In this document: positions 1 to 64,000 of the stretch, one piece after another
How the letters are laid out: each line of letters opens with the position of its first letter
Numbering within the stretch: position 1 is the stretch's first letter
Source of the DNA: Salinispira pacifica
GTDB lineage: Bacteria; Spirochaetota; Spirochaetia; DSM-27196; Salinispiraceae
Direction of reading: 5' to 3'
Assembly (NCBI RefSeq): GCF_000507245.1
Contig: NC_023035.1
Location: 757,001 to 821,000 of the forward strand
DNA: 64,000 nt
The notes under the pieces: model-generated
The model's database searches: none
What the model was told of the DNA's origin: nothing
The model's input: only the letters and a program-made list of their open reading frames with translations
Program-made: the position numbers and the translations under genes

Positions 1-1
1 C

Positions 2-319
2 CATCCCACCCAGAAGCCGGAGAAGCTGGCGGCGCGTATAATTCTTGCCTCCAGCCGTCCAGGGGACCTGGTGTTTGACCCCTTCCTGGGGTCTGGAACC
101 ACTGCGGTGGCCGCGCGGAAGCTGGGGCGTTCCTTCTGCGGCTGCGAGCTGGAGGAGGAGTACTGCCTCTATGCTCTGAAGCGTCTAAGGCAGGCCGACC
201 AGTCTCCGGAAATCCAGGGCATCCTGTCTCACGGCGATAAACATATTTTCCTTCACCGCAACAGCAGCGAAGCCGCCGCCCGGAAGGCCCTTGAGCAGGG
301 ATTGCTGGACAATGAGTGA
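2..319 (+). CDS. DNA methyltransferase, C-terminal part (5' truncated by window edge)
   Basis: The reading frame is open from base 2 and ends at a TGA at 317-319, so only about the last 105 residues are present. The visible part begins HPTQKPEKL and runs to VFDPFLGSGTTAVAARKLGR. In beta-class N4-cytosine/N6-adenine methyltransferases these are the pre-motif-I helix and motif I, the DPFxGSGTT loop that binds S-adenosylmethionine. The catalytic DPPY/SPPY motif would lie upstream, outside the window. The short tail after residue 65 is charged and not diagnostic. It is probably a modification enzyme acting on DNA, but no restriction partner is visible and the target base cannot be told. Confidence 0.85.
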   Translation, partial: HPTQKPEKLAARIILASSRPGDLVFDPFLGSGTTAVAARKLGRSFCGCELEEEYCLYALKRLRQADQSPEIQGILSHGDKHIFLHRNSSEAAARKALEQGLLDNE

Positions 320-422
320 CAATGGTTTTTTCCGGGGGCTTGAAGCATGAGCGGGGACTGGTATACACTGCCGCTCCTGTACATATAACAATATAACTCT
401 AATTCAAAGGTAACAGACCTGT

Positions 423-1319
423 ATGCAACATCTCATTGACAATTTCCCCCCGGGGGAGCTGCTCCATATTGTCAGCGTAGCCAACAAGCATCGCCTGCTG
501 ACCACGGAAGATAAACGCTATCTTATCGCTCTGCGAATGTCCGCTCCGTATGCGGACGGAAACTACCGCATTGAAGATTCCAAAAAAGAAGAATTTCCCC
601 GGGTATTCGAGGATTTTCTCACCGGACTTGAAACCGGTGCCGGCTGCGGCGAAGAGGGCTGCAGCATCTGCAACCGCTTTCAGGTGCTCAAATCCCATAC
701 CGAAGCTGCCCGCCCGGAGAATGGCTTCACAGAGAATGCCCGCCCGGAGAATGGCGGCCAGGACACCGCAGCAGCGTCAGCCGCCGACGAACCCTCTTCA
801 GCCATGTCCAGCTACACCATGGAACCTGAAGAAGACGAGCTTGCCCGTCCGGAAGATATCAGCATAAGTCAGGCCCGAACCAAAATGGCGTTGAAACGCA
901 GGGAAGAACGCCTGGCCAAGACCCGGGAGCGGAGAAATCAGGAAGGCCGGAACCGGAAAAAGGTGAAGGTAAAAATGAAGCGGAATGATGCAGCCCGGCA
1001 GACCGCAGATTCTTCAGCGGACCCCGAACCGGCTGTCACCCGGCATGAATCCGATGCACTTCCCGCTGAAGGCGCTTCTGCGACCTCCTCCGGGGAAGGG
1101 TTGAAAACCGATATTCAGACGCTGCTGCGGGAGGCTGCTGCAGTCGATGCGGAAGCTCTGAGTGCACGGAACCTGCTGGAATATGCGGAAGAGTGCCGTC
1201 GTCTCATGAGCCTGGCTGCAGAGCAGCTGGATTCCTCCAATGCTGAGCAGCAGCCGGATTATGCCCCGGAGGACGAGTCGGACTGGCTGGAAAACCGCAG
1301 AATGTACGCCAGCGCATGA
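423..1319 (+). CDS. Hypothetical charged protein, 298 aa
   Basis: I do not recognise this protein. The N-terminal 95 residues look folded and contain a cysteine cluster (CGEEGC followed by SICNRF), which could bind a metal or form disulphides. A low-complexity stretch follows, with a near-duplicated ARPENG segment encoded by a repeat around 709-760. Then comes a strongly basic coiled-coil-like region rich in Arg, Lys and Glu (about residues 150-195), and an acidic C-terminal helical part. There is no signal peptide or membrane segment, so it is likely cytoplasmic. The start is the first ATG of the frame, with only a weak purine-rich element ahead of it. The basic middle could contact nucleic acid, but that is a guess. 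Confidence 0.6.
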   Translation: MQHLIDNFPPGELLHIVSVANKHRLLTTEDKRYLIALRMSAPYADGNYRIEDSKKEEFPRVFEDFLTGLETGAGCGEEGCSICNRFQVLKSHTEAARPENGFTENARPENGGQDTAAASAADEPSSAMSSYTMEPEEDELARPEDISISQARTKMALKRREERLAKTRERRNQEGRNRKKVKVKMKRNDAARQTADSSADPEPAVTRHESDALPAEGASATSSGEGLKTDIQTLLREAAAVDAEALSARNLLEYAEECRRLMSLAAEQLDSSNAEQQPDYAPEDESDWLENRRMYASA

Positions 1320-1428
1320 ACAACCCCCGGCGGGAAAATCGCTGCAACTGCTGTGAAAGAGCTGCAAACTCCGTTACAATAAGCTCATACAAGAAAGGGC
1401 CGGTGTGCACCGGCATGAGGATGGGCAG

Positions 1429-2418
1429 ATGAAGAGTACACCCATGACCTGGCTTATTAATGGTCTGAAAGGCATGTTTATCGGGATGGCCAATGCCATT
1501 CCCGGAGTAAGCGGCGGAACAATCGCGGTAATCACCGGAATTTATGAGCCCCTTATAGAAGCATTGGGTTCGGTATTTTCAAAAGACGCCAAATGGAGGA
1601 AAACGATCCCCGGGGTTCTGCCTCTGCTCATTCCCGTGGTGATCGGCGTTTTTACCGGTATCACCCTGTTCGCCAATGTGATAGATCTGCTGTTCCTCAG
1701 CATCCCCATGCAGACCCAGTTTTTGTTCATCGGGCTGATCCTGGGGAGCCTTCCCTTTATTATCAAGCAGAGCGGAAAAACCAGTTTCCGCTGGAGCTAC
1801 GCCATCCCGCTCATTCTGGGAGCCGGTCTTCTCATATGGATGGCTCTCCGGGCCGAGGCCATGGGGGACCGATCCGCTCTGATCTCCGCCCAGCAGGTGA
1901 TCCGGCAGATTACTCCCGCCAATATCATCCTGATTATGATTGTTGGTGCCATCGCCACGGGAACCATGGTAATTCCCGGGGTGAGCGGATCATTTCTTCT
2001 TGTGGTGATCGGCATGTATGCCACCTTCAAGACCATGTTTGTGGAAGGGAATCTGCCGGTGATCGGCGTGTTCATGGTGGGCGCCATTGCGGGGCTTCTC
2101 CTGGTTTCCAAGCTCATAGCAGTGCTTCTTGAGAAGTTCCACGGTCACACCTATTTCGGTATTATCGGTCTGGTGCTGGGATCCGCAGCCTTTCTCTGGC
2201 CGGGATTCACTTTTGATACCGACGGGTACACCAGTCTTCTGGCCTTTGGTATCGGGTTTGCCGCAGCGTTCTTCCTGGGCACCGATAAGAAAGAAAAACT
2301 GAAAACCAGTGCCACCGATTCAAGTCCGAAAAGCTCCGATGCGAGTCCTGAAAACAGCGATACAGACTCCCAGGCCTCCAAAGGCTCCCGAACCACCCAA
2401 AAGAATGAAGAGGAATAA
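1429..2418 (+). CDS. popT: DUF368 membrane protein, PopT-type polyprenyl-phosphate transporter
   Basis: This is a polytopic membrane protein of the DUF368 family. Members were recently shown to recycle undecaprenyl phosphate across the cytoplasmic membrane for cell-envelope synthesis. Both inverted-repeat signatures are present: ANAIPGVSGGT near the N-terminus and a second IPGVSGS in the middle, the glycine/proline re-entrant motifs of the family. About eight hydrophobic segments follow, and the last 40 residues are a Ser/Asp/Lys-rich cytoplasmic tail. I prefer the ATG at 1429, preceded by AGGA seven bases upstream. A GTG at 1405 in the same frame would add eight polar residues. It is followed two bases later by a glycerophosphodiesterase gene, so the pair is probably co-transcribed and concerned with envelope lipid turnover. 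Confidence 0.85.
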   Translation: MKSTPMTWLINGLKGMFIGMANAIPGVSGGTIAVITGIYEPLIEALGSVFSKDAKWRKTIPGVLPLLIPVVIGVFTGITLFANVIDLLFLSIPMQTQFLFIGLILGSLPFIIKQSGKTSFRWSYAIPLILGAGLLIWMALRAEAMGDRSALISAQQVIRQITPANIILIMIVGAIATGTMVIPGVSGSFLLVVIGMYATFKTMFVEGNLPVIGVFMVGAIAGLLLVSKLIAVLLEKFHGHTYFGIIGLVLGSAAFLWPGFTFDTDGYTSLLAFGIGFAAAFFLGTDKKEKLKTSATDSSPKSSDASPENSDTDSQASKGSRTTQKNEEE

Positions 2419-2420
2419 TC

Positions 2421-3386
2421 ATGTCCGACAATCAAAACAATGAACAGGGAGCCCGGACTCCCGATCCCCGGGAGAATGCCCGGAGGATTCTGAAAATTGT
2501 GGCTCTGGTGCTGGCGGCATGGTTTCTGTCCCGGGGCATTATCGGCCTTCTGGTACCTCCTGTGGAAGAGCATCCGGCACAGCAGCGGCAGATGAGCGTT
2601 GCAGCCCACCGCGGGGGAAGCGCATTGTTTCCCGAAAATACCATGTATGCATTCCGCCGTTCCGCGGAAATGGGTGTGGATATACTGGAAATGGATCTGC
2701 ATCTTACGAAAGACGGCCGCATAGTGGTTATTCACGATGAAACGGTGTTCAGAACCACCGACGGTGAAGGCCGGGTGGAGGACCTCACGCTTTCCCGGCT
2801 TCGCAGTCTGGATGCCGGCTACTGGTGGCCCTACGGCCAGAAAGAAGACTGTGAAGCCTGCTCCCAAATCCCCGAGGAGGAGTTCGTGTACCGGGGTACG
2901 GGGATTCGCATTCCATTGCTTGAAGAGGTGCTGGCCGAATTTCCGGATATGATGAAGATATTGGAAATCAAGCCGGTGAATCCACAGATGGTGACAATTC
3001 TGGGGGAACTTCTGCGTGAATATGATCAGCAGGAACACGCAGTGGTCGCATCATTCCACAGCGAAAACCTTAAACAGTTCCGGGATCAGTTTCCCGAATT
3101 CGCAACCAGCGCAGCCCAGAGTGAAGCCACTGCCTTTGTAATTCTCAATTACCTGGGGTTCGGAAGCTCCTATCCCTCACCGGCTGAGTTTTTTCAGGTG
3201 CCTCCCTCCAGCGGTGCACTTCCGGTAATCACCAAAAGCTTCCTTCAGACCGCAGAGGAAAACAATATACGGGTTCATGCCTGGACGATTGATGACCGGG
3301 CGGAAATGACCCGGCTCCTTGATATGGGAATTGACGGCATAATTACCGATGATCCCGCAGAATTGCTGGACCTGCTGGGCAGGTAG
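2421..3386 (+). CDS. Membrane-anchored glycerophosphodiester phosphodiesterase
   Basis: The enzyme hydrolyses glycerophosphodiesters to glycerol-3-phosphate and an alcohol. A hydrophobic segment at residues 24-45 suggests an N-terminal anchor with the catalytic domain outside the membrane. The GDPD signature is complete: HRGGS at 63-67 with catalytic His63 and Arg64, ENT at 72-74, the metal ligands E90 and D92, and HDE at 105-107 with the second catalytic His. A later ILEIKP segment supplies another conserved acid, and the C-terminal TIDD and GIDGIITDDP segments are typical of the TIM-barrel end. The gene starts two bases after the DUF368 stop, behind AGAGGAA, so the two form an operon. Confidence 0.92.
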   Translation: MSDNQNNEQGARTPDPRENARRILKIVALVLAAWFLSRGIIGLLVPPVEEHPAQQRQMSVAAHRGGSALFPENTMYAFRRSAEMGVDILEMDLHLTKDGRIVVIHDETVFRTTDGEGRVEDLTLSRLRSLDAGYWWPYGQKEDCEACSQIPEEEFVYRGTGIRIPLLEEVLAEFPDMMKILEIKPVNPQMVTILGELLREYDQQEHAVVASFHSENLKQFRDQFPEFATSAAQSEATAFVILNYLGFGSSYPSPAEFFQVPPSSGALPVITKSFLQTAEENNIRVHAWTIDDRAEMTRLLDMGIDGIITDDPAELLDLLGR

Positions 3387-3416
3387 ACCCGGTACTCCGC
3401 CGGAGGCCGGGCCGGC

Positions 3417-4418
3417 TTATACTCCCTTGGCCATTTCCAGGAAATCATAGGGGTAGGGGAGCTCCGGCCTGCTGATCTCATCCAGCCGGGCCATGTGCTC
3501 GGCGCTGAGCTGCCATTCCGCAGAATCCAGATTATCTTCAAGATGATGAATTTTGCTGGCTCCGATGATGGGGCCGGTAATGGGCTTTTGGAGCAGCCAG
3601 TTCAATGAGACCTGAGCCGGGGATTTACCGGTTTCCCGGGCAACTTCAAGAACTTCGTCGATCACCTTCCAGGTGCTTTCCCGGTTGTACCGGGACCAGC
3701 TTTCAAACCAGCCTTTTTCTTCGGCTGTTTCCACCCGGCTTCCCCGGGGCGGTGCGCTCATATCCCTGGTGTAGCGTCCGGACAGCCATCCGCCGAACAG
3801 CGGCCCCCAGGCGACAAAGCCCATACCATGGTTTTTCACCACAGGAAGAAGCTCCCATTCGGTTTCCCGAATCAGCAGATTGTATTTGGCCTGAAGGATG
3901 ATGTAGGGTTCCAGATCCCTGAACTCACTCACATCCAGGGCCCGCTGAAGCTGCCAGCCTGAGTGATTGCTCACGCCGATGTACCGGGCCATCCCCGATT
4001 CAACCACGGAGGAGAGGGTGGAAAGGGTTTCTTCCAGTCTGGTGTTGTAGTCCCAGGCGTGAACATAGAGAATATCCACATAGTCTGTACCCAGACGATC
4101 CAGGCTGTCCTGGATGGAGCTGAAAATGTGCTTGCGCCCCAGCCCTTTGTGGTTGGGGCCGTCACCCATGGGGAAGCGAACCTTTGTGGCGATCACCCAG
4201 TCTTCCCGGTTCTGGTTCCCAAGCCACTCTCCTACGATTTCTTCCGAGAGTCCCTGGGAGTAGACGTTGGCGGTATCGATGAAGTTTCCTCCCCGGTCCT
4301 TGAACATATCCATCATTTTCAGGCTGTCTTTCTTGGATGTTTCCCGGCCGAAGGTCATTGCTCCCAGGCAGAGCCTGGATACCTCCAGTCCTGATCTTCC
4401 GATGTGACTGAACTGCAT
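3417..4418 (-). CDS. Aldo/keto reductase, 333 aa
   Basis: This is a cytoplasmic NAD(P)H-dependent oxidoreductase of the aldo/keto reductase superfamily, in the group that includes the Kv-beta-like and YghZ-like enzymes. The tetrad is visible as D48, Y53, K79 and H120. The C-terminal GPIIGASKIHHLEDNL segment is the usual cofactor-binding strand. The start at 4418 is chosen because AGGAGGT lies seven bases upstream and the protein then begins MQFSHIGRSGL, as in homologues. The frame is open for 51 more codons upstream, but these look non-coding. It converges on the GDPD gene with only 30 bases between stops. The substrate cannot be inferred. Confidence 0.9.
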   Translation of the reverse strand: MQFSHIGRSGLEVSRLCLGAMTFGRETSKKDSLKMMDMFKDRGGNFIDTANVYSQGLSEEIVGEWLGNQNREDWVIATKVRFPMGDGPNHKGLGRKHIFSSIQDSLDRLGTDYVDILYVHAWDYNTRLEETLSTLSSVVESGMARYIGVSNHSGWQLQRALDVSEFRDLEPYIILQAKYNLLIRETEWELLPVVKNHGMGFVAWGPLFGGWLSGRYTRDMSAPPRGSRVETAEEKGWFESWSRYNRESTWKVIDEVLEVARETGKSPAQVSLNWLLQKPITGPIIGASKIHHLEDNLDSAEWQLSAEHMARLDEISRPELPYPYDFLEMAKGV

Positions 4419-4619
4419 GAAATACCTCCTGATCTGCCTGTCCTGTGCCGGACAGGAGCCTTGGTTCTTTTCTTCCATTATACTAGGCCTCAGCTGGAAT
4501 TTGCAGTTAATCCGGGTTATAATTGGGGTTGACGAGACATTCCTGCCTGTTTTTGTTCCTGCCTGATTCATGTTGCAGCATTGAGCTTTCTCGCCAGATC
4601 AATTCTGGGAGGTTCGGCT

Positions 4620-6344
4620 ATGCGGAGAGCAGCATATGTTATCTGTGTATGTATCGGAGCATTTCTTTTTCTTACGACATGTGAGTATCTTAATCTTGCT
4701 GGGGAGGATGGAGGTGAAATTCATCTGTTCTGGAATGGTACGGAAGTGCTGAATAACGGCGAGGTGGATTTCGGATATTCCCCTGACGGGTCGCCTCTTA
4801 TGGGGACGCTGGAGATTCAAAATCACGGAGACAAGGCTCTCCGGCTTCTTTCTCAGGTACAGATCGACAACACCGAAGGTGAGTTTTCCGTCACCCTTCA
4901 GCCGGACTCCAGCATCAGCCCGCGAAGCAGCAGCAAATGCGAGCTGGAGTTCGCTCCTTCGGATGCGGGCATAAAAGAAGCGCTTCTTACTGTTGAGTCC
5001 AGCGATGAACTTATCTCCATGTTTCAGATTGTGCTGCGGGCAAGCAGCGATGTGACTGCATCCCAAAGCAGCTTCAGGGTTGAAATTCCCGATATGACCG
5101 GGGATTCCATGTTTACTGCATCGGTTCAGGCTGAAAACGGCGATGTGTATCTTGCCGGGAAAATGCATACCGGCGGAAGCGGCTTCGATATTTTCCTTAT
5201 GAAGCTGAACTCCTCCGGCGAACATGACACTGCCTTCGGAGACCAGGGGTATTTCATCTTTCCTGGGAAGTCGGGGACCAACAGCTATGTGCGCAATCTC
5301 ATACTCATTGAAGGTGCTTCCGGAGTTGAGAAAATTCTGATTGGAGGAAGAACGTTTCTCAGTCCGGTTTCCGAAAATTTCTACGACGGAACAATCATTC
5401 AGGTGAATGCCGACGGTACTCTTGATAACGGATTTGCGGGCAACGGCTTCTATCTTGTAGATAACAGCAGCCGTGCATCAGACGGATGGATTGCCAGGGA
5501 TCCATCCACCGGAAATATCTTCGTCAGCGGCGGCGAGGTGAACTCACCCTACGACAACCGGATCTACCGGCTCACATCATCCGGCACTCTGGATCTCACT
5601 TTCAATTCCGTCGGATATATTGATATTGATCCCTACGGCTGGACCGACTACCATCGGGCTCCCTGGCTGTACTCGGGGGCTCTGTATATTCCCACCTATT
5701 CTTTTGTGTACGGAAACAACAATAAAGCCTACGGAGGAATCCTGAAATATTCCCTGAACGGAGTACTGGATGGAAGTTTCGGTGAAACCAACAGCGGAAC
5801 TACCGACTACGGGGACACCAAGTCCGGAAAGGACGGCTGGGCAATGTGGCCTGCATACAACGAAAGTACCAGCCAGTGGGAGGATGCATCCAATTATATG
5901 ATTCTGAGCAGTGACGGTGATTTTGTTCTCACAGGCAGAGATGCTTTGTCCGATAACGGCGCAACCCAGAGAGGTTTTGTAGCAAAGTATGACAGCAGGG
6001 GGTATCCCGTTTCCGGATTCGCCGCCAACGGCAGCTTTACGGACAATGCAGGAGTTGGGAGTGTAAACTGCAGCACAACCTTTCTGACCTGCGATTCAAG
6101 CGGAAACATTTATGTAAGAGGATACAATTATGATTCCGGAAGTCCCAATGTGTTCAAGCTCAGCTCATCGGGGGTGCTTCAAACGTCTTTCGGAGATGTC
6201 GGTTACATTTTTGAGAAAGATTATAATCTTTTCATCTACTCTTTATTGGCTCTGTCCAGCGGTGATCTGCTGCTCCTGGGGAGAACTTCAGATACCGGGT
6301 ATCCCGCTGCCCGGCTGTTTAACAGCAACGGGATACCGAAATAA
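4620..6344 (+). CDS. Surface lipoprotein with Hydin-like and delta-60 repeats
   Basis: The 574-residue protein starts at the ATG at 4620 behind GGGAGG. A hydrophobic signal ending in FLTTC gives a lipobox, so it is likely lipid-anchored. Residues about 30-145 resemble the choice-of-anchor D / Hydin-type immunoglobulin fold seen in exported bacterial proteins. The rest contains degenerate delta-60 repeats, recognisable by recurrent GTLDxxFxxxGY-like elements (for example GTLDNGFAGNGF and GVLQTSFGDVGY). Such repeats form beta-propeller-like surface domains of unknown function. It stands alone between convergent and divergent neighbours. No catalytic residues are apparent, so binding or adhesion is only a general possibility. 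Confidence 0.8.
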   Translation: MRRAAYVICVCIGAFLFLTTCEYLNLAGEDGGEIHLFWNGTEVLNNGEVDFGYSPDGSPLMGTLEIQNHGDKALRLLSQVQIDNTEGEFSVTLQPDSSISPRSSSKCELEFAPSDAGIKEALLTVESSDELISMFQIVLRASSDVTASQSSFRVEIPDMTGDSMFTASVQAENGDVYLAGKMHTGGSGFDIFLMKLNSSGEHDTAFGDQGYFIFPGKSGTNSYVRNLILIEGASGVEKILIGGRTFLSPVSENFYDGTIIQVNADGTLDNGFAGNGFYLVDNSSRASDGWIARDPSTGNIFVSGGEVNSPYDNRIYRLTSSGTLDLTFNSVGYIDIDPYGWTDYHRAPWLYSGALYIPTYSFVYGNNNKAYGGILKYSLNGVLDGSFGETNSGTTDYGDTKSGKDGWAMWPAYNESTSQWEDASNYMILSSDGDFVLTGRDALSDNGATQRGFVAKYDSRGYPVSGFAANGSFTDNAGVGSVNCSTTFLTCDSSGNIYVRGYNYDSGSPNVFKLSSSGVLQTSFGDVGYIFEKDYNLFIYSLLALSSGDLLLLGRTSDTGYPAARLFNSNGIPK

Positions 6345-6355
6345 TACCCTGGGTA

Positions 6356-6383
6356 CCGGCCGGCTCTTCCCATGGCCGGCCGG
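6356..6383. terminator. GC-rich hairpin between convergent genes
   Basis: A perfect 9-bp stem (CCGGCCGGC pairing with GCCGGCCGG) with a 10-base loop lies between the stop of the surface lipoprotein and the stop of the small membrane protein on the other strand. There is no T-tract, so it is only a possible bidirectional terminator. Confidence 0.4.
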
Positions 6384-6386
6384 GGC

Positions 6387-6797
6387 CTATAGGAGCCATG
6401 CTGAGAGAAATGGCACGGAAACGGAAACTGCACCGGTGAGGATCAGCGCAGCTACCAGTAGAATATACCGGCCGTTATAATTGTCGATGAGCCTATGGTC
6501 GTAATAAGCGCTCAAACCCTGATCCTCATACATCTTCAGCAGTCCCTGGGTGAGCATCAGCCGGTTGCGCCGTCCCCGGATTACCCCCAGGGCCGCAATA
6601 CAGCTGTATCCCACTGAAAGCAAAGCAAATATCAGCATGATGGGAAAAATATCAGGATCGCTCTCGCCGGACAGTGCAGAGTTGATGGCAAGGATGACCA
6701 GGTTCAGCAAAATACCGCTGAGGACAAACACACTGTTATCCCGCTCGTTCAATTTCAATTCCAGAATCATGTGATTATGCAGTTGCTCTATCATCAT
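6387..6797 (-). CDS. Small integral membrane protein, 136 aa, unknown
   Basis: No known family is recognised. The protein has three clear hydrophobic helices (about residues 24-43, 52-73 and 110-133). A basic cytoplasmic-type loop (RGRRNR) follows the second helix, then a soluble stretch of about 35 residues. Tandem ATG codons at 6797 and 6794 sit behind GGGAGAAG, so either may be the start. It is convergent with the surface lipoprotein gene and divergent from the GNAT gene, and so has its own transcript. No enzymatic motif is visible. Confidence 0.65.
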   Translation of the reverse strand: MMIEQLHNHMILELKLNERDNSVFVLSGILLNLVILAINSALSGESDPDIFPIMLIFALLSVGYSCIAALGVIRGRRNRLMLTQGLLKMYEDQGLSAYYDHRLIDNYNGRYILLVAALILTGAVSVSVPFLSAWLL

Positions 6798-6920
6798 CTT
6801 CTCCCGGTTGTGGGGCCGGAGCGTTTGCGCTCCTTCTCCCCGGATTTCATGCTATACTTACTATTCTAAAACCTTAACCGGCATTTTGCCATATACCAAT
6901 ACCTGGGAAAGGAGCGTTCC

Positions 6921-8035
6921 GTGGCCTTGCATGTTGAACCGGTGCGCAGCGGTGCACAGAAAAAAGAATTTATTTATCTGCCCCGGCAGCTGTACCGGAA
7001 TTCCCCCTGGGTGCCTCCTCTGTGGATGGAAGAGCAAAACGGTTACGGCAGGGGAAAAAATGCAGTCCTGTCAGATAACGAGTACGAGCTGTTTATTGCC
7101 CGGAGGGCAGGCAAGGCTGTGGGGCGCATCCTGGTCTACATTGACCGGGCCTGGAATGACCATTTTCAGAGCAGTGACGGACTGTTCGGTGCCCTGGATG
7201 CGGAGGATTCCGAGGATACGTTCAATGCCCTGATTCAGGCTGCACGGCTGTGGCTGGAAAAGCGGGGAATGAACCGGATTGTGGGCCGATTCACCCGGTG
7301 GCGGAGTTCTGGGGGGTTCTGATACAGGGCTTCGACCGCTCTCCCATGTTTCTCACGCCCTGGAACCCCGCCTATACCGACGGTCACATCCGGGCCGCCG
7401 GGATGAACAAGGAGATTGATCTCTACGCCTATGAGGCGGATTCGGGCAACGGATACCGGCTGAACCCCCGCTATTACCGCTTTTATGACAGGTTTCTGAA
7501 ACGGAATCCCGAGTACCGCATCAGGCGGTTTGAACCTTCCAGGCTTCTGGAGGAAGCAGAGCACATCTGGCGTCTCACCAACCAGGCGCTGATACACAAC
7601 TGGGGTTTTGTTCCGGTACCCCGGGAGATTTTTCTTGATATGGTTGGCAGAATGAAGCTGATTATCGATCCTGACGCCATCTGGTTTGTTGAACACCGGG
7701 GAAGGGTGGTGGCCTATGCATTCGGTCATCCGGATCTGAATATCATCCTGAAGAAAATCCGCGGCCGCCTGTTTCCCACGGGCTGGTTCCATCTCTGGCG
7801 GAAACGGTTTCGCCTGCGGCACTACCGTCTCTTCGGATTGGGTGTGGATGAAGAGTATCAGGGGCTGGGCCTTGATGCACTCATGTATGTGCATCTGTAC
7901 AAACAGCTCAGTGCCCGGAAGATCCGCCTTGAGGCCAACTGGATTCTGGAAAACAACACGAAAATGAACAATAGCCTGATCAGGCTGGGGATGAAGCGTA
8001 CCAAAGAGTACCGGATGTATTCTTCAGCGGTATAG
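6921..8035 (+). pseudogene. GNAT-family acetyltransferase, interrupted by a frameshift near 7286
   Basis: The two halves lie in different frames but form one protein. The first (GTG at 6921, behind GGAAAGGAG) encodes the N-terminal half up to GMNRIVG. The second continues from about 7288 as PIHPVAEFW and then LIQGFDRSPMFLTPWNP, ending at 8035. Homologues read RIVGP...LIEGFDxPPMxxMPYNP without a break. One extra base in the GGGCC at 7283-7287 would restore the frame and give about 371 residues. The C-terminal half has the acetyl-CoA-binding pattern around LGVDEEYQGLGLDALM. It is either a sequencing undercall or a recent mutation. The acceptor substrate is unknown. Confidence 0.8.
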
Positions 8036-8148
8036 ATCCGGCAGATGGCCTCCCCGTGACAAGGGGAGGTGAAATTCGCTACATTTACACAGAGAATACG
8101 ACTCTCGCACGCCAGTTTGCGGATATTTTGATACCTGAGGAGATTACC

Positions 8149-9054
8149 ATGAGCCTGTACGCCGGGATTGAAGCCGGAGGCACCAAATTTGTTTGTGCCG
8201 TGGCATCGGATTTTGACACGATTTTGAAAGAGGAGCGCTTTCCCACCACAACTCCCGAAGAAACACTTCCCCGGGCCCTGGATTTTTTCCGCAGAGCAGA
8301 AGAGGAATTGAAGGATCAGCACGGAGCTATCACGTCCATGGGGATTGCCGCCTTCGGTCCGGTGAATGTGGATTCTTCTTCCTCCAGGTACGGGTGGATT
8401 ACCAGCACACCGAAACCGGGCTGGAAAAACACAGACATCCGGGGATATTTTGTCCGGGAAATGAACGTTCCCGTGGGTTTCGATACCGATGTAAACGGAG
8501 CAGCTCTTGGGGAAGGCCATGCCGGAGCAGGCAGAGGCCTGGATACCTTCATGTACATCACCATCGGAACCGGTGTGGGCGGGGGTATTATTGTGAACAA
8601 TAAACCGGTACACGGCCTTGTGCACCCGGAGGTTGGCCATATGATCCTCAAACCCCGTGAAGGTGAGACGTTCCAGGGAGTATGTCCCTACCACAGTCAC
8701 TGTGTTGAGGGTATGTGCGCCGGCCCTGCCATTAAGGCCCGGTGGGGAACGCCCGGGGATCAGCTTCCCGACGACCATGAAGCCTGGGATGTGGAAGCAT
8801 CCTATATTGCCCAGGCTCTGATGAGCTATGTCTTGATTATTAGTCCCGAACGTATTATTTTAGGCGGCGGAGTAATGCATCAGCGACAGCTTTTTCCCAA
8901 AATCCGCAAAGAATTGAAAACCCTTTTGAACGGGTATGTTGATCATCCGGCCATCCTTGAAGAACGGGAGGATTACATAGTCCCTCCGGGACTTGAGGAT
9001 CATGCCGGAATAACCGGCGCCTTCATTCTGGCGGCGGGGGCAGCCCACCGGTAA
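8149..9054 (+). CDS. ROK-family fructokinase
   Basis: This is a cytoplasmic sugar kinase of the ROK family, closest in pattern to the ScrK/YdhR/GmuE fructokinases that phosphorylate fructose at O6 with ATP. The phosphate-binding loop GIEAGGTKF is at residues 6-14, the catalytic Asp lies in the DTDVNGAALGE region, and the second phosphate loop is TIGTGVGGGI. A zinc site typical of these fructokinases is visible: H164 in EVGHM, then C179, H182/H184 and C185 in CPYHSHC. The start at 8149 has GAGGAG upstream, and an in-frame ATG at 8056 is rejected. A CCTCCCC/GGGGAGG hairpin at 8049-8069 lies in the leader. Its neighbours do not indicate a specific pathway. Confidence 0.88.
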   Translation: MSLYAGIEAGGTKFVCAVASDFDTILKEERFPTTTPEETLPRALDFFRRAEEELKDQHGAITSMGIAAFGPVNVDSSSSRYGWITSTPKPGWKNTDIRGYFVREMNVPVGFDTDVNGAALGEGHAGAGRGLDTFMYITIGTGVGGGIIVNNKPVHGLVHPEVGHMILKPREGETFQGVCPYHSHCVEGMCAGPAIKARWGTPGDQLPDDHEAWDVEASYIAQALMSYVLIISPERIILGGGVMHQRQLFPKIRKELKTLLNGYVDHPAILEEREDYIVPPGLEDHAGITGAFILAAGAAHR

Positions 9055-9134
9055 ACAGACCCGGTTCGATCTCCGGTACGGATCCTCCGACGGGTGTGAA
9101 GGGTAAGCATTATTCGAAAAGGCAGGGATAGATA

Positions 9135-9659
9135 TTGAGCAGGGATAACAAACAGCGACGACGGAGAAGAAAACCCCGGGCAATGGCACGGAAAATGCCC
9201 AGGGTACCCGAAGAAATCCGAAAATACATGCCTCCTCCCCCTCCGGAACGCGATTACGAGCCCTGTCCCGTAAGCGGGAAAGAAATAGACAATATCATTA
9301 CCGCCATTACCGATCCGGACAACGGCGAACCTAGCCGCTTTGATGCGGTTATTCAACGCCTGAAGAAACGGGAAGAACTCTCCGGCAATCAGCGCATTGT
9401 CTACATCGGAGCCGGAAATTTCGCAATTATCGAAGAAAAGAAAGAAGGCCGGCGTAAATATGTTGATGTGGTGAAGAAAATTCCCTATGAGGATACCCAC
9501 CACAAAAAGGATTGGCGCCGGGAGCTGAGCCCCGGGATCTCCCGTGATTACACTCCCCAACCCGAACCTCTGGATAACCTCTATACCACCGATGAGATTA
9601 TGAGCTTTCCCAAGCTGGGAGCTTCCAGCGGTGTTTCATACATGCCCCGCACAAACTAG
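9135..9659 (+). CDS. Hypothetical basic protein, 174 aa
   Basis: I do not recognise a named family. The protein starts at a TTG at 9135 behind AGGGATAGA. It opens with a strongly basic stretch (QRRRRRKPR), then a proline run (PPPPPE) and a CPVSGKEIDN segment. A compact middle part (about residues 80-125) looks like a small alpha/beta domain with IVYIGAGNFAIIEEKK. There is no signal peptide. It is followed by a strong terminator. The basic N-terminus might bind nucleic acid. It is probably a lineage-specific conserved protein. Confidence 0.6.
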   Translation: MSRDNKQRRRRRKPRAMARKMPRVPEEIRKYMPPPPPERDYEPCPVSGKEIDNIITAITDPDNGEPSRFDAVIQRLKKREELSGNQRIVYIGAGNFAIIEEKKEGRRKYVDVVKKIPYEDTHHKKDWRRELSPGISRDYTPQPEPLDNLYTTDEIMSFPKLGASSGVSYMPRTN

Positions 9660-9700
9660 CGGGACAATCCAACGAGACATCGCAACGTGACACAGCGCTA

Positions 9701-9740
9701 AAAAAAGCCATCCGACCTGGGGTTCGGATGGCTTTTTCTT
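9701..9740 (+). terminator. Rho-independent terminator
   Basis: The stem AAAAAGCCATCCGA (9702-9715) pairs with TCGGATGGCTTTTT (9724-9737) around an 8-base loop, and the stem ends in a T-run. It lies 42 bases after the stop of the basic 174-aa protein and should end that transcript. Confidence 0.9.
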
Positions 9741-9790
9741 ACCAGAAAGTCTGGAATTATTCAGCCAGAGTATAGCCTATCACATCTGAA

Positions 9791-9836
9791 ACGAAAAACG
9801 GCGCAGCGGGAAGACCGCTGCGCCGTTTTTCGTTTT
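9791..9836. terminator. Bidirectional terminator downstream of glnS
   Basis: A long perfect stem runs from 9791 to 9809 and pairs with 9815-9833 around a 5-base loop. It is A-rich on one side and T-rich on the other, so both strands end in a T-tract. It sits 30 bases beyond the glnS stop and also backs up the + strand terminator at 9701. Confidence 0.88.
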
Positions 9837-9865
9837 GACGGCTGACGTGCCGCCGCCGGAAGCTT

Positions 9866-11581
9866 TCAGCCCTTCTTCTTCACCTTGGCCCAGCTGTCTT
9901 TCAGTTGAACGGTGCGGTTGAACACAATGCTGTTGCCGCTGTGATCCCTTTTGTGGTCCTTGCTGTCGGCGCAGAAATAGCCTTTCCGCAGGAATTGAAA
10001 ACTGCTGCCTGCTTCGGCGTCCCCCAAAGAGGGTTCCAGTTTGGCCTGTACTGTCACCAGACTTTCGGGATTCAGGTAGTCCAGGGAATCCTCATCCTCT
10101 TCCAGGGTATTCAGATTTTCCCGGAGAAAGAGATTATCGTAGAGGCGAACCTCGGCATCCAGAGCATGGGCCGCACTCACCCAGTGAAGGGTTCCCTTCA
10201 CCTTCCGGCCGTCGGGGCTCTGACCTCCCCGGCTTTCGGGGTCGTAGCTGCAGCGCAGCTCGGTGATATTTCCCGATGCGTCCTTGATTACCTCATCGCA
10301 GGTTACAAAGTATGCGTGTTTGAGACGAACTTCCTTTCCCGGTGCCAGACGGAAAAACTTCTTCGGAGGATCTTCCATGAAATCGTCCCGTTCAATGTAC
10401 AGCTCGCCGCTGAAGGGAATGCTTCGTGTTCCCGCATGTTCATCTTCCGGGTTGTTATCAGCCTCAAGCCATTCTTCCTTTCCTTCGGGATAATTGGTAA
10501 TAACCATTTTCACCGGATCCAGGACGGCCATACGCCGCTGCGCCGTTTTGTTCAGATGTTCCCGTACAAAGAATTCCAGCAGGGCAAGGTCCACCATGCT
10601 TTCGGTCTTGGTCACCCCGATCTCCGCTGCGAACTTCCGGATAGCTTCGGGGGTGTAGCCCCTGCGCCGCATGCCGCTGACGGTGGGCATTCTGGGATCG
10701 TCCCAGGATTCCACATGACCGTCCTCCACCAGCTGGCGGAGTTTCCGCTTGCTCATCACCGTGTAGGTGAGGTTCAACCGGGCGAATTCGATCTGTCTTG
10801 GGGGATTTTCCACCCCGATCTTTTCCAGAAACCAGTTGTAGAGAGGACGGTGATTCTCAAATTCCAGGGTACAGAGGGAATGGGTGATATTCTCCAGGGC
10901 GTCGGACTGGCCGTGGGCCCAGTCATACATGGGGTAAATGCACCAGTCGTCTCCGGTTCTGTGGTGACGGGCGTGTTTGATGCGGTACATTACCGGATCC
11001 CGCATGTTCAGGTTGGGGTGGGCCATGTCGATCTTCGCCCTGAGCACGCTGGAGCCGTCGGGGTGTTTGCCCTGGCGCATCTCTTCGAACAGTTTCAGGT
11101 TCTCTTCAACGCTTCTGTCCCGGTAGGGGCTGTTCACCCCCGGTTCGGTTGGAGTGCCTCTGCTCTTTGAGATGGTCTCGGGGTCCTGGCTGTCCACGTA
11201 TGCGTTGCCGTCCCGTATCAGCTTGACCGCCCAGTCATAGAGCTGCTGAAAGTAATCCGAGGCGAAGTAGAGCCGGTCCTCCCAGTCGAAACCCAGCCAG
11301 CGGATGTCTTCCATAATGGAATCCACATACTCCTGCTCTTCTTTTACCGGATTGGTATCGTCGAAACGCAGATTATACACTGCGCCCTCAAAATCGTCCG
11401 CCAGCCCGTAATTCAGGCAGATGCTTTTGGCGTGACCGATGTGGAGATAGCCGTTGGGCTCCGGGGGAAACCTGGTGTGGACCGGAGGAGGAAACCTGCC
11501 CTCCTTCATATCTTCCCGGATGGCCGAACGGATAAAATCATTTTTGCTTGCGTTCTCTTCGCGTGGGTTGGCTGTATCCAT
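9866..11581 (-). CDS. glnS: Glutamine--tRNA ligase
   Basis: This is glutaminyl-tRNA synthetase, which charges tRNA-Gln directly with ATP. The class I signature HIGH is at residues 47-50 inside [17 protein letters not shown]. The KMSKS equivalent is VMSKRKL near residue 280, and the anticodon-binding beta-barrel region ends in [14 protein letters not shown], as in the Escherichia coli enzyme (554 aa; here 571). The frame is open to an ATG at 11626. The start at 11581 aligns with the N-termini of homologues ([12 protein letters not shown]) and sits directly at the predicted transcription start, suggesting a leaderless message. Having GlnRS rather than only the GluRS/GatCAB route is unusual outside gammaproteobacteria and a few other groups. 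It ends in a strong terminator. Confidence 0.96.
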
Positions 11582-11617
11582 GGCGGCGATTATAGCAGGG
11601 CAGATGAACTTGGTGAA
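11582..11617 (-). promoter_or_regulatory. glnS promoter, apparently leaderless
   Basis: Read on the minus strand, TTCACC (11617-11612) is separated by 17 bases from a perfect TATAAT (11594-11589). Only seven bases lie between TATAAT and the ATG at 11581, so transcription should begin at or one base before the start codon. No ribosome-binding site is present in that gap. Confidence 0.7.
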
Positions 11618-11676
11618 TATTTTCACAGCGGATGGAACAATAAATTGCTTGTGTTCTCACCCGCTTCCGTGTAGTA

Positions 11677-12795
11677 ATGGAATACATGTGGAAAAAAGAT
11701 GGCAAATCAGGGGGCGTTTCCCAGGCCCTGAACGAAGAACTGGACACATTCGACACGGAATTCCTGGAAGTATCCATAGAAGAAGTCCGCAGCATTTCAA
11801 CCCGTTACCTTGAGGAAAGCGGGTTTAACCGGGACGAGGCGGAGCTTACCACCCGCAACCTCCTTGAAGCGGAGCTTGCGGAGAAGCGCAGCCACGGAAT
11901 TATCAGACTGCCGGATCTGCGGAAACTGATTGCCAGCGGAGATATCCGGACAAATACATCAGGGCTCAGCCTGGTGCGGGACGGCGGCGATGCCCTTCAT
12001 TTTGATGCCGAATATCAGAGCGGTTCGGTGGCCCTTTACCGCAGTCTGGAGGTTGCCTTTGCCAGGATGCGGGAACAGCCGGACCGGAATATTCTAGTTA
12101 CCGGAATTAAGGATATGTCCTATGCTTCGGGGTACATCGGTGATTACGCCCGGATGGCCGCAGAGGAAGGGCTTCTGTTTCTGTCGTTTTTCAATTCCCC
12201 CCCCATTCTGATTCCCCACGGCAGCCGGGACCCCCAGTGGGGTACGGACCCGGTAACCTTTTCCTTCCCCGCACAGGGAAGCGAAAGCTCAGCCAGCATG
12301 GTGCACGACTCCGCCAGCTCGGTGATCACCTGGGGAGCCATGATGAACCTGAAGCGGGAAGGGAAAGAGCTGCCTCCCGGTGTGGCCCTGGATGAAGAGG
12401 GCAATGAAACCCGATCCCCGGTTGAGGGGATGAAGGGCGGCCTTTTAAGCATGGGTGAACATAAGGGGTCGGGAATGGCTCTCATGGTTGAACTGATGGC
12501 CGGAGCCCTCACCGGCAGCCGGGTTGGAACCGTGGTTGACGGCGGCTGGGGGGGGACCTACATTCTGATCAGGCCCGGAGTTTTTCTGGGGGATGACGAA
12601 AAGGTTTCCGCACAGGGAAGCGAGCTGCTTACCGCACTGAATGAATCCCGGCCCCGTGGCGGGTATGACAGGGTGCGTTATCCCGGGCAGCAAAGCCAGG
12701 AACGTCGGAACAGCCATCTGAAAAACGGCTCCATCCGGCTGCCGTCAATCCTCTGGTCGGATATCCGAAACGGCCTCAGGGCGAACGGGCAATAA
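11677..12795 (+). CDS. Ldh_2-family (malate/lactate dehydrogenase type 2) oxidoreductase, atypical
   Basis: The 372-residue protein belongs to the NAD(P)H-dependent family that includes YlbC, ureidoglycolate dehydrogenase and delta-1-piperideine-2-carboxylate reductase. Conserved points are KRSHGIIRLP at 70-79, FFNSPPILIPHG at 171-182, GTDPVTFSFP at 189-198, the HDSASS segment with D211, and MGEHKGSGMALMVELMAGALTG-type helices. The usual SNHFG active-site loop is replaced by SYASG at 148-152, so the catalytic His is missing. An N-terminal extension of about 30 residues precedes the family domain. The start is uncertain (11677 or 11686), with no clear ribosome site. Its last 20 bases overlap the end of cmoB on the other strand. 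The substrate is unknown, and a changed or lost reaction is likely. Confidence 0.75.
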   Translation: MEYMWKKDGKSGGVSQALNEELDTFDTEFLEVSIEEVRSISTRYLEESGFNRDEAELTTRNLLEAELAEKRSHGIIRLPDLRKLIASGDIRTNTSGLSLVRDGGDALHFDAEYQSGSVALYRSLEVAFARMREQPDRNILVTGIKDMSYASGYIGDYARMAAEEGLLFLSFFNSPPILIPHGSRDPQWGTDPVTFSFPAQGSESSASMVHDSASSVITWGAMMNLKREGKELPPGVALDEEGNETRSPVEGMKGGLLSMGEHKGSGMALMVELMAGALTGSRVGTVVDGGWGGTYILIRPGVFLGDDEKVSAQGSELLTALNESRPRGGYDRVRYPGQQSQERRNSHLKNGSIRLPSILWSDIRNGLRANGQ

Positions 12796-13834
12796 AGATT
12801 CCCCGAACCGGTGCCTGGTAACCTTCAACTGTCCTGAGCGGGTCCCGGGGGTCCAGGAAATCTTTCAGACTTTCAAACTCCATCCATTCGGTCGCTCTCT
12901 GTTCTTCCATGCTGGTGCGGTTTGAGTCCGCATGCCGAATATGGGTGAAGCCGCAGCGCTGGAGAAGCTTCTCAAGATATGCGGGGGAGGGGATGTTCCA
13001 TACGTTCCGCATTTTGCCGTAGCGCTCACGAGGCAGCAGGGACGTATGTTCATCCCCCTCCGCAATCAGGGTTTCCAGTACCAGTTCACCGCCCTCCCGG
13101 AGGCAGGATTTTAGGTGCAGCAGGTGATCGGCCGGACTCTTACGGTGATACAACACCCCCATGCTGAATACCGTATCGTAGATTCTGGTATTTACCGGGT
13201 ATTCCTCCAGGGCCATGGGCAGCACGGCGACAGGCTGCCGATGATAATAACGCTGCATCAGGGCGAACTGGGCCACATTCAGCAGGTGGGGCTCCACACC
13301 CACCGCCGCATCGGCTCCCTCCTCCAGCATTCTCCAGAGGTGATATCCGTTTCCGCAGCCCACATCCAGAACTCTGCGTCCTTTGAGGGGGGAGATGTGA
13401 GGCAGAACCCGGTCCCACTTCCAGTCCGACCGCCATTCGGTATCCAGGTCCACGCCGAATACTCTGAAGGGGCCCTTCCGCCAGGGCATGAGCTGCCGCA
13501 GGTTTCCGGTAATCTGTTCCCGTTGGCGCATGGGCACGGAGGTGGGCATGGGAATAGAAGTGGACGTAGACGCATCGGGACCGCATTGCACCGCCGCCGA
13601 GCCCGGGAGACCGGCAAGTTCACAGAGCTCCGGTGACATTCCCCGGGCGTCGAACTCCGGAAGGGATGCGATGGCACCTTTCCAGTCGTCCATTTGCCAG
13701 TTTCTGTCGGGGGCCAGGTTGTGTTCCAGTACGCCCTGCAGCTCCTTAGCGATCCCCTTGAGAAACTCGGTCTTTCTGTGGCTGAAGAAGTCCCGGTACG
13801 CCCCGGGGGACATAATTATTCGGGGCTCAAGCAT
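12776..13834 (-). CDS. cmoB: tRNA U34 carboxymethyltransferase CmoB
   Basis: CmoB transfers the carboxymethyl group of carboxy-SAM to 5-hydroxyuridine-34 of tRNAs, giving cmo5U, a wobble modification that widens codon reading. The Rossmann SAM-binding motif is VLDVGCGNGYH. The family-specific run ERYGKMRNVWNIPS, followed by SNRTSMEEQRATEWM, matches CmoB closely. The N-terminal region has the expected WR..PF.VFG...DTEWRSD.KW pattern. A Ser/Thr/Pro-rich insertion near residues 88-103 is unusual. It overlaps the end of cmoA by 8 bases, so translation is probably coupled. Its 3' end overlaps the convergent oxidoreductase gene by 20 bases. Confidence 0.93.
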   Translation of the reverse strand: MLEPRIIMSPGAYRDFFSHRKTEFLKGIAKELQGVLEHNLAPDRNWQMDDWKGAIASLPEFDARGMSPELCELAGLPGSAAVQCGPDASTSTSIPMPTSVPMRQREQITGNLRQLMPWRKGPFRVFGVDLDTEWRSDWKWDRVLPHISPLKGRRVLDVGCGNGYHLWRMLEEGADAAVGVEPHLLNVAQFALMQRYYHRQPVAVLPMALEEYPVNTRIYDTVFSMGVLYHRKSPADHLLHLKSCLREGGELVLETLIAEGDEHTSLLPRERYGKMRNVWNIPSPAYLEKLLQRCGFTHIRHADSNRTSMEEQRATEWMEFESLKDFLDPRDPLRTVEGYQAPVRGIFIARSP

Positions 13835-14576
13835 GGGTGGTGGCCTTTGCTGCGAAAAAGGAAGCGAAACTCAGGTACTGAAACCACTGAAACGACCGGC
13901 TGAATCCCGCATTGTCGAACATGCCTATAATCTCATCCGAACTGTTGGAGACAAGCACATTCTCCAAACTCTGACGCTTCTGGCTGATTTCCAGGTCGCT
14001 GTACCCCTGCATCCGTTTGAAATCAAGATGCATGTGGGTGAGAACCTCCTGCTGACCCTCCCGTTGGGGAAACACCAGCTTTTCAGAGATAATGCACACT
14101 CCTCCCGGTCTGAGAGCCTTGAATATCCTGTCGACAATCCGCTGTCTGCGTTTTGCGGGAATAAACTGAAGGGTGAAATTGAGCACAACCATGCTGGCGT
14201 CCGTCATCTGAATATCTTCAACATCTCCCAGCAGCAGCTCCACCTGTGTCCGGCTCTGATCCCACTGGATGTTTTCTCCGCATCGTTTCAGCATATCTGC
14301 GCTGTTATCAACCGCATGGATGGTAACCCCGTCCACGTTAATATTCCGCCGCATGGCAAGGGTGGCCGCACCCAGGCTGGCCCCCAGGTCATAGCAATTG
14401 CTTCCGTGCTGCACATAGTGCCGGGCGAACAGCCCGATCATATCAATAATATCGGCATAACCGGGAACCGAACGCTTGATCATATCCGGAAAGACCCTAG
14501 CTACCCGGTCGTCAAAGGTGAAAGGGGGTACCGGATCCATGGGGGTTGAGTAAATCGTATCCTTTTCGTGGTTCAT
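13827..14576 (-). CDS. cmoA: Carboxy-S-adenosyl-L-methionine synthase CmoA
   Basis: CmoA converts SAM and prephenate to carboxy-SAM, the donor used by CmoB. The 249-residue length is normal. Diagnostic segments are FDDRVARVFPDMIKRSVPGY, YDLGASLGAATLAMRR (SAM motif I) and LNFTLQFIPAKRR, all close to the Escherichia coli protein. It is the first gene of the cmoA-cmoB pair. The 8-base overlap with cmoB and the shared pathway make a single operon very likely. Confidence 0.95.
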   Translation of the reverse strand: MNHEKDTIYSTPMDPVPPFTFDDRVARVFPDMIKRSVPGYADIIDMIGLFARHYVQHGSNCYDLGASLGAATLAMRRNINVDGVTIHAVDNSADMLKRCGENIQWDQSRTQVELLLGDVEDIQMTDASMVVLNFTLQFIPAKRRQRIVDRIFKALRPGGVCIISEKLVFPQREGQQEVLTHMHLDFKRMQGYSDLEISQKRQSLENVLVSNSSDEIIGMFDNAGFSRSFQWFQYLSFASFFAAKATTHA

Positions 14577-14710
14577 GGCCGGGGATTGTAGCGCGTTGTG
14601 CCCGCTCTGTTAAGGGCTGAAAACCGGGGGCGGTGCACGTCCCGCATCGGGCAATTGCATGCTTGCGGTTTCCGTCGTCTTCATGAGAGTATCGGCGGGA
14701 GGAGCATACC

Positions 14711-15790
14711 ATGCCGCTTACACTCAAAGAACATCATCACTGGTCGCTGGTCATCCCCACCAGCATGGGCGTACGGCTCACCCCGGAGAACCGCCAGCCC
14801 GTTGAAGCAGGCGGAGCTTTCCGCATCCATGCAACAAGCGCCGAGAGCAATGTGGGTAGCGTATCATCTTCCCTGGGGCTGTCGGTGAAAGTTCTCACCA
14901 ACTTTGTGAAGGGCAGCCCTGTTGCACGGCTGATCCAACAGGATCTGAGGTCCCGGAATATCTGCTTTGAAGGACCGGAAGTTGAGCAGGGCGGTCCCTG
15001 GGGATACCGGCACCAGATGAATATTGCCGACAGCGGTTTCGGAGGCAGAGGGCCCAGGGTTCAGAACGACAGAGCCGGGGAAGTGGGGCGGCTCCTTTCA
15101 GCAGAGGATTTTGATTTAAAGCGCATATTTGAAACGGAGGGAGCGGCGGTTGTTCATCTTTCCGGCCTCATAGCCGCCCTGTCGCCGGAAACCGGGACAT
15201 TTTGTCTGGAGGTGGCCCGGGAAGCAAAGAAGCACGGCAGCCTGATTTCCTTCGATCTGAATCACCGGGCATCCTTGTGGAAGGGCCGGGAAGATGAGCT
15301 GGCGCATACCTTTGCAGAAATTGCATCCCTGGCGGATATTCTTGTGGGGAATGAAGAGGATTTTCAGCTCTGTCTGGGGATTCCCGGGCCTGAGCCCGGC
15401 GGCAGAGATCTTGCCGATAAAATCCGGGGATTCGAGGAAATGATCGAAAACGCAAGGAAACAATTCCCGGCTGCAGCGGTATTCGCCACCACGCTGCGGG
15501 AAGTGACCGACGCCAATTCCCATAAATGGGGCTCAATCATGTTCTTTGAGAATGAGTGGCATATTATCCGGCCCAGAGAGATTGCGGTTCTTGACCGCAT
15601 CGGCGGGGGGGACGGCTTTGTGGGCGGCCTGCTCTATGGTATTCTCAAACAATGGAAGCCGGAAGCATGGAATCAGTTCGGCTGGGCAAGCGGCGCCCTG
15701 GCTGCTGGAATGCTCACCGATTATGCCCGGCCGGTTGATGAGGAGCAGCTATGGAGCATGTGGGAGGGAAACGCCAGAGTGAAGCGGTGA
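14711..15790 (+). CDS. PfkB-family sugar kinase, KdgK-like
   Basis: This is a cytoplasmic ribokinase/PfkB-fold kinase most like 2-dehydro-3-deoxygluconate kinases, which phosphorylate KDG for the Entner-Doudoroff route. The catalytic C-terminal signature DRIGGGDGFVGGLLYG contains the general base D301. Upstream, ISFDLNHRASLW and ILVGNEEDF are typical of the KdgK subgroup. The N-terminal segment PTSMGVRLTPENRQPVEAGGAFRIHATSAE matches the substrate-binding start of that subgroup. At 359 residues it is slightly longer than usual. GGAGGAGC lies seven bases before the ATG. No KDG aldolase or uronate genes are near, so the exact substrate is uncertain. Confidence 0.82.
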   Translation: MPLTLKEHHHWSLVIPTSMGVRLTPENRQPVEAGGAFRIHATSAESNVGSVSSSLGLSVKVLTNFVKGSPVARLIQQDLRSRNICFEGPEVEQGGPWGYRHQMNIADSGFGGRGPRVQNDRAGEVGRLLSAEDFDLKRIFETEGAAVVHLSGLIAALSPETGTFCLEVAREAKKHGSLISFDLNHRASLWKGREDELAHTFAEIASLADILVGNEEDFQLCLGIPGPEPGGRDLADKIRGFEEMIENARKQFPAAAVFATTLREVTDANSHKWGSIMFFENEWHIIRPREIAVLDRIGGGDGFVGGLLYGILKQWKPEAWNQFGWASGALAAGMLTDYARPVDEEQLWSMWEGNARVKR

Positions 15791-16313
15791 CAGTCAGCTG
15801 CGAGCTGGAACTCCACAGTATCGGGAGGAGAACCGTTGCCCTTCTGCCGGCGGAGGCCAGCAGACACTTACCCTCCCGGGGGCCGCCTGCGTTGAAGGCG
15901 AGCTGGAAGACCAGCCCATCCATCTGGTGTTGGAGCCCGACGGCAGGGGAAGCCACTGGTTTTACCTGGATACCCTGAAAACAGAGCTCAAGGAGCGCCT
16001 GCACTCTAACCACAGCCTGAAGCTGAAATTCCGTCCTTCGGAGCGCTGGCCCGAAGCGGAGGTACCCGCAGATGTTCAGAATGCACTGGGCTCGGATCCC
16101 TCGATCCGGGAAATTTGGCTGGATATTACCCCCCTTGCCAGGAGAGACTGGCTTCGCTGGATCTGCTCCACCAAAAATCCGGAAACCCGGCAGCGCCGCA
16201 TTTCCGCCGCCCTGGATAAAATGAAGGGCGGGGAACGCCGGCCATGCTGCTTCAACCGGAATGCCTGTTGCGATCCTCATGTGTCCGCAAGCGGAACGCT
16301 GAACATTCCATGA
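15787..16313 (+). pseudogene. YdeI/OmdA-type protein (DUF1905 plus OmdA), frameshifted near 15880
   Basis: Two frames together encode one protein of the YdeI/OmpD-associated family. The first, probably from the GTG at 15787 overlapping the kinase stop, gives VTVSCELELHSIGRRTVALL and then LPAEASRHLPSRG, the DUF1905 beta-barrel start. The second resumes as ACVEGELEDQP, EPDGRGSHWFYLD and, in the C-terminal OmdA part, RRDWLRWICSTKNPETRQRR and GGERRPCCFNRN. One more G in the GGGGG at 15878-15882 would join them. Family function is unclear; some members were linked to bacteriocin or peptide protection. An in-frame ATG at 15751 is an alternative start. Confidence 0.75.
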
Positions 16314-16373
16314 AGCCCCCAGCCAGCTCTTGCGAATCGGGCTGCCGGTTTGCGGCTGCAAGGTTGCGCCGTC

Positions 16374-17429
16374 TTATGGGCTGAATTTCTCCAGTTCCCA
16401 TCCGCTGTAAAGAAGAATTTCCGGCCGGTACTCGAAGTGGATGGTATCAAAATAAAACCACTTGCCTCCCCAGATAAAACCTTCTTCTTCAAAGGCTCGA
16501 ACGAAACTCATGGGAGGCATGTGCCGCTGATCGTAGGGCAGGGAATACCAGGGCAAGCCTGCTTCCCGGGCCCAGCGCCAGTATACCTGGGAGCGGTCGT
16601 AACGTGCCGGGGGGATGTCGATGGCGATGCCGTAAGCGTGGTTGCTCCGGTTTGATGAGCCGGCGATGGACCGCCAGAACTGGCCGTCTATGTTCACAAT
16701 AGAGTTTATAAAGCGGCGGAGCTGAGGATCTTCCGCTGCCAGCTCCCTGACCCTGCTTTCCACCCGGGCCAGATCTTCCATGAGGTCCCGGTGTACGTTC
16801 ACCCTGGCCCCGAACAAATACATGGTCTTGGCCGCGGCATCGGCACTGGCGGCGTCATTGATATTCCACAGGGCATCGGTGAGGCCGGGATGTCTGCCGA
16901 TGCCCGATGTTGCCCGGTCAACCACCCGCTCTTCCATGGAGGCGATCTGCTCCTCAGTGAACTCCCGGATTTCCGGCAATTCTTTCTCGTATTCGTAAAA
17001 CGAGTAGCGGCTGTACCGCTCTTGCTCTTCCCGGGCCTCGGAGGGAAGCATTTTCCGGTCGGCATAGTAAAACCACTGATCGCCGATGCGCAGCGCCCAG
17101 TCTCCGTCCCGGTACGCAGTTTCGCTGATTTTATCCGGATATGCCCGGGCGAAGGCAAAAACCACCCGCCGGGCTTCCCGTGCTTCCTGTGAATCTTCCA
17201 GGACGGGGCCGCCGGGGGTCTCAGAGCCGGAACCTGCTCCAGTGCCGGACCTGCCGTTCTCCTCCGACTCGCCTTCCATCACAATTGAATTGGAGACATT
17301 GGAATTGGAGACATTGGAATTGGAACGGGATGGTGAAATCCCGGTTTCCGAACCGGGGGCAGCGGAGACGTTTGCCAGGGCAGATATCAGAAGTGTGAGT
17401 ATGAATGCCGGGAGATATGCGTTTTTCAT
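16374..17429 (-). CDS. Exported M15-family peptidase (D-Ala-D-Ala carboxypeptidase-like)
   Basis: A signal peptide (MKNAYLPAFILTLLISALA, then SAAP) sends this 351-residue protein out of the cytoplasm. The C-terminal third carries the VanY/M15 zinc peptidase pattern: SNHAYGIAIDI with H264 and D271, and FDTIHFEYRP with H331 as the third ligand, and an acid following. The likely role is trimming peptidoglycan stem peptides. Residues 35-80 form a Ser/Asn/Gly-rich linker that includes an SNV repeat encoded by a 15-bp tandem repeat. The middle 80-200 region is family-specific and not diagnostic. It is divergent from guaC, so each gene has its own promoter. Confidence 0.8.
   Translation of the reverse strand: MKNAYLPAFILTLLISALANVSAAPGSETGISPSRSNSNVSNSNVSNSIVMEGESEENGRSGTGAGSGSETPGGPVLEDSQEAREARRVVFAFARAYPDKISETAYRDGDWALRIGDQWFYYADRKMLPSEAREEQERYSRYSFYEYEKELPEIREFTEEQIASMEERVVDRATSGIGRHPGLTDALWNINDAASADAAAKTMYLFGARVNVHRDLMEDLARVESRVRELAAEDPQLRRFINSIVNIDGQFWRSIAGSSNRSNHAYGIAIDIPPARYDRSQVYWRWAREAGLPWYSLPYDQRHMPPMSFVRAFEEEGFIWGGKWFYFDTIHFEYRPEILLYSGWELEKFSP
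17287..17328 (+). repeat. 15-bp tandem repeat inside the M15 peptidase gene
   Basis: The unit GAATTGGAGACATTG occurs at 17287-17301 and 17302-17316, with a partial third copy after it. On the coding strand it encodes the SNVSN repeat of the linker. Its length is a multiple of three, so copy-number change would keep the frame. Confidence 0.85.
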
Positions 17430-17589
17430 ACCCTTAAAGATATTCAGCCTTGATCCCCTGTGTCCAGTAAGGTTGTGAAATTATTGATGCAGCTGTCCCT
17501 TGTGCATACCGGGAAAAATAGCGCAGAATAGGGCATGGAAAAACAATACAATCGGGCGCCCGGGGTATGAGCGTCCGGAGGATGTACGG

Positions 17590-18633
17590 ATGCGAATAGA
17601 ACCCGATATAAAGCTGGGATTCAAAGATGTGATGTTCCGACCGAAACGGTCAACTTTAAAAAGCCGTTCAGAAGTGGGGCTGAGACGGGAGTATCAATTC
17701 AGAAATTCCGGAAGAAGCTGGTCGGGCATACCGGTTGTGGCCGCCAATATGGACACGGTGGGCACGTTTTCAATGGCTGCCAGCCTGGGAAAACAGGAAC
17801 TGGTGACCGCAGTGCACAAGCATTACCGGGTCGATGAGTGGAAAGATTTTCTGTCGGAGCTTGATGACGATTTTTTTGCCCGGTTCATGCTGAGCACCGG
17901 CACCGGCGAGGGTGACTACGCAAAACTTAAGCAGATTATGGCCCTGGACTCCCGGATTGAGTTTATTTGTGTGGATGTTGCCAACGGGTACTCCGAAGCT
18001 TTTGTGGATTTTGTGAAGAAGGTCCGTTCGGAATTTCCTCAGGTAAATATTGCCGCCGGGAATGTGGTGACCGGCGAAATGGTGGAAGAACTGATTCTCG
18101 CCGGTGCGGATATGATCAAGGTGGGTATCGGACCGGGATCGGTATGCACCACCCGGGTGAAAACCGGTGTGGGGTATCCCCAGATTTCGGCAATTATCGA
18201 GTGCGCCGATGCCGCCCATGGACTGGGCGGACATATTATCGCCGACGGCGGCTGCACCAACCCCGGTGATGTTGCAAAGGCGTTCGGTGCCGGAGCGGAC
18301 TTTGTCATGCTTGGAGGGATGCTTGCCGGGCATGCGGAATCCGGCGGGGAGATTATCGAGTCTGACGGTGAACAGTACATGGAGTTTTACGGCATGAGTT
18401 CATCCAGGGCCATGGAAAAGCATTCCGGAGGAGTGGCCGAATACCGGGCTTCCGAAGGAAAGGTCATCACCATACCCTACCGCGGGGGGGTGAAGCATAC
18501 CGTTCTGGACATATTGGGCGGGATCCGGTCCACATGCACCTATGTTGGCGCCGGAAGACTGAAAGAATTGAGTAAGCGCACAACCTTCATTCGGGTGGCG
18601 GAACAGGAAAACCGGGTGTTCAACCGGCAATAA
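17590..18633 (+). CDS. guaC: GMP reductase
   Basis: GMP reductase converts GMP to IMP and ammonia with NADPH, feeding guanine nucleotides back to the purine pool. The start at 17590 gives 347 residues, the length of the Escherichia coli enzyme, and is preceded by GGAGG eight bases upstream. The protein opens [20 protein letters not shown] and contains [13 protein letters not shown], the active-site loop GPGSVCTTR with C186, [10 protein letters not shown] and [18 protein letters not shown]. No CBS domains are present, which argues for GuaC rather than GuaB. It overlaps the convergent GGDEF gene by 14 bases. Confidence 0.95.
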
Positions 18634-19573
18634 TCCTGTCCCTGCCCCCTTCCTTCCCTTCATAGAGGGCTTCATCGGCCCTCTTGAAGAGACTGTCGTA
18701 GTCTTCTTCAGAGCCAAGCTCAACCACCCCGGCTGTGAAGCTCAGCCGGTAACCTTCTGATACAAAATCCCAGTCCGCATTCTCCGCTGATTGTTTAATC
18801 CGGCCTGCCAGATCCATGGCGTCGCTGATTCCCGCATTCAGAACCAGCAGAAGAAATTCCTCTCCGCCCCACCTGCTTACCAGGTCTCCGCTGCGGACGC
18901 TCTCTTTCAGAATGTCTGAGAACTGCACCAGCGCTTTGTCGCCTGCTTCATGTCCGTAGCTGTCGTTAATCTGTTTGAAATGATCCAGATCCAGGAAGAT
19001 GATGCTGAAACTGTGGTTGTATCGCCGTGCCCGGTCAATCTCTTCATGGAGGCGTTCGCTCATGGCCCTGCGATTCAGGATCTCGGTCAGCGGATCGGTG
19101 CTGGCCAGCAGTTCCAGCTTCTTCTTGAGATCGGTCAGCTGACGGTTTTTTTCTTCAAGCTCCTCAAGGCGTTCCTCCAGCTGGCTACGGGTTTGGGATA
19201 GCTCAATGTGGAGGTTCAGCCGGTGCATCAGCTCTTCGCTGTCAAAGGGTTTGGTAATATAATCAACGCCTCCGGATTGGAACCCCCTGCTGATATCCTT
19301 CCTGTCATCTAGAGCGGTGAGAAAAATGATGGGTAACTCTTCCTTGCTTCGAAACTCCCGGATTTTCCTGGTCGCCTCATATCCGTTCATTCCCGGCATC
19401 ATCACATCCATGAGAACCGCATCTATCTCCTCCCTTTTCCGGATAAAGGAGATTGCTTCGTTGCCGTTCAGTGCCACGGCAGGTTCATAGCCTTTTTGAT
19501 CCAGCATTTCCGCAAGGAATTGCAGATTCTGCGGATTATCGTCAACGATAAGTACTATGGGTTTCGATTTCAT
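18620..19573 (-). CDS. Response regulator with GGDEF diguanylate cyclase domain
   Basis: The protein makes cyclic di-GMP under the control of a phosphorylated receiver domain. The receiver has the acidic pair D11/D12, the phosphoacceptor D56 in LMDVMMPG and K108 in YITKPF. A coiled coil of about 35 residues (121-157) joins it to the GGDEF domain. That domain has an intact GGEEF active site (236-240), preceded by an RSGD inhibitory I-site (227-230) at the usual five-residue spacing, so product feedback is expected. It overlaps the upstream hybrid kinase by four bases (ATGA), so the pair is one operon and the kinase is its probable partner. Confidence 0.94.
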
Positions 19574-22197
19574 ACATCTCCCTTTGCAAGTATGGCCAGT
19601 TTTGCATGCACCACGTCCATTCGGTAGGTTTTTACCGCAGTTTCGATTTCAAGGCTGATAGCCGCCAGGGCCGGCCATGGCAGCGCCTGGCTGATCTCCT
19701 GGAGGGTTCTGGAAAATTCCCGGGCCTCTGTGAGGGTAATATGGCTGCTCAGCCGTCGGGCTGAACGGAATATTTCCCGGTCCACCGGTTCAGACCATTC
19801 CTGCTGAATATGCTCGGGAAGTTCACGAAACTCCTCCCGAAGTTCTTTCAGAATATGCTTCTGGGTGTATTTGATTTTCGCAGCATCAAGATGATGATCC
19901 AGAATTCTGAGCAGCTCGCCGGCCCGAAAGGGTTTGTGCGCCCAGTCATCAAAAAGGTCGTTGTTTGTTTCTCTCTGAGAGAGACTTACACTGGCAGTGA
20001 GAGCGATGAGAGGAGTGCCGCGGTGGGTTTCCCAGCTGCGGATTCTCCGGGCCAGTTCCCGGCCGTCCATTTCAGGCATTCGGATATCAAGGATGATCAG
20101 GTCAAAACTCTCTGTTTCCAGGATTTCCAGGGCATCGGGTCCGGATTTGGCGGTGACCACCGAGGCACCGGCGTTCTCTAAAATATGTTCCAGGAGCTTC
20201 AGGTTATTTGCCACATCATCCACCGCCATAATTTTGAAGCCGCTGAGATCTGCGTGGTTGTTCAGGCTGTCTGCAGGGGAATCTCCTTCCCGGGAATATT
20301 CCAGGGATGGAAGATGGAGGGTAAAGGTACTTCCGGCACCCGGTTCGCTTTCCAAGCTGAGCTCTCCTCCCATCAGCCTGCTCAGTTTTCTGCTGATGGC
20401 CAGTCCCAGGCCGGTTCCCTCATATTTTCGGGTGCTTTGTCCCTCACTTTGCTTGAAGGATTCAAAAACGACCTGCTGCTGCTCACGGGCAATCCCGATT
20501 CCGGTGTCCTGCACCCGGATTTCCAGATCAAGAAGGTTTTCCGTCTGATTTTTCACCCTGCATTCAAGGGTGATCTTACCATGATGGGTGAATTTTACCG
20601 CATTCCCCACCAGGTTCACCAAAATTTGCCGAAGGCGGGTTTCATCCACCATAACGGTGGGGGGCAGATCCCGGTCCACATCCAGATCGTAAAGCAGACC
20701 TTTTTCACCCATGGGAATCCGGAACACATCTTTAATTTCGTTCAGCAGCATTATCAGGGATGTCTTTTCCGGGGTTATTACCATTTTTCCTGCTTCAATT
20801 TTCGATAGGTCAAGAACATCGGTAATCAGCAGCATCAGGTTTTTTCCGGCCTTTTCGATGATCTCCAGATATTCCCGCTGGCGCTCGTCTGTGACAATCT
20901 GCTCTAAAAGCTGGGTATAGCCCAGCACCGCATTCATGGGGGTTCTGATTTCATGGCTCATGTTTGCAAGAAATTCACTTTTTGCGGCGTTGGCGTTTTC
21001 AGCCTCCTGTTTTGCATCCTGGAGAGCCCGTTCCTGATCTTTCAGTCTGGTCATAGCCTCTTCCAGCTCCTCTGTTCGCTGCTGGACTTTCTGTTCCAGA
21101 AGTTCGCTCATTTTTCTCTGTTGTTCCTCAAGCTCCTTTCTACTGCTGATATCTTCAAATATATAGAGAACATGACGGGTGCTCCCGTTAAAACTGAAAA
21201 TGGGTGCCATTGTCACCTTCACCCAGCATGAATGCCCTTCATCCAGAAGAATCCGGGCCTCAAAGCGTACATGATCCGGATTATCTCCCGCCGGACTCTC
21301 AGGCTCATATAATGGAATCTTCCGGGAATCGGTATCCATCAATTCCCGAACATGACCTCCTTTCAGTGCATGGGGGTAAAAGCCGAAGTATTCGGCAAAT
21401 CCTTTGCTCACTTCAACAATGCTGTCGGGAGTGCGGGCGTAAATGGCCATCAGGGAGGAGCGCCGGAATATTCCCTCAAAAATCTGCCGGTAGTTCTCCA
21501 ATTGATTGTTCAGCCTTGATTGCATGCTGATATCAGCAAAGCGTGACAGAATAATCCGGGTGTTCATGGCGGTGAGCAGAGGGTCAACTCCCGGGGAATC
21601 CTCCAGCTCCATGAGCATGAGAAGACGGCGGTTTCCGGTGTTCAATGAAACGGAGATTATCCGGCGGGGATCAGAGGTGAACGGATCGCATCCCGGCATT
21701 TGTACTTCCATCGGTGTATTTCCCGCTCCCATTCTGAGCATAGAGTCTGCAAGCTGAAGCCGGCCCTCAACCGGTTCCAGCTTTTCGGTCGCGGCTTTCG
21801 ATTGTTCCCAGGCTGCGTCTCCGATATCAGGTTCGGTGATTTCGGTCCGTCCTGCAGTTTTTTTGCCGAACAATGCCTTGTCTGCTCCGTCCTGGTCGGG
21901 ATACAGAAAATACAGGTGTAGGGATCGAAAGTGGCTCATGAGCAGGGGAATCAGGGTTTGGGCAATAAAATCTCCCTCCAACAGATGTTCCTGCATTAAA
22001 CTGTATATTATTTGAAGATTGGTGCTTTCCGTTCCGTTTACATTCCCCACCAGGGGCTGTATTGCCCTGTGAAATTCAGGGGGGGCAGGTTCCTTCCTGT
22101 TCCTGCGCACATACAGAACGAGCAGAGTCAGGGCTCCAAGGGAGCTGAGAACCGTGGAACTGATGAGAACCGGTATGAGATCGGGCATATATCTCAA
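19570..22197 (-). CDS. Hybrid sensor histidine kinase
   Basis: This 875-residue membrane-linked kinase has one transmembrane helix (about 8-30) and a GAF-like or otherwise unassigned sensor region (50-225). A PAS domain (240-355) and a coiled coil (355-400) follow. The HisKA domain has H415 in [10 protein letters not shown]. The HATPase domain has N532, DTGIGI (564-569) and GTGLGL (594-599). A receiver follows with D704 in [13 protein letters not shown]. The last 100 residues are helical but show no Hpt-type His motif. The phosphate therefore probably passes to the receiver of the overlapping REC-GGDEF gene downstream through an unlinked Hpt or directly. The start ATG lies near the frame's beginning, and the protein opens with the membrane helix. 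Confidence 0.93.
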
Positions 22198-22229
22198 GTG
22201 TAATAAAAAATAGCGGCTTTGCGGCGGGT

Positions 22230-23288
22230 CTAAATGCTTTTTTCCAGCATGCTGTACATATGGTGTCTCACCAGTTCGCCCATACTGTGGAGCCGCAGAA
22301 AAGACTGGTCCTGGTGAAAGTCTGCAAGCTCAAGGGAAAGTTCCTGAAAGTTTTCCAGTGGAGCAATTTCATCTTCCACCATGGCGGTGAACAGCTCTTC
22401 CAGGCGCACCCGTGAGCTGTGGGCTCTGCGGCGCATAAGGCTCCGCTCTTCATTCTGATACTGGCGGATGGTATCAACTGAAAGATTATCCCAGATCATC
22501 TCCACCACAGGCTGATTTTCCCGGTAGAACTGGGGCATGTACACTCTGAGCTGACCCTCATGACACTGGCGGTCGAAATCGATGGCCCGCACCCGGTATT
22601 GCTGGGAATCAAAATCCTGGGTGAGCACCATCACATAGTTATAACTGCGCATGTCCCCCAGCAGCTTCACGAAACATCTCTCGCTGAATTTCACAAACTC
22701 TTTGGCAACCCGGATGGGATTAATCTTGTTGCCCGATACATCCCCCAGGTAATCCTCGATAAACACATCCCCGGGAATGCCGGATATGTGTTCCTCAATG
22801 AGGGTGTCGCCGTATACCATGGAATTGATTCGGTTGGGTGAGAGAATGTGCTCCAGTTCAAGGCCGTATATTCTGCTGGCGTCGGCTTTTTTCACATAGT
22901 AATAGTCATGGTTATCGTTAAAGCGGTTCATCACCCGTATTCTGAACGGCTGGGAGTTGCCGAATTCACAGTAGTCTATGCGGTCGATGAAAAGGTGGTT
23001 CAGATGAGAGGTGTTTCCCTCCATCTTCAGCCAGGAATAGATAAGACGAAGCTTTTCCTCCAGCTGGTCACGGTCTCCGGGGCCGTAGAGCACGGTCTGC
23101 CAGTAGGAGTCCGCACCGTCTTCATGATACAGGGGGATCTGCTCGGAAAAATCCTTCAACTCTTCGTAATAGAGGGACTGTTCCATGCCTCTGCCGTGTT
23201 CCTTCAGATATTCGTTCAGTTTGCTGGATACGGGATATGAGGGCTTTTTTTTCTCTATATGAACCAGATCGTTTTCGGAAATTCGCAA
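22230..23288 (-). CDS. Unknown 352-aa protein with a kinase-like residue pattern
   Basis: I do not recognise a named family. The sequence carries an order of residues seen in HipA/APH-type kinase folds. A Lys pair in YYVKKAD (133-134) is followed by an acidic ELEHIL, then [12 protein letters not shown] with D212 and N217 spaced like a catalytic loop. VRAIDFD follows with D237, like the metal-binding Asp. Before this, [13 protein letters not shown] and [11 protein letters not shown] suggest a hinge and C-lobe start. There is no signal peptide or membrane segment. It sits between the histidine kinase and an SDR gene on the same strand, but the gap of 32 bases to the kinase does not prove an operon. 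A cytoplasmic small-molecule or protein kinase is a hypothesis only. Confidence 0.6.
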
Positions 23289-23291
23289 ACC

Positions 23292-24077
23292 TTAATCCCC
23301 TCTGTGCACTACGCTGCCGCTGGCCTGGCGGGTGGGCATAATGGTGAGCTGACTGATCTGGACGTGGCTAGGACGGGTACACACGTAGCGCACCGCATCT
23401 GCAATATCTCCGGCGTAGAGGGGCTCAAGATCCTGATACACCTTCTGTGCTTTATCATTATCGCCGTGGAAGCGCACCAGGGAAAACTCGGTTTCCGCAA
23501 GCCCGGGGCGGATGTTGCACACCCTCATGGCAGAGGAAACCGTATCGATTCTCAGGCCGTCGCTGATCATTCCCACTGCAGCCTTGGTTGCGCAGTATAC
23601 TCCGCCGCCTTCATATGCCTGCATTCCCGCTATGGAGCCGATGTTGATAATCAACGGAGCTGATGAGCTTTCCAGCATCAGAGGGGCGATCCCCCGGGTC
23701 ATGTAGAGAAGGCCTTTCACGTTGGTGTCGATCATCTCATCCCAGTCATCCATGTCCGCGCTCTGCAGAGGATCCTTGCCCCGGGCAAGACCTGCATTGT
23801 TCACAAGAATATCAATACCCAGACCCTCGGATGAAAGCTGAGACGCAAATTCTTTAACCGCCTTCCGGTCCCTGACATCCAGAACCACCGGCCGCACGGA
23901 TACACCGTAGGTTTCTTCAAGCTGACGGGCAAGATTGCGGATTTTCTCTTCCCGCCTGGCACAGAGAATCAGGTTCACTTTTTCATGAGCCAGTGCTGCG
24001 GCGCAGGCCTCGCCGATTCCCGCGCTTGCACCGGTGATCACTGCGGTTTGACCCTCTAATGAAACATCAGTATACAT
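23292..24077 (-). CDS. Short-chain dehydrogenase/reductase, YdfG-like
   Basis: This is a classical SDR of 261 residues. The NADP-binding GASAGIG lies at 16-22, the structural NNAG follows ILV, the catalytic Ser is in NIGSIAG, and the YxxxK pair is in VYCATKAA. The C-terminal AGDIADAVRYVCTRPSHVQI and TIMPTRQ segments match the YdfG group, which oxidises 3-hydroxy acids such as serine or 3-hydroxypropionate with NADP. The start at 24077 is chosen because AGGAG lies six bases upstream. Upstream in-frame codons look like leader. It is divergent from the flavoprotein gene across 56 bases. Confidence 0.9.
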   Translation of the reverse strand: MYTDVSLEGQTAVITGASAGIGEACAAALAHEKVNLILCARREEKIRNLARQLEETYGVSVRPVVLDVRDRKAVKEFASQLSSEGLGIDILVNNAGLARGKDPLQSADMDDWDEMIDTNVKGLLYMTRGIAPLMLESSSAPLIINIGSIAGMQAYEGGGVYCATKAAVGMISDGLRIDTVSSAMRVCNIRPGLAETEFSLVRFHGDNDKAQKVYQDLEPLYAGDIADAVRYVCTRPSHVQISQLTIMPTRQASGSVVHRGD

Positions 24078-24133
24078 ACTATCTCCTGGTGGATGCTGGT
24101 TTACAGCCATAGGATAATGCAAAAGGACGGATT

Positions 24134-25231
24134 ATGCATAGCGAGAATATTATAATCGGAGCGGGACCCATCGGAATTGAGATGGCGGTGAATCTGAAAA
24201 ATGCAGGACAGCAGGTTCTGGTAATTGATGCGGGGTAGGTGGGCCAGACTATCATGAACTGGCCGGCGAGCACCCCGTTTTTTTCCAGTCCCGAGCGAAC
24301 CGCCATTGCCGGCATTCCTCTTCAGACCGTCCATCAAAGCATGGTGACCGGGGAAGAGTACCTGGCGTATTTGAGAACGGTGGTTGAGCACTACGACCTC
24401 CATCCGCTGCTGTATCACCGGGTGATCTCGGCCCGGGCCCAGGGAGCCGGCGGTACAGGCGGGCGGTTTCAGCTCACGGTTGAGCACCGGGGAACGGAGA
24501 AAAAGTTCAGCTGCCGAAATCTCATTATGGCCCACGGCAACATGCATGCGCCCCGGAGGCTGGGTGTACCCGGTGAAGACCTTGAGTTCGTGGACAATTA
24601 TCATGATGACATCCACCGCTATTTCCGCCAAAACCTGCTCATAGTGGGCGGCAGAAACTCCGCCGTTGAGGCGGCAATCCGTGCATGGCGTGGGGGTGCA
24701 CGGGTGACCCTCATGTACCGCCAACCCGAACTTACTAAAGAGAAGCTCAACAGCCGATATCACCTTGAAATATCCATCCTTATGCAGAAAGAACGTATCC
24801 GGTTCCTAGGCTCGTCTGAGATCAGGGAAATTCGAAATGACGAGATCAGCTATCTGCGAAACGGGAAGGAAGAAACCGGGACGTGGGACTTTGTTCTCCT
24901 CTGCACCGGATTTGAAAAGGATCTGAGTCTGCTTCATGAACTGGGTGTGAAGCTCAACCCGGATGGCGAGCCTGTACTGAATGAACCGACCATGGAAGCC
25001 AATGTTCCGGGGCTGTATTTTGCCGGAACTTCGGTTTCGGGAGGACGGGACAGTTACCGGCAATTCGTGGGTACAAGCCACGTACATGTTGAAAAAATCC
25101 TGCGAAGTATTGCCGGGGAAAATGCCCGGGCAGTGACCGGAGACTATTTTCCCCGCAGCTACCCCTTCAGCCGGGCGGATATCGAACCGGTGGAGGGTAA
25201 ATCCGTGGATGAAAATACGGCGGACAGATGA
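24134..25231 (+). pseudogene. YpdA-like FAD/NAD(P) disulphide reductase, split by in-frame TAG at 24236
   Basis: From the ATG at 24134 (AAGGA upstream) the frame encodes an FAD-binding Rossmann start, IIIGAGPIGIEMA, then VLVIDAG. An in-frame TAG at 24236-24238 interrupts it. The same frame continues without shift as VGQTIMNWPASTPFFSSPER through to 25231. The rest has the NADP-binding GGRNSAVEAA and the C-terminal LYFAGTSVSGGRDSYRQFVG typical of bacillithiol-disulphide-reductase-like proteins of the YpdA group. The stop replaces what is probably a Gln codon (CAG to TAG). A GTG directly after the stop could start a fragment, but it would lack the FAD dinucleotide loop. Sequencing error, nonsense mutation or readthrough are all possible. 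Confidence 0.8.
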
Positions 25232-25291
25232 AATTCCCGCTTGACCCACTGAAACATCTCCGTTAACATGCATAAACATAAACCTTACAAA

Positions 25292-25337
25292 AATACTAAT
25301 GTATTATTCTCCCGGCGGGAAATAGTACTGAGGTATT
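25292..25337. promoter_or_regulatory. Two AT-rich palindromic elements upstream of the iron importer
   Basis: AATAC-TAAT-GTATT (25292-25305) is a perfect inverted repeat with 5-bp arms and overlaps a TATTAT that could serve as a -10 box. A looser related element, AATAGTACTGAGGTATT, follows at 25321-25337. Their place just before an iron-uptake operon makes a metal-responsive operator plausible, but neither matches a Fur or DtxR consensus well. Confidence 0.3.
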
Positions 25338-25350
25338 CAGGAGATGTTCT

Positions 25351-26391
25351 ATGATTCATATATTGAAGCGCGGACTTCTGGTTTCCGCTTTTCTGCTTGT
25401 TTTTTCCGCAGCGCTCTTTGCCAACGGCAGCGGCGAAGAATCAGAGGTGGTGAACGTATACAGTCACCGGCATTACGACAGCGATCAGGAGCTTTTTGAC
25501 GAGTTCACCCGCCAGACAGGTATTCAGGTGAACGTGGTTCTGGCCAAATCTGATGAGCTGATTGAACGGCTCAGATCCGAGGGTGAGAACAGTCCCGCAG
25601 ACCTGCTGATTACCGTGGATGCCAGCCGGCTTTACAGGGCACAGGATCTGGGACTTCTCCAGGGAGTAACATCACCGGTTCTGGAGGAGCAGGTTCCCGC
25701 TCATCTCAGAGAGACCGACGGCAACTGGTACGGTCTCACCAAGCGGGCCAGGGTGATTGTGTACAACAATCAGGTGACCGAGCCAGAAATATCAACATAT
25801 GAAGATCTGGCGGATCCCGGGCTGGGTGAATCAATCCTTATCAGATCCAGCAGCAATATTTACAACATCAGCCTGCTTTCATCCATTATTGCCCACCAGG
25901 GCGAGGAAGCTGCATCAGAGTGGGCTGAGGGTGTTGTGAACAACATGGCCCGTGCACCCCAGGGAAATGACCGGGATCAGATGAAGGCGCTGGTGGCCGG
26001 AGAAGGCCGATATGCGGTTGTAAACACCTATTATGTGGGACTTCTCCTGAACTCAAGCGATCCTGCCGAGCAGGAAGTGGGAGAAAAAATCGGCATTATC
26101 TTCCCCAACCAGGAAGGCCGGGGAACCCATGTGAATATCAGCGGAGCCGGAGTGACACGCTCAGCACCCAACCGGGAAAATGCCGTGAAGCTTCTTGAGT
26201 TTCTCACCGGTTCCCAGGCCCAGAGCGTATATGCCAACAAAAATTACGAGTACCCGGTGAATCCCGCAGTTGAAGCCGGTGAAACCGTGGCATCCTGGGG
26301 AGACTTCCAGGAAGACGACCTAGAACTCCGGAGAATCGGAGAAAACAATGCCGCCGCTCTGAGAATATTCGATCAGGTCGGATGGCAGTGA
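25351..26391 (+). CDS. Ferric iron ABC transporter, substrate-binding protein
   Basis: This periplasmic binding protein of the FbpA/FutA type delivers Fe(III) to the downstream permease. A signal peptide ends around ALFA, followed by an NGSGEES linker. The mature protein opens with VNVYSHRHYDSDQELFDEF, which supplies the first iron-binding His and Tyr of the family. Later conserved segments are GLTKRARVIVYN and YAVVNTYYVGLLL, where the paired tyrosines bind iron. GTHVNISGAGV and the LLEFLTG end also fit. AGGAGATGTTCT precedes the ATG. It is the first gene of a three-gene import operon. Confidence 0.92.
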   Translation: MIHILKRGLLVSAFLLVFSAALFANGSGEESEVVNVYSHRHYDSDQELFDEFTRQTGIQVNVVLAKSDELIERLRSEGENSPADLLITVDASRLYRAQDLGLLQGVTSPVLEEQVPAHLRETDGNWYGLTKRARVIVYNNQVTEPEISTYEDLADPGLGESILIRSSSNIYNISLLSSIIAHQGEEAASEWAEGVVNNMARAPQGNDRDQMKALVAGEGRYAVVNTYYVGLLLNSSDPAEQEVGEKIGIIFPNQEGRGTHVNISGAGVTRSAPNRENAVKLLEFLTGSQAQSVYANKNYEYPVNPAVEAGETVASWGDFQEDDLELRRIGENNAAALRIFDQVGWQ

Positions 26392-26445
26392 GAACCGGTC
26401 CGATAAGAATGGGCTCAACAAGAAAAGGCCCAATGAGAAGAGGAA

Positions 26446-28083
26446 ATGATCCGAAACAATAACCTCCGGGGAGGAATCCGTTTCCTCCCCCGGCTGCCTC
26501 TCTATCCCTCCTGGGTTCTCATCCTGGGAGGGATTTCTGTGCTTCTCATCCTTCCATTTCTGGGACCTCTCTATGCCCTGCTTCGTCCGGGGAACGAACT
26601 CTGGCAGCATCTGAAAAGCACCGTGCTGCCGGATTACCTGCGGGATACGCTTGTGTTGTCCCTGTCGGTGATGGCTGTCACAGCGGTGATGGGCGCAGTC
26701 CCCGCGTGGATAGTCAGCCGCTACCGCTTCCCCCTGCGCAGGATGTTGGACAAGAGCATGCTTCTGCCCCTTGCGATCCCCGCCTACATTACCGCCTATG
26801 CGTATGCGGGAATGACCGACTATTTCGGACCTCTATGGAATCTTGGAACAAGGCTGGGTATGAGCGGCGAAGCACTCCGGAGTATCCGTTTCACCGGCAT
26901 GGGAGAGGGCATGGGAGGACTGATCCTGGTGATGAGTTTTGCCCTCCACCCCTATGTGTATGTTATTCTCAGACATCAGTTCAGGTTCAGGATTACCTCT
27001 TCCCTGGAGGCTGCACGCAGTCTGGGGGCGGGGGAGCTGAAACAGTTTTTCGCCCTTGCCCTTCCGGCGAGCATTCCTTCTCTCACTGCCGCCCTGACAG
27101 TGGTCCTCATGGAGCTGTTGAACGAGTACGGTGCGGTGGTGTATTACGGCAGAAACACCATTACAACCGGCATATTCCGGGCATGGTTCGGCTTTTATGA
27201 TCTCCCTGCAGCCCGTCGGCTCGGGGGGGTGCTGATGCTCAGCGTACTGGCAATTCTCTTCCTGTTCTTCCTGATTCAGCGGCGCAAAGGCTACGGCGAT
27301 CATTCTCCCCGGGAACTGACTCCGATCCGGCTGAGGGGGATGAAGCGGCTCATCTTTCCCCTTTTGGTGATGCTTCCCATGCTCCTGGGCTTTGCATTTC
27401 CCCTGATCCAGCTGCTCTCCTGGGGAGTGCGGGTATTGCCGGGAACAAACTGGTCTCCGATAATTCAAGGGGTGGGGAACACCCTGGGGCTGGGTGTCCT
27501 CAGCGGAATACTCATCGTGATTCTCAGCATAGCCTTTGCCAACGGGAGAAGATTATCCAGCTACCCGATTCTCAACCGCTTCTCGGATCTCTCCCTGGTG
27601 GGGCACAGCGTGCCGGGTGCGGTAATCGCACTGGGGGTTTTGGGTATTGCATCGACCTTGGGGCAATACAGTTCCGTCGCTTCCCTGGTACAGAGCGGAC
27701 TGATGCTTCTCATTTTTGCATATGTGGTACGCTTTATCGCCGTAAGCCATCGGGCAATTGCTCCGGTGATGGAATATCAACTGAAAAAACAGGATGAAGC
27801 CAGCCGGTCTCTGGGGGCGGGACCATGGAAGACCCTCTTTCGGATTCATCTTCCCTCCCTCTATCCGGCAATTTTCGGGGCACTGGCCTTAAGTTTTCTG
27901 GAAGTAGTGAAGGAACTCCCCCTGACCATGATTCTCAGACCATTCAACTTCAACACCCTTGCGGTGAGGGCCTATGAGCTTGCAGCCAATGAGATGGTTC
28001 AGGAAGCAGCGGTTCCCTCCCTTATACTCGTGGCTTTGGGACTTCTGGGGGTGATTCTCATACAGCACAGGAGCGAAACATGA
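26446..28083 (+). CDS. Ferric iron ABC transporter, fused double permease
   Basis: This FbpB-type permease of 545 residues has two homologous membrane halves, each with about six helices and its own EAA loop for contact with the ATPase. The loops are EAARSLGAGELKQFFALALP in the first half and EASRSLGAGPWKTLFRIHLP in the second. The ATG at 26446 has purines very close upstream (AGAAGAGGAA), which is tighter than usual. The stop overlaps the start of the ATPase gene by four bases, giving translational coupling. It moves ferric iron released from the upstream binding protein into the cytoplasm. Confidence 0.92.
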   Translation: MIRNNNLRGGIRFLPRLPLYPSWVLILGGISVLLILPFLGPLYALLRPGNELWQHLKSTVLPDYLRDTLVLSLSVMAVTAVMGAVPAWIVSRYRFPLRRMLDKSMLLPLAIPAYITAYAYAGMTDYFGPLWNLGTRLGMSGEALRSIRFTGMGEGMGGLILVMSFALHPYVYVILRHQFRFRITSSLEAARSLGAGELKQFFALALPASIPSLTAALTVVLMELLNEYGAVVYYGRNTITTGIFRAWFGFYDLPAARRLGGVLMLSVLAILFLFFLIQRRKGYGDHSPRELTPIRLRGMKRLIFPLLVMLPMLLGFAFPLIQLLSWGVRVLPGTNWSPIIQGVGNTLGLGVLSGILIVILSIAFANGRRLSSYPILNRFSDLSLVGHSVPGAVIALGVLGIASTLGQYSSVASLVQSGLMLLIFAYVVRFIAVSHRAIAPVMEYQLKKQDEASRSLGAGPWKTLFRIHLPSLYPAIFGALALSFLEVVKELPLTMILRPFNFNTLAVRAYELAANEMVQEAAVPSLILVALGLLGVILIQHRSET

Positions 28084-29228
28084 TTTCATTGGAAGTGAAC
28101 GGGCTGAGCAAACGGTTCTCTCTCAGGACCCCGCCTGCGGTGAATCAGGTATCCATTCGGGTGAATGAGGGAGAAATTCATGCCCTTACCGGGGAGAGCG
28201 GTTCGGGAAAATCCACAATCCTGCGGATGATCGCCGGGTTCGAAGTTCCCGATGAAGGGGAAATTGTGCTGAAGGGGAAGACCGTCAGCCGTGCCCGGCC
28301 CCCCCTTCACCTGGTTCCGGAAAAACGTTCGGTGGGCATGGTGTTTCAGGATAATGCACTCTTTCCCCATCTCACCGTGGCGGGGAATATCGGCTACGGG
28401 GTCTCTTCAGATCTCCGGCGGCAGCGGGTGGAAGAACTCCTTGAGCTGGTTCATCTTACTCCCTATGCCCGGCGCTATCCCCATGAGATATCCGGCGGCC
28501 AGGCCCAGCGTGTAGCCCTGGCCAGAGCCCTGGCTCCCGGGCCAGATATCCTTCTCATGGATGAAGCCTTCAATTCCCTGGATCGACGGCTGAAAATGCA
28601 TCTGCTTCCGGAAATCCGGCGCATCATCCATTCTGTGGGCATTCCGTTGTTGTTTGTCAGCCATGACAGAAACGAAGTGTTCGATATTGCCGACCGTATC
28701 AGCATAATGCACGAAGGCAGGATTCTGCAGACAGGCACCCCGTCCCAGCTCTACGGAGAACCCGTGGACTGCTATACGGCGGAATTTTTCGGAGATGCCA
28801 ACTTCATCCGCAGGGAAGGAGCGACCTACCTCATCAGGCCTGAGCAACTGCGAATCTGTACTCCGGAATCGAAAAAGGATGATCCGGGCGCAGAAAGAGA
28901 TGAGCCGGGCGTAAAACAGGCTGGGCCGGGCATAGAAAAGCATGATCCGGGCGTAAAACAGGCTGGGCCGGGCCAAAAACGGGCCAGTGCCTCCCGGGGA
29001 GGCAGGCAACCGGCGGATTCGGCGTCTTTTTCCGGCCGGATTCTGGAACGCCACTACCGGGGCGACCATCTGGAGCTTTGGCTCAGCTGCAGCCACCCTG
29101 AATGGGGGCCTGAAAATACCGCCATGAAAATGCGGGTGCAGGATCACCGCATCCCCTGGGAGAGTTTGACAGAAGGCAGTTCTGTGCTTCTAAAGCTGGA
29201 ACCCGGAGCCATGGTGAAACTTGGCTAG
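28080..29228 (+). CDS. Ferric iron ABC transporter, ATP-binding protein with heptad repeat insert
   Basis: This FbpC-type ATPase powers the importer. Walker A GESGSGKST is at 38-46, the signature ISGGQAQRVALARAL near 138-152, Walker B is ILLMDEAFNSLD, and the H-loop is FVSHDR. After the nucleotide-binding domain, five tandem heptapeptides of the form xxPGxxx (encoded at 28878-28982) are inserted before the TOBE-like C-terminal domain. That insert is not normal for the family. The TAG stop is formed by the first two bases of the adjoining insertion sequence. If the element is removed, the join would read TGA at the same codon, so the protein end is unchanged. The start overlaps the permease by four bases. 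Confidence 0.92.
   Translation: MISLEVNGLSKRFSLRTPPAVNQVSIRVNEGEIHALTGESGSGKSTILRMIAGFEVPDEGEIVLKGKTVSRARPPLHLVPEKRSVGMVFQDNALFPHLTVAGNIGYGVSSDLRRQRVEELLELVHLTPYARRYPHEISGGQAQRVALARALAPGPDILLMDEAFNSLDRRLKMHLLPEIRRIIHSVGIPLLFVSHDRNEVFDIADRISIMHEGRILQTGTPSQLYGEPVDCYTAEFFGDANFIRREGATYLIRPEQLRICTPESKKDDPGAERDEPGVKQAGPGIEKHDPGVKQAGPGQKRASASRGGRQPADSASFSGRILERHYRGDHLELWLSCSHPEWGPENTAMKMRVQDHRIPWESLTEGSSVLLKLEPGAMVKLG
28878..28982 (+). repeat. Five in-frame copies of a 21-bp repeat in the fbpC-like gene
   Basis: Five successive 21-base units, each with a CCGGGC core, encode DDPGAER, DEPGVKQ, AGPGIEK, HDPGVKQ and AGPGQKR. Units two and four, and three and five, are most alike, so a two-unit block was probably duplicated. 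The repeat lies between the ATPase and TOBE-like domains. Confidence 0.9.
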
Positions 29229-30623
29229 TGCACCAAAGCTTGTAAAAAAACACAGCAAATACAAGCAGCAGTAATTCTTTTCCGGTGTATGGTTTATGAA
29301 CACATTACAACCATACATCACCAGACTGCTGACCCAAATCAGCACAAATTCCCTTGATTTTACTCACCACAGCCCGGTCCCCCACTGCTCAAACCCCCAT
29401 TGCCCCCGGTTTGCAGACCAGAAACCCCATGATCAGTCATGGTTCAGGTTTCATGGATGCTACTTCACCAAAGCCTTCGGCAGGGTTCCGCGTTATCGCT
29501 GTCAGGATTGCGGCAAGACCTTTTCCCTCCAGACATTCCGCATGGATTACTACGTGAAAAAGCCGGTGGACTACATCCAGCTGATTCGCCAGCTTGTCTC
29601 TTCCAGCGGACAGGGCAACATGACCCGCTTCACCGGTATGCGCTATGAGCAGATCCAGAACAGATACGAGCGCATCTGCCGGGTACTTCTGGCCATCCAT
29701 TCTGATATGCGCAAGCTGATCAAACCGGAAGATGAGTTCGCGCTGGACGGCTTTGAATCCTTCAGCGTGAGTCAGTTCTTCCCCAACAACATCAATATCC
29801 TGGTGGGAAGCGGCTCAGAGTTGATATACGCAATGGGCTACTCCCAGCTGAGGCGTAAAGGACAGATGACAGATAAACAGAAGCAGAAGCGAACTGACTT
29901 GGAGCAAACCCTGGGCAAGGCTCCGGGAAATGCCGTTGAGAAATCGGTCCAGTCCATCCTTACCCACTTGTGTAAATACATGAAAGATAAAGACATACCG
30001 GATGTTACGCTGAATACCGACTATCACAAGGCGTATGTTCGGGCCCTTTCGAAGGTGCCTGAGGGCAGGTCCCGGATCCGTCATTGTCAGTATTCATCCA
30101 CCCTGCCGCGCACCCCGACCAACCGGCTGTTCCCGGTAAATTATGTGGACCGGCAGTTTCGCAAAGATCAGGCGAACCACGTGAGGGAGTCGGTACAGTT
30201 CGCCCGATCTCCTGCAGCAATGATGGTGCGGCTGAGCATATATCAGATGGTGCATAATTATCTCATGCCCCGGAGGGTACGGGATCAGAGAAAAGGAAAC
30301 TGGAAGACCAGAGGAGAACAGCTTGGCGTTCCGGGATGGAAGCTTCATGAGGTAATCAGAAAACACTGGAACAGGAGAGTTTTCCTGAACAAGTGCAACT
30401 TATGGGAGCATGAGAAAATGACCTGGCTGCTTGGATGGCGAAACCGGGGGATTGATTCAGGCCGCAGGCTGCCGTTTCATGTGTGGGTGTGACTGGGCTG
30501 AAGTGTAAGAGCCGGGGCGGTCGGGACTGGTTGCGGACCTGAAATCGGGCTGGATTCCGGATCGATTTTTCGGAGCGTATCGGCCGGACTGAGGTGAAAG
30601 TTTTTTACAAGCTTTGGTGCACT
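29227..30623 (+). mobile_element. Insertion sequence, 1397 bp, with 23-bp terminal inverted repeats
   Basis: The left end (29227-29249, starting AGTGCACCAAAGCTTG) and right end (30601-30623) are perfect 23-bp inverted repeats. One transposase gene fills most of the interior. There is no obvious target-site duplication: the left flank reads TTGGCT and the right GATTTC. Joining the flanks restores a TGA stop for the upstream ATPase gene, which supports these exact boundaries. The family cannot be assigned without a search. The element looks intact and may be recently active. Confidence 0.9.
29296..30492 (+). CDS. Transposase of the 1397-bp insertion sequence
   Basis: This 398-residue protein has an N-terminal zinc ribbon (C31, C36, C69, C72 in CSNPHC and YRCQDCGKTFS) that should bind the element ends. 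A helix-turn-helix-like region follows near 95-135. A plausible DDE catalytic core consists of D151 in FALDGFESF, D242 in LNTDYHKAY and E298 in NHVRESVQF. The distal part is basic. It is the only gene within the inverted repeats and lies 69 bases inside the left end. I do not place it firmly in IS1, IS1595 or another named family. Confidence 0.88.
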   Translation: MNTLQPYITRLLTQISTNSLDFTHHSPVPHCSNPHCPRFADQKPHDQSWFRFHGCYFTKAFGRVPRYRCQDCGKTFSLQTFRMDYYVKKPVDYIQLIRQLVSSSGQGNMTRFTGMRYEQIQNRYERICRVLLAIHSDMRKLIKPEDEFALDGFESFSVSQFFPNNINILVGSGSELIYAMGYSQLRRKGQMTDKQKQKRTDLEQTLGKAPGNAVEKSVQSILTHLCKYMKDKDIPDVTLNTDYHKAYVRALSKVPEGRSRIRHCQYSSTLPRTPTNRLFPVNYVDRQFRKDQANHVRESVQFARSPAAMMVRLSIYQMVHNYLMPRRVRDQRKGNWKTRGEQLGVPGWKLHEVIRKHWNRRVFLNKCNLWEHEKMTWLLGWRNRGIDSGRRLPFHVWV

Positions 30624-30632
30624 GATTTCAGT

Positions 30633-30661
30633 TTGCAAAAAGATGATCTTATTTGTAATTT
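30633..30661 (+). promoter_or_regulatory. Candidate promoter for the 159-aa gene
   Basis: TTGCAA (30633-30638) is followed after 17 bases by TAATTT (30656-30661), ten bases beyond the end of the insertion sequence. The ATG of the next gene begins six bases after this -10 element, with no ribosome site, so the transcript may be leaderless. Confidence 0.4.
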
Positions 30662-30667
30662 ATAAGA

Positions 30668-31147
30668 ATGCACAGGTTTCCAAATATTACAGGTCAGAAC
30701 CTACTCAGTGAAAAGGCATGGTTCCCTCAGCGTTTTAATCAGCGCTGGACCGTGGTTCTTGTGGGATTTCTCATGGAGCATCAGCACGACATTGCCCAAT
30801 GGATCCCCCGGCTTGAAGAATGGGAAGAGCGCATCCCGTTCTTTGAATATATTGAAATGCCGGTGATGCCCCGTTTCGATTTCACTTCCAGGGCTTCCAT
30901 ATTTTTAAGCATGCGCTGGTTCATTCCAGAAAAGCGCCGGAGAAGGCGAACCTATCCCATCTATACGGAAATGCGGGATTTCCTTATAGCAACCAATACC
31001 CCATCCCAGGTACAGGCCAGGGCCATGCTGGTGGACAGCCGGGGGCAGATACTCATTAATGCCGCAGGCTCCCCCAGCGAGAATATCATCGAATTATTCG
31101 AAAGAAGAATGGGAACTGAAACCAGCGAAATCTGGCAGCGGCCCTAA
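30668..31147 (+). CDS. Unknown 159-aa protein, possibly thioredoxin-like
   Basis: I do not recognise this protein with certainty. The order WTVVLVGFLMEHQHDIAQW, then a basic RRRRRTYPIYTEMRDFLI, then ARAMLVDSRGQILINAAG and SPSENIIELFE resembles a thioredoxin-like fold without active-site cysteines, in the manner of ATP10-like or peroxiredoxin-like proteins. It has no signal peptide. It is enclosed between the insertion sequence (44 bases upstream) and a short element with related ends (10 bases downstream). The ATG has no clear ribosome-binding site. Its function is unknown. Confidence 0.55.
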   Translation: MHRFPNITGQNLLSEKAWFPQRFNQRWTVVLVGFLMEHQHDIAQWIPRLEEWEERIPFFEYIEMPVMPRFDFTSRASIFLSMRWFIPEKRRRRRTYPIYTEMRDFLIATNTPSQVQARAMLVDSRGQILINAAGSPSENIIELFERRMGTETSEIWQRP

Positions 31148-31157
31148 AATATTGTAC

Positions 31158-31288
31158 AGTGCACCAAAGCTTGTGAAAAATATCAATTTCGAAAATTTCG
31201 ACCGTACTGGTGGTGTCGGGTATTTTTCAGGCACTAAATATGTTGGTTTTTGTTGGTAAAAGGAGTGCTTCACAAGCTTCTGTGCACT
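31158..31288. mobile_element. 131-bp non-autonomous element (MITE-like) related to the IS
   Basis: The left end at 31158-31180 reads AGTGCACCAAAGCTTGTG and differs from the IS left end by one base over the first 23. The right end at 31269-31288 is its inverted repeat with two mismatches in 20. The 90-bp interior has no gene and does not match the IS interior. It is therefore probably mobilised by the transposase of the nearby 1397-bp element. Confidence 0.85.
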
Positions 31289-31374
31289 GATAAACGGGCT
31301 GCATGCCCGTATCAGCCGTGTTATAATTCCTCCGTTATCAGTAGACCATATCAACAACCTACGGAGGAAGTCCT

Positions 31375-32907
31375 ATGCCCGACACTACCAACGAAAAAGA
31401 TACCCGTAAAACCGACGGCGATTACACCCCGCCGGGAGGATCAAGCATGGATCACCGCATCAGTCTCGGCGGAGAAACCATGGACTACAGTGCTTCTGCG
31501 GACTGGATGGTTCTCCGGAAAAAAGATAAGCCTGCGGCGGAGATGTTCCATATCAGCTATGTGAAAAAGGACGGAGGAGACCGGCCGATTACCTTTGTTT
31601 TCAACGGAGGACCCGGCGCTTCATCGGTTTTTCTTCATCTGGGAGCCATGGGGCCCCGGCGGGCCCGTTTTAATGCCGACGGCACCGCTCCTCCTCCTCC
31701 CCACAGCCTCATGGACAATGCGGACAGCTGGCTCGAGTTTACCGATCTGGTGTTTATCGATCCCATCGGTACCGGCCTGAGCCGTCCGGTGGATGAGAAA
31801 GAAGGGAAAACCGGAAACGGCGGCAACGGGAAAACTGACGATTCCCAAAGCGGCGCTTCCGGTGACGATTCCAGCGAGTACTGGCAGTTGAAACGGGATT
31901 TGGAATCTCTGGGTGAATTTATCAGCAAGTACCTCTCCCGTCACCGCCGCTGGGAAAGCCCGGTATATATTGCCGGTGAAAGTTACGGCGGATTCCGCAC
32001 CGCCAAGCTGACCAGAATGCTTCAGCAGGATTTCGGGGTGGGGCTTTCCGGAGCCATCATCATTTCACCGGCAATGGAGTTCACCCTCCTTGACGGCTCG
32101 GACTACGATGTACTCATGTGGCTGGATACTTTTCCCACCATGGCGGCGGCGGCCCATGTACACGGAAAGAGCAGGAAAAAACGGGAAGGCGAGGATCTGA
32201 GATCCTACATGCAGCGCGCTGCGGATTTTGCCCTGAAGGATCTGCTTCCGGTTCTTGCGGCAGGAGATATGTACGGAGAGCAGAAAAAAAAACGGGTGCT
32301 TCGCCTGGCTTCGGATTACCTGGGACTCTCCCGGGATACCGTAGTGAAAAAGAACGGCAGAGTGGATATCCGGTATTTTGTGAAAAACCTTCTGCGGGAT
32401 CAGGGGCTCCATCTGGGACTCTACGATGCATCCCTGAAGGTTCGGGACCCGTATCCGGACCGGGATGAATACACCGGACCTGATCCCACACTTCATAACG
32501 TCGACCGGGTTTTTGCCGCAGGTATCAACACCCAGCTGCGTAAGCACATCGGTCTGGAAACCGAGCGGGATTACACAATTCTCAGCATGGATGTGAACAG
32601 CAAGTGGAAAATCGACACCAGAAAACACGCTCTGCAGAGCCAGGTGGGCGCCACCGATGATCTTCGCTACGGTATGAGCCTGAATCCCGATATGAAGGTG
32701 TTTCTCTGTCACGGGATATTTGACCTGGTGACTCCCTATTTTGCAGCCGAACGGATATCAAACCTGATGAAACTGGGAAAGGATCAGAAACGTCAGCTTC
32801 AGGTAAAGCATTATGACGGGGGACACATGTTTTACACCTGGGAATCCAGCAGACATCAGTTCTATCTGGATATGAAGGATTTGTATTCCCGAAATTCGGA
32901 GGAATAA
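31375..32907 (+). CDS. S10-family serine carboxypeptidase-like protein
   Basis: This 510-residue alpha/beta hydrolase matches peptidase family S10. The NGGPGASSVFLHLG oxyanion loop is at 77-90, the nucleophile S203 is in AGESYGG, D450 is in CHGIFDLVTPY, and H484 is in DGGHMFYTWES. S10 enzymes release C-terminal residues from peptides and often work in acidic compartments. Unusually there is no recognisable signal peptide, so a cytoplasmic peptidase is implied. A hydrophilic Gly/Asn/Ser insert lies at 141-167. GGAGG precedes the ATG. The stop is immediately followed by the GTG of the damaged ABC ATPase gene, so the two were in one operon. Confidence 0.88.
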   Translation: MPDTTNEKDTRKTDGDYTPPGGSSMDHRISLGGETMDYSASADWMVLRKKDKPAAEMFHISYVKKDGGDRPITFVFNGGPGASSVFLHLGAMGPRRARFNADGTAPPPPHSLMDNADSWLEFTDLVFIDPIGTGLSRPVDEKEGKTGNGGNGKTDDSQSGASGDDSSEYWQLKRDLESLGEFISKYLSRHRRWESPVYIAGESYGGFRTAKLTRMLQQDFGVGLSGAIIISPAMEFTLLDGSDYDVLMWLDTFPTMAAAAHVHGKSRKKREGEDLRSYMQRAADFALKDLLPVLAAGDMYGEQKKKRVLRLASDYLGLSRDTVVKKNGRVDIRYFVKNLLRDQGLHLGLYDASLKVRDPYPDRDEYTGPDPTLHNVDRVFAAGINTQLRKHIGLETERDYTILSMDVNSKWKIDTRKHALQSQVGATDDLRYGMSLNPDMKVFLCHGIFDLVTPYFAAERISNLMKLGKDQKRQLQVKHYDGGHMFYTWESSRHQFYLDMKDLYSRNSEE

Positions 32908-33569
32908 GTGATCCATGTCAGGGATCTGATTTTCCCCCATCCTTAAGAAAGCAGATAGGCGTGGCATTTGAGACTCCCGCCCTTTATGAGAAACTCAGCG
33001 GTGAAGAGAATCTCCGCTTTTTCGCTGCTCTGCAGGATGCCGATGGCGAGTCATTGAAGGTCGCATTTCAGGCAGCTGCTGATCTGGGCTTGGAGGGAGA
33101 TCTTTCCAAGCCGGTTGGGGCGTATTCCAAAGGGATGAAGGTCCGTCTTAACTACTGCCGGGCGCTTGTCCACAATCCCCGGCTGCTTTTTCTTGATGAG
33201 CCGGGGGCGGGATTGGATCCGCTGCTGCAGGTGCGGCTGAGAGAACATATCCTCCGTCAGAAAGAGTCGGGCAGAACAATCATCCTGACTACACACAATA
33301 TGGAGCTTGCGGAGAAGCTCTGTGACCGTCTGGGAATTATATCCTCAGGGAAGCTTAAAGCCCTGGAGAATCCTGATGTATTAAAAGCAGCCTATGGTGA
33401 ACAGCTCCTTGAAATACGGACCTCTTCTGCCATTGAGAAGTTCCCGCTGGATGGGCTGGCGTCCAACGCCCGTTTTCTTGGACTGCTGGAATCGCCGGAT
33501 CTGCGTTCTGTACGCACACTTGACGCCAGCATGGAACAGGTGTTTATAGCGGTGAGTGATGAACAATAG
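32908..33569 (+). pseudogene. ABC exporter ATPase lacking the Walker A region
   Basis: A GTG at 32908, behind GGAGGAATAA, starts a normal ABC ATPase N-terminus (VIHVRDLIFP) but reaches TAA after twelve codons. The rest, in another frame, runs from about 32943 as LRKQIGVAFETPALYEKLSG to 33569. It has the family's signature SKGMKVRLNYCRAL, Walker B LLFLDEPGAGLDP and H-loop LTTHNM. About 70 residues that should carry Walker A (GxxGxGKST) are missing between the two parts. One extra C near 32936 would also make the remnant a single frame. Without a P-loop the protein should not hydrolyse ATP. The pattern resembles ATPases paired with fluoroquinolone-export-type permeases. Confidence 0.85.
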
Positions 33570-34299
33570 CGTAACCCTTTTCAGGCTTGAACTGAAGCAT
33601 CTGTGGAGACAGGGAATTTTTGCTGCTTTTCTCTTTCTTGGACTGGTTTTGGTACCGGTTTTAACTCTCCTTCCGGCCCAATGGCACAGAGCGGGGCTGT
33701 TTTTAATCCTCTACGTGGACGCCGCACTTGCGGGTTTTCTCTTTTCCGGCGGACTCACTCTCCTGGAGAACGGTCAGAATCTGCGCCCGGCCCTGGAAAT
33801 CATTCCCGGTGCCAGGAAAACTATTCTTCTTCTCAGAATTGCCTCGTTTGCGTTGCTCGCAGGGGTGGTTTCGTTGCTGGTATTCACGCTGGCTGCTCTT
33901 ATGCTTCCCGGCAGTATTTCACCTGCCTCCGCACTGTATCTGTCATGTTTCTTGATCATCGGTTCTGTACCCTCCACGGTTCTGGGCATGATTGCCGCTG
34001 AAAATAAAGAAAGTACAAACGGTTTTCTACTGGGCGCTATTCCTGCAATGTTCCTTTTTCTTCCCGCGCTTATCCTTCTATTTCTCAGCCGGGACTGGAC
34101 TGTAGTTTTCTTATCTTTTGTATTGCCCGGCGGCGGAGCGGTGCTGGCTGCCAGGGCAGAGCAGTTCTCCGGTGAATTCATGCAGGATATCGCCGGAATT
34201 CGGGTATTTATCATTTCCGGCGGGGTGGGGCTTGCCAATACCGCCCTCTACTCCTGGCTTTGCATCCGCCGCTATCTCAAGAGGCCTGGAGGGCTGTGA
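33559..34299 (+). CDS. ABC exporter permease, first subunit
   Basis: This 246-residue integral membrane protein has about six hydrophobic segments and no soluble domain. It is typical of the two-permease ABC exporters sometimes annotated as fluoroquinolone exporters. I chose the ATG at 33559, just after a GTG in the same frame. It overlaps the ATPase end by 11 bases. The motif ENGQNLRPALEIIPGARKTIL after the second helix is a likely coupling helix. The pump depends on the upstream ATPase, which is damaged here. Its substrate cannot be inferred. Confidence 0.75.
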   Translation: MNNSVTLFRLELKHLWRQGIFAAFLFLGLVLVPVLTLLPAQWHRAGLFLILYVDAALAGFLFSGGLTLLENGQNLRPALEIIPGARKTILLLRIASFALLAGVVSLLVFTLAALMLPGSISPASALYLSCFLIIGSVPSTVLGMIAAENKESTNGFLLGAIPAMFLFLPALILLFLSRDWTVVFLSFVLPGGGAVLAARAEQFSGEFMQDIAGIRVFIISGGVGLANTALYSWLCIRRYLKRPGGL

Positions 34300-35045
34300 T
34301 GATGCAAAGAAAGCTGAATTTTGTCACAGCAAGTTTGAACAGAGACCTTAAGATGATGATGCGTGATGGATTTCTTATCCTGATAATCATTGTTCCCCTG
34401 CTTGCCGGGACCGCACTTGGCATTCTTTACCGCTTCCTCATACCTTTTCTTGACAGAAGTCTGGGACTCAGTCTGTCGGATCTTTTGGCCCGGGAATATC
34501 TTCCCCTTCTCCATCTTTTTCTCATACTTCTCCCCTCCATAATGACCGGGATGGCCGGGGGTTTTATCCTTCTTGAGGAGCATGAACAGGGACTCAATCC
34601 ATTCTGGGGTCTTTCCTTCAGAGGTCCGTTGCGGATATTCATTCTCCGGCTCCCGCCTCTTATGTCTATTTACCTCATCAGCTGCTGGGGCAGCAGAGTT
34701 CTGTTTTCACTCTCCGCCGGCTTGCCCTTTGTATTTCAGCCTCTGCTTCTCATAATGGGGATACTCGAAGTTCCCGTTTTTGCTCTGTTTCTGGCGGGAA
34801 ATGCGGCAAACAGGGTACAGGGACTTGCCCTGGGGAAGCTGATTTCATTCTTTGAGATGGCTCCTCTGGCGGCATATTTTCTTGATGGCCGAATACGCTA
34901 CCTGTTTTCTGTCCTGCCGCCATTCTGGATGGCTGAGTATCTCCGGGCCGGGAGAAACGAGCCGCTGCTCCTTGTACTCTCCTTGAGTGTACATCTGCTG
35001 TGGATTTTCCTTTGTTTTACCGGCTATCGAAAGAAACTCTTTTAG
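34299..35045 (+). CDS. ABC exporter permease, second subunit
   Basis: This 248-residue membrane protein has about six helices. A soluble loop, LLEEHEQGLNPFWGLSFRGP, is likely to dock on the ATPase. The ATG at 34299 overlaps the stop of the first permease by one base (TGATG), behind GGAGGG. An earlier in-frame ATG at 34260 is rejected. With the neighbouring permease it should form a heterodimeric exporter. The next gene encodes a nucleotidyl cyclase and begins 46 bases later, so they may share a transcript. Confidence 0.75.
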   Translation: MMQRKLNFVTASLNRDLKMMMRDGFLILIIIVPLLAGTALGILYRFLIPFLDRSLGLSLSDLLAREYLPLLHLFLILLPSIMTGMAGGFILLEEHEQGLNPFWGLSFRGPLRIFILRLPPLMSIYLISCWGSRVLFSLSAGLPFVFQPLLLIMGILEVPVFALFLAGNAANRVQGLALGKLISFFEMAPLAAYFLDGRIRYLFSVLPPFWMAEYLRAGRNEPLLLVLSLSVHLLWIFLCFTGYRKKLF

Positions 35046-35091
35046 TCTGCAATTCTCATGTATATACTGTAGGGAGATAACTGGAGGAATT

Positions 35092-36642
35092 GTGAAAGAA
35101 ACCAGACTCATGGCAGTAATGTTTACCGATATTGCCGAATTTTCCCGGATGATGGAGGAAGATGAGAAACGCACCATTGAGCTGCTTGAAGAGCATCATG
35201 GAATGGTGTTTCCCATCATCGAGAACTTTAATGGGCGTCTCATCGATTCGGTGGGTGACGGATTGCTGCTTACTTTCGAATCCCTGCTCGGGGCGGTCAG
35301 CTGTGCCCTGAACATCCAGAATGCGGTGGCAGAGCGTAATGCGTCGGTGGAACCCGGGAGAAAATTCAATCTCCGTATAGGGCTTCATATGGGCGATATC
35401 TGGTTTGAGGAGAACAATATCTACGGGAACGGGGTGAACATAGCTGCCCGGCTTCAGCAAATGTCCAAGCCCGGCGGTATCTGCGTTTCCGAAGACGTGT
35501 ACCATCAGATTAAAAACAAGGACAGCGTTCAGTTCCAGGAAGTTCCCAACCCTGGTATGAAAAATATATCCAGGGACTTCCGGATCTTTTATGTGAAAAC
35601 CGGTCATGAAGAAACAATCCTCAATGAAAACAGAGAGGGAAACAAGGCCTCCGGCGAAGAACGGAGTCATGAAGGCGACGGCAGTTCTGCAGGGGACGAA
35701 CATCGGGGAAGCGGCGGCACAAAATCCGGTTCGAGTTTTCTGGGTATGGATGTGGCCGAAATAATCAAGGATGCCATTTCAACCGGTTTCAACGATTCCA
35801 AAGAGGAGCGTGGTGAGAAAAAGAGCCGCCTGGAACAGAAGATTGAAAATTTTGTAGAAAAAACCCTGGATTTTGCAGTGAACAGCTGGGAAAACATGCC
35901 GGAAGAAAAAAAGAACCGGGTCATGGCGGAATTGAAAGACAAGGACTGGTATGTGGATATTAACGGGGAAGGTTCCTCCCCGGGATCGGCAGGCGGAGCA
36001 TCCGCGTATTCAAGCTCACAAGCCTCCGGCACCCGGCCGGACACAGAGGGCTCTTCTTCCCAGGGCCGGGATGAACAGGCGGACACGAATCCCGGCGGCT
36101 TCCAGGCCGTCCATCGATTCAATCCTGAAGGTTCGGCAGATAACGATGCCGGTTCACGGCATCGGCCCCGGGTGAGCAAGGGGGGCATAGATCTGGGAGA
36201 CTTGAAAATCTCATTCGGGGATAACGAGCCCAAGGAAGAAGATAAAACCGGGGACATGGTGTTCGGCCTGCTGGCCGGAAGCGCTTCGCTCTGGGGAATT
36301 CTCGCCAATGGTTCGCCCTGGTTTTACGTTACGTTTTTCTTTCTGGGCCTGTTGCCTCTGGTGTTCGGCATTGTGGGTACGGTGAAAAACTTCGGCATCC
36401 GTAAACGGCGTAAACAAAAAGAGGCGCTGGACCGGGAGCGGAGAGTTCTTTCTTCCGCAAGCGCCCACGGCGGCATGCTCACGGTTGTGCAGTGCGCCCG
36501 GGCGGCGGACTTGGGTTTCGAAGAAGCGGAGAAGGAGCTGGAGAGGCTGTGCACCCGGGGCTGGGTTGTGCAGGATTTCAACGAAGAGGGCACCGTTGTG
36601 TACCGCTTTCCCGCACTTCCGGGAACCGATGCGGCTGATTAA
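35092..36642 (+). CDS. Class III adenylate/guanylate cyclase with membrane segment and C-terminal winged-helix-like part
   Basis: From the GTG at 35092 (GGAGG four bases upstream) the protein has 516 residues. Residues 1-175 form a class III nucleotidyl cyclase catalytic domain with metal-binding D13 in FTDIAEFS and D56 in DSVGDGLLL, and the NIYGNGVNIAARLQ dimer and transition-state segment. A long Ser/Gly/Glu-rich linker (180-380) follows, interrupted by an amphipathic stretch. Then come two adjacent membrane helices (about 390-435). A basic helix and a C-terminal 70-residue domain (SAHGGMLTVVQCARAADLGF onward) resemble a winged helix. Membrane-tethered cyclases with a C-terminal DNA- or protein-binding-like domain are uncommon. 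Whether cAMP or cGMP is made cannot be decided here. Confidence 0.82.
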   Translation: MKETRLMAVMFTDIAEFSRMMEEDEKRTIELLEEHHGMVFPIIENFNGRLIDSVGDGLLLTFESLLGAVSCALNIQNAVAERNASVEPGRKFNLRIGLHMGDIWFEENNIYGNGVNIAARLQQMSKPGGICVSEDVYHQIKNKDSVQFQEVPNPGMKNISRDFRIFYVKTGHEETILNENREGNKASGEERSHEGDGSSAGDEHRGSGGTKSGSSFLGMDVAEIIKDAISTGFNDSKEERGEKKSRLEQKIENFVEKTLDFAVNSWENMPEEKKNRVMAELKDKDWYVDINGEGSSPGSAGGASAYSSSQASGTRPDTEGSSSQGRDEQADTNPGGFQAVHRFNPEGSADNDAGSRHRPRVSKGGIDLGDLKISFGDNEPKEEDKTGDMVFGLLAGSASLWGILANGSPWFYVTFFFLGLLPLVFGIVGTVKNFGIRKRRKQKEALDRERRVLSSASAHGGMLTVVQCARAADLGFEEAEKELERLCTRGWVVQDFNEEGTVVYRFPALPGTDAAD

Positions 36643-36725
36643 CCTGCCGGCCGGAAAATATCAATCCATCACATCCCGGGAAATGCCTGCTTTGAAATTC
36701 CCGCTCTGATATCCCCCGAAAAAAC

Positions 36726-38675
36726 CTACTCCACCCGCTTTCGATCCAGCAGAATAAGCTGATCTTTCAGATCATTCATGGATTCGGCGGAAAGCCAGAT
36801 ATCCTGAAAGTTCTTGTGCTGAATCACATGGGCCAATCCGGCGATGAGTTTCAAGTGATCATCTCTCCTGTCTTCCGACCCAACAATAATGAACATTGCA
36901 TGAATGGACGGATGGCTGTCGTCGAAATACAGTCCTTCCCGGTCCCGGAGAAGAACCAGATGAATTTCATCCCGACCTGGTATTAAGATATGGGGAATTG
37001 AAACGAAGTCTGTGAGAGCAGTGGTGAAGCGGGACTCCCGTTCTTCCAGAAGCCGGGTGATTTCCTCCGAAGTCATTCCGGTTTTCGGGGCCAGTCGGGA
37101 GCCCGCCATCTGAAAGGCGCCGTGGACTGATTCCCGGTAATCAATGTCCACGGTGAGGGCTTCCGCAAGCAGGCGGTCGGTAAGATCCTGGCTCAGCTGT
37201 TCCCTGTTTCTCAGAATACTTCTCAGCTCAGTCTCCAGCCCTTCGTTTTGAAGTCTGTTATCCACGGCGTTTTTTACGAGATGGAGGGCTGCGTACTCAT
37301 ATGAGTTTTGCCGTTTTCCGTAGAGCAGATATATCAGAAGCCCTCCTCCGGCGAACAGCAGAAGGATTTCCACACTGCTGATTCCCAGCTCTACCAGAAA
37401 TATGGCCATAAATACCAGGGAAAGGACAGGGACAAGTGGGTACCCCGGCAGAGAAAAGAGGGGCCGGTAATTGCGTACTCCGCTTTCCCGGAGAACAAGC
37501 ACTGCGATATTCACCGCCATATAGGAGATTAAAATCACCGTGGAAGCGAGTTTTACCAGTGCTTCCAGGGGGATAAGAATGGAAAGTCCGATAAAAATAG
37601 CGGTAGTGCAGAGGGCGGGTACAGGAATTCCCTTTTGGTTCTCCCCGGATATTCCCCTGGGCAGCAGCCCGTCCCTGGACATTGCCAGGGGATATCTGCT
37701 GGCCGACATGAGCCCCGCATTTCCGGTGGTGATAAATGCCAGGCTGGATGCAACGGCGATCACGTAAAGTCCGGCCGAACCCAGCATGGCAAAGGCACCG
37801 TCGGCAATGGGCGTGAGGGAACCGGAGAAGAGTTCCGGAGGAAGGACTGCGGAGGTTACCGCAACCATGGCCACGTAGAGAAATGTGATGACAGCCACCG
37901 AAGCGAGAATGGCCCTGGGGATATTCTTTCCGGGCTTTTTCACCTCTTCGGCCATGGTGCTCACGTTCAAAAGCCCTCCGTAACTTACGAATACAAAGGC
38001 GCCGGTGGCAATAATTGATCGGAGAAATCCGGATCCCGGGCCTCCGTTGTTTATTCCGCCGTTTATTCCTGAACCGGAAGAATTCAGAGTGAGTTGATTC
38101 TGCATATATTCTATGCCGGCTTGGAAAATTCCCCCGTCCCAGCGAATGGTACCAAACAGCGAGTACACCAGCATAATCAGAAGAAGCACTGCCACGAGAA
38201 TTATTTCAAAGCGTACCGCCCCCTCTGTTCCGGCGAGGTTCAGCAATAGGAATATCAGGGTAAGAACCAGCGCGGTGATCTGCAAAGGGAAGCCGAAGAA
38301 CAGGTACCCCATTTCAGCCAGACCGTAGATGGCGAAGGCGGTCTTCAGCATCAGTGCAAGCCAGCTTAAGAGGCCCATTATTGTACCCACCATGGGTCCC
38401 AGGCTCCGGGTAATATAAAAATAGTCCCCTCCCGCTTTGGGCATGGCGGTGGAGAGTTCGATTAACGCCAGACTGGACATAAGGGCGACCAGACCGGCGA
38501 GAAGATAGCTGAGGGGTGCCAGGGAACCCAGGCGGGAATACGCCAGCCCGGGCAAAATGAAAATTCCGCTGGATATCATGGTTCCGCTGGCGAGGGAAAA
38601 CAATGCGATCCACCCGAGTTTATGCCTGTTGCGGCCGTCAGATGAAGAACCGGCGGAGGAACGGATCGATTTCAT
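36726..38675 (-). CDS. APC-family amino acid permease fused to PTS EIIA domain
   Basis: Residues 1-450 are an APC superfamily transporter with about twelve membrane helices. The first helix carries the substrate motif SLASGTMISSGIFILPG. Residues about 490-649 form a cytoplasmic domain with the fold pattern of PTS EIIA type 2, and H562 in VSIPHILIPG matches the phosphorylated His of that family. Such fusions suggest that phosphotransferase status controls the permease, but this is inference. No other PTS genes are near. The substrate is probably an amino acid or related amine. The gene stands alone on the minus strand. Confidence 0.85.
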   Translation of the reverse strand: MKSIRSSAGSSSDGRNRHKLGWIALFSLASGTMISSGIFILPGLAYSRLGSLAPLSYLLAGLVALMSSLALIELSTAMPKAGGDYFYITRSLGPMVGTIMGLLSWLALMLKTAFAIYGLAEMGYLFFGFPLQITALVLTLIFLLLNLAGTEGAVRFEIILVAVLLLIMLVYSLFGTIRWDGGIFQAGIEYMQNQLTLNSSGSGINGGINNGGPGSGFLRSIIATGAFVFVSYGGLLNVSTMAEEVKKPGKNIPRAILASVAVITFLYVAMVAVTSAVLPPELFSGSLTPIADGAFAMLGSAGLYVIAVASSLAFITTGNAGLMSASRYPLAMSRDGLLPRGISGENQKGIPVPALCTTAIFIGLSILIPLEALVKLASTVILISYMAVNIAVLVLRESGVRNYRPLFSLPGYPLVPVLSLVFMAIFLVELGISSVEILLLFAGGGLLIYLLYGKRQNSYEYAALHLVKNAVDNRLQNEGLETELRSILRNREQLSQDLTDRLLAEALTVDIDYRESVHGAFQMAGSRLAPKTGMTSEEITRLLEERESRFTTALTDFVSIPHILIPGRDEIHLVLLRDREGLYFDDSHPSIHAMFIIVGSEDRRDDHLKLIAGLAHVIQHKNFQDIWLSAESMNDLKDQLILLDRKRVE

Positions 38676-38791
38676 GGGAGCTCCTTATCCATTAACATTA
38701 CTCATACATATCAACATAGATAATACCCAGGAAAACCCTCCCTGGCACAGAGGAAGTTACGGAATTCGATCATTTTTTCTCAGGAACTGCG

Positions 38792-39466
38792 TCATATTTC
38801 CCCTTGCTCCCGCAGGCTGATATATTCGGTGGCGGAGAAGATAATATGATCCAGGAGACTGATGCCCAGGATGTCTCCGGCTTCCTGGAGTCTTCTGGTA
38901 ACTTCCATGTCTTCGCTGCTTGGGGTGAGATTTCCCGAGGGGTGATTGTGGGCTACCACGATGGCGGCATTTCTTCCGGAAATGGCCGGTGCAAACACTT
39001 CCCGGGGATGCACCAGCGACCGGTTGAGCAGTCCTTTGCTGATCATCTCGTAACATGTGAGCTCGTGGGCTCCGTTCAGGCAGAGTACGAAGAAGTGTTC
39101 CTGAAGACGGTCTCCGTAATGCCTAACGCAGTTCCATGCATCCTCCGGACTCTGGATTCTCCGCAGACCGGGCTTATAGCGCCTCCTGCCCAGCTCCAGC
39201 GCCGCTGCTATCTGCATGCTTTTGACCCGTCCCAGACCCCGTATCTTCGTCAGCGCCTCAGTGTTTCCAGGTGCCTGCCCCCCGCCGGAGTCCAAAACCA
39301 CACATGCCTGCATGGCCACATCCAGAACACCGCTTCCTTTCGCTCCCCAGCCGATGAGCAGGGCAACCAGCTCTGCATCGCTCAGACTGCCGATTCCCAG
39401 AGCCTGTGCTTTTTCCCTGGGCGGTCCGGCAATTTCGCCGGCGTATTCGATTGATTGGTTTTTCAT
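38792..39466 (-). CDS. radC: RadC family JAB domain protein
   Basis: This 224-residue protein is a RadC/MPN+ member. The N-terminal helix-hairpin-helix region has SLSDAELVALLIGWG and IRGLGRVKSMQIAAALELGRR. The JAMM metal motif is AHNHPSGNLTPSSED, with H173, H175 and D186. The usual active-site Glu is not obvious in the LTCYEMISKG segment. RadC was named for a DNA-repair role that has since been questioned. The zinc site suggests a peptidase or nuclease-like activity. It stands alone between APC permease and regulator genes on the same strand. Confidence 0.9.
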   Translation of the reverse strand: MKNQSIEYAGEIAGPPREKAQALGIGSLSDAELVALLIGWGAKGSGVLDVAMQACVVLDSGGGQAPGNTEALTKIRGLGRVKSMQIAAALELGRRRYKPGLRRIQSPEDAWNCVRHYGDRLQEHFFVLCLNGAHELTCYEMISKGLLNRSLVHPREVFAPAISGRNAAIVVAHNHPSGNLTPSSEDMEVTRRLQEAGDILGISLLDHIIFSATEYISLREQGEI

Positions 39467-39535
39467 ATGAAGATAACCGGGGAAATCAGTTGATTTGCTT
39501 TACCGACTCCCGTTCGACCAGTTCGGGTGTAATTT

Positions 39536-40588
39536 TTACATGACGCTGCTGGAGGGGGCTTCGCTGTCCAGCTCTTCGAAGAGCATTTCCGCAGCCCAGC
39601 GGCCCAGACTGTACTTTGGATGTTCAAATGTCGTGAGTCCCGGGGTTAATCCCTTTATATCATCAATATTATCAAAGCCGAGAATCGACATTTCATCGGG
39701 TATGGATATGTTCCGGCTTTTCAGATACCGGAACCCCTGGAGCGCAACTTCATCATTGTAATAGAAGATTGCAGTAGGCCGGCCTTTCCCCAATGCCAGC
39801 AATTCTTCACTGAAGTGGGCGCCGGGAATTTCTTTTTCATCTTTTTCCACAAACGTTTTGATGAATTCCGGCCGCTCCTGCATATTGTGATCGGATAGCG
39901 CCTTTAAAAACCCTTCCAGACGGTGACAGAGGGAAAGGGTGTCGGTTTTAATGATAATGGCAATGTCTTTGTGACCCTTTTGGATCAAATATTGGGCGCT
40001 TAAATAGCCCGACTGAAATTCGTCCACCTCGATACTGGAATTACTGAAAAAAGGTGCTGAAAAATGGGTGAAAATAACCGGTACATCCAGAGACTGGAGG
40101 AGCAGCGAGGTGGTGTCGCTGGGCTGCATTAGTGCGGAGAAGGTGGGTTCGATGATCAGTCCGTCTATGCTGATCTCGATCATTCGCTTCAATGATGCAA
40201 CTTCCCGGTCGGTGTTATGAGCTGAGTTGGAAAGCACCATTGTATATTCCCGTGAATGCAGCACATCCTCGATGCCGTGAATGATTGCCGGATAAATGCC
40301 GTCAAGGACGGTATGATTAATAACGCCGATCAGACCGGATCGAACTTTACCGGAGTTTTTGAACCCTTTGAAGTATGTGCCCTTTCCCTGACGGGTTGCC
40401 AGAACATTCAAATTTACCAGCTCGTCAATAGCCTGTCGTACGGTATTGCGGCTCACATGAAATAATTTCACCAGTTTATTTTCCGAAGGAATGAGATCTC
40501 CGGGCTGCAGCTGTTCTTCCTGAATATAGCTTAACAGCCGTTTTTTCACCTGTATGTATTTCGGCAGCTGTTTTGATTGATCTTCCAT
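39536..40588 (-). CDS. GntR/LacI-hybrid transcriptional repressor with frameshifted C-terminus
   Basis: The protein binds DNA through an N-terminal GntR winged helix (PGDLIPSENKLVKLFHVSRN). It senses a sugar through a LacI/AraR-type periplasmic-binding fold, with GLIGVINHTVLDGIYPAIIHG and ILGFDNIDDIKGLTPGLTTF. The frame stops early at 39536 with EAPSSSVM. One base over, the sequence continues as VKITPELVERESVKQIN to a TGA at 39486, which is the usual C-terminal tail of this family. One more base in the GGGGG at 39554-39558 (C run on the coding strand) would restore it. It is divergent from the sugar ABC operon and probably represses it. Confidence 0.88.
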   Translation of the reverse strand: MEDQSKQLPKYIQVKKRLLSYIQEEQLQPGDLIPSENKLVKLFHVSRNTVRQAIDELVNLNVLATRQGKGTYFKGFKNSGKVRSGLIGVINHTVLDGIYPAIIHGIEDVLHSREYTMVLSNSAHNTDREVASLKRMIEISIDGLIIEPTFSALMQPSDTTSLLLQSLDVPVIFTHFSAPFFSNSSIEVDEFQSGYLSAQYLIQKGHKDIAIIIKTDTLSLCHRLEGFLKALSDHNMQERPEFIKTFVEKDEKEIPGAHFSEELLALGKGRPTAIFYYNDEVALQGFRYLKSRNISIPDEMSILGFDNIDDIKGLTPGLTTFEHPKYSLGRWAAEMLFEELDSEAPSSSVM

Positions 40589-40641
40589 TCTTCACCGTCC
40601 GCAACTGAATTATGCACACGTTAGCATGATAATTAAGATAA

Positions 40642-40668
40642 TACAAGTTGTTGATATGTAGGTACAAG
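40642..40668. promoter_or_regulatory. Candidate operator for the GntR/LacI regulator
   Basis: On the minus strand this stretch reads CTTGTACC, then a spacer, then AACTTGTAT. The CTTGTACC core recurs at 40857-40864 just in front of the ABC operon, also followed by an ACA triplet. Repeats of CTTGTA in both promoters fit autoregulation plus control of the operon by the adjacent repressor. Confidence 0.4.
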
Positions 40669-40826
40669 TAAGATGAAGGTGATCGGCGTAAACGGCGCAA
40701 AAGATACTTTTTCTAGTACATACCCCCAACCGATATAGTCGGGAGACGATAAATTCGGCGAAATTACCGGAAAATTTTGGAAATGCATCATATCCAGCAT
40801 TGGAAAGAATTATTTAAATTTTATTC

Positions 40827-40866
40827 TTGACATAAATATTGGTATGCTTGAGAATGCTTGTACCAA
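40827..40866 (+). promoter_or_regulatory. Promoter and inverted repeat of the sugar ABC operon
   Basis: TTGACA (40827-40832) and GAGAAT (40850-40855) are 17 bases apart and form a sigma-70-like promoter. TTGGTA (40839-40844) and TACCAA (40861-40866) form an inverted repeat that spans the -10 region, and CTTGTACC lies within it. A repressor bound here would block the promoter. The rest of the 318-base gap between the regulator and the binding protein shows no gene. Confidence 0.5.
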
Positions 40867-40906
40867 CAACTGGCGCAAGACCAGATTCATTCCAAGGAGG
40901 ATTGAG

Positions 40907-42196
40907 ATGAAAAGAATCATGCTTTTCACTCTGCTGCTTCTGAGCAGCATTGTGTTTGTATTTGCCGAGGGTGGTGCTGAAGAAACCGCTCCCGAAGATC
41001 TGGCGGGAACCACAATTTCCATTCTGTCATTTTCCACCGAGTTTAACGATCAGGGGATAATCGCTGATTTCGAAGAGCGCACCGGAATCAACGTGGAGAT
41101 GGAAGTAGTTCCCACAGAAAACTACGAAGCAAAGCTTCGTCCTCTTCTGGCTACCGGTACCGAAGTACCCGATATTTTCCTGGGTGAGGCTGCATTCGTA
41201 CGGCAGTTCGTGGAAGCCGGTTACTGGGACACTCTCTCAGAAGCTCCCTACAACGCAGATACTTCGAACATGTACGATTATGCCGTTGAAATGGGTTCCA
41301 CCGAAGAAGGCGATGTTGTAGCTCTCACATGGCAGACCACTCCAGGCGGCTGGTTCTACCGAAGAAGCATCGCCCAGGATGTTTTCGGAGTGGAATCTCC
41401 CGAAGAAGTGGCAGAACTCTTTTCTGACTGGGACACTGTTCTCGAAACAGCAGAAACGCTTAAAGAAAACGGATACGCCATGTTCCCCGGAATCGGTGAA
41501 ACACTGTTCCGCATTTTCTATGCGAACCGTGACGAAGCCTGGGTGAACGATAACAACGAATTTGTAATTGACGATCAGATCAAGGAATACTTCCGTGTAA
41601 CCAAGACTGTTCGTGATATGGGCTATGATGCCAAGTTGGCAGACTGGTCCGGTCCCTGGTTTGAAGAGATGAACACAGCCCCCGGCGATGCCAACGTATT
41701 CGTGTACGGTTTTCCCACATGGGGACTTCAGTTCGTTATTTCCGGACAGGAAAACTCCAGCGGCGACTGGGCGGTTACTGCCGGTCCCGGCCCATTCTTC
41801 TGGGGAGGAACATGGTTGGGTATTTATGAGGATGCTCCGGCGACCAACAAAGCTGCAGCCTGGGAATTCATCAAAATGCTTACCCAGGATGAAGAGTATA
41901 TGACCATGTACGCCAAGCGTTCCGAGGATTTCCTTTCCAACAAGGAAGTTATGGAAGAGGTGGTTCCCACCATGTCCAGTCCTGTGCTTGATGGTCAGAA
42001 CCACTTTGATTTCTTCGCAGAAGCTGCGGAAGAGATCGACGGAAGCACCATCAAAGGCTATGACTACCAGATCAACCAGATTCTCAGCCAGGTGATGAAC
42101 GAATACCTGGAGGGCGGACTGGGCTATGAAGATGCCCTGCAGGAACTCACAAAACGTGTTCTTGAGGCCTACCCCCGTCTCACGGCAGCAGAGTAA
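40907..42196 (+). CDS. Sugar ABC transporter, substrate-binding protein
   Basis: This 429-residue family 1 extracellular solute-binding protein captures an oligosaccharide for import. The signal peptide (MKRIMLFTLLLLSSIVFVFA) is followed by EGGAEE. Typical points are TGINVEMEVVPTENYEAKLR, VPDIFLGEAAFVRQFVEAG and the C-terminal QILSQVMNEYLEGG. The ATG at 40907 has AAGGAGG upstream. An in-frame ATG at 40844 overlaps the promoter and is rejected. It is the first gene of a binding protein, permease, permease operon. No ATPase gene is linked, so a shared MsmK/UgpC-type ATPase elsewhere is expected. Confidence 0.92.
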   Translation: MKRIMLFTLLLLSSIVFVFAEGGAEETAPEDLAGTTISILSFSTEFNDQGIIADFEERTGINVEMEVVPTENYEAKLRPLLATGTEVPDIFLGEAAFVRQFVEAGYWDTLSEAPYNADTSNMYDYAVEMGSTEEGDVVALTWQTTPGGWFYRRSIAQDVFGVESPEEVAELFSDWDTVLETAETLKENGYAMFPGIGETLFRIFYANRDEAWVNDNNEFVIDDQIKEYFRVTKTVRDMGYDAKLADWSGPWFEEMNTAPGDANVFVYGFPTWGLQFVISGQENSSGDWAVTAGPGPFFWGGTWLGIYEDAPATNKAAAWEFIKMLTQDEEYMTMYAKRSEDFLSNKEVMEEVVPTMSSPVLDGQNHFDFFAEAAEEIDGSTIKGYDYQINQILSQVMNEYLEGGLGYEDALQELTKRVLEAYPRLTAAE

Positions 42197-42254
42197 TTTT
42201 TCGTGAGCCGCCGGCATATGCGGGATATATTCGGCGGCTTCCGGGAATGACCGG

Positions 42255-42289
42255 CACCGGTGCTGTGGAAACAGTGCCGGTGTTCTTCT
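42255..42289 (+). terminator. Intergenic hairpin after the binding-protein gene
   Basis: CACCGGTGCTGT (42255-42266) pairs with ACAGTGCCGGTG (42271-42282) around GGAA and is followed by TTCTTCT. Such hairpins after binding-protein genes usually lower expression of the downstream permeases and stabilise the first part of the message. Confidence 0.6.
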
Positions 42290-42437
42290 GTATCCCTTCA
42301 GCCTTGGGTATGGAGCCGCACCGGACGGGATTATACAGAACGGTTCTGTTCAGAGATATATCTGTGAAAGGTCTGTGTGGGGAATCATGGATATAGCTGT
42401 GAGCAGAAATTAGAAAAGTTTTACTTGGAGGTACAAG

Positions 42438-43331
42438 GTGAAATCATACGAACGCTATGGGTACTGGTTTATACTGCCCTTTTTTATTGCTTTTGCAATT
42501 TTCTGGGTGTATCCGGTAATTAACACCTTACTGACCAGCCTGACGAATGAAGACTTCACGATGGCTGAAAAAAGTTTCATCGGGCTGAAGAATTATGTAG
42601 ATGAACTTACCAGACCTGCATTCTGGCGGGCATTGGCGAATACCTTTATTATCTGGATTCCCAATATCATTGCTCAGCTCAGCATCGCATTGTTTCTGGC
42701 CGTGGTTATGACTGATAAACGGATGAAAATCCGCGGTGTGGGGGTGTTTCGGGCGGTGTTTTTCTTCCCCAACCTGGTAACCATCGCATCTGTGGCAATC
42801 CTTGCGTATGCCATCCTTGACTGGCAGCGGGGGACGCTGAACCAGATTCTGTTTGGAACCGGACCCGAGGCAGTGGAGCAATATATCTTCTGGCTGAATG
42901 ATCCGGTGGCCAGCAGAAGCGTGGTCTCCATTGTTCAGACCTGGATGTGGTTCGGCTACACGATGATTCTATTCATGGCCGGCATACAGACCGTACCCCA
43001 GAGTCTTTTTGAGGCCGCCATTGTGGACGGGGCCAACAAATGGACAACCTTCAGGCGCATAACCCTGCCCCTGCTGACCCCCGTAATGGTCTATGTGGTG
43101 ATCACCTCATTCATCGGGGGGCTGAATATGTTTGACTTCCCGTGGGTGCTCTCCCAGGGCAGGGGAGGTGCCGAACAGTCCCTGACCACCGCAGTTGTGT
43201 ATATGTATCAGAGAGCGTTCCAGTGGTATCAGCTGGGTACCGGATCGGCAATCTCCTACATTCTGTTTGTGATGGCGGCGGTTTTCTCCGTCTTCTACCT
43301 GAAATTTACAAAATCTCGAAATGAGGGATAA
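42438..43331 (+). CDS. Sugar ABC transporter permease, MalF/UgpA type
   Basis: This 297-residue inner-membrane permease has six helices. The EAA loop EAAIVDGANKWTTFRRITLPLLTP contacts the ATPase, and its GANKWTTF core is standard for CUT1 sugar importers. TTGGAGGTACAAG precedes the GTG/ATG region, giving the start at 42438. Its last 11 bases overlap an earlier possible start of the second permease. With the binding protein upstream it imports an oligosaccharide, not identified. Confidence 0.92.
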   Translation: MKSYERYGYWFILPFFIAFAIFWVYPVINTLLTSLTNEDFTMAEKSFIGLKNYVDELTRPAFWRALANTFIIWIPNIIAQLSIALFLAVVMTDKRMKIRGVGVFRAVFFFPNLVTIASVAILAYAILDWQRGTLNQILFGTGPEAVEQYIFWLNDPVASRSVVSIVQTWMWFGYTMILFMAGIQTVPQSLFEAAIVDGANKWTTFRRITLPLLTPVMVYVVITSFIGGLNMFDFPWVLSQGRGGAEQSLTTAVVYMYQRAFQWYQLGTGSAISYILFVMAAVFSVFYLKFTKSRNEG

Positions 43332-43335
43332 GGTT

Positions 43336-44241
43336 ATGAGAACAAAAGATTTATACCTCAGTAATATTCAAAAGCAAAAGCAGAGCGAAATAGTATCCAA
43401 GGTTCTGATCTATATTTTTCTGATTGTACTGGTGATTCTCTGTATCGTTCCGTTTTATCTGATGATTGTGAATGCAACTCGGTCGAATGCGGAAATCAAC
43501 CGCGGTCCCACCTTCATTCCCGGTTCCCATCTGGTGGAAAACTGGAAGACCCTCACGCTCGGCCGTCTGGATCCTGAAACCGGCTTACGAGCCGGGGGCT
43601 TGAATATTATGCGGGGGTTTATGAACTCCCTGTATGTGGCCATGACCGGTACCATTCTTGCAGGCTATTTCTCGGCACTCACTGCATACGGATTTACCAT
43701 GTATAATTTCAGGGGTAAAAAAATTCTGTTTGCGGTGCTTCTGTCGGTTATCATGCTGCCGCCGGTTATTACGCTGATCGGTATTTTCAAGCTGATGGTG
43801 GGGCTGGGGCTGTACAACAGTCACTGGGCGTTGATTTTGCCGGCCATCGCCAGTCCGTACACGGTGTTTTTCCTGCGGGGATATATCGGATCTGCGTTCA
43901 ACAAGAGTCTGCTTGAAGCGGCACGGATGGACGGTGCTTCCGAACTGGGAATTTTCCACCGCATCGCAATGCCTCTCATATTTCCGGGGATTGCCACCAT
44001 GTCTATCTTCGGTTTTCTTGCACAGTGGAATAATTACCTGATGCCCCTGATTCTGCTGAACAAACAGTCGAAATACACGCTGCCCCTGGTGATTCAGCAG
44101 CTCAATACAACCACCTACAACAGGGACCTTGGTGCTCTGTATACCGGTGTGGCGGTAAGTGTCGTGCCCATCATTATTGCCTTTGCCTTCTTCTCACGTT
44201 ACCTCATAGCCGGTATAAGCTTCGGAGCCGTGAAGGAATAA
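43336..44241 (+). CDS. Sugar ABC transporter permease, MalG/UgpE type
   Basis: The second CUT1 permease has about six helices and the EAA loop EAARMDGASELGIFHRIAMPL. I chose the ATG at 43336 because GAGGGATAAGG lies upstream. An ATG at 43321 in the same frame overlaps the first permease and has no ribosome site. The C-terminus ends in LIAGISFGAVKE, normal for the family. A strong terminator 33 bases downstream closes the operon. Confidence 0.92.
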   Translation: MRTKDLYLSNIQKQKQSEIVSKVLIYIFLIVLVILCIVPFYLMIVNATRSNAEINRGPTFIPGSHLVENWKTLTLGRLDPETGLRAGGLNIMRGFMNSLYVAMTGTILAGYFSALTAYGFTMYNFRGKKILFAVLLSVIMLPPVITLIGIFKLMVGLGLYNSHWALILPAIASPYTVFFLRGYIGSAFNKSLLEAARMDGASELGIFHRIAMPLIFPGIATMSIFGFLAQWNNYLMPLILLNKQSKYTLPLVIQQLNTTTYNRDLGALYTGVAVSVVPIIIAFAFFSRYLIAGISFGAVKE

Positions 44242-44273
44242 GCATACAGCCTCCTCTTCTATCAGTCTTTTGG

Positions 44274-44300
44274 GGCTCTCCTTCGGGAGAGCCTTTTTTT
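44274..44300 (+). terminator. Rho-independent terminator of the sugar ABC operon
   Basis: GGCTCTCC (44274-44281) pairs with GGAGAGCC (44286-44293) around TTCG and is followed by seven T residues. The TTCG tetraloop and long T-run make this a strong terminator. Confidence 0.95.
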
Positions 44301-44568
44301 GCCGGGCTTCTGCAAGGGGTCTGCATGAAAGTCGGGCGAACTACGTGATCATCCGTGAATTATTGACTGGAACCAGGAGATCTCGGGAATCCGGGAGCTT
44401 CAATGCGTGCAGCGCCTGCCTGACTGGCAGGGTTCAATTGCTATGTAGTATGTCATCGGCGTGCAGCATGTGATCGGCGTGTGATATTAAACCGGCGTGT
44501 AGAAGTGAACTGCCGAGCCCGGCCGGGTACAGGATACAGCCGGGCTCGTTGGAATGCTGAATATTATC
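44301..44568. other. Non-coding gap between sugar ABC operon and GH16 gene
   Basis: I see no supported gene here. Small frames lack ribosome sites. The stretch has three loose copies of an (A/C)CGGCGTG motif at about 44455-44505. A hairpin follows (GAGCCCGG at 44515-44522 with CCGGGCTC at 44540-44547), which may end the GH16 transcript from the opposite strand, although no T-run follows it. Confidence 0.5.
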
Positions 44569-46929
44569 TTACCTTTTCTCCAGCTCAATCCAATTGAGAT
44601 TCAGACCGGATGCATAGACCCGCAGTTCCTGTTCTCCTGAATCCAGAGAGAGTGTACCTTCAATGGTGGTCCATTCCTGCCACCCTCCGCTGTACTCCAG
44701 CTGGAGCATCTCCATCCCGCTGCCGTTGAGCGCCGGCCGGATGCTGCCGCTGGTGAGATCTGTTGCAACCCGGTAGCGTATCAGGTATTCTCCCGCATCC
44801 TGTACGTCCAGATTGTAGGAGAGCCAGTCACCGTCTTCCAGCCAGCCCACATTAAGCCCGCCTTCAGAGCTGGGCTGTGTGCGGGGAGCCGGGGACTTAC
44901 CGAAGAAATCCTCCGCCTCTATCCGGGTTATGCCCGATCCGACCTCAACCGGAGGAGGAATGAATTCCAGGGATACATTATCAAGATACACATCCCTGGT
45001 AATTACCCCGGTGGGCAATGCATAGAGACTGAATATTCCCGCACCGCCGGCCTGGCCGGAAGTGGAGAAGGGATTGCTGAAGGTCTTCCATTCTTCTGTG
45101 AGGGTAATCTCATTTCTGCCGGAATAGGAAAATGCATCCCCTGCCGAACCGATGCCCGTGACAACGGGGCGTTCCTTGCTGGAACGTGCATCAAAACTGA
45201 GAATGTAGCTGGAAGAGGGGCGGATATCCAGACCCTTCTGACGCAGCACCACCGATTCCTCGTCATCACCGCTCCAGGCAATGAATATGCGGAGAGCCCG
45301 TTCACCTACCTGGGGGTTTACCCGCAGTTCCGCTTCAGAATCCCCGTCGGTTTCCAGCTCCCAGAACTCCGTTCGTTTCGTTCCAAGCTCAAATCCGCCG
45401 TTATAGATCAGTTCATTGCCGGGAAGCATGGGCTTGATCAGGGCTTCAGTGTTTCCGGATTCTCCGGCGGCTGCATCTGCGCTCTGGGCGGCGTCTCCCG
45501 CCGCCCCGTCCAGGTTTTCAAGACGGGCATCATCTATCCAGACATCGGCATCCGAAAGGCCCATGTTGAACTCGTATCTGGCCAGAACATCGCTTTCCTC
45601 GGACATGGTGAATTCAAAGCTGTATTCCTTCATTTCGGTATCGATGCTGATGTACCGTTCACCGGAATATGCAGCCCAGCCCCGGGGTGCGAGACCGCCC
45701 ATTTTGACCATGATATCCCGTTCCTCAGCTGCACGGGCTTTGAAGCTCACCCGGTAGTTTGCGCCCTTCTGCAGGTTCATCTGCTGCTGAATCAGCTGGT
45801 TGGCCCAGATCTGGTTTCCCGGCCGGGATATTTGAATATGAACTTCTCCGTCATCCCACAGCGCAGACCCCGAGCCGCCCTCAAAGTTGCCGAACTCCCA
45901 GTAATCCAGCTCATCCGAGAAGCTGCCGTTGTACACCAGGTTCCCATCGGCTGTGGGTGCTCTGCCCTCCGGTGCTTTCTCTTCCTCGCCTTCGCTATCA
46001 GGTGCCCGGGCGGCAGGATATCCGTCGGGTTTCTCATATACTCTGATGTAATCAACTTCCATCTGTTGGGGGAACCGGGTGGTTTCATCAGGATATCCCG
46101 GCCAGTTACCTCCCACTGCCAGGTTCAGCTGCAGATAGAATGAACGGTCAAAGGGTGCAGGCCAGGTGTAATCCGCAGGCTGCCCCTCTTTCCGGGAGAA
46201 CCATTCGCTTTGTGTCCGATACAGGTTCCCGTCCACATACCAGCGGAAGATTCCCGGCTCCCATTCCAGGGCGAAGGTATGAAAATCATCGGAGAATTTT
46301 CCTTCCGGGAGAGGGTATGAACTGCCTGTGTAGGTGTGGGGCAGCCCGTAATGGAGGGTACCGTGTACGGTATCAGGTTCATGCCCCACCAGTTCCACAA
46401 TATCAATTTCACCTGAGCTGGGCCATTGACCGTAGAGCTCATAATCCGTGGGCATCATCCAGATTGCAGGCCATATGCCCTGACCTTCAGGCAGTTTGGC
46501 GCGGAATTCAAAGCGTCCGTACAGCCAGTCCGCCTTGTCCTGTGTGGTGATCTTTGCGGATGTATAGGGGCTACCCTGAAAAGGTTCATCATGGGCCTGA
46601 ATAATCAAACGGCCCTTTTCAACCCGTACGTTTTTTTCCCGGTCGCTGTAATACTGCAGCTCATTATTGCCGTATCCCCCTGCGCCGATCACATAGTTCC
46701 ACACCTGAGCATCCAGGCTGTCACCGGAAAAATCCTCTTCCCAGACCAGATGCCATTGATCTTGCAGTTCTGCCATATCAGTATCGGTCCCCGCCGTCTG
46801 CAGGTTGGTGCATGAGGTCCAGGCAGAAAGCAGGATGATTAATCCTGCAGCCGCTATTGCAGCCATTCCGCCGGTACCAATACCCCGGCGATAGCGCCGG
46901 GGTGCGTCAGGTTTGTGCAATCTGTTCAT
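44569..46929 (-). CDS. GH16 endo-beta-glucanase lipoprotein with carbohydrate-binding modules
   Basis: This is a surface-anchored laminarinase-like enzyme. A hydrophobic signal ends at C40 (LSAWTSC), a relaxed lipobox. Residues about 55-300 form the GH16 catalytic domain, with the nucleophile and acid in GEIDIVE (E174, D176, E179) and a WPAIWMMP segment typical of beta-1,3-glucanases. Two CBM4/9-like modules follow, opening with LVYNGSFSDELDYWEFG and LIYNGGFELGTKRTEFWEL. A CBM6-like C-terminus (RIEAEDFFG to LNLNWIELEK) ends the 786-residue protein. It overlaps the phosphorylase stop by one base, so it is the second gene of that operon. It would cut beta-glucan outside the cell and release oligosaccharides for import. 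Confidence 0.92.
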   Translation of the reverse strand: MNRLHKPDAPRRYRRGIGTGGMAAIAAAGLIILLSAWTSCTNLQTAGTDTDMAELQDQWHLVWEEDFSGDSLDAQVWNYVIGAGGYGNNELQYYSDREKNVRVEKGRLIIQAHDEPFQGSPYTSAKITTQDKADWLYGRFEFRAKLPEGQGIWPAIWMMPTDYELYGQWPSSGEIDIVELVGHEPDTVHGTLHYGLPHTYTGSSYPLPEGKFSDDFHTFALEWEPGIFRWYVDGNLYRTQSEWFSRKEGQPADYTWPAPFDRSFYLQLNLAVGGNWPGYPDETTRFPQQMEVDYIRVYEKPDGYPAARAPDSEGEEEKAPEGRAPTADGNLVYNGSFSDELDYWEFGNFEGGSGSALWDDGEVHIQISRPGNQIWANQLIQQQMNLQKGANYRVSFKARAAEERDIMVKMGGLAPRGWAAYSGERYISIDTEMKEYSFEFTMSEESDVLARYEFNMGLSDADVWIDDARLENLDGAAGDAAQSADAAAGESGNTEALIKPMLPGNELIYNGGFELGTKRTEFWELETDGDSEAELRVNPQVGERALRIFIAWSGDDEESVVLRQKGLDIRPSSSYILSFDARSSKERPVVTGIGSAGDAFSYSGRNEITLTEEWKTFSNPFSTSGQAGGAGIFSLYALPTGVITRDVYLDNVSLEFIPPPVEVGSGITRIEAEDFFGKSPAPRTQPSSEGGLNVGWLEDGDWLSYNLDVQDAGEYLIRYRVATDLTSGSIRPALNGSGMEMLQLEYSGGWQEWTTIEGTLSLDSGEQELRVYASGLNLNWIELEKR

Positions 46930-49900
46930 TATTTTCCCCCTTTTATCGTCACCGTCACTGCAGTGACGCTTCCGTCCCTCAGGAATATGTTCCGGGACAA
47001 TTCTTCAGAGATCTCAAGCCCGGAAATGACTACGGACTCTTCACCGGATCTATCTATTTCGATTCTGTTCTCTTTTGCCCGTGCCACAGTGAACCTGATG
47101 CCGCAGAACTGAAAACTGAAGCGATCCTCACCGGGAATCCACTGGTCATCCAGTATCAGCTCGGGCATGAAGAAGATGCGCCCGTCCCGGATTACCATTC
47201 CGAGTTCTGCAAACCGGGTGAGAACCTCTTCTTTTACCTGACCGGTCATTCCCGGCTGTTTCGCTCCCTGTTCCCAGGGGCTGTGGGAGTAGGGGTCCAG
47301 GGGGACGGCTCCGTATTCCAAAGGCGTCTTGTTGAACCCGAGTCCCCGGCGGATATCGATATATTGCCTTTTGAGTCTGGAGACTGATTCCGGTGAATCC
47401 CCCCTGAGGACTGCGTCGGTGAGACGCTCCTGTACCGCCAGCAGAAGTTTGGAAACCATGTGCCAATAAATGCTTCCCAGACCTTCATATGCAAAAAAGG
47501 TTCCTGATCTTCCGGTGAACATCCGGTGCTGGAAGATTTCTTCAAACAGGCGGAGCAGTTCCGCTCGGTGTGATTCAGATAGAAAGGAAGCCCGTTCTTC
47601 CAGATCCCCGGCATTTCTGAAATCGCCGTGGAAGTGCCAGCTGCCGTTATCATCTCTGATGAGGAGTTCCTGCAGGCGGGGGTGTGTTTTCAGCTCAGGG
47701 GAAAGCCTGTTCATGTGTTCCTCAGTCACCGAGTTCTTATCCAGAAACCTGGAAACATGACGATAGGGGTAGAGCATGTAGGATTTCTGATCCTCACGGT
47801 AGAGGGGGCCTTTTTTCAGCAGATCCAGAATGCGGATAATTTCTTCGCTGGGGTAAATATCCAGTGAGAGTCCTGCAACCTGTCCCTCCAGCATGGGGTA
47901 CAGGGGGTGCACCTTCGCCGATCGATCCCGTAATTCCAGCACCATATAGGATTCAAAGCTTCCGTCTTCCATGCGGGTTGAATCGATGGTGCGGATGAAG
48001 CTGGTTTTGCAGTCGGTGAGAAATTCAAGAATGGCGTTACGTTTCAGGTTTACGGTTTTTCCGCTGAAACCCCGGTCATATACGCTCTTTCTGTACTGCC
48101 CGGCTGCCGTACCCAGCTCTTTCAGCACGGAATATCTCTTTTGTGGATCGCTGTGGGCATCATCAGGCAGAGCCTGAAAGGTTTTTCTGCCTTTCTCCAG
48201 CCAGCTGTACACTTCTTCATGAATTTCCACATGGCTGTCATCAACGAGATTCAGCAATGATTCAATCTGTTCGATGAAGCGCAGCAGATAGCTGAGAGTC
48301 ACCATGGAGAGTCCCCAGCCTGCCAGTGCATTATTGGCATCATTCCATTCAGGCCTCTGGGTGTTCATCCAGATGCCGCCTCCGGGAACGTAGTTCGCAG
48401 CCTTGGCCAGAAGCAGAATAAAGAGCTTTTCCAGAAACCCGGTCTTCATCGGCAGGTTCTCGCCGTCGGGAATGAGGGCTGCGTCGGCTCCCAGCTCCTT
48501 TCTGCGGGATGCAATGCTCTCATCCAGCTCATAGTCGAAGCTGATTGAATTGTAGGGGTCTTTTTCCAGCCGGGAAAAATCTGCAATTCGGTAGGGAACC
48601 CGGGCAAAAGTGAACATCCTGGTGTGAAACAGCCGCGAAAGACCTTCCGGGAGGAAGTGTGCGGCATTTTCCAGAAGTTTGGTCAGATAAATAATCTGAT
48701 GATCGCTCCAGTATCCGATATTCGCCCAGGGGTTCTCCGGCTCGGGAACCTCCCAGTCGATGCCTTTCTGGGAAATTCTGTAGGGATTATACCCGTCTAT
48801 GGTGGTGGCGTTCAGAAATTTCGTGATCACAGACAGATAAAACTGAGGGTATGAGAAGCACAGAGCCTCCCAGTTCTGAAATATATCCCGCCAGTTGCCC
48901 TGGTATCCGGTTACCGGTTCATTATTCTCATCCCTGGTTTTAATAAAGAACATATTCCAGGGACGACTTGGATCGCCGTGACGGCGGCTGAAATTCAGGG
49001 GGAGATACTCAAAACTCATTCTGATCAAATCGGGATCACCGCTTTTCTGACAGATGTTCTGGAGTTCGCGAATGGATAGCTGGGAAGGAAGGGAGGACAG
49101 AAGTTCGCTTTGAGCCCGGTGGAGATGGGAATTCCATTCCTGAACAAAGTCTGCGAAATCACGGCCGTTGATTGTATATCCGTTGAGAAAATATCCGCCC
49201 CGCATCACGTTAAAGAGCACATTGAGACTGTGATGATACTGGCTTTCTTTGCTGCCGACCTCCTGCAGGCCGTCATTAAGCTCGAGAATCCGGATCAGAT
49301 CGTTCCGTGACCGCCTCAGATCCTCTTCAAGTTCCGTTTCCAGGGAACTCTTCTGCTCCAGAAGTTTCTTGCGAAGGTTGTGAACGCTTCTGTGATCCTG
49401 TTTCAGCTCGCCTACCATTCCCCAGCTTTTTGAGACGTTGCCGCCGGTGAGGGTGAAGTCGCAAATATATGCACCCCGCTGTCCCCGGATGTCGGTTTCG
49501 CTGCGGGTGGGCATGTTTTTCATGATATTTCCTGTCTGGGCCTCCGAAAGAAGAAGGGTGAAATCGGTAATTCCGTATGACCAGACTGTGGTGGCACGCA
49601 AGCTTTCACTGGGTTCGGCCTGGTCAGTGAGGGTAGCATTCAATGTGTAGATGCCCAGGCCGGTCTGGAGATCGGACTCATTTCTCTTATATGCATTCAG
49701 CAGATTGCTCATACCAGTTTGAAGCTGTTCGTGTACGCTGGCCGGAAGAATATTTCTGATACCGTCCAATATGCGGATCTGTTCTATATCTCCGTTATCC
49801 GCAGTAATGGAAGCTCCCCTGTGGATGCCGAAGCCGGGACTGGCTTCCCAGGAGTAGGAAAACGTGATGCCCAGATCGTGATTAATTTCTTCGAAGAGAA

Positions 49901-50300
49901 CGGCATCCCCGTATACTGCCTTATACAGGTTTCTGCTTGTATTGTAGAGTTCAGGGGCATCCCAAAGCAGCGGTTCCCAAAAATAGGTACCTGTGCAGGT
50001 TGTTACCAGGATTCTGGTGACCGGGCCGGTGTTCCTGAAGTTTTCGGTGATTTTATCCACGGTGTAATAGGGAAAAAGGGCGTTATCCCTGGATTCCCTG
50101 CCCGCAGAGATACCGCCGGTAGAGGAGAGGAACATCCAGATATTATCCGGGTTGGTTACGGACATAAAAAAGGGTTCCATGCAATCATAATCCGAAATAC
50201 GGTACCATTCCCGATTCTGTTTTCGCAGGATTTCCCCTTGGGGGATGATTTCCCGTGTATGCAGCGGGGACGTTCCGATTTTGAGTTGTTGAGTATTCAT
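46929..50300 (-). CDS. Large GH94-clan phosphorylase, probably beta-1,3-oligoglucan phosphorylase
   Basis: This cytoplasmic 1123-residue protein has no signal peptide. Its length and layout fit the GH149/GH161 beta-1,3-oligoglucan phosphorylases. It has an N-terminal beta-sandwich region, then a helical linker and an alpha/alpha barrel. The barrel carries QGNWRDIFQNWEAL and IGYWSDHQIIYLTKLLE. The catalytic acid is probably D654 in TQRPEWNDANNALAG, equivalent to the DWND motif of GH94. The reaction would be phosphorolysis of beta-1,3-glucan oligomers to glucose-1-phosphate. The ATG has AGGAG upstream. A LacI-type operator lies about 60 bases before the start. Substrate linkage is inferred from the adjoining GH16 and GH30 genes and not from this sequence alone. 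Confidence 0.8.
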   Translation of the reverse strand: MNTQQLKIGTSPLHTREIIPQGEILRKQNREWYRISDYDCMEPFFMSVTNPDNIWMFLSSTGGISAGRESRDNALFPYYTVDKITENFRNTGPVTRILVTTCTGTYFWEPLLWDAPELYNTSRNLYKAVYGDAVLFEEINHDLGITFSYSWEASPGFGIHRGASITADNGDIEQIRILDGIRNILPASVHEQLQTGMSNLLNAYKRNESDLQTGLGIYTLNATLTDQAEPSESLRATTVWSYGITDFTLLLSEAQTGNIMKNMPTRSETDIRGQRGAYICDFTLTGGNVSKSWGMVGELKQDHRSVHNLRKKLLEQKSSLETELEEDLRRSRNDLIRILELNDGLQEVGSKESQYHHSLNVLFNVMRGGYFLNGYTINGRDFADFVQEWNSHLHRAQSELLSSLPSQLSIRELQNICQKSGDPDLIRMSFEYLPLNFSRRHGDPSRPWNMFFIKTRDENNEPVTGYQGNWRDIFQNWEALCFSYPQFYLSVITKFLNATTIDGYNPYRISQKGIDWEVPEPENPWANIGYWSDHQIIYLTKLLENAAHFLPEGLSRLFHTRMFTFARVPYRIADFSRLEKDPYNSISFDYELDESIASRRKELGADAALIPDGENLPMKTGFLEKLFILLLAKAANYVPGGGIWMNTQRPEWNDANNALAGWGLSMVTLSYLLRFIEQIESLLNLVDDSHVEIHEEVYSWLEKGRKTFQALPDDAHSDPQKRYSVLKELGTAAGQYRKSVYDRGFSGKTVNLKRNAILEFLTDCKTSFIRTIDSTRMEDGSFESYMVLELRDRSAKVHPLYPMLEGQVAGLSLDIYPSEEIIRILDLLKKGPLYREDQKSYMLYPYRHVSRFLDKNSVTEEHMNRLSPELKTHPRLQELLIRDDNGSWHFHGDFRNAGDLEERASFLSESHRAELLRLFEEIFQHRMFTGRSGTFFAYEGLGSIYWHMVSKLLLAVQERLTDAVLRGDSPESVSRLKRQYIDIRRGLGFNKTPLEYGAVPLDPYSHSPWEQGAKQPGMTGQVKEEVLTRFAELGMVIRDGRIFFMPELILDDQWIPGEDRFSFQFCGIRFTVARAKENRIEIDRSGEESVVISGLEISEELSRNIFLRDGSVTAVTVTIKGGK

Positions 50301-50358
50301 TTCTGTCTCCTGACGAGTAATATGTGCGGGATAGTCTTACCACAGTAACATATAAATA

Positions 50359-50372
50359 TGTTTGCGTAAACA
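50359..50372. promoter_or_regulatory. LacI-type operator 1 (TGTTTGCGTAAACA)
   Basis: A 14-base near-palindrome with TGTTT/AAACA arms and a central CpG lies 59 bases upstream of the phosphorylase start. LacI-family repressors typically bind such CpG-centred sites. It pairs with a near-identical site at 50506. Confidence 0.7.
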
Positions 50373-50505
50373 CAAAGAATGTCCGGAGCAGCTTAAAAAA
50401 CAACCCGAAAACACCTTGTATTTGCTGCAGAAGAAGATAGTTATTGGGAATTATTCTGATACTCCAGATTCTGCGGAGACAGGTCGTGAAAATCTCTGAA
50501 AAAAA

Positions 50506-50519
50506 TGTTTACGGAAACA
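50506..50519. promoter_or_regulatory. LacI-type operator 2 (TGTTTACGGAAACA)
   Basis: This has the same TGTTT/AAACA arms as the site at 50359, 147 bases away, and lies 46 bases before the first permease start. The pair could bind the LacI protein encoded at 54188 and shut both divergent transcripts, possibly by looping. The remaining part of the 264-base gap shows no gene. Confidence 0.7.
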
Positions 50520-50564
50520 TGGACCCGTGCTACTGTTTTGTATTCACGAAACAGGACGGCATAT

Positions 50565-51485
50565 ATGAAATCGATAAAGCTGCCGGATAGACGGAAACTG
50601 ATCCGTTTCCGGTATCTCCTATATATGGCGGTACCCGCACTGGTATGGATGATTGTGTTTAATTACATCCCCATGTACGGAATCGTCATAGCGTTTAAAA
50701 ATTACCGGATCATTCAGAGTATCTCCGAGGCGCCCTGGGTCGGGCTGTACCATTTCAGGGAGCTCTTTGCAGAGGGTGATTTCTGGCGGGTTATGAAAAA
50801 CACCCTGGGAATCAGTTTCTACAAGCTTCTGATCGGTTTTCCCCTGCCGATTATTTTTGCGCTGTTTCTTAATGAGATTAAGAGTTTTCAATTCAAGAAG
50901 ACCGTACAGACGATTTCCTATCTTCCCCACTTCCTTTCATGGGTTGTTCTTGGGGGAATAATGATGAACTGGCTTTCTGATGTGGGGATCATCAATGAAA
51001 TACTCATGAAACTGGGCCTGATTGATGAACCGGCATTCTGGCTGGCCGAACCGGATAAATTCTGGGGCATAGTGGTTATTTCGGACATCTGGAAGGAACT
51101 GGGGTGGGGAGCAATTATTTATATCGCGGCGATATCCGGTATTGACCCCAGTCTTTACGAGGCTGCCACCATGGACGGCGCAGGGCGCTTTCAGAAAATG
51201 CGGCACATAACCCTTCCAAGCATTGCGGGAACCATTTCCATTCTCCTCATACTGGCCATCAGCGGAATTCTCAACACGAACTTTGACCAGATACTGGTAT
51301 TGAGAAACTCCCTGAATCAAAGCGCCAGTGATGTAATCGATGTATTTGTCTACCGGGTGGGGATCAGGAATGCCCGGTTCTCCTATGCCCAGGCAATCGC
51401 ACTTTTCAAATCCATTGTAGCTCTCATTCTTCTCTGGGGAGCAAACACCTTCTCCAGGAAGGTGAACGGACACTCTCTATATTAG
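50565..51485 (+). CDS. LplB-type oligosaccharide ABC permease
   Basis: This 306-residue permease with about six helices belongs to the LplB/YtcP-type importers for polysaccharide fragments. It opens with RYLLYMAVPALVWMIVFNYIPMYG, and the EAA loop is EAATMDGAGRFQKMRHITLPSIAG. The ATG at 50565 follows AGGACGG. An earlier ATG at 50505 overlaps operator 2 and is rejected. It is the first gene of a permease, permease, binding protein operon divergent from the phosphorylase. It should import beta-glucan oligosaccharides. No ATPase gene is linked. Confidence 0.9.
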   Translation: MKSIKLPDRRKLIRFRYLLYMAVPALVWMIVFNYIPMYGIVIAFKNYRIIQSISEAPWVGLYHFRELFAEGDFWRVMKNTLGISFYKLLIGFPLPIIFALFLNEIKSFQFKKTVQTISYLPHFLSWVVLGGIMMNWLSDVGIINEILMKLGLIDEPAFWLAEPDKFWGIVVISDIWKELGWGAIIYIAAISGIDPSLYEAATMDGAGRFQKMRHITLPSIAGTISILLILAISGILNTNFDQILVLRNSLNQSASDVIDVFVYRVGIRNARFSYAQAIALFKSIVALILLWGANTFSRKVNGHSLY

Positions 51486-51494
51486 GACGCGGGT

Positions 51495-52384
51495 ATGGCA
51501 ATAGCAGGAATGAAAAAACGAAAATTCGACCTATTCAATATAGTCAATATCAGTATCATGCTGATTATCTGCGGCGTAACCATTTATCCCATCTGGTATA
51601 CCGTGGTGCTTTCTTTCAATGACGGAAGCGATGCTCTTCTGGGGGCATCTACTGGTGGCCCAGGGAGTTCAGTCTGGAGAGCTATCAGGCGGTATTCCAG
51701 TCTCCGGATATTATATGGGCCTTCGTGATTTCTGTTCTCCGGACAGTGATCGGGACGGTTACCCATGTGTTTTTCACCGGAATGACGGCGTACGCCTTTT
51801 CCAAGAAACATCTGCCGTTCCGGGGATTTTTTCTGGCCGTGGGAACCTTCACCATGTTTTTCAACGGGGGGCTTATCCCCACCTTCCTGTTGTTTAAGGA
51901 GCTTCATCTTCTGGATAATTTCCTGGTCTACATTCTTCCGACCATGTTTAATTTTTTCCATCTGATCATTTTTATGTCGTTTTTCCGGGAACTGCCCGAA
52001 AGCATCGAAGAGTCGGCTCTTATGGACGGTGCAAATGAATTCATGATTTTCGTCAGAATTATTTTGCCCCTTTCAACTGCGGTAATCGCAACCATTGCTC
52101 TGTTTCACGGGGTCTGGCACTGGAATGATTATTTTTTCGGAGTGATTTTCATTAACAGCGAATCTCTTCAGCCCATTTCCTCCTACCTCTATCGGGTAAT
52201 TGCTGAAACCAGCTCCAATCAGATGCTGGCGAATATGCCCGAGGGCATGCGTTCCCAGTCGGTGACATCACAATCAATCAAACTGGCCACCATGATCGTG
52301 GCCACACTGCCAATTGTCGTTACATATCCGTTCCTGCAGAAATACTTTGTAAAAGGTCTGCTGATCGGATCAGTAAAAGGTTAA
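51495..52384 (+). pseudogene. LplC-type oligosaccharide ABC permease, frameshifted at 51641-51645
   Basis: The first frame (ATG 51495) encodes the N-terminal helix and loop to NDGSDALLG and then leaves frame, ending at 51728. The sequence in the next frame continues the protein as IYWWPREFSLESYQAVFQSP and then AFVISVLRTVIGTV, ending at 52384. One more G in the GGGGG at 51641-51645 joins them into about 296 residues. The second part has the EAA loop ESALMDGANEFMIFVRIILPL and ends LIGSVKG, normal for the family. The gene starts 10 bases after the first permease. Loss of this subunit would inactivate the importer unless the shift is a sequence error. Confidence 0.88.
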
Positions 52385-52410
52385 TTCCCTGAAGGGAATA
52401 TGGAGGTTGT

Positions 52411-54039
52411 ATGAACAGAATAGTGAATATTATTCTGGTGTTTGCCCTGGTGATGGGCATGCCGCTCTTCGCCGAAGGTCAAGCGGAAGATGGCGGTTCT
52501 GCGGGCGGATCAAATGTTGAGCTGAGTGCCGATCAGCCCGGTTGGAAGGTGGATACCAGCCCCATCACATTTGACTGGTATATTCATTTTTCGTGGTTTC
52601 CGTCCCAATGGGGTGAAGGAGATGCGGTTTCCCGGTATGTTACCGAGAAAACCGGTGTGGACATCAATTTCATCGTACCCGCAGGCAACGAAGCAGAGAA
52701 GCTGAATACCCTTATAGCCGGAGATCAGCTTCCCGACTTCATCACCCTGGGATGGTGGGAAGGACAGGTCAACGATATGATAGACGGGGATCTGGTGTAT
52801 GCTCTGGATGAACTGGCCGAGCAATACGATCCCTACTTCTTTGAGGTTGCCGTTGATGAACGTCTTGGATGGTATACCCGTGATGACGGTCACGTGTATG
52901 GATATCCCAACGCATCCTTCTCACCCTCCGACTATGATAAGTATGATCTGCCCTCGAATCAAACATTTCTGGTTCGAAAGGACATGTATGAAGCCCTGGG
53001 CGAACCGGAAATGCGCACCCCTGAAGGTTACCTGGATGCTCTGCGGCGGGCCAAAGAGATGTTCCCCGAGACCAGCGGACAACCCCTCATCCCCTTCGGA
53101 ATGCATGAGTTCGGCGACTCGGGAAACTACAGCCTGGAAGCATATCTGCAGAACTTCCTGGCCATCCCGTATGAAGAGAACGGTCAGCTGATCGACCGCT
53201 TCGCACATCCCGAATACAAACGCTGGCTTCTTACCCTCCGCCAGGCCCGGGAAGAAGGTCTAATTACCACCGATGTGTTTGTTGATAAACGGGCTCAGAT
53301 GGAAGAAAAGATCGCACAGGGGCGTTACTTTTCCATGCTGTATCAGCGGACCGACTTTGCAGGTCAGCAGCAGATTCTCTTCGAGAATGATCCCGACTCC
53401 ATCTACATTGCAGTGGACGGTCCGGCCAATTCGGACATGGATGATCCCAGGCTCGCAGGGCAGGGTGTTGCCGGCTGGACCATCACTCTTATATCCAAGA
53501 ACGTGGAAGATCCTGCACGGGCCATCCGTTTCATGAGCTATATGCTCAGTGAGGAAGGACAGAAGGATTTCTACCTGGGGGTTGAAGGTGTAACATGGGA
53601 AAACCGTGACGGCAAGGATCAGCTCACTCCAGAAGCCCTGGAAATGCTTCAGACAGACCGGGGACAATTCGATAAAGTCCATGGTGCAGTTACCACGTAC
53701 TGGATGCTTATGGACAACGCCATGTTTGCCCAGTGGGAACCCGAACCGGTGAGTCCCGGAAAGGAACTGGTGGAATGGACGCTTCCCTATACCGTCAGCT
53801 ATGCGGCGTATGACAATATTGCGCCCCCTGCAGGTACCGAGCTTGGTATTATCAGCAGTAAAATTGTAGAGCTCAGGGGAAAAATGCTTCCTGCATTGCT
53901 GAACGCTGAAAGCGAAGCCGAATTCGAAGAGATCTGGGACAGCTGGATTGAGCGAAAAGAAGAACTGGGTCTGGAAGAGCTGATGGAATATCAGCAGACC
54001 AAGGTGGATGTAAACAAGACCAAACTGGGGCTGAATTAA
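52411..54039 (+). CDS. LplA-type oligosaccharide-binding protein
   Basis: This 542-residue extracellular solute-binding protein has a signal peptide ending MPLFA, then EGQAEDGG. It has the large two-lobed layout of LplA/YtcQ proteins. TFDWYIHFSWFPSQWGEGD opens the mature domain, TGVDINFIVPAGNEAEKLN follows, and QLPDFITLGWWEGQV is in the hinge area. GGAGG precedes the ATG. A hairpin with T-rich tail closes the operon. It should bind the oligosaccharides released by the GH16 enzyme. Confidence 0.92.
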   Translation: MNRIVNIILVFALVMGMPLFAEGQAEDGGSAGGSNVELSADQPGWKVDTSPITFDWYIHFSWFPSQWGEGDAVSRYVTEKTGVDINFIVPAGNEAEKLNTLIAGDQLPDFITLGWWEGQVNDMIDGDLVYALDELAEQYDPYFFEVAVDERLGWYTRDDGHVYGYPNASFSPSDYDKYDLPSNQTFLVRKDMYEALGEPEMRTPEGYLDALRRAKEMFPETSGQPLIPFGMHEFGDSGNYSLEAYLQNFLAIPYEENGQLIDRFAHPEYKRWLLTLRQAREEGLITTDVFVDKRAQMEEKIAQGRYFSMLYQRTDFAGQQQILFENDPDSIYIAVDGPANSDMDDPRLAGQGVAGWTITLISKNVEDPARAIRFMSYMLSEEGQKDFYLGVEGVTWENRDGKDQLTPEALEMLQTDRGQFDKVHGAVTTYWMLMDNAMFAQWEPEPVSPGKELVEWTLPYTVSYAAYDNIAPPAGTELGIISSKIVELRGKMLPALLNAESEAEFEEIWDSWIERKEELGLEELMEYQQTKVDVNKTKLGLN

Positions 54040-54086
54040 TCAGCTCCCGGTTCACATCCCGAATCGGCCGGCAGGGCCGGGCTTCG

Positions 54087-54123
54087 CCGTCCCGGGTACA
54101 GAATGTATCCGGGACGGTTTATT
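54087..54123 (+). terminator. Terminator after the LplA-type gene
   Basis: CCGTCCCGG (54087-54095) pairs with CCGGGACGG (54109-54117), extended inward by GTACA/TGTAT, and is followed by TTTATTC. It separates the transporter operon from the LacI regulator. Confidence 0.8.
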
Positions 54124-54187
54124 CACACAACTCAGGGTTTTCGGATAGACTGATACCCGGGAAACACAGATGCCGGGGAGGCAAAGG

Positions 54188-55210
54188 GTGGCAACACAAA
54201 AAGATGTGGCACGGCTGGCTGACGTATCGTTTATCACCGTCTCCCGTGTCATAAACGATAAGGGGAACGTGAAACCCGATACACGGGAGCGGGTGCTGAA
54301 GGCCATTAAGGAGCTGAACTACTACCCCAACAGCTTCGCCCAGGGATTAACCGCAAACCGTGTGAACACAATAGCCGTTATGCCTCATCTTTCGAATGCC
54401 GTGGGAGTGGAAGAAACATCATATTACCGTCGTCTGCTGATCGGTATCGAAAAATACTGCATGCAGGCAGGCTTCGATATTCTTCTCTCCACACAGCGGG
54501 AACGGGACGAACACTTTGATTTTCTCCGCCCCTACTATCAGCGCAAAGCAGACGGATTAATACTTCTGGGAATTGATAAGGCCCACATAGATTATCAGAA
54601 AGTGCTGGAGGATGAGATCCCCTGTGTGATTATCGGCGAACACGGAACTCATCCCGAGATATGCCATCTGGATTCGGATAACAGCTGGGGAACCCGGCTT
54701 ATCAGCGAGTATCTTATCAATCATGGACATCGGCGCATTGCCTATCTTCATGTTGACCGCTGGACACAGGATACCACTGACCGTCTGGAAAGTTTCAAAC
54801 GGATACTGGGTGAGCGGAGGATCGAATTCCCTGAGGAGTATTTACTTTACGGAGATTTCACCATGGAGTCCGGCAGGACAGCTGCGAGGAAAATCGCATC
54901 GATGAAAAACCGACCCACTGCGGTCATTGCGGCCACCGATCTGATGGCCCTGGGGCTGCTGGAAGGTGCATCTGAAGTGGGACTCAGAATTCCCGAGGAT
55001 CTTTCCATTGCGGGATTCGACGGTCACGAAATTACCGCCTACACCAATCCTCCTCTTGCCACCGTGGTACAGGATCTTGAGGGTATGGGTTATGAAGCCG
55101 CCCGCTCGCTTATCCGGCAGATACACGGAGAACCCCTGGATAAACGGGAAATTATTTTCCCTGTGGTATTTGAACCCCGGGGAAGCATTCATGCCTGCAG
55201 CAGTGAGTGA
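54188..55210 (+). CDS. LacI-family transcriptional repressor
   Basis: The N-terminal helix-turn-helix TQKDVARLADVSFITVSRV plus hinge NYYPNSFAQGL is standard for LacI proteins. The effector domain carries LGIDKAHIDY, CHLDSDNSWGTRLISEYLI, AATDLMALGLLEGA and SIAGFDGHEITAYTNPPL. I chose the GTG at 54188, with GGAGG six bases upstream, over the ATG at 54170, which has none. Its likely targets are the two TGTTTnCGnAAACA-type sites between the phosphorylase and the permease genes. It is probably released by a beta-glucan oligosaccharide or a product of it. Confidence 0.93.
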   Translation: MATQKDVARLADVSFITVSRVINDKGNVKPDTRERVLKAIKELNYYPNSFAQGLTANRVNTIAVMPHLSNAVGVEETSYYRRLLIGIEKYCMQAGFDILLSTQRERDEHFDFLRPYYQRKADGLILLGIDKAHIDYQKVLEDEIPCVIIGEHGTHPEICHLDSDNSWGTRLISEYLINHGHRRIAYLHVDRWTQDTTDRLESFKRILGERRIEFPEEYLLYGDFTMESGRTAARKIASMKNRPTAVIAATDLMALGLLEGASEVGLRIPEDLSIAGFDGHEITAYTNPPLATVVQDLEGMGYEAARSLIRQIHGEPLDKREIIFPVVFEPRGSIHACSSE

Positions 55211-55290
55211 TACCGGCGTAATCCGCCGGATCAGATTATTCCAACGAAAGTCACAGACCTGCCCTCAGGGGCAGTACAGGATGAGAAATC

Positions 55291-56670
55291 ATGAACATAG
55301 ACAAATTTATTCTCAGCTCCAAAGATGGAGGCCAGAAGCTTCAACAGACAAATCCGGGAGATTATATTTCACCTCTCCCGGAGAATGGAAAGGCTTCTGC
55401 AGATATTGAAACAGACCTGAACCGAACCCGTCAGGAGATTATGGGATTCGGCGGCGCCTTTACGGAAGCCGCCGCACTGAGTCTTTCGAAATTGAATCCC
55501 CGGCTGAGAGAGGAGGCTCTTGAGGCCTACTTCCACCCTGAGCGGGGTCATGGATATTCCCTGGGCAGAGTGCACATTCACAGCTGCGACTTTGCCCTCT
55601 CCAATTACACCTATGTGGAAGAACACGATGAGAGTCTGGATAGCTTCGATATTTCCCATGACCGTGAGCATATTATTCCCATGATCCGGGATGCCTTCCG
55701 CATGGCATCGAAAGATCTGAAATTACTGGCCTCTCCCTGGAGTCCTCCGGGCTGGATGAAAACCAACGGGGAGATGAACAACGGAGGGAAACTGCTTCCC
55801 CGGTACCGGGATGCCTGGGCCCGGTACTATGTGAAATTTATCCGGGCATATGATCAGGAAGAAATTCCGCTGTGGGGCATCAGCGTACAGAATGAACCTG
55901 CTGCGGTACAAATCTGGGATTCCTGCATATTTTCCGGAGAAGAAGAGCGGGATTTCGTGCGTGACCACCTGGGACCCTGTCTCCGGGAAAACGGTCTGAA
56001 AGATATCAAGCTGCTGATCTGGGATCATAACAGGGATATTATGGCGGAGCGGGCTGAAGCCGTGCTCTCGGACCCTGAGGCAGCCCAATATGTGTGGGGT
56101 ACGGGATACCACTGGTATGTATCCGAAGAGTTCTCCAATCTGTCCCGTGTACACGATGCATTTCCCGATAAGCATCTTCTGTTTACCGAAGGGTGTCAGG
56201 AAGGGGGGTGCAAAATCGGCGAATGGTTCACCGGGGAACGCTACGCCCGAAATATGATCGGCGACTTCAACAACTGGTGTGAAGGATATATCGACTGGAA
56301 TCTGGTGCTGGATGAAACCGGCGGCCCGAACCATGTGAACAATCTCTGCGATGCTCCGATTATCGCCGACACCCTGAACGACAGGCTGATATATAACTCA
56401 TCCTACTACTACATCGGTCATTTCAGCCGCTTTGTTCCCCCGGGATCCAAAGCCCTTGAACTCTCCCGGAAAGCAACCGGAGCCGCTTCCCATGCCGGAG
56501 AAGAGGACCGGATCCTTTGGGCTGCGTTCCTGCGCCCCGACGGCTCCATTGCGGCTGTGGCAATGAACGAAGGCGATGACGGGCAAAGCAGCACTCTGAG
56601 AATCGGAGCGCAGGGCTTCGAATTGAGACTTCCCGCACACAGTATCGCCACCATAATCCTGAAAGCCTGA
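55291..56670 (+). CDS. GH30 glycoside hydrolase, cytosolic
   Basis: This 459-residue clan GH-A beta-glycosidase has no signal peptide. The acid/base is E202 in ISVQNEP and the nucleophile is E300 in LFTEGCQ. MGFGGAFTEAAA and SPWSPPGWMKTNGEM are the family start and loop. The C-terminal beta-structured segment (about 395-459) is the side domain typical of GH30. Activities in the family include beta-glucosidase and beta-1,6-glucanase. Next to a laminarin-type locus, cutting beta-1,6 branches or glucosyl ends of imported fragments is plausible. It begins 80 bases after the LacI gene, and the ribosome site is weak (AGGATGAG). Confidence 0.9.
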   Translation: MNIDKFILSSKDGGQKLQQTNPGDYISPLPENGKASADIETDLNRTRQEIMGFGGAFTEAAALSLSKLNPRLREEALEAYFHPERGHGYSLGRVHIHSCDFALSNYTYVEEHDESLDSFDISHDREHIIPMIRDAFRMASKDLKLLASPWSPPGWMKTNGEMNNGGKLLPRYRDAWARYYVKFIRAYDQEEIPLWGISVQNEPAAVQIWDSCIFSGEEERDFVRDHLGPCLRENGLKDIKLLIWDHNRDIMAERAEAVLSDPEAAQYVWGTGYHWYVSEEFSNLSRVHDAFPDKHLLFTEGCQEGGCKIGEWFTGERYARNMIGDFNNWCEGYIDWNLVLDETGGPNHVNNLCDAPIIADTLNDRLIYNSSYYYIGHFSRFVPPGSKALELSRKATGAASHAGEEDRILWAAFLRPDGSIAAVAMNEGDDGQSSTLRIGAQGFELRLPAHSIATIILKA

Positions 56671-56680
56671 AACCCTGTCA

Positions 56681-56764
56681 GCTGGGAAGTCAGTGAGCTG
56701 GGAAGTCAGTGAGCTGAAATTCAGTCAGCCGGTGAGGCAGTCAGCCGGTGAGGCAGTCAGCCGG
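56681..56764. repeat. Two families of 16-bp tandem repeats after the GH30 gene
   Basis: GCTGGGAAGTCAGTGA occurs at 56681-56696 and 56697-56712. TCAGCCGGTGAGGCAG occurs at 56725-56740 and 56741-56756, with a half copy after it. The two units share a GTCAG core, so one may have drifted from the other. There are no spacers of unique sequence, so this is not a CRISPR array. Confidence 0.85.
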
Positions 56765-56772
56765 CGGGGAAA

Positions 56773-56801
56773 CACGGAGCGGGAATTTCACCCGCCCCGT
56801 G
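56773..56801. terminator. Hairpin between convergent genes
   Basis: CACGG-A-GCGGG pairs with CCCGC-C-CCGTG around a 7-base loop, one mismatch in eleven. It lies between the GH30 stop and the stop of the ketoacyl-synthase gene. It has no T-run and may act as a weak bidirectional terminator. Confidence 0.45.
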
Positions 56802-56821
56802 CATTACATCTACGCCGGGTC

Positions 56822-58183
56822 TTACACCCGCTCCAGCACGGCCCCTGCGTAGGTGAACCCGCCTCCGAAGGCGGTGAGCCCCAGGGTGCCGGGCAGGCTG
56901 CCGCTGCTTCCTGCAGCTGTGCCGGTTTGGCCCAGTTCATCCGCATTGCTGAGAATTTGCTCAATACAGAGGGGAATGGTTGATGAAGAGGTATTGCCCC
57001 AGTCCCTGATCATGGAAAATACCCGTGAACTGTCCAGTTTCATCCGCTGGCGCACAGCGTTGATAATCCGCTGGTTCGCCTGGTGGGGTACGATCAGCTC
57101 CAGCGCCTTGGCGTTGAATCCCGAAGCCTTGGCTGCCGAGTCCAGGGATGAGATCATGGCCCGCACCGCTTTCTGATAAATTACCGGTCCTTCCATGCTG
57201 ATATACTCATTTTCGGCGTTTCCGCCCCCCTGCTCATGAAGAGGTACGGTGAGTGCCTGTTCAGTATCGGGGCTTGCGTACAATGACGGGCGGTGAATCC
57301 GGTAGAGGGGTTTCAGCCCCTTTTCCCCTGCGGGTCCGCCGTCTGCCGTTGCGCAGATCAGCGTAGCGGTTGCCGCATCCCCGAAGATGGGGGCGGTTGA
57401 GGGATCGCTGCTGTCCAGGCGCCTGGAGAGCAGTTCCGTGGTAATCAGCAGAATGGGTTTCCCGCCTCCGGTACTGAGCAGGGCATCATGGGCCAGCTGG
57501 AGACCGTAGATGTATCCCGAGCAGGCTGCGGAAAAGTCCATGGCGGGAATTTCCGTACTGCCGTCGCTTCCCGGCAGCCTGTCCAGAACACGGCATGCCA
57601 GGGAGGGAGTAATATTGTCAGGTGTTCCGGTTGATAGGTATATGCCCCCCAGATCTCCTGCTTTGAGATTAAATTGGGTCATCAGCCCGGATGCGGCTTC
57701 CACCGCCATACCCACGGCGCTTTGATCATCCGACGCCCAGCGTCGCCGCTGAATTCCTGTTCGCTTTACAATATCTTCGGGACTCCAGCTGGGACAGAGC
57801 TGTGAAATTTCTTCGTTTTCCAGTACCCGCGAACCGGCGGAGTGGGCGACTCCGGCAATCCCCACAATAATCCCGGAAGAAGTTCCGGATTTTTCGTGCT
57901 GTGTTCCGCCCTTTTTTTCCCCCTGTGTTCCTGTTGGGGCCGGCGTCCGGCTGTCCCGGAACTGAAGGGGTTCCAGCCTGATCACCGGGGTTCCCGGTTC
58001 TTCCCGGGTGGGAGGTTTGGGTACCGCCGCATCCTCGGTGAGCAGCCGGATCAGCGGGGTCCCCACTGCAACCTCATCTCCGATTTCCACCAGCAGGTCC
58101 CGCACCGTGCCGGAAATGGGGGCGGCAATCTCTGTGACCGCCTTGTCCGCTTCCACACTGGCGATCAGATCCCCTTCTTTCAC
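56822..58183 (-). CDS. Lipoyl domain (3' part) fused to beta-ketoacyl-ACP synthase III
   Basis: Residues 1-48 are the rest of a lipoyl/biotinyl domain, with the modified lysine K14 in VEADKAV and the usual PISGTV and GTPLIRL strands. The first strands are encoded just upstream in another frame. A Pro/Gly-rich linker (50-103) follows. Residues 104-453 are a KAS III (FabH-like) domain with the Cys-His-Asn triad intact: C221 in DFSAACSGYIYG, H367 in VPHQANQR and N397 in DWGNTSSSTIPL. KAS III condenses a short acyl group with malonyl-ACP to start fatty acids. The lipoyl arm beside it implies an acyl group arriving from the E1 part upstream. One base missing in the GGG (58189-58191, minus strand) separates this frame from the E1 frame. 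The first in-frame codon is therefore probably not a real start. Confidence 0.85.
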   Translation of the reverse strand: MKEGDLIASVEADKAVTEIAAPISGTVRDLLVEIGDEVAVGTPLIRLLTEDAAVPKPPTREEPGTPVIRLEPLQFRDSRTPAPTGTQGEKKGGTQHEKSGTSSGIIVGIAGVAHSAGSRVLENEEISQLCPSWSPEDIVKRTGIQRRRWASDDQSAVGMAVEAASGLMTQFNLKAGDLGGIYLSTGTPDNITPSLACRVLDRLPGSDGSTEIPAMDFSAACSGYIYGLQLAHDALLSTGGGKPILLITTELLSRRLDSSDPSTAPIFGDAATATLICATADGGPAGEKGLKPLYRIHRPSLYASPDTEQALTVPLHEQGGGNAENEYISMEGPVIYQKAVRAMISSLDSAAKASGFNAKALELIVPHQANQRIINAVRQRMKLDSSRVFSMIRDWGNTSSSTIPLCIEQILSNADELGQTGTAAGSSGSLPGTLGLTAFGGGFTYAGAVLERV

Positions 58184-59703
58184 CTCTTCCCTGCCTTCAC
58201 CAGGTATTCGATGACGGTCACCATTTCATCCGAGGGGCTGGAACCGATGGCTTCAACCAGGAATTCACCCTCTCCGGCGCTTACCGGTTTATCCCAGTCC
58301 ATATCACCCTGAAGCATTTCAACCGCCGCTTCAAGAATTTCCCGGTAGGATGGAAGTACCTCCAGCTGATTGCCGAAGTTGCAGGGAACATAGGTGTCTT
58401 CCCGAACCACCCGCCGTGAGCTGAAACCTCCGGATAATTCCTCACTGAGATACGCCAGGATTTCCGCCCCGAAGCCTGACGACCGGTTATCCTCATGGGC
58501 GATGATCACCCGGCGGCTTGCGGCCACAGATTCCCGTACCATATCCTTGTCCCAGGGGGAAAGGGATCTCAGATCGATCAGGTCCACCTCAACTCCCTTC
58601 TCTTCCAGAGCTGCCGCGGTCTTGGCCATGAGAGGGATGGTGTTCCCCCAGCCGATGAGACTGATGTCCGAGCCGGAACGGATGCGCCGGGCCTTGCCCA
58701 CCGGGACAAAATGCTTGGCGATATCCGGGCTGGTTGCCCTGTTTCGGTCGTTCAGACAGTTTTTCGGATAGAAAAAGAGGGTGGGGCGTCCCGACTCGTA
58801 GGCCGCATTCAGCAGGCCGGCGGCGTCTCCGGCGGACGAGGGCATGACCACATCCACTCCGGGGGTGTGAACCGCAAGGGCTTCCAGGCTGGACGCATGA
58901 AAGGGGCCCAGCCCGGGCTTGTAGCCTCCGGAGGTGATCATGAGAATTGCCGGGGCCTCCCAGCCGCCGTCGGTTCTCCAGTACATGCTGCCCATTTCGG
59001 AGAAAATCTGGTTGTAGGCCAGGGGGAGAAAGTCTGCGAACTGAATGAATCCCACCGGCCTGCCTCCCGCAAGGGCCCGGCCGACGCTTACCCCCGCAAT
59101 GGTGGATTCACTCAACGGACTGTTCAGAACCCGCCCGGGGTTGGCTGTGCTCAGCCCCTTGGTAATGCCGAACACATCGCCCTTGGGATCCTCAATATCC
59201 TCCCCGAACAGGCTCAGCCGCCGGTCCTTTTCCAGGCGCAGCCGGAAACTCTCCCTGATGGCTTCGATCATGGTCAGGCTCGGCTGTTCACCCTCCGGCG
59301 CAGGACCTTCATGGCTGCCCCGGTATTCTTCGGTTTTCAGGTAGGCGGGGGCAAGGGGGCGTTTTGCATCGAACACCGAATCGGGCTCCGGTGAGCGGCG
59401 GCTGCGGTCGGCGGCCTGATGTACTTCCTCCCGCACCTCCTCTTCAAGAGAGGTGATTTCATCCTCGCTCATTCCCGATTCCAGAAGAAGGTTCCGGCAA
59501 TGAACCAGGGGGTCCCTGGTGGAGGCCGAGCGGCCGATATCCTCGGCGCTGCGGTATACGCTCTGGTCGTCTGCATTGGTATGATTGGAAATCCGGTCAA
59601 CCTGGAAAATGACGATTGCCGGCTTCCGGGTTTCCCGCATTTCGTTAACCACCCGGGAAAGCCCGGCATGGGACTCGGTTATATTGCAGCCGTCAATCCT
59701 CAC
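58180..59703 (-). CDS. E1-alpha C-terminus, complete E1-beta and start of lipoyl domain
   Basis: This open frame continues the E1-alpha of the next entry from VRIDGCNITESHAGLSRVV through the usual C-terminal helices. A linker (about residues 100-135) follows. A complete transketolase-like E1-beta domain comes next (MIEAIRESFRLRLEKDRRL, LFGEDIEDPKG, RVLNSPLSESTIAGVSVG, ending CNFGNQLEVLPSYREILEA). At its end FLVEAIGSSPSDEMVTVIEYLVKAG is the first part of a lipoyl domain that continues in the KAS III frame. The order alpha-beta in one chain is known in some 2-oxoacid dehydrogenases, but the lipoyl-KAS III continuation is unusual. The apparent ATG at 59703 arises only because of a lost base upstream and is not a credible start. 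Confidence 0.85.
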   Translation of the reverse strand: MRIDGCNITESHAGLSRVVNEMRETRKPAIVIFQVDRISNHTNADDQSVYRSAEDIGRSASTRDPLVHCRNLLLESGMSEDEITSLEEEVREEVHQAADRSRRSPEPDSVFDAKRPLAPAYLKTEEYRGSHEGPAPEGEQPSLTMIEAIRESFRLRLEKDRRLSLFGEDIEDPKGDVFGITKGLSTANPGRVLNSPLSESTIAGVSVGRALAGGRPVGFIQFADFLPLAYNQIFSEMGSMYWRTDGGWEAPAILMITSGGYKPGLGPFHASSLEALAVHTPGVDVVMPSSAGDAAGLLNAAYESGRPTLFFYPKNCLNDRNRATSPDIAKHFVPVGKARRIRSGSDISLIGWGNTIPLMAKTAAALEEKGVEVDLIDLRSLSPWDKDMVRESVAASRRVIIAHEDNRSSGFGAEILAYLSEELSGGFSSRRVVREDTYVPCNFGNQLEVLPSYREILEAAVEMLQGDMDWDKPVSAGEGEFLVEAIGSSPSDEMVTVIEYLVKAGKR

Positions 59704-60314
59704 AATGGGGATGCCGTAAAAGCTTTCAGCTTCGCCGTCGGGGTAGAGAAAAAGGTTTGCCCCTTGGTCTGGGTGGATATTGCGTACACATTATCCTCAA
59801 TAAAATAGAGGACCGGAAGCCGTTCCCTCACAGAATGAGCAATGGATTCCAGAACCTCACCCTCCTGGGTCATCCCGTCCCCCAGAGCACAGAGAACCAC
59901 CGGGCTGCCCTCCTGATCCTTCACCTCGGCGGCAATACCCGCCGCCGGAAGGGCATTGTTTCCAACCGGACCGGCCAGGCTGAGAACCTTATGCCGGGGA
60001 TCGCTGATGTGAGCGGACATCTGCCTCCCCCGTGAATGGGAGGCATCTTTACAGAAGAGGCTGTGAAAAAACATCTCGCTGCTCACCCCCCGGGCCAGCA
60101 TCAAAGCCTTGTCCCGATAATGGCAATGGAGCCAGTCCTGCTCCCCGAGAATATCTTCCAGTACTACTGAACCTTCGTGTCCGGCTCCGGAAACATGGAA
60201 GAAGGCTTCCCCCCGCTTGGTAAACTGATCCTCCAGGCGGTCCACCTCCCGGGCACTGAGCATATATCGGTAAAATCGGCGCAACTGGTTTTGAGTAAGG
60301 TCTTTTCTCGTCAT
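59700..60314 (-). CDS. 2-oxoacid dehydrogenase E1-alpha, N-terminal two thirds
   Basis: The true start of the fused gene is the ATG at 60314, with AGGAG eight bases upstream. The 204 residues cover the thiamine-diphosphate part of E1-alpha: AGHEGSVVLEDIL, YRDKALMLARG, GRQMSAHISDP, and the ThDP motif GDGMTQEG (from 145) through to N175. The frame leaves the protein at STPTAKLK. The normal continuation DGEAESFYGIPIVRIDG is one base over, so one C is missing from the CCCC encoded at 59740-59743 (GGGG on the plus strand). Joined with the two downstream frames it makes a 1164-residue protein that decarboxylates a 2-oxoacid. The keto acid (pyruvate or branched-chain) cannot be settled from sequence. 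Confidence 0.87.
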   Translation of the reverse strand: MTRKDLTQNQLRRFYRYMLSAREVDRLEDQFTKRGEAFFHVSGAGHEGSVVLEDILGEQDWLHCHYRDKALMLARGVSSEMFFHSLFCKDASHSRGRQMSAHISDPRHKVLSLAGPVGNNALPAAGIAAEVKDQEGSPVVLCALGDGMTQEGEVLESIAHSVRERLPVLYFIEDNVYAISTQTKGQTFFSTPTAKLKAFTASPL

Positions 60315-60365
60315 ACTATCTCCTGCGAGTGTTGGCTGAGGCTAGGATCAGATGGTAGGGTATAA

Positions 60366-60380
60366 TTGAATCAAATTCAA
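60366..60380. promoter_or_regulatory. Palindrome upstream of the E1-lipoyl-KAS III gene
   Basis: TTGAAT-CAA-ATTCAA has perfect 6-bp arms and lies 52 bases before the fused gene's ATG. It also lies in the 161-base divergent gap before the DUF3820 gene. Its place fits an operator for a fatty-acid-type regulator, but no regulator is linked. Confidence 0.4.
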
Positions 60381-60475
60381 CAAAAACAGCGGGCTATTCC
60401 CTAATTATTTAGTGAGGTATACACTGAGGATGGAACTCCGCAGATCAGTATCGGCGGAGCACGAGGAGTGGGGCC

Positions 60476-60739
60476 ATGGAAGAACGGCAGGCTGAGGACG
60501 GTGAGCAGATTCTCCTTGAAATAGCCAATACCCAAATGCCCTTCGGACGCTACGCAGGACGTTATCTTGTGGATCTTCCCGAAGCCTATGTACTCTGGTT
60601 CAGGGAAAAGGGATTTCCCGGGGGACGACTGGGGGTGCTTATGGAGAATTTGCTTGAAATTAAAGTCAACGGCCTGGAGAAGATGGTCCGGCCCCTCTGC
60701 AGGGATGCAGCATACCGGCGCAGACGGTTCCCGGGGTGA
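60476..60739 (+). CDS. DUF3820 family small protein
   Basis: This 87-residue cytoplasmic protein matches the DUF3820 pattern: MPFGRYAGRYLVDLPEAYVLWF, then GGRLGVLMENLLEIKVNGLE. The domain often occurs alone or next to nucleases or helicases, and its role is not established. GAGGAG lies 9 bases before the ATG. It is divergent from the fused E1-KAS III gene. A minus-strand open frame covering the same region has no family pattern and is rejected. Confidence 0.85.
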   Translation: MEERQAEDGEQILLEIANTQMPFGRYAGRYLVDLPEAYVLWFREKGFPGGRLGVLMENLLEIKVNGLEKMVRPLCRDAAYRRRRFPG

Positions 60740-60946
60740 TTTCCGGTTCATTCCGGTATCTTGTATCCCATTCCATTGTTTCTCAAAATGATGAAATTTG
60801 CAATTTATCCCGGTTTTTATCGAGATTTCAGGTAAAATCTCCCAAAGACCGGACATATGGTGCTATATTTTAGGAAGGCGGATTCGGAAATCATCGATTT
60901 TTGATTCGCCCGTTCCCAAGCGGAGGAGTATTTAGGAGTGATCTAT

Positions 60947-63900
60947 ATGAAACGTATACTGAGTGTTGTATTTTTGATGCTGATAGTTTCCGCATCAGTT
61001 TTTGCAGGAGGAGGACAGGAGGTTGAAACGGAAATTTTTCTCAGCCAGCCTCCCCGGTACATCAGTCCCGGCAATCCGGAAACAGGTAAGGATACTCTTC
61101 AAATAGAGAACATCCAGATTACCATTCAGGATAATGCCGCCATCCAGCGCTATGAACTGCGCATCTACAACAAGCGCGGTGAGGTGATCTATTCGGTTGC
61201 CGAAGAGAACCTGGAAGGACGGGGCTTCGTAGGCGAACTGCTCAACGTGGGAGAAATCCCCTCGGTGGCAGTTCCCCAGAGCCTGATCTGGGACGGTACC
61301 GATAACGAGGGTAACACCGTTCCCGACGGAGAGTATTTTTATCAGCTGTATGTCAGGGATTCCTTCGATAAGCTTGCTTCAACCGCCCCCCTTTCGGTGG
61401 TTGTGGACACCCGCCCGCCGGAAATTGTTGAGCTTGAACCGGAAATTCTCATTTTTTCACCCAACAATGACGGTAAGCGGGACAGCATCAGCTTCGATAT
61501 TCAGACCGGAACCGCAGAACGATGGGACCTGGAGGTTCTTGACTCATCGGGAGAAACGGTAATCAGCCGGACCCGGGCATCCGAGGGCGATACTGCAGCC
61601 AGCGATCTTCTGGCCCCTTCTGAATTCAGCTGGGACGGCAACGATCCTTCGGGAACCCGCCAGAGCGAAGGGGAGTACGAGTTCAGGCTTACCGGAACCG
61701 ACCGGGCGGGAAACAGCGTGGAAGAGAGCATTGAGTTTATTCTCAGCTATGCGGCTGCCAATGTGGAAATGAGCATAGCCGGTGAAAACCCCTATTTTTC
61801 CCGATTTGAGCGGGAGGCTCTGGATTTTGTTATCAGCATTAATGAAACCGACGGCATGGCCAGCTGGAAGCTTGAGATAGAGGATGAGGAAGGCATTGTA
61901 TACCGCCGTTTTGTCGGAGATTCTTCCAATGTCCCCGACAGAATATCATTTGACGGAACCGGAAACCCCGGAAGACCGGAAGCCGGATCCGTTCCCCTGG
62001 AGGACGGAACCTATGAGGCGGTGTTTTCCGTATCGTATGAAAACGGCAATCTGTCCAAATCGGAAGCGGTGGATGTCATCATGGACAGCACGGCTCCTGA
62101 AGCCACTCTCTCAGCCGACTCAGCCCCCGAAGGCAGAGAGCTTGGTAATCCCATATATTTCGGGGGAGAAGCCAAACCGTATCTGGCAATCGACGCCCAG
62201 TATGAAGAAGGCGTGGAGTGGGAGCTGGTTCTTGAAGATGCCGAGGAGAACCAGACGGTCGTGGCCCTTGAGGAAGTGCTGAACGCCGGAATCGAATTTC
62301 CCCTGAACTGGGACGGAACCAATCCCTTGACAGGTAACGAAATCCCCGACGGTAACTATCAGCTCTATTTGAGAGCAACCGATCAGGCAGGAAACCAGGG
62401 ACTCTCGGATGTGGCCCGTTTTATTAAAGACACCACCAGCCGGGCTGCCACATCGATTCAATTGTCCGGAACCGTTCTTGCTCCCGGCGGAGATGCGGGC
62501 TACGAAGTTGTGAGAATAACGCCCCAGGTTCCCGTCACAGAGGGAATCGAGTATTTCGTTCTCACCATTGTCAACAGCGAAGATGGGCGGCCCTATTTTA
62601 CCCGTCAGGTAAGGGAAGTAATTCCCTACATCGAATGGGCCGGCGTACGGAACAACAATCAGCCGGTGCCCGACGGCGAATACTTTGTCGAAATGAATAT
62701 TATGTATCTCAATGGTGATAATCCTTTTGTACGCAGCGATGAGGCCATTGAAGTGGGCAGAGACCGTCCGGAGGTTACCGCAGATGTGGACCGGAGACTC
62801 TTCACTCCCAACGATGACGGAGATCGGGATACCATCTCAATCACCCAGGAATCCAGCGAACAGGATCTCTGGACCGGTACCTTCACCAACGAGGACGGTG
62901 AAGTTGTGAAAACCCTCACATGGGAAGGTGAGGTTGAAGATTTTGTCTGGGACGGAACCGGTGAAGACGGAGAAGTGCTCCCCGACGGATTTTACACCTA
63001 CACGGTGAGCGCCGAGAACAAGTTCGGCAACATCGGCAGCGCAAAGCTGGTGAATCTGCGCATCGATAATCTCAGCGCAACCATCAGCATCAAAGCAGAC
63101 GAAGAAGTGTTCAGTCCCAACGGCGATGATTACAAAGACGTTGTGACCCTGCTTCCCTCGGTTGCAATACCCGAAAATCTCCGGGCATGGGAAATCAAGC
63201 TCACCACCCAGGACGGACTTATCAACAAAACCTTCCGGGGCGGAAGCAATCTTCCCGAAGAGATCGTCTGGGACGGGGAGAACGATGCTCGAAACGTACA
63301 GGACGGTGAATACACGGTTACCTTCTTTGTGGAATACAAAAACGGGAACTACACCCAGCGGGAAGCGGATGAAACGGTAATACTCGTTACCAATCCCCCC
63401 CAGGGATACGTAAACCTGGACGATAACGTGTTGTTCAGCCCAGACGGTGACGGAAATAACGACACGGTTACCATCGGTCTGGATGCCAGAGCTGCGGACC
63501 GGCCTATCAGCGGCTGGGATGTGGAAATCCTGGATCCCTACGGAAACAGTTTCAAGACCTGGGAGGGAGAAGGTCTTCCCCCGGAACAGCTGGAATGGAA
63601 CGGAATCGGCGATAACGGCGAGTTGGTGCAGTCAGCCGCCGACTATACGGTAGTCTTCACTCTGGAAGACAATCTGAAAAACACCGGAATTGCCACCGAT
63701 GTAATACCCGTCGATATTCTGGTAATCGCCGAAGGAGATCAGTACAGAATCAACATTCCGTCCATCTACTTTGCAGGATACACCGCCGACCTCTTCGATG
63801 TGGCCGCAGGGGAACAGGAGCGGAATTTTGAGACCCTGCGCAGACTTGAATCCATTCTGAACAAGTACGGAGAGTACGATATCACCATTGAGGGTCATGC

Positions 63901-64000
63901 AGTTCAGCTTCTCAGCGGAGCTGCAGCGGAGCGTGAGCAGAGGGAAACTCTTATTCCCCTGAGCCGGCAAAGGGCTTTGGAAGTAAAACAGGCCCTGGCC
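60947..64000 (+). CDS. Envelope protein with FlgD-Ig-like repeats and OmpA-like C-terminus (3' truncated)
   Basis: The frame is open from the ATG at 60947 (AGGAG eight bases upstream) to the window edge, 1018 codons. A signal peptide ends SASVFA, followed by GGGQEVE. The body is a string of FlgD-type immunoglobulin repeats, each with LIWDGTDNEGN-like and VPDGEYFYQL-like elements. Several have a calcium-type DxDxD loop (SPNNDGKRDS, TPNDDGDRDT, SPDGDGNNDT). The last visible part (ETLRRLESILNKYGEYDITI, then EGHA and SRQRALEVKQAL) is the start of an OmpA-like peptidoglycan-binding domain. It is probably a large periplasmic or surface structural protein. The C-terminal end lies outside the window. 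Confidence 0.88.
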   Translation, partial: MKRILSVVFLMLIVSASVFAGGGQEVETEIFLSQPPRYISPGNPETGKDTLQIENIQITIQDNAAIQRYELRIYNKRGEVIYSVAEENLEGRGFVGELLNVGEIPSVAVPQSLIWDGTDNEGNTVPDGEYFYQLYVRDSFDKLASTAPLSVVVDTRPPEIVELEPEILIFSPNNDGKRDSISFDIQTGTAERWDLEVLDSSGETVISRTRASEGDTAASDLLAPSEFSWDGNDPSGTRQSEGEYEFRLTGTDRAGNSVEESIEFILSYAAANVEMSIAGENPYFSRFEREALDFVISINETDGMASWKLEIEDEEGIVYRRFVGDSSNVPDRISFDGTGNPGRPEAGSVPLEDGTYEAVFSVSYENGNLSKSEAVDVIMDSTAPEATLSADSAPEGRELGNPIYFGGEAKPYLAIDAQYEEGVEWELVLEDAEENQTVVALEEVLNAGIEFPLNWDGTNPLTGNEIPDGNYQLYLRATDQAGNQGLSDVARFIKDTTSRAATSIQLSGTVLAPGGDAGYEVVRITPQVPVTEGIEYFVLTIVNSEDGRPYFTRQVREVIPYIEWAGVRNNNQPVPDGEYFVEMNIMYLNGDNPFVRSDEAIEVGRDRPEVTADVDRRLFTPNDDGDRDTISITQESSEQDLWTGTFTNEDGEVVKTLTWEGEVEDFVWDGTGEDGEVLPDGFYTYTVSAENKFGNIGSAKLVNLRIDNLSATISIKADEEVFSPNGDDYKDVVTLLPSVAIPENLRAWEIKLTTQDGLINKTFRGGSNLPEEIVWDGENDARNVQDGEYTVTFFVEYKNGNYTQREADETVILVTNPPQGYVNLDDNVLFSPDGDGNNDTVTIGLDARAADRPISGWDVEILDPYGNSFKTWEGEGLPPEQLEWNGIGDNGELVQSAADYTVVFTLEDNLKNTGIATDVIPVDILVIAEGDQYRINIPSIYFAGYTADLFDVAAGEQERNFETLRRLESILNKYGEYDITIEGHAVQLLSGAAAEREQRETLIPLSRQRALEVKQALA

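Follow-up and report, generated by a model that had tools for sequence, protein, structure and literature searches.

The window analysed here is a stretch of 64,000 nucleotides from Salinispira pacifica, and it contains three overlapping minus-strand reading frames (Table 1). The original prediction had read these frames as one enzyme of 1,165 codons with E1-alpha, E1-beta, a lipoyl domain and KAS III in that order, and Pfam, motifs and three-frame translation confirmed this domain order. All three frames were present; when read through two one-base slips, their span of 3,493 bases amounts to 1,165 codons. The results showed that the E1_dh profile is divided between frames 1 and 2, that frame 2 also holds Transket_pyr and Transketolase_C, and that frame 3 starts with only the later part of Biotin_lipoyl (28-73 of 73), followed by ACP_syn_III and ACP_syn_III_C. 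The GC content by codon position was of the coding type in frame 1 (0.62/0.42/0.63), frame 2 (0.63/0.46/0.70) and frame 3 (0.63/0.51/0.64). The broken gene keeps the motifs GDG...N, EADKA, AACSG, PHQANQR and GNTSSS. Among the features of 2-oxo acid dehydrogenases, an E1 with the ThDP motif is present, as is a lipoyl domain whose lysine is invariant in the alignment and is predicted to be lipoylated; the window protein gave no Pfam match for an E2 catalytic domain (2-oxoacid_dh) or an E3/E1-binding domain.

Table 1. Features of the fusion gene in the S. pacifica window (positions within the window).
Feature	Position	Strand	Evidence
Ribosome-binding site aggaga	60319..60324	-	sequence; upstream of ATG at 60314
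Frame 1, N-terminal E1-alpha	59700..60314	-	Pfam E1_dh 1-181 of 300, E 3.9e-22
ThDP motif GDG...N, frame 1	starts codon 145, about 59,882	-	motif
First break, E1-alpha frame lost inside domain	59730..59755	-	three-frame translation against homologues
Frame 2 as a whole	58180..59703	-	Pfam E1_dh 206-297, Transket_pyr E 3e-22, Transketolase_C E 5.9e-25
C-terminal E1-alpha, frame 2	59,655-59,383	-	
E1-beta, frame 2	59,277-58,372	-	
Lipoyl domain, first part, frame 2	from about 58,311	-	
Second break, inside lipoyl domain	58180..58200, near 58,189	-	three-frame translation; Biotin_lipoyl match starts at profile 28
Frame 3 as a whole	56822..58183	-	Biotin_lipoyl E 1.9e-10, ACP_syn_III E 8.3e-17, ACP_syn_III_C E 4.8e-16
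Remaining lipoyl domain, frame 3	to about 58,043, linker after	-	
KAS III, frame 3	about 57,865-56,831	-	
Lipoyl lysine codon (EADKA)	58142..58144	-	motif position; invariant in alignment
KAS III nucleophile Cys codon (AACSG)	57521..57523	-	motif; Cys in 48/48 fusions
KAS III His codon (PHQANQR)	57083..57085	-	motif; His in 48/48 fusions
KAS III Asn codon (GNTSSS)	56993..56995	-	motif; Asn in 48/48 fusions

At both breaks the register is lost and the homologous sequence continues in another frame. Frame 1 has a good ribosome site. The GTG at 59703, the apparent start of frame 2, has none, and the apparent GTG start at 58183 is preceded by a purine run that also encodes a conserved lipoyl turn. 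Three separate proteins are not credible because both GTG starts lie inside folded domains; three separate genes were likewise rejected, as both breaks fall inside such domains and the spirochaete homologues are single-frame. Programmed frameshifting was also ruled out, since intact homologues need none at these sites. The window copy may be a pseudogene or may carry two sequence errors. We consider the chances even that the gene is a pseudogene without a working enzyme product in S. pacifica. The two breaks persist in an assembly with 365x PacBio coverage checked by Illumina and 454 reads, 53 pseudogenes were reported for the genome (PMC4511686), and a second copy in it is truncated and broken. 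Against this reading, the 3.5 kb contain no further stop, the catalytic residues are all kept, each break falls at a short mononucleotide run, a setting in which errors are common, and S. pacifica forms iso- and anteiso-acids although it has no branched-chain dehydrogenase. The state of this copy has no bearing on the intact members elsewhere.

Intact single-frame homologues, mostly of 1,100-1,230 aa, were found in 13 of the 393 sampled Spirochaetota genomes, which excludes a chance array of domains. Further such homologues occur in Planctomycetota, Verrucomicrobiota, Sumerlaeota, Rhizobium, Devosia, Tabrizicola, Neisseriaceae and Methylococcaceae, indicating that the window gene is a frame-disrupted member of a widespread four-domain fusion family. 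The proposed four-part enzyme thus exists as an intact family in other genomes, but the S. pacifica gene itself is broken twice and its second copy has decayed. A plasmid search returned KAS III-type matches only, none spanning 80% of the query.

In phylogenetic trees, the fusion E1s formed one group and the fusion KAS domains another, each with an SH-aLRT of 100. The sister clade of the fusion E1s, within which they do not fall, holds Photorhabdus BkdA and the Verrucomicrobia E1a-E1b-lipoyl-E2 fusions (e.g. L100, 1,038 aa). The latter share the order of the first three domains and a related E1, but end in an E2 catalytic domain at the position taken by KAS III in our family. Photorhabdus bkdABC, which serves branched-chain fatty acid and stilbene priming, passes a 2-oxo acid through lipoyl to a ketosynthase, and the formation of branched-chain fatty acids depends on it (PMC3838401, PMC8248439). 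Of its proteins, BkdA combines E1-alpha and E1-beta, BkdB carries a lipoyl domain, an E2-like domain with NHYLLNG where E2s have DHRxxDG, and a carrier-type domain, and BkdC is a modular-type ketosynthase. Unlike these three proteins, the fusion is a single chain with KAS III as its ketosynthase and without the carrier or E2 region.

Alignment of the KAS III domains showed that Cys112, His244 and Asn274, together with Arg249 on the carrier-protein side, are kept in 48/48 fusion sequences. An intact member modelled with AlphaFold2 (pLDDT 87.7) matched the FabH and E1-beta folds, and alignment and model agree on a thiolase fold with Cys-His-Asn. Residues T28, W32 and R151 of FabH hold the CoA adenine (PMC4606726). 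None of the 48 fusions has these three residues, whereas all 16 standalone FabHs of the same spirochaetes do. The fusion KAS III also scored below the cut-offs of two NCBIfam models (238 bits against 249 for PRK09352, and 218 against 292 for the second). W32 and R151 seem absent in alignment from 3gwa, the nearest solved KAS III, as well, so the loss of the clamp may predate the fusion.

Because the clamp is lost, the triad is kept and an E2 catalytic domain stands at the KAS III position in the sister proteins, direct lipoyl-to-cysteine transfer is the best reading. We estimate a probability of about 0.6 that the family primes fatty acids from 2-oxo acids in this way. E1-alpha/beta would decarboxylate the 2-oxo acid with thiamine diphosphate and reductively acylate the tethered lipoyl-lysine, and the S-acyl-dihydrolipoyl arm would then load the cysteine of KAS III directly, replacing the E2 acyltransferase and free acyl-CoA. 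KAS III would then condense the acyl group with malonyl-ACP to 3-oxoacyl-ACP, and a separate lipoamide dehydrogenase (E3) would re-oxidise the lipoyl arm. Direct transfer, CoA independence, substrate and product are what we infer from the sequences. The interruption of the window copy and the apparent lack of W32 and R151 in 3gwa count against this explanation. Its second possible product in the original prediction, an alkyl chain, found no support.

Some KAS III-like proteins of polyketide pathways are acyl transferases. The KAS III domain of the fusion might likewise transfer the lipoyl-bound acyl group to ACP or some other acceptor instead of condensing it, and its place at the E2 acyltransferase position of the sister proteins, as well as the E2-like and carrier domains of BkdB, would suit such a role. 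We regard this as improbable, given that Cys, His and Asn are kept throughout and that, as is established for FabH, the triad's Asn assists the decarboxylative condensation with malonyl-ACP.

In textbook accounts, FabH initiates fatty acid synthesis with acyl-CoA, and 2-oxo acid dehydrogenases pass their acyl groups to CoA by way of E2. When the regions flanking the fusions were inspected by eye, no gene for E2 or E3 was recognised next to them. In the loci whose neighbours were read, the refuting outcome named in the original prediction, homologues that always have a separate E2 core at their side, thus did not occur. In the S. pacifica genome, the only PF00198 (E2) sites are at 2.33 and 3.09 Mb. 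Every fusion genome checked encodes one or more true E2s elsewhere. In each spirochaete fusion genome checked, a genuine E2 in trans is accompanied by an E3, a lipoate ligase and a KAS III that stands alone. It is therefore the protein that lacks E2, and not the cell, and the fusion is not the sole KAS III of these spirochaetes. The original prediction that neither E2 nor CoA is implied thus agrees with the domain content and the lost clamp, but not with the E2 genes elsewhere. Both the E2 in trans and the standalone KAS III count against direct transfer; the E3 and lipoate ligase, present in all fusion genomes checked, count in its favour. A housekeeping PDH or OGDH E2 might move the acyl group from the fusion lipoyl to CoA, with the fused KAS III using acyl-CoA like FabH and the fusion merely raising the local concentration. 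The KAS III is still FabH-like by its PRK09352 score, and the E2 is available. Nevertheless, we consider this route improbable, since the clamp residues are gone from every fusion sequence, no E2 was recognised beside the fusion, no E3/E1-binding domain was found in the window protein, and the sister proteins carry E2 where the fusion has KAS III.

For direct transfer, the likeliest spirochaete substrates would be branched 2-oxo acids, from which iso and anteiso fatty acids would arise, and branched-chain priming is likely. S. pacifica produces iso-C15:0 (PMC4511686), and BCKDH was ruled out there, as its two complexes are OGDH and PDH (PDH per PMC4511686). Two shorter POR_N proteins (631 and 359 aa) could be an alternative source of branched acyl-CoA in this organism, and they count against the best explanation. 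The main substrate might instead be pyruvate (or 2-oxobutyrate), so that straight chains would start from acetyl-lipoyl without acetyl-CoA. For the E1 part, the top-ranked NCBIfam models are those of PDH E1, though the scores lie far under their cut-offs, and the family has members in Rhizobium and Tabrizicola, from which branched fatty acids would not be expected; these members remain unexplained by branched-chain priming and count against it. We hold the pyruvate reading to be unlikely, though not negligible, as leuA-leuB lie directly upstream of the fusion in one genome (G349), PDH and FabH already cover the acetyl route in these genomes, and the sister protein BkdA acts in the making of branched-chain fatty acids (PMC3838401, PMC8248439).

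The fusion shares the E1 fold, ThDP motif and lipoyl lysine with branched-chain 2-oxo acid and pyruvate dehydrogenase complexes, but by Pfam lacks their E2 catalytic and E3-binding domains. It resembles FabH in fold, triad and Arg249, and differs in its missing clamp, its sub-threshold scores and its tether to a lipoyl domain. In the relative G252, an E1-alpha/beta gene unrelated to the fusion E1s adjoins one for a lipoyl-PSBD-KAS III protein (the pair is L049). KAS III again lies behind a lipoyl domain and next to E1, but there are two genes, the E3/E1-binding domain is retained, the E1 and KAS lineages are others, and the KAS III has Tyr in place of W32 and keeps R151. This pair is an independent origin of lipoyl-KAS III coupling and supports transfer from lipoyl to KAS III in the fusions. 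We think it somewhat more probable than not that these proteins form an old, multi-phylum, CoA-free class, evolved at least twice, in which KAS III replaces E2 and one polypeptide would convert a 2-oxo acid to 3-oxoacyl-ACP. Among the titles and abstracts listed from the open literature, to which our search extended, none described an E1-lipoyl-KAS III fusion. For the priming module that the original prediction called new, Photorhabdus bkdABC is a partial precedent as regards E1-driven priming of fatty acids.

Intact homologues in a cultured spirochaete and in Rhizobium make direct testing feasible. If the interpretation is correct, the lipoyl-to-ketosynthase hand-over would be a new way of starting fatty acids and would provide a one-polypeptide tool for branched or unusual fatty acids without CoA. 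It would also account for how iso-acids could arise in spirochaetes that lack a branched-chain dehydrogenase.

We re-read the window copy of the fusion gene against the original prediction: the positions of its three minus-strand frames were confirmed, the arithmetic giving 1,165 codons was right, and the catalytic motifs were found in the sequence. Both frame breaks fell within domains, with homologous sequence picking up in another frame. Because the S. pacifica assembly was built from PacBio reads at 365x and cross-checked with Illumina and 454 reads (PMC4511686), a sequence error could be present but is not the first assumption. The window copy may be either a pseudogene or a sequence error. 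A sugar-transport ABC permease gene in the window also carries a frame break, so the fusion is not the sole broken gene there. The second fusion copy in S. pacifica lacks E1-alpha and contains several frame breaks, and its KAS end shows 71% identity to the window copy. Intact copies occur in other genomes. Short tandem repeats, ctcaccggctgactgc and cagctcactgacttcc, lie directly downstream of the window gene.

Coordinates of the fusion gene, its frames (content by Pfam) and other loci
Feature	Record	Position	Strand	Remark
Fusion gene, frame 1	window	59700-60314	minus	first part of E1-alpha
Fusion gene, frame 2	window	58180-59703	minus	remainder of E1-alpha, E1-beta
Fusion gene, frame 3	window	56822-58183	minus	remainder of lipoyl domain, KAS III
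Tandem repeats	window	56,690-56,770		
Sugar-transport ABC permease gene	window	51,530-52,384		frame break at about 51,640
Second fusion copy (L046)	G000:C1 (S. pacifica)	1146688-1148889		chromosome 1,146.7-1,148.9 kb
E1-alpha/beta gene and adjoining lipoyl/KAS III protein	L049 (G252)	5040-8659		659 aa and 534 aa
BkdB	L095 (Photorhabdus)	7918-9438		C-terminal carrier-type domain (LGIDSLKA)
Divergent aconitase-family gene	L037	2494-5223		Pfam checked
Fatty acid hydroxylase-family gene (PF04116)	L062 (Rhizobium)	4694-5692		upstream of fusion

The same four-domain order, proposed as something to look for in other spirochaetes and other phyla, was found by protein search as a single open frame in 13 of 393 Spirochaetota genomes (1,109-1,209 aa, plus a 1,067-aa frame, L038, starting at a contig edge). 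Three fusion-bearing genomes (G130, G006 and G049) are each a single contig; these are probably S. africana, S. thermophila DSM 6192 and S. thermophila DSM 6578, respectively. A GTDB contig scan revealed full-length members outside Spirochaetota, at least in Planctomycetota, Verrucomicrobiota, Sumerlaeota, Rhizobium (R. leucaenae USDA 9039 among them), Devosia, Tabrizicola, Neisseriaceae/Burkholderiales and Methylococcaceae, and a partial fusion in an Armatimonadota MAG. After a strict motif filter, at least 36 frames among the GTDB-scan loci were intact, some sharing genomes with the first Spirochaetota set; several members come from MAGs, but contigs are long in the Rhizobium and Tabrizicola records. 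Catalytic residues were near-invariant in all four domains in alignments of 13 (A1) and 35 (A2) sequences. The linker after the lipoyl domain carries a conserved ExPGxP motif (L041; A1 columns E763, P765, G766 and P768). A record titled Borreliella garinii (L078) is a MAG from a cave; its fusion clusters with that of another Spirochaetia MAG (L055), and the name looks wrong.

Quick maximum-likelihood trees placed the 17 fusion E1 rows, and likewise the 38 fusion KAS-domain rows, on one side of a branch with SH-aLRT 100, with the window copy inside the fusion group both times. Since each tree gives a single fusion group, the results fit one old fusion transmitted as a unit. Sister to the fusion E1s is a clade that includes Photorhabdus BkdA, E1-alpha/beta proteins that stand alone (an E2 adjoins some of them), and Verrucomicrobia E1a-E1b-lipoyl-E2 fusions. 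The last share the order of the window protein through the lipoyl domain but end in an E2 catalytic domain, whereas the window protein ends in KAS III; KAS III therefore holds the acyltransferase's position. In G252, a genome of the same family as S. pacifica, an E1-alpha/beta gene adjoins a lipoyl/E3-binding domain/KAS III protein. Its E1 grouped with the S. pacifica PDH E1 and its KAS with ordinary FabH, lineages other than those of the fusion, so KAS III behind a lipoyl domain beside E1 has arisen at least twice. The G252-type lipoyl part had no match beyond G252 itself among the 393 Spirochaetota genomes. Photorhabdus BkdB has NHYLLNG instead of DHRxxDG in its E2-like region, and the acceptor of its acyl groups may be its own carrier rather than CoA.

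In FabH, the CoA adenine is stacked between Trp32 and Arg151 and touches Thr28 (PMC4606726). All three residues were kept in 16 of 16 standalone FabHs from these spirochaete genomes and none in the fusion KAS III (48 of 48 sequences, four genomes being counted twice and the sequences not independent); the Cys112-His244-Asn274 triad and Arg249 were kept in all 48. The E. coli FabH reference row aligned as expected at its catalytic positions. In the printed alignment, the closest KAS III of solved structure (3gwa) likewise seems to differ at W32 and R151, so the clamp may have been lost before the fusion arose. An E2 and CoA acting in trans would be the main alternative; the missing CoA clamp makes it less likely, as does the window protein, in which we found neither an E2- nor an E3-binding domain. 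We infer instead a direct hand-over, in which E1 would decarboxylate a 2-oxo acid and acylate the lipoyl arm, the KAS III cysteine would take the acyl group from the arm without CoA, KAS III would condense it with malonyl-ACP, and E3 would re-oxidise the arm. An AlphaFold2 model of L050 (35 sequences) gave a mean pLDDT of 87.7 and a pTM of 0.68; the prediction was weak at 780-787, within the linker that joins the lipoyl domain to KAS III, and such a predicted flexible linker fits a swinging arm. The best Foldseek matches were FabH and the E1-beta subunits of BCKDH and PDH, with high target coverage.

Several observations point to branched 2-oxo acids as the substrate. In G349 the fusion is immediately preceded upstream by leuA and leuB, and branched-chain fatty acids require the bkdABC operon that belongs to the sister clade (PMC3838401, PMC8248439). 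OGDH and PDH were present in the S. pacifica genome, and no branched-chain complex was found there. Of these families, G130 had nothing beyond PDH, the fusion, a single PFOR-sized protein and weak transketolase-like matches. The Salinispira paper singles out S. asiatica and S. dissipatitropha for their absence of iso-C15:0 (PMC4511686), implying that S. africana has it. S. pacifica L21-RPul-D2, a moderately halophilic, aerotolerant, fermentative spirochaete, has iso-C15:0 (11.7%) among its major fatty acids and anteiso-C15:0 as well (PMC4511686). However, the S. pacifica POR_N proteins (631 and 359 aa) could supply branched acyl-CoA, and branched substrates leave the Rhizobium and Tabrizicola members unexplained. 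Pyruvate or another straight-chain 2-oxo acid is a less probable, tentative alternative, which overlaps direct transfer because the substrate question lies within that reading.

Neighbour genes of the fusion varied among lineages, and no E2 or E3 was recognised beside it in the flanks that we read by eye. A divergent aconitase-family gene adjoins the fusion in many spirochaetes (L037, where Pfam supports the assignment, with matching genes in L044, L051-L054, L090 and L094), and genes resembling the Rhizobium hydroxylase-family gene occupy the same place in L064, L065 and L089. The component parts are already known, and bkdABC already shows E1-driven priming. The open-access titles and abstracts searched contained no description of the four-part fusion; within that literature both the enzyme and the hand-over proposed here are provisionally new. 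All spirochaete fusion genomes checked contained lipoamide dehydrogenase and lipoate ligase, both required by the proposed cycle. Each of these genomes also had a stand-alone KAS III and one or more true E2s, indicating that the fusion is an addition and not the only starter enzyme.

Follow-up and report, generated by a model that had tools for sequence, protein, structure and literature searches.

Two one-base losses divide the gene of a very probably single-chain E1-lipoyl-KAS III fusion in Salinispira pacifica

The window analysed here is a stretch of 64,000 nucleotides from the genome of Salinispira pacifica strain L21-RPul-D2 (C1:757001-821000 of 3,782,798 bases, CP006939.1). Near its end, the minus strand carries three consecutive open frames that together hold the E1-alpha and E1-beta parts of a 2-oxo acid dehydrogenase, a lipoyl domain and a beta-ketoacyl-ACP synthase III (KAS III) domain (Table 1). 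The native chain has about 1,140 residues; at each of two C/G runs its gene is a net one base short, and this breaks it up into the three frames. From one sequence, the exact base can be fixed at neither run. At the downstream break, frame 2 ends with SSPSDEMVTVIEYLVKAGKR, its last residues being DEMVTVIEYLVKAGKR, and runs into a stop at 58180-58182 that overlaps the start codon of frame 3 (GTGA, 58180-58183); from this GTG, frame 3 reads KEGDLIASVEADKAV. The Pfam Biotin_lipoyl match on frame 3 begins only at profile position 28 of 73, which leaves the first 27 profile positions to the other frame. An AlphaFold2 model (mean pLDDT 88.3) of the unbroken relative L064 (Candidatus Marispirochaeta associata, L064:4992-8342) places the same break at residues 707/708, between the lipoyl strands 694-700 and 713-718, and the lipoyl lysine is residue 721, 14 residues past the break position. 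One domain is thus divided over two frames, as the original prediction had proposed for the junction between the E1 and KAS III frames, with the right coordinates.

That prediction spoke of a single break, and in this it fell short, since it missed a second one in the E1-alpha part (about 59740). There the homology of the first frame gives out and the conserved continuation is found in frame 2, whose open part upstream of its GTG reads YPDGEAESFYGIPIVRIDG and matches conserved sequence of the relatives. Inspection of the start context revealed no ribosome-binding site before this GTG at 59703.

Table 1. Position of the pieces, domains and breaks of the fusion gene, in window coordinates, and of its second copy, in genome coordinates
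Feature	Position	Strand	Remarks
Frame 1: first ~190 residues of E1-alpha	59700-60314	minus	E1_dh profile positions 1-181 of 300; ATG with AGGAG upstream
Frame 2: remaining E1-alpha, E1-beta (Transket_pyr, Transketolase_C) and first lipoyl strands	58180-59703	minus	Open upstream to 59790
Frame 3: remaining lipoyl part, then KAS III	56822-58183 (ORF)	minus	Starts with GTG
Lipoyl domain, approximate limits	58043-58264	minus	Break 2 falls inside it; VEADKAV holds the lipoyl-type lysine
Low-complexity linker, lipoyl domain to KAS III	57866-58042	minus	From the sequence; matching linker in the L064 model has low pLDDT
KAS III (FabH-like) domain with Cys-His-Asn	56831-57865	minus	In frame 3
Break 1, E1-alpha part	59740-59743	minus	Net one base short, C run on gene strand; relatives continuous here
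Break 2, lipoyl domain	58189-58191	minus	Net loss of one base, most plausibly in the G run of the gene strand
Truncated second copy	C1:1146697-1148889, within C1:1146670-1148892 (L027:6671-8893)		Without the E1-alpha part

The relatives carry the same parts as one unbroken chain. Twenty stretches were fetched, 19 of them from other genomes, and in 19/19 of the latter E1-alpha, E1-beta, lipoyl and KAS III parts lie in a single frame of 1116-1569 aa. An alignment scan of GTDB contigs gave 424 loci, of which the best 80 were kept, ranked by match score and hence favouring whole genes; in 80/80 of these best loci all parts occupy one open frame. Owing to this ranking, and to contigs common to both sets, the two counts are not independent. 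When 296 genomes were drawn evenly from the phylum, a threshold of 1e-60 yielded 10 matches, eight of them in open frames of at least 1078 aa, the other two being Salinispira pacifica itself (536 aa) and a distant match of 35% identity, whose 687-aa frame contains a TAG. The short frames in five relatives (G038, G025, G034, G013 and G008) stop because the contig ends and are not broken, and a scan of genome contigs with a single protein found no relative. Judged by record title, the best 80 loci belong to Spirochaetota, Planctomycetota, Verrucomicrobiota, Lentisphaerae/Kiritimatiellae, Sumerlaeota and a small number of other groups, where mis-binning may be involved in some cases. One locus (L103) places the fusion on a small contig of Marinobacter halodurans with a Mutator-type transposase nearby, that is, transfer or contamination.

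In the two intact chains scanned with Pfam (L064 and L114), the domain order is E1_dh, Transket_pyr, Transketolase_C, Biotin_lipoyl, ACP_syn_III and ACP_syn_III_C, the three E1 domains being present in the window pieces as well; neither an E2 acyltransferase core nor an E1/E3-binding domain was matched in either chain. The Biotin_lipoyl region adopts, by the Pfam match and the L064 model, the fold with the lysine in its hairpin, and its lipoylation is putative. This lysine is kept in 80/80 of the best 80 of the 424 loci, as are the KAS cysteine (80/80), the histidine (80/80) and the asparagine (79/80, with one gap). Many of the planctomycete chains (L083-L122 records) read EATKS at the lipoyl motif, as compared with EADKA.

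Salinispira pacifica has a second, truncated copy of the gene, which adjoins a broken transposase (recognised by reading of the frames). It contains three one-base losses and a TGA nonsense codon, yet it is continuous through the lipoyl junction. Its one-base losses are not at G/C runs, and one of them is at an A run. The gene family is truly decaying in this genome, as the second copy is IS-flanked and carries a nonsense codon. The pairwise comparison of the two copies over 724 codons gives a dN/dS of 0.31/1.55, or about 0.20, with dS near saturation, so the breaks in the window are either recent or not real. Taken with the relatives, in which the enzyme is unbroken, and with the continuity of the second copy at the lipoyl junction, this agrees with the further claims of the original prediction, namely that the native product is one chain and that the break goes back to an error or to a mutation of recent date. 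There is accordingly strong confidence that the native gene encodes a single E1-alpha/E1-beta/lipoyl/KAS III chain and that the break is non-functional.

As to the origin of the two breaks, residual consensus errors of the long-read assembly would be the most likely source, slightly favoured over recent slippage mutation because the same class of break is found in three other conserved genes. These were recovered in a census in which seven family searches of the strain's own genome gave 326 match rows and seven odd places were inspected closely. Three of these places show an unambiguous single break, in each case with one base missing from a G/C run: an ABC-F gene near C1:2959785 (L131), a peptide permease gene near C1:743090 (L134) and a histidine kinase gene near C1:3356140 (L138). 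The remaining ones comprise a weak, complex kinase match (C1:3595922-3596196) outside the single-break pattern, a regulator at C1:3591255 cut beside an IS-like end, C1:297247, which is intact, and C1:2343767-2344123, which is ambiguous. Clear breaks thus occur about once per 45 kb, on a rough estimate of 140 kb covered. Together with the two in the window, 5/5 breaks lie at G/C runs; G/C runs of four or more bases make up 3.6% of the bases of the window, and random placement would produce this outcome with a probability of about 6e-8, a value computed after the fact. Elsewhere in the genome, a partial match row at C1:1617176 carries two TGA codons, and within the window other long frames overlap on the same strand at 7178-9051 and 32817-34296, which may be gene overlaps or further breaks.

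A preference for single-base runs is common to slippage mutation and long-read consensus error. Runs of this kind, which slippage is well established to favour, are therefore also what would be expected if both breaks had truly arisen by slippage not long ago, leaving the strain with a young pseudogene, a reading that retains a substantial though lesser probability. It is favoured by the second copy, a true pseudogene beside an IS element, with its three one-base losses and nonsense codon. It also gains from the sequencing itself, since the available part of the genome report describes a PacBio assembly at 365x (HGAP) with Illumina and 454 reads aligned to it for a visual check of coverage and SNPs, and three platforms make an error less likely (PMC4511686). 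Against it stand the purifying selection that acted until recently, the occurrence of the same class of break in other conserved genes and the branched fatty acids made by the strain, although these may have other sources. Homopolymer errors that remain in PacBio consensus sequences have been reported, as far as the accessible text of the sources goes (PMC5797582, PMC4853030), and in the latter the weak point concerns runs of nine G (PMC4853030). The runs at the present breaks are short in comparison, with 3-6 bases as read.

Readings in which the sequence works as it stands fare far worse. Programmed ribosomal frameshifting, or translational coupling at the GTGA, would yield a product from the sequence as is, and the overlap of stop and GTG at the downstream break speaks for it; two such events would be required, however, the relatives have no shift and are unbroken at both sites, coupling would leave the lipoyl domain split, and inspection of the sequence showed neither break to have a slippery heptamer (X XXY YYZ), so that frameshifting was rejected and the reading as a whole is highly improbable. 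A split enzyme of three separately working subunits, for which the intact state of the checked catalytic residues in the pieces could be cited, was likewise rejected and is the least probable of all, as the breaks fall inside the E1-alpha and lipoyl folds, the second piece lacks a ribosome-binding site, and such a split was seen in none of the relatives examined.

Regarding the function of the intact enzyme, its parts resemble well-known systems. Among solved structures, the E1 part is closest to the 2-oxo acid dehydrogenase of Thermus, with the human branched-chain E1 coming second for E1-alpha. With the alpha2beta2 branched-chain E1 of Thermus thermophilus (1um9), the fusion has E1_dh, Transket_pyr and Transketolase_C in common, but it joins the alpha and beta chains, which are separate in the alpha2beta2 enzymes, and has the lipoyl domain and KAS III behind them, with no E2 core in the chain. 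That the closest solved E1 is of the branched-chain type gives a hint that the substrate may be a branched-chain 2-oxo acid. The KAS III part shares with FabH, the beta-ketoacyl-ACP synthase III, its sequence family and the Cys-His-Asn triad. It differs from FabH in being joined to E1 and lipoyl parts and in scoring below the cut-offs of NCBIfam fabH (218.3 of 292.1 bits for the window piece) and PRK09352 (238.3 of 249 bits). A further difference is found at the positions of Trp32 and Arg151 (E. coli numbering), which we take to be the clamp for the CoA adenine in E. coli FabH. In the fused KAS III domains (L047-L126), the first position is D in 62, E in 9, A in 5 and another residue in 4, with Trp in 0/80, and the second is P in 30, F in 29 and another residue in 21, with Arg in 0/80. 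Both free-standing FabHs of the Salinispira pacifica genome keep Trp and Arg, as do 2ebd and 4ryb in alignments with PDB entries; the Burkholderia enzyme 3gwa, a free-standing KAS III, has Lys at both positions, so the loss is not unique to the fusion. The clamp residues were not found in the available portion of PMC9979976.

From these features, a working model of the intact enzyme can be proposed. E1 would decarboxylate a 2-oxo acid, probably a branched-chain one, and load the acyl group onto the lipoyl arm within the same polypeptide. From there, KAS III would take it over directly and condense it with a malonyl unit, presumably on ACP, and an E3 acting in trans would probably re-oxidise the arm. 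For the direct step from lipoyl to KAS, the chances are about even. The wider reading, of a widespread and undescribed single-chain enzyme that primes fatty-acid or related chains from 2-oxo acids, through thiamine diphosphate, its own lipoyl arm and the ketosynthase, without E2 or coenzyme A, is put forward tentatively, at a little less than an even chance; within it, the clamp would have been lost because CoA is no longer bound. The proposed chemistry, from 2-oxo acid to branched primer to beta-ketoacyl-ACP, is the one carried out by the Bkd complex and FabH in Bacillus and Staphylococcus, but in the Bkd route E2 releases acyl-CoA, whereas the fusion lacks an E2 domain and probably dispenses with CoA. 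A merger of 2-oxoacid dehydrogenase steps is also seen in the actinobacterial OdhA, which, in the part of the source available, combines E1 and an acyltransferase in one chain; the second activity of the fusion is a ketosynthase instead (PMC10415282).

A competing explanation is that the fused KAS III uses acyl-CoA like an ordinary FabH, or that it works in a pathway that has nothing to do with branched fatty acids, with the fusion doing no more than bringing the enzymes together. The triad shared with FabH agrees with the former, but the loss of the FabH Trp and Arg positions throughout the 80 loci and the lack of an E2 acyltransferase domain in both of the scanned chains count against it, and the explanation as a whole keeps a fair though lesser probability. 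Another pathway is hinted at by a divergent aconitase, which neighbours the fusion in 21/80 of the best loci; a NeuB-like gene does so in 17/80 and a short-chain dehydrogenase in 8/80 (clusters named from one member each by Pfam); across the 80 loci, no neighbour is decisive as a clue to the substrate. The divergent aconitase lies upstream of the fusion in L048-L060 and others, the twelve listed being spirochaetes. To our knowledge, planctomycetes are not known as makers of branched fatty acids; both this and the EATKS motif of their chains weigh against the model proposed above. Within its accessible text, the published genome report of Salinispira pacifica lists a pyruvate dehydrogenase complex, as would suit an E3 in trans, and states that the strain makes 11.7% iso-C15:0 plus anteiso-C15:0 (PMC4511686), a content that is compatible with a branched primer. 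The branched fatty acids or their primer could instead come from 2-oxoacid:ferredoxin enzymes, for which the genome has four POR_N matches, or from the medium.

Returning to the CoA-free single-chain enzyme, a search by title and abstract start, with most subscription journals outside its coverage, found no published description of the fusion, and its route from 2-oxo acids into a ketosynthase may be an undescribed one. The frame break itself is ordinary, but serves as a warning about the reference genome, where conserved genes are split here and there by the loss of one base in a G/C run. If the proposed working of the intact chain is true, the fusion would provide ketoacyl synthesis with an entry that needs neither CoA nor E2, in Spirochaetota, Planctomycetota, Verrucomicrobiota and other groups.
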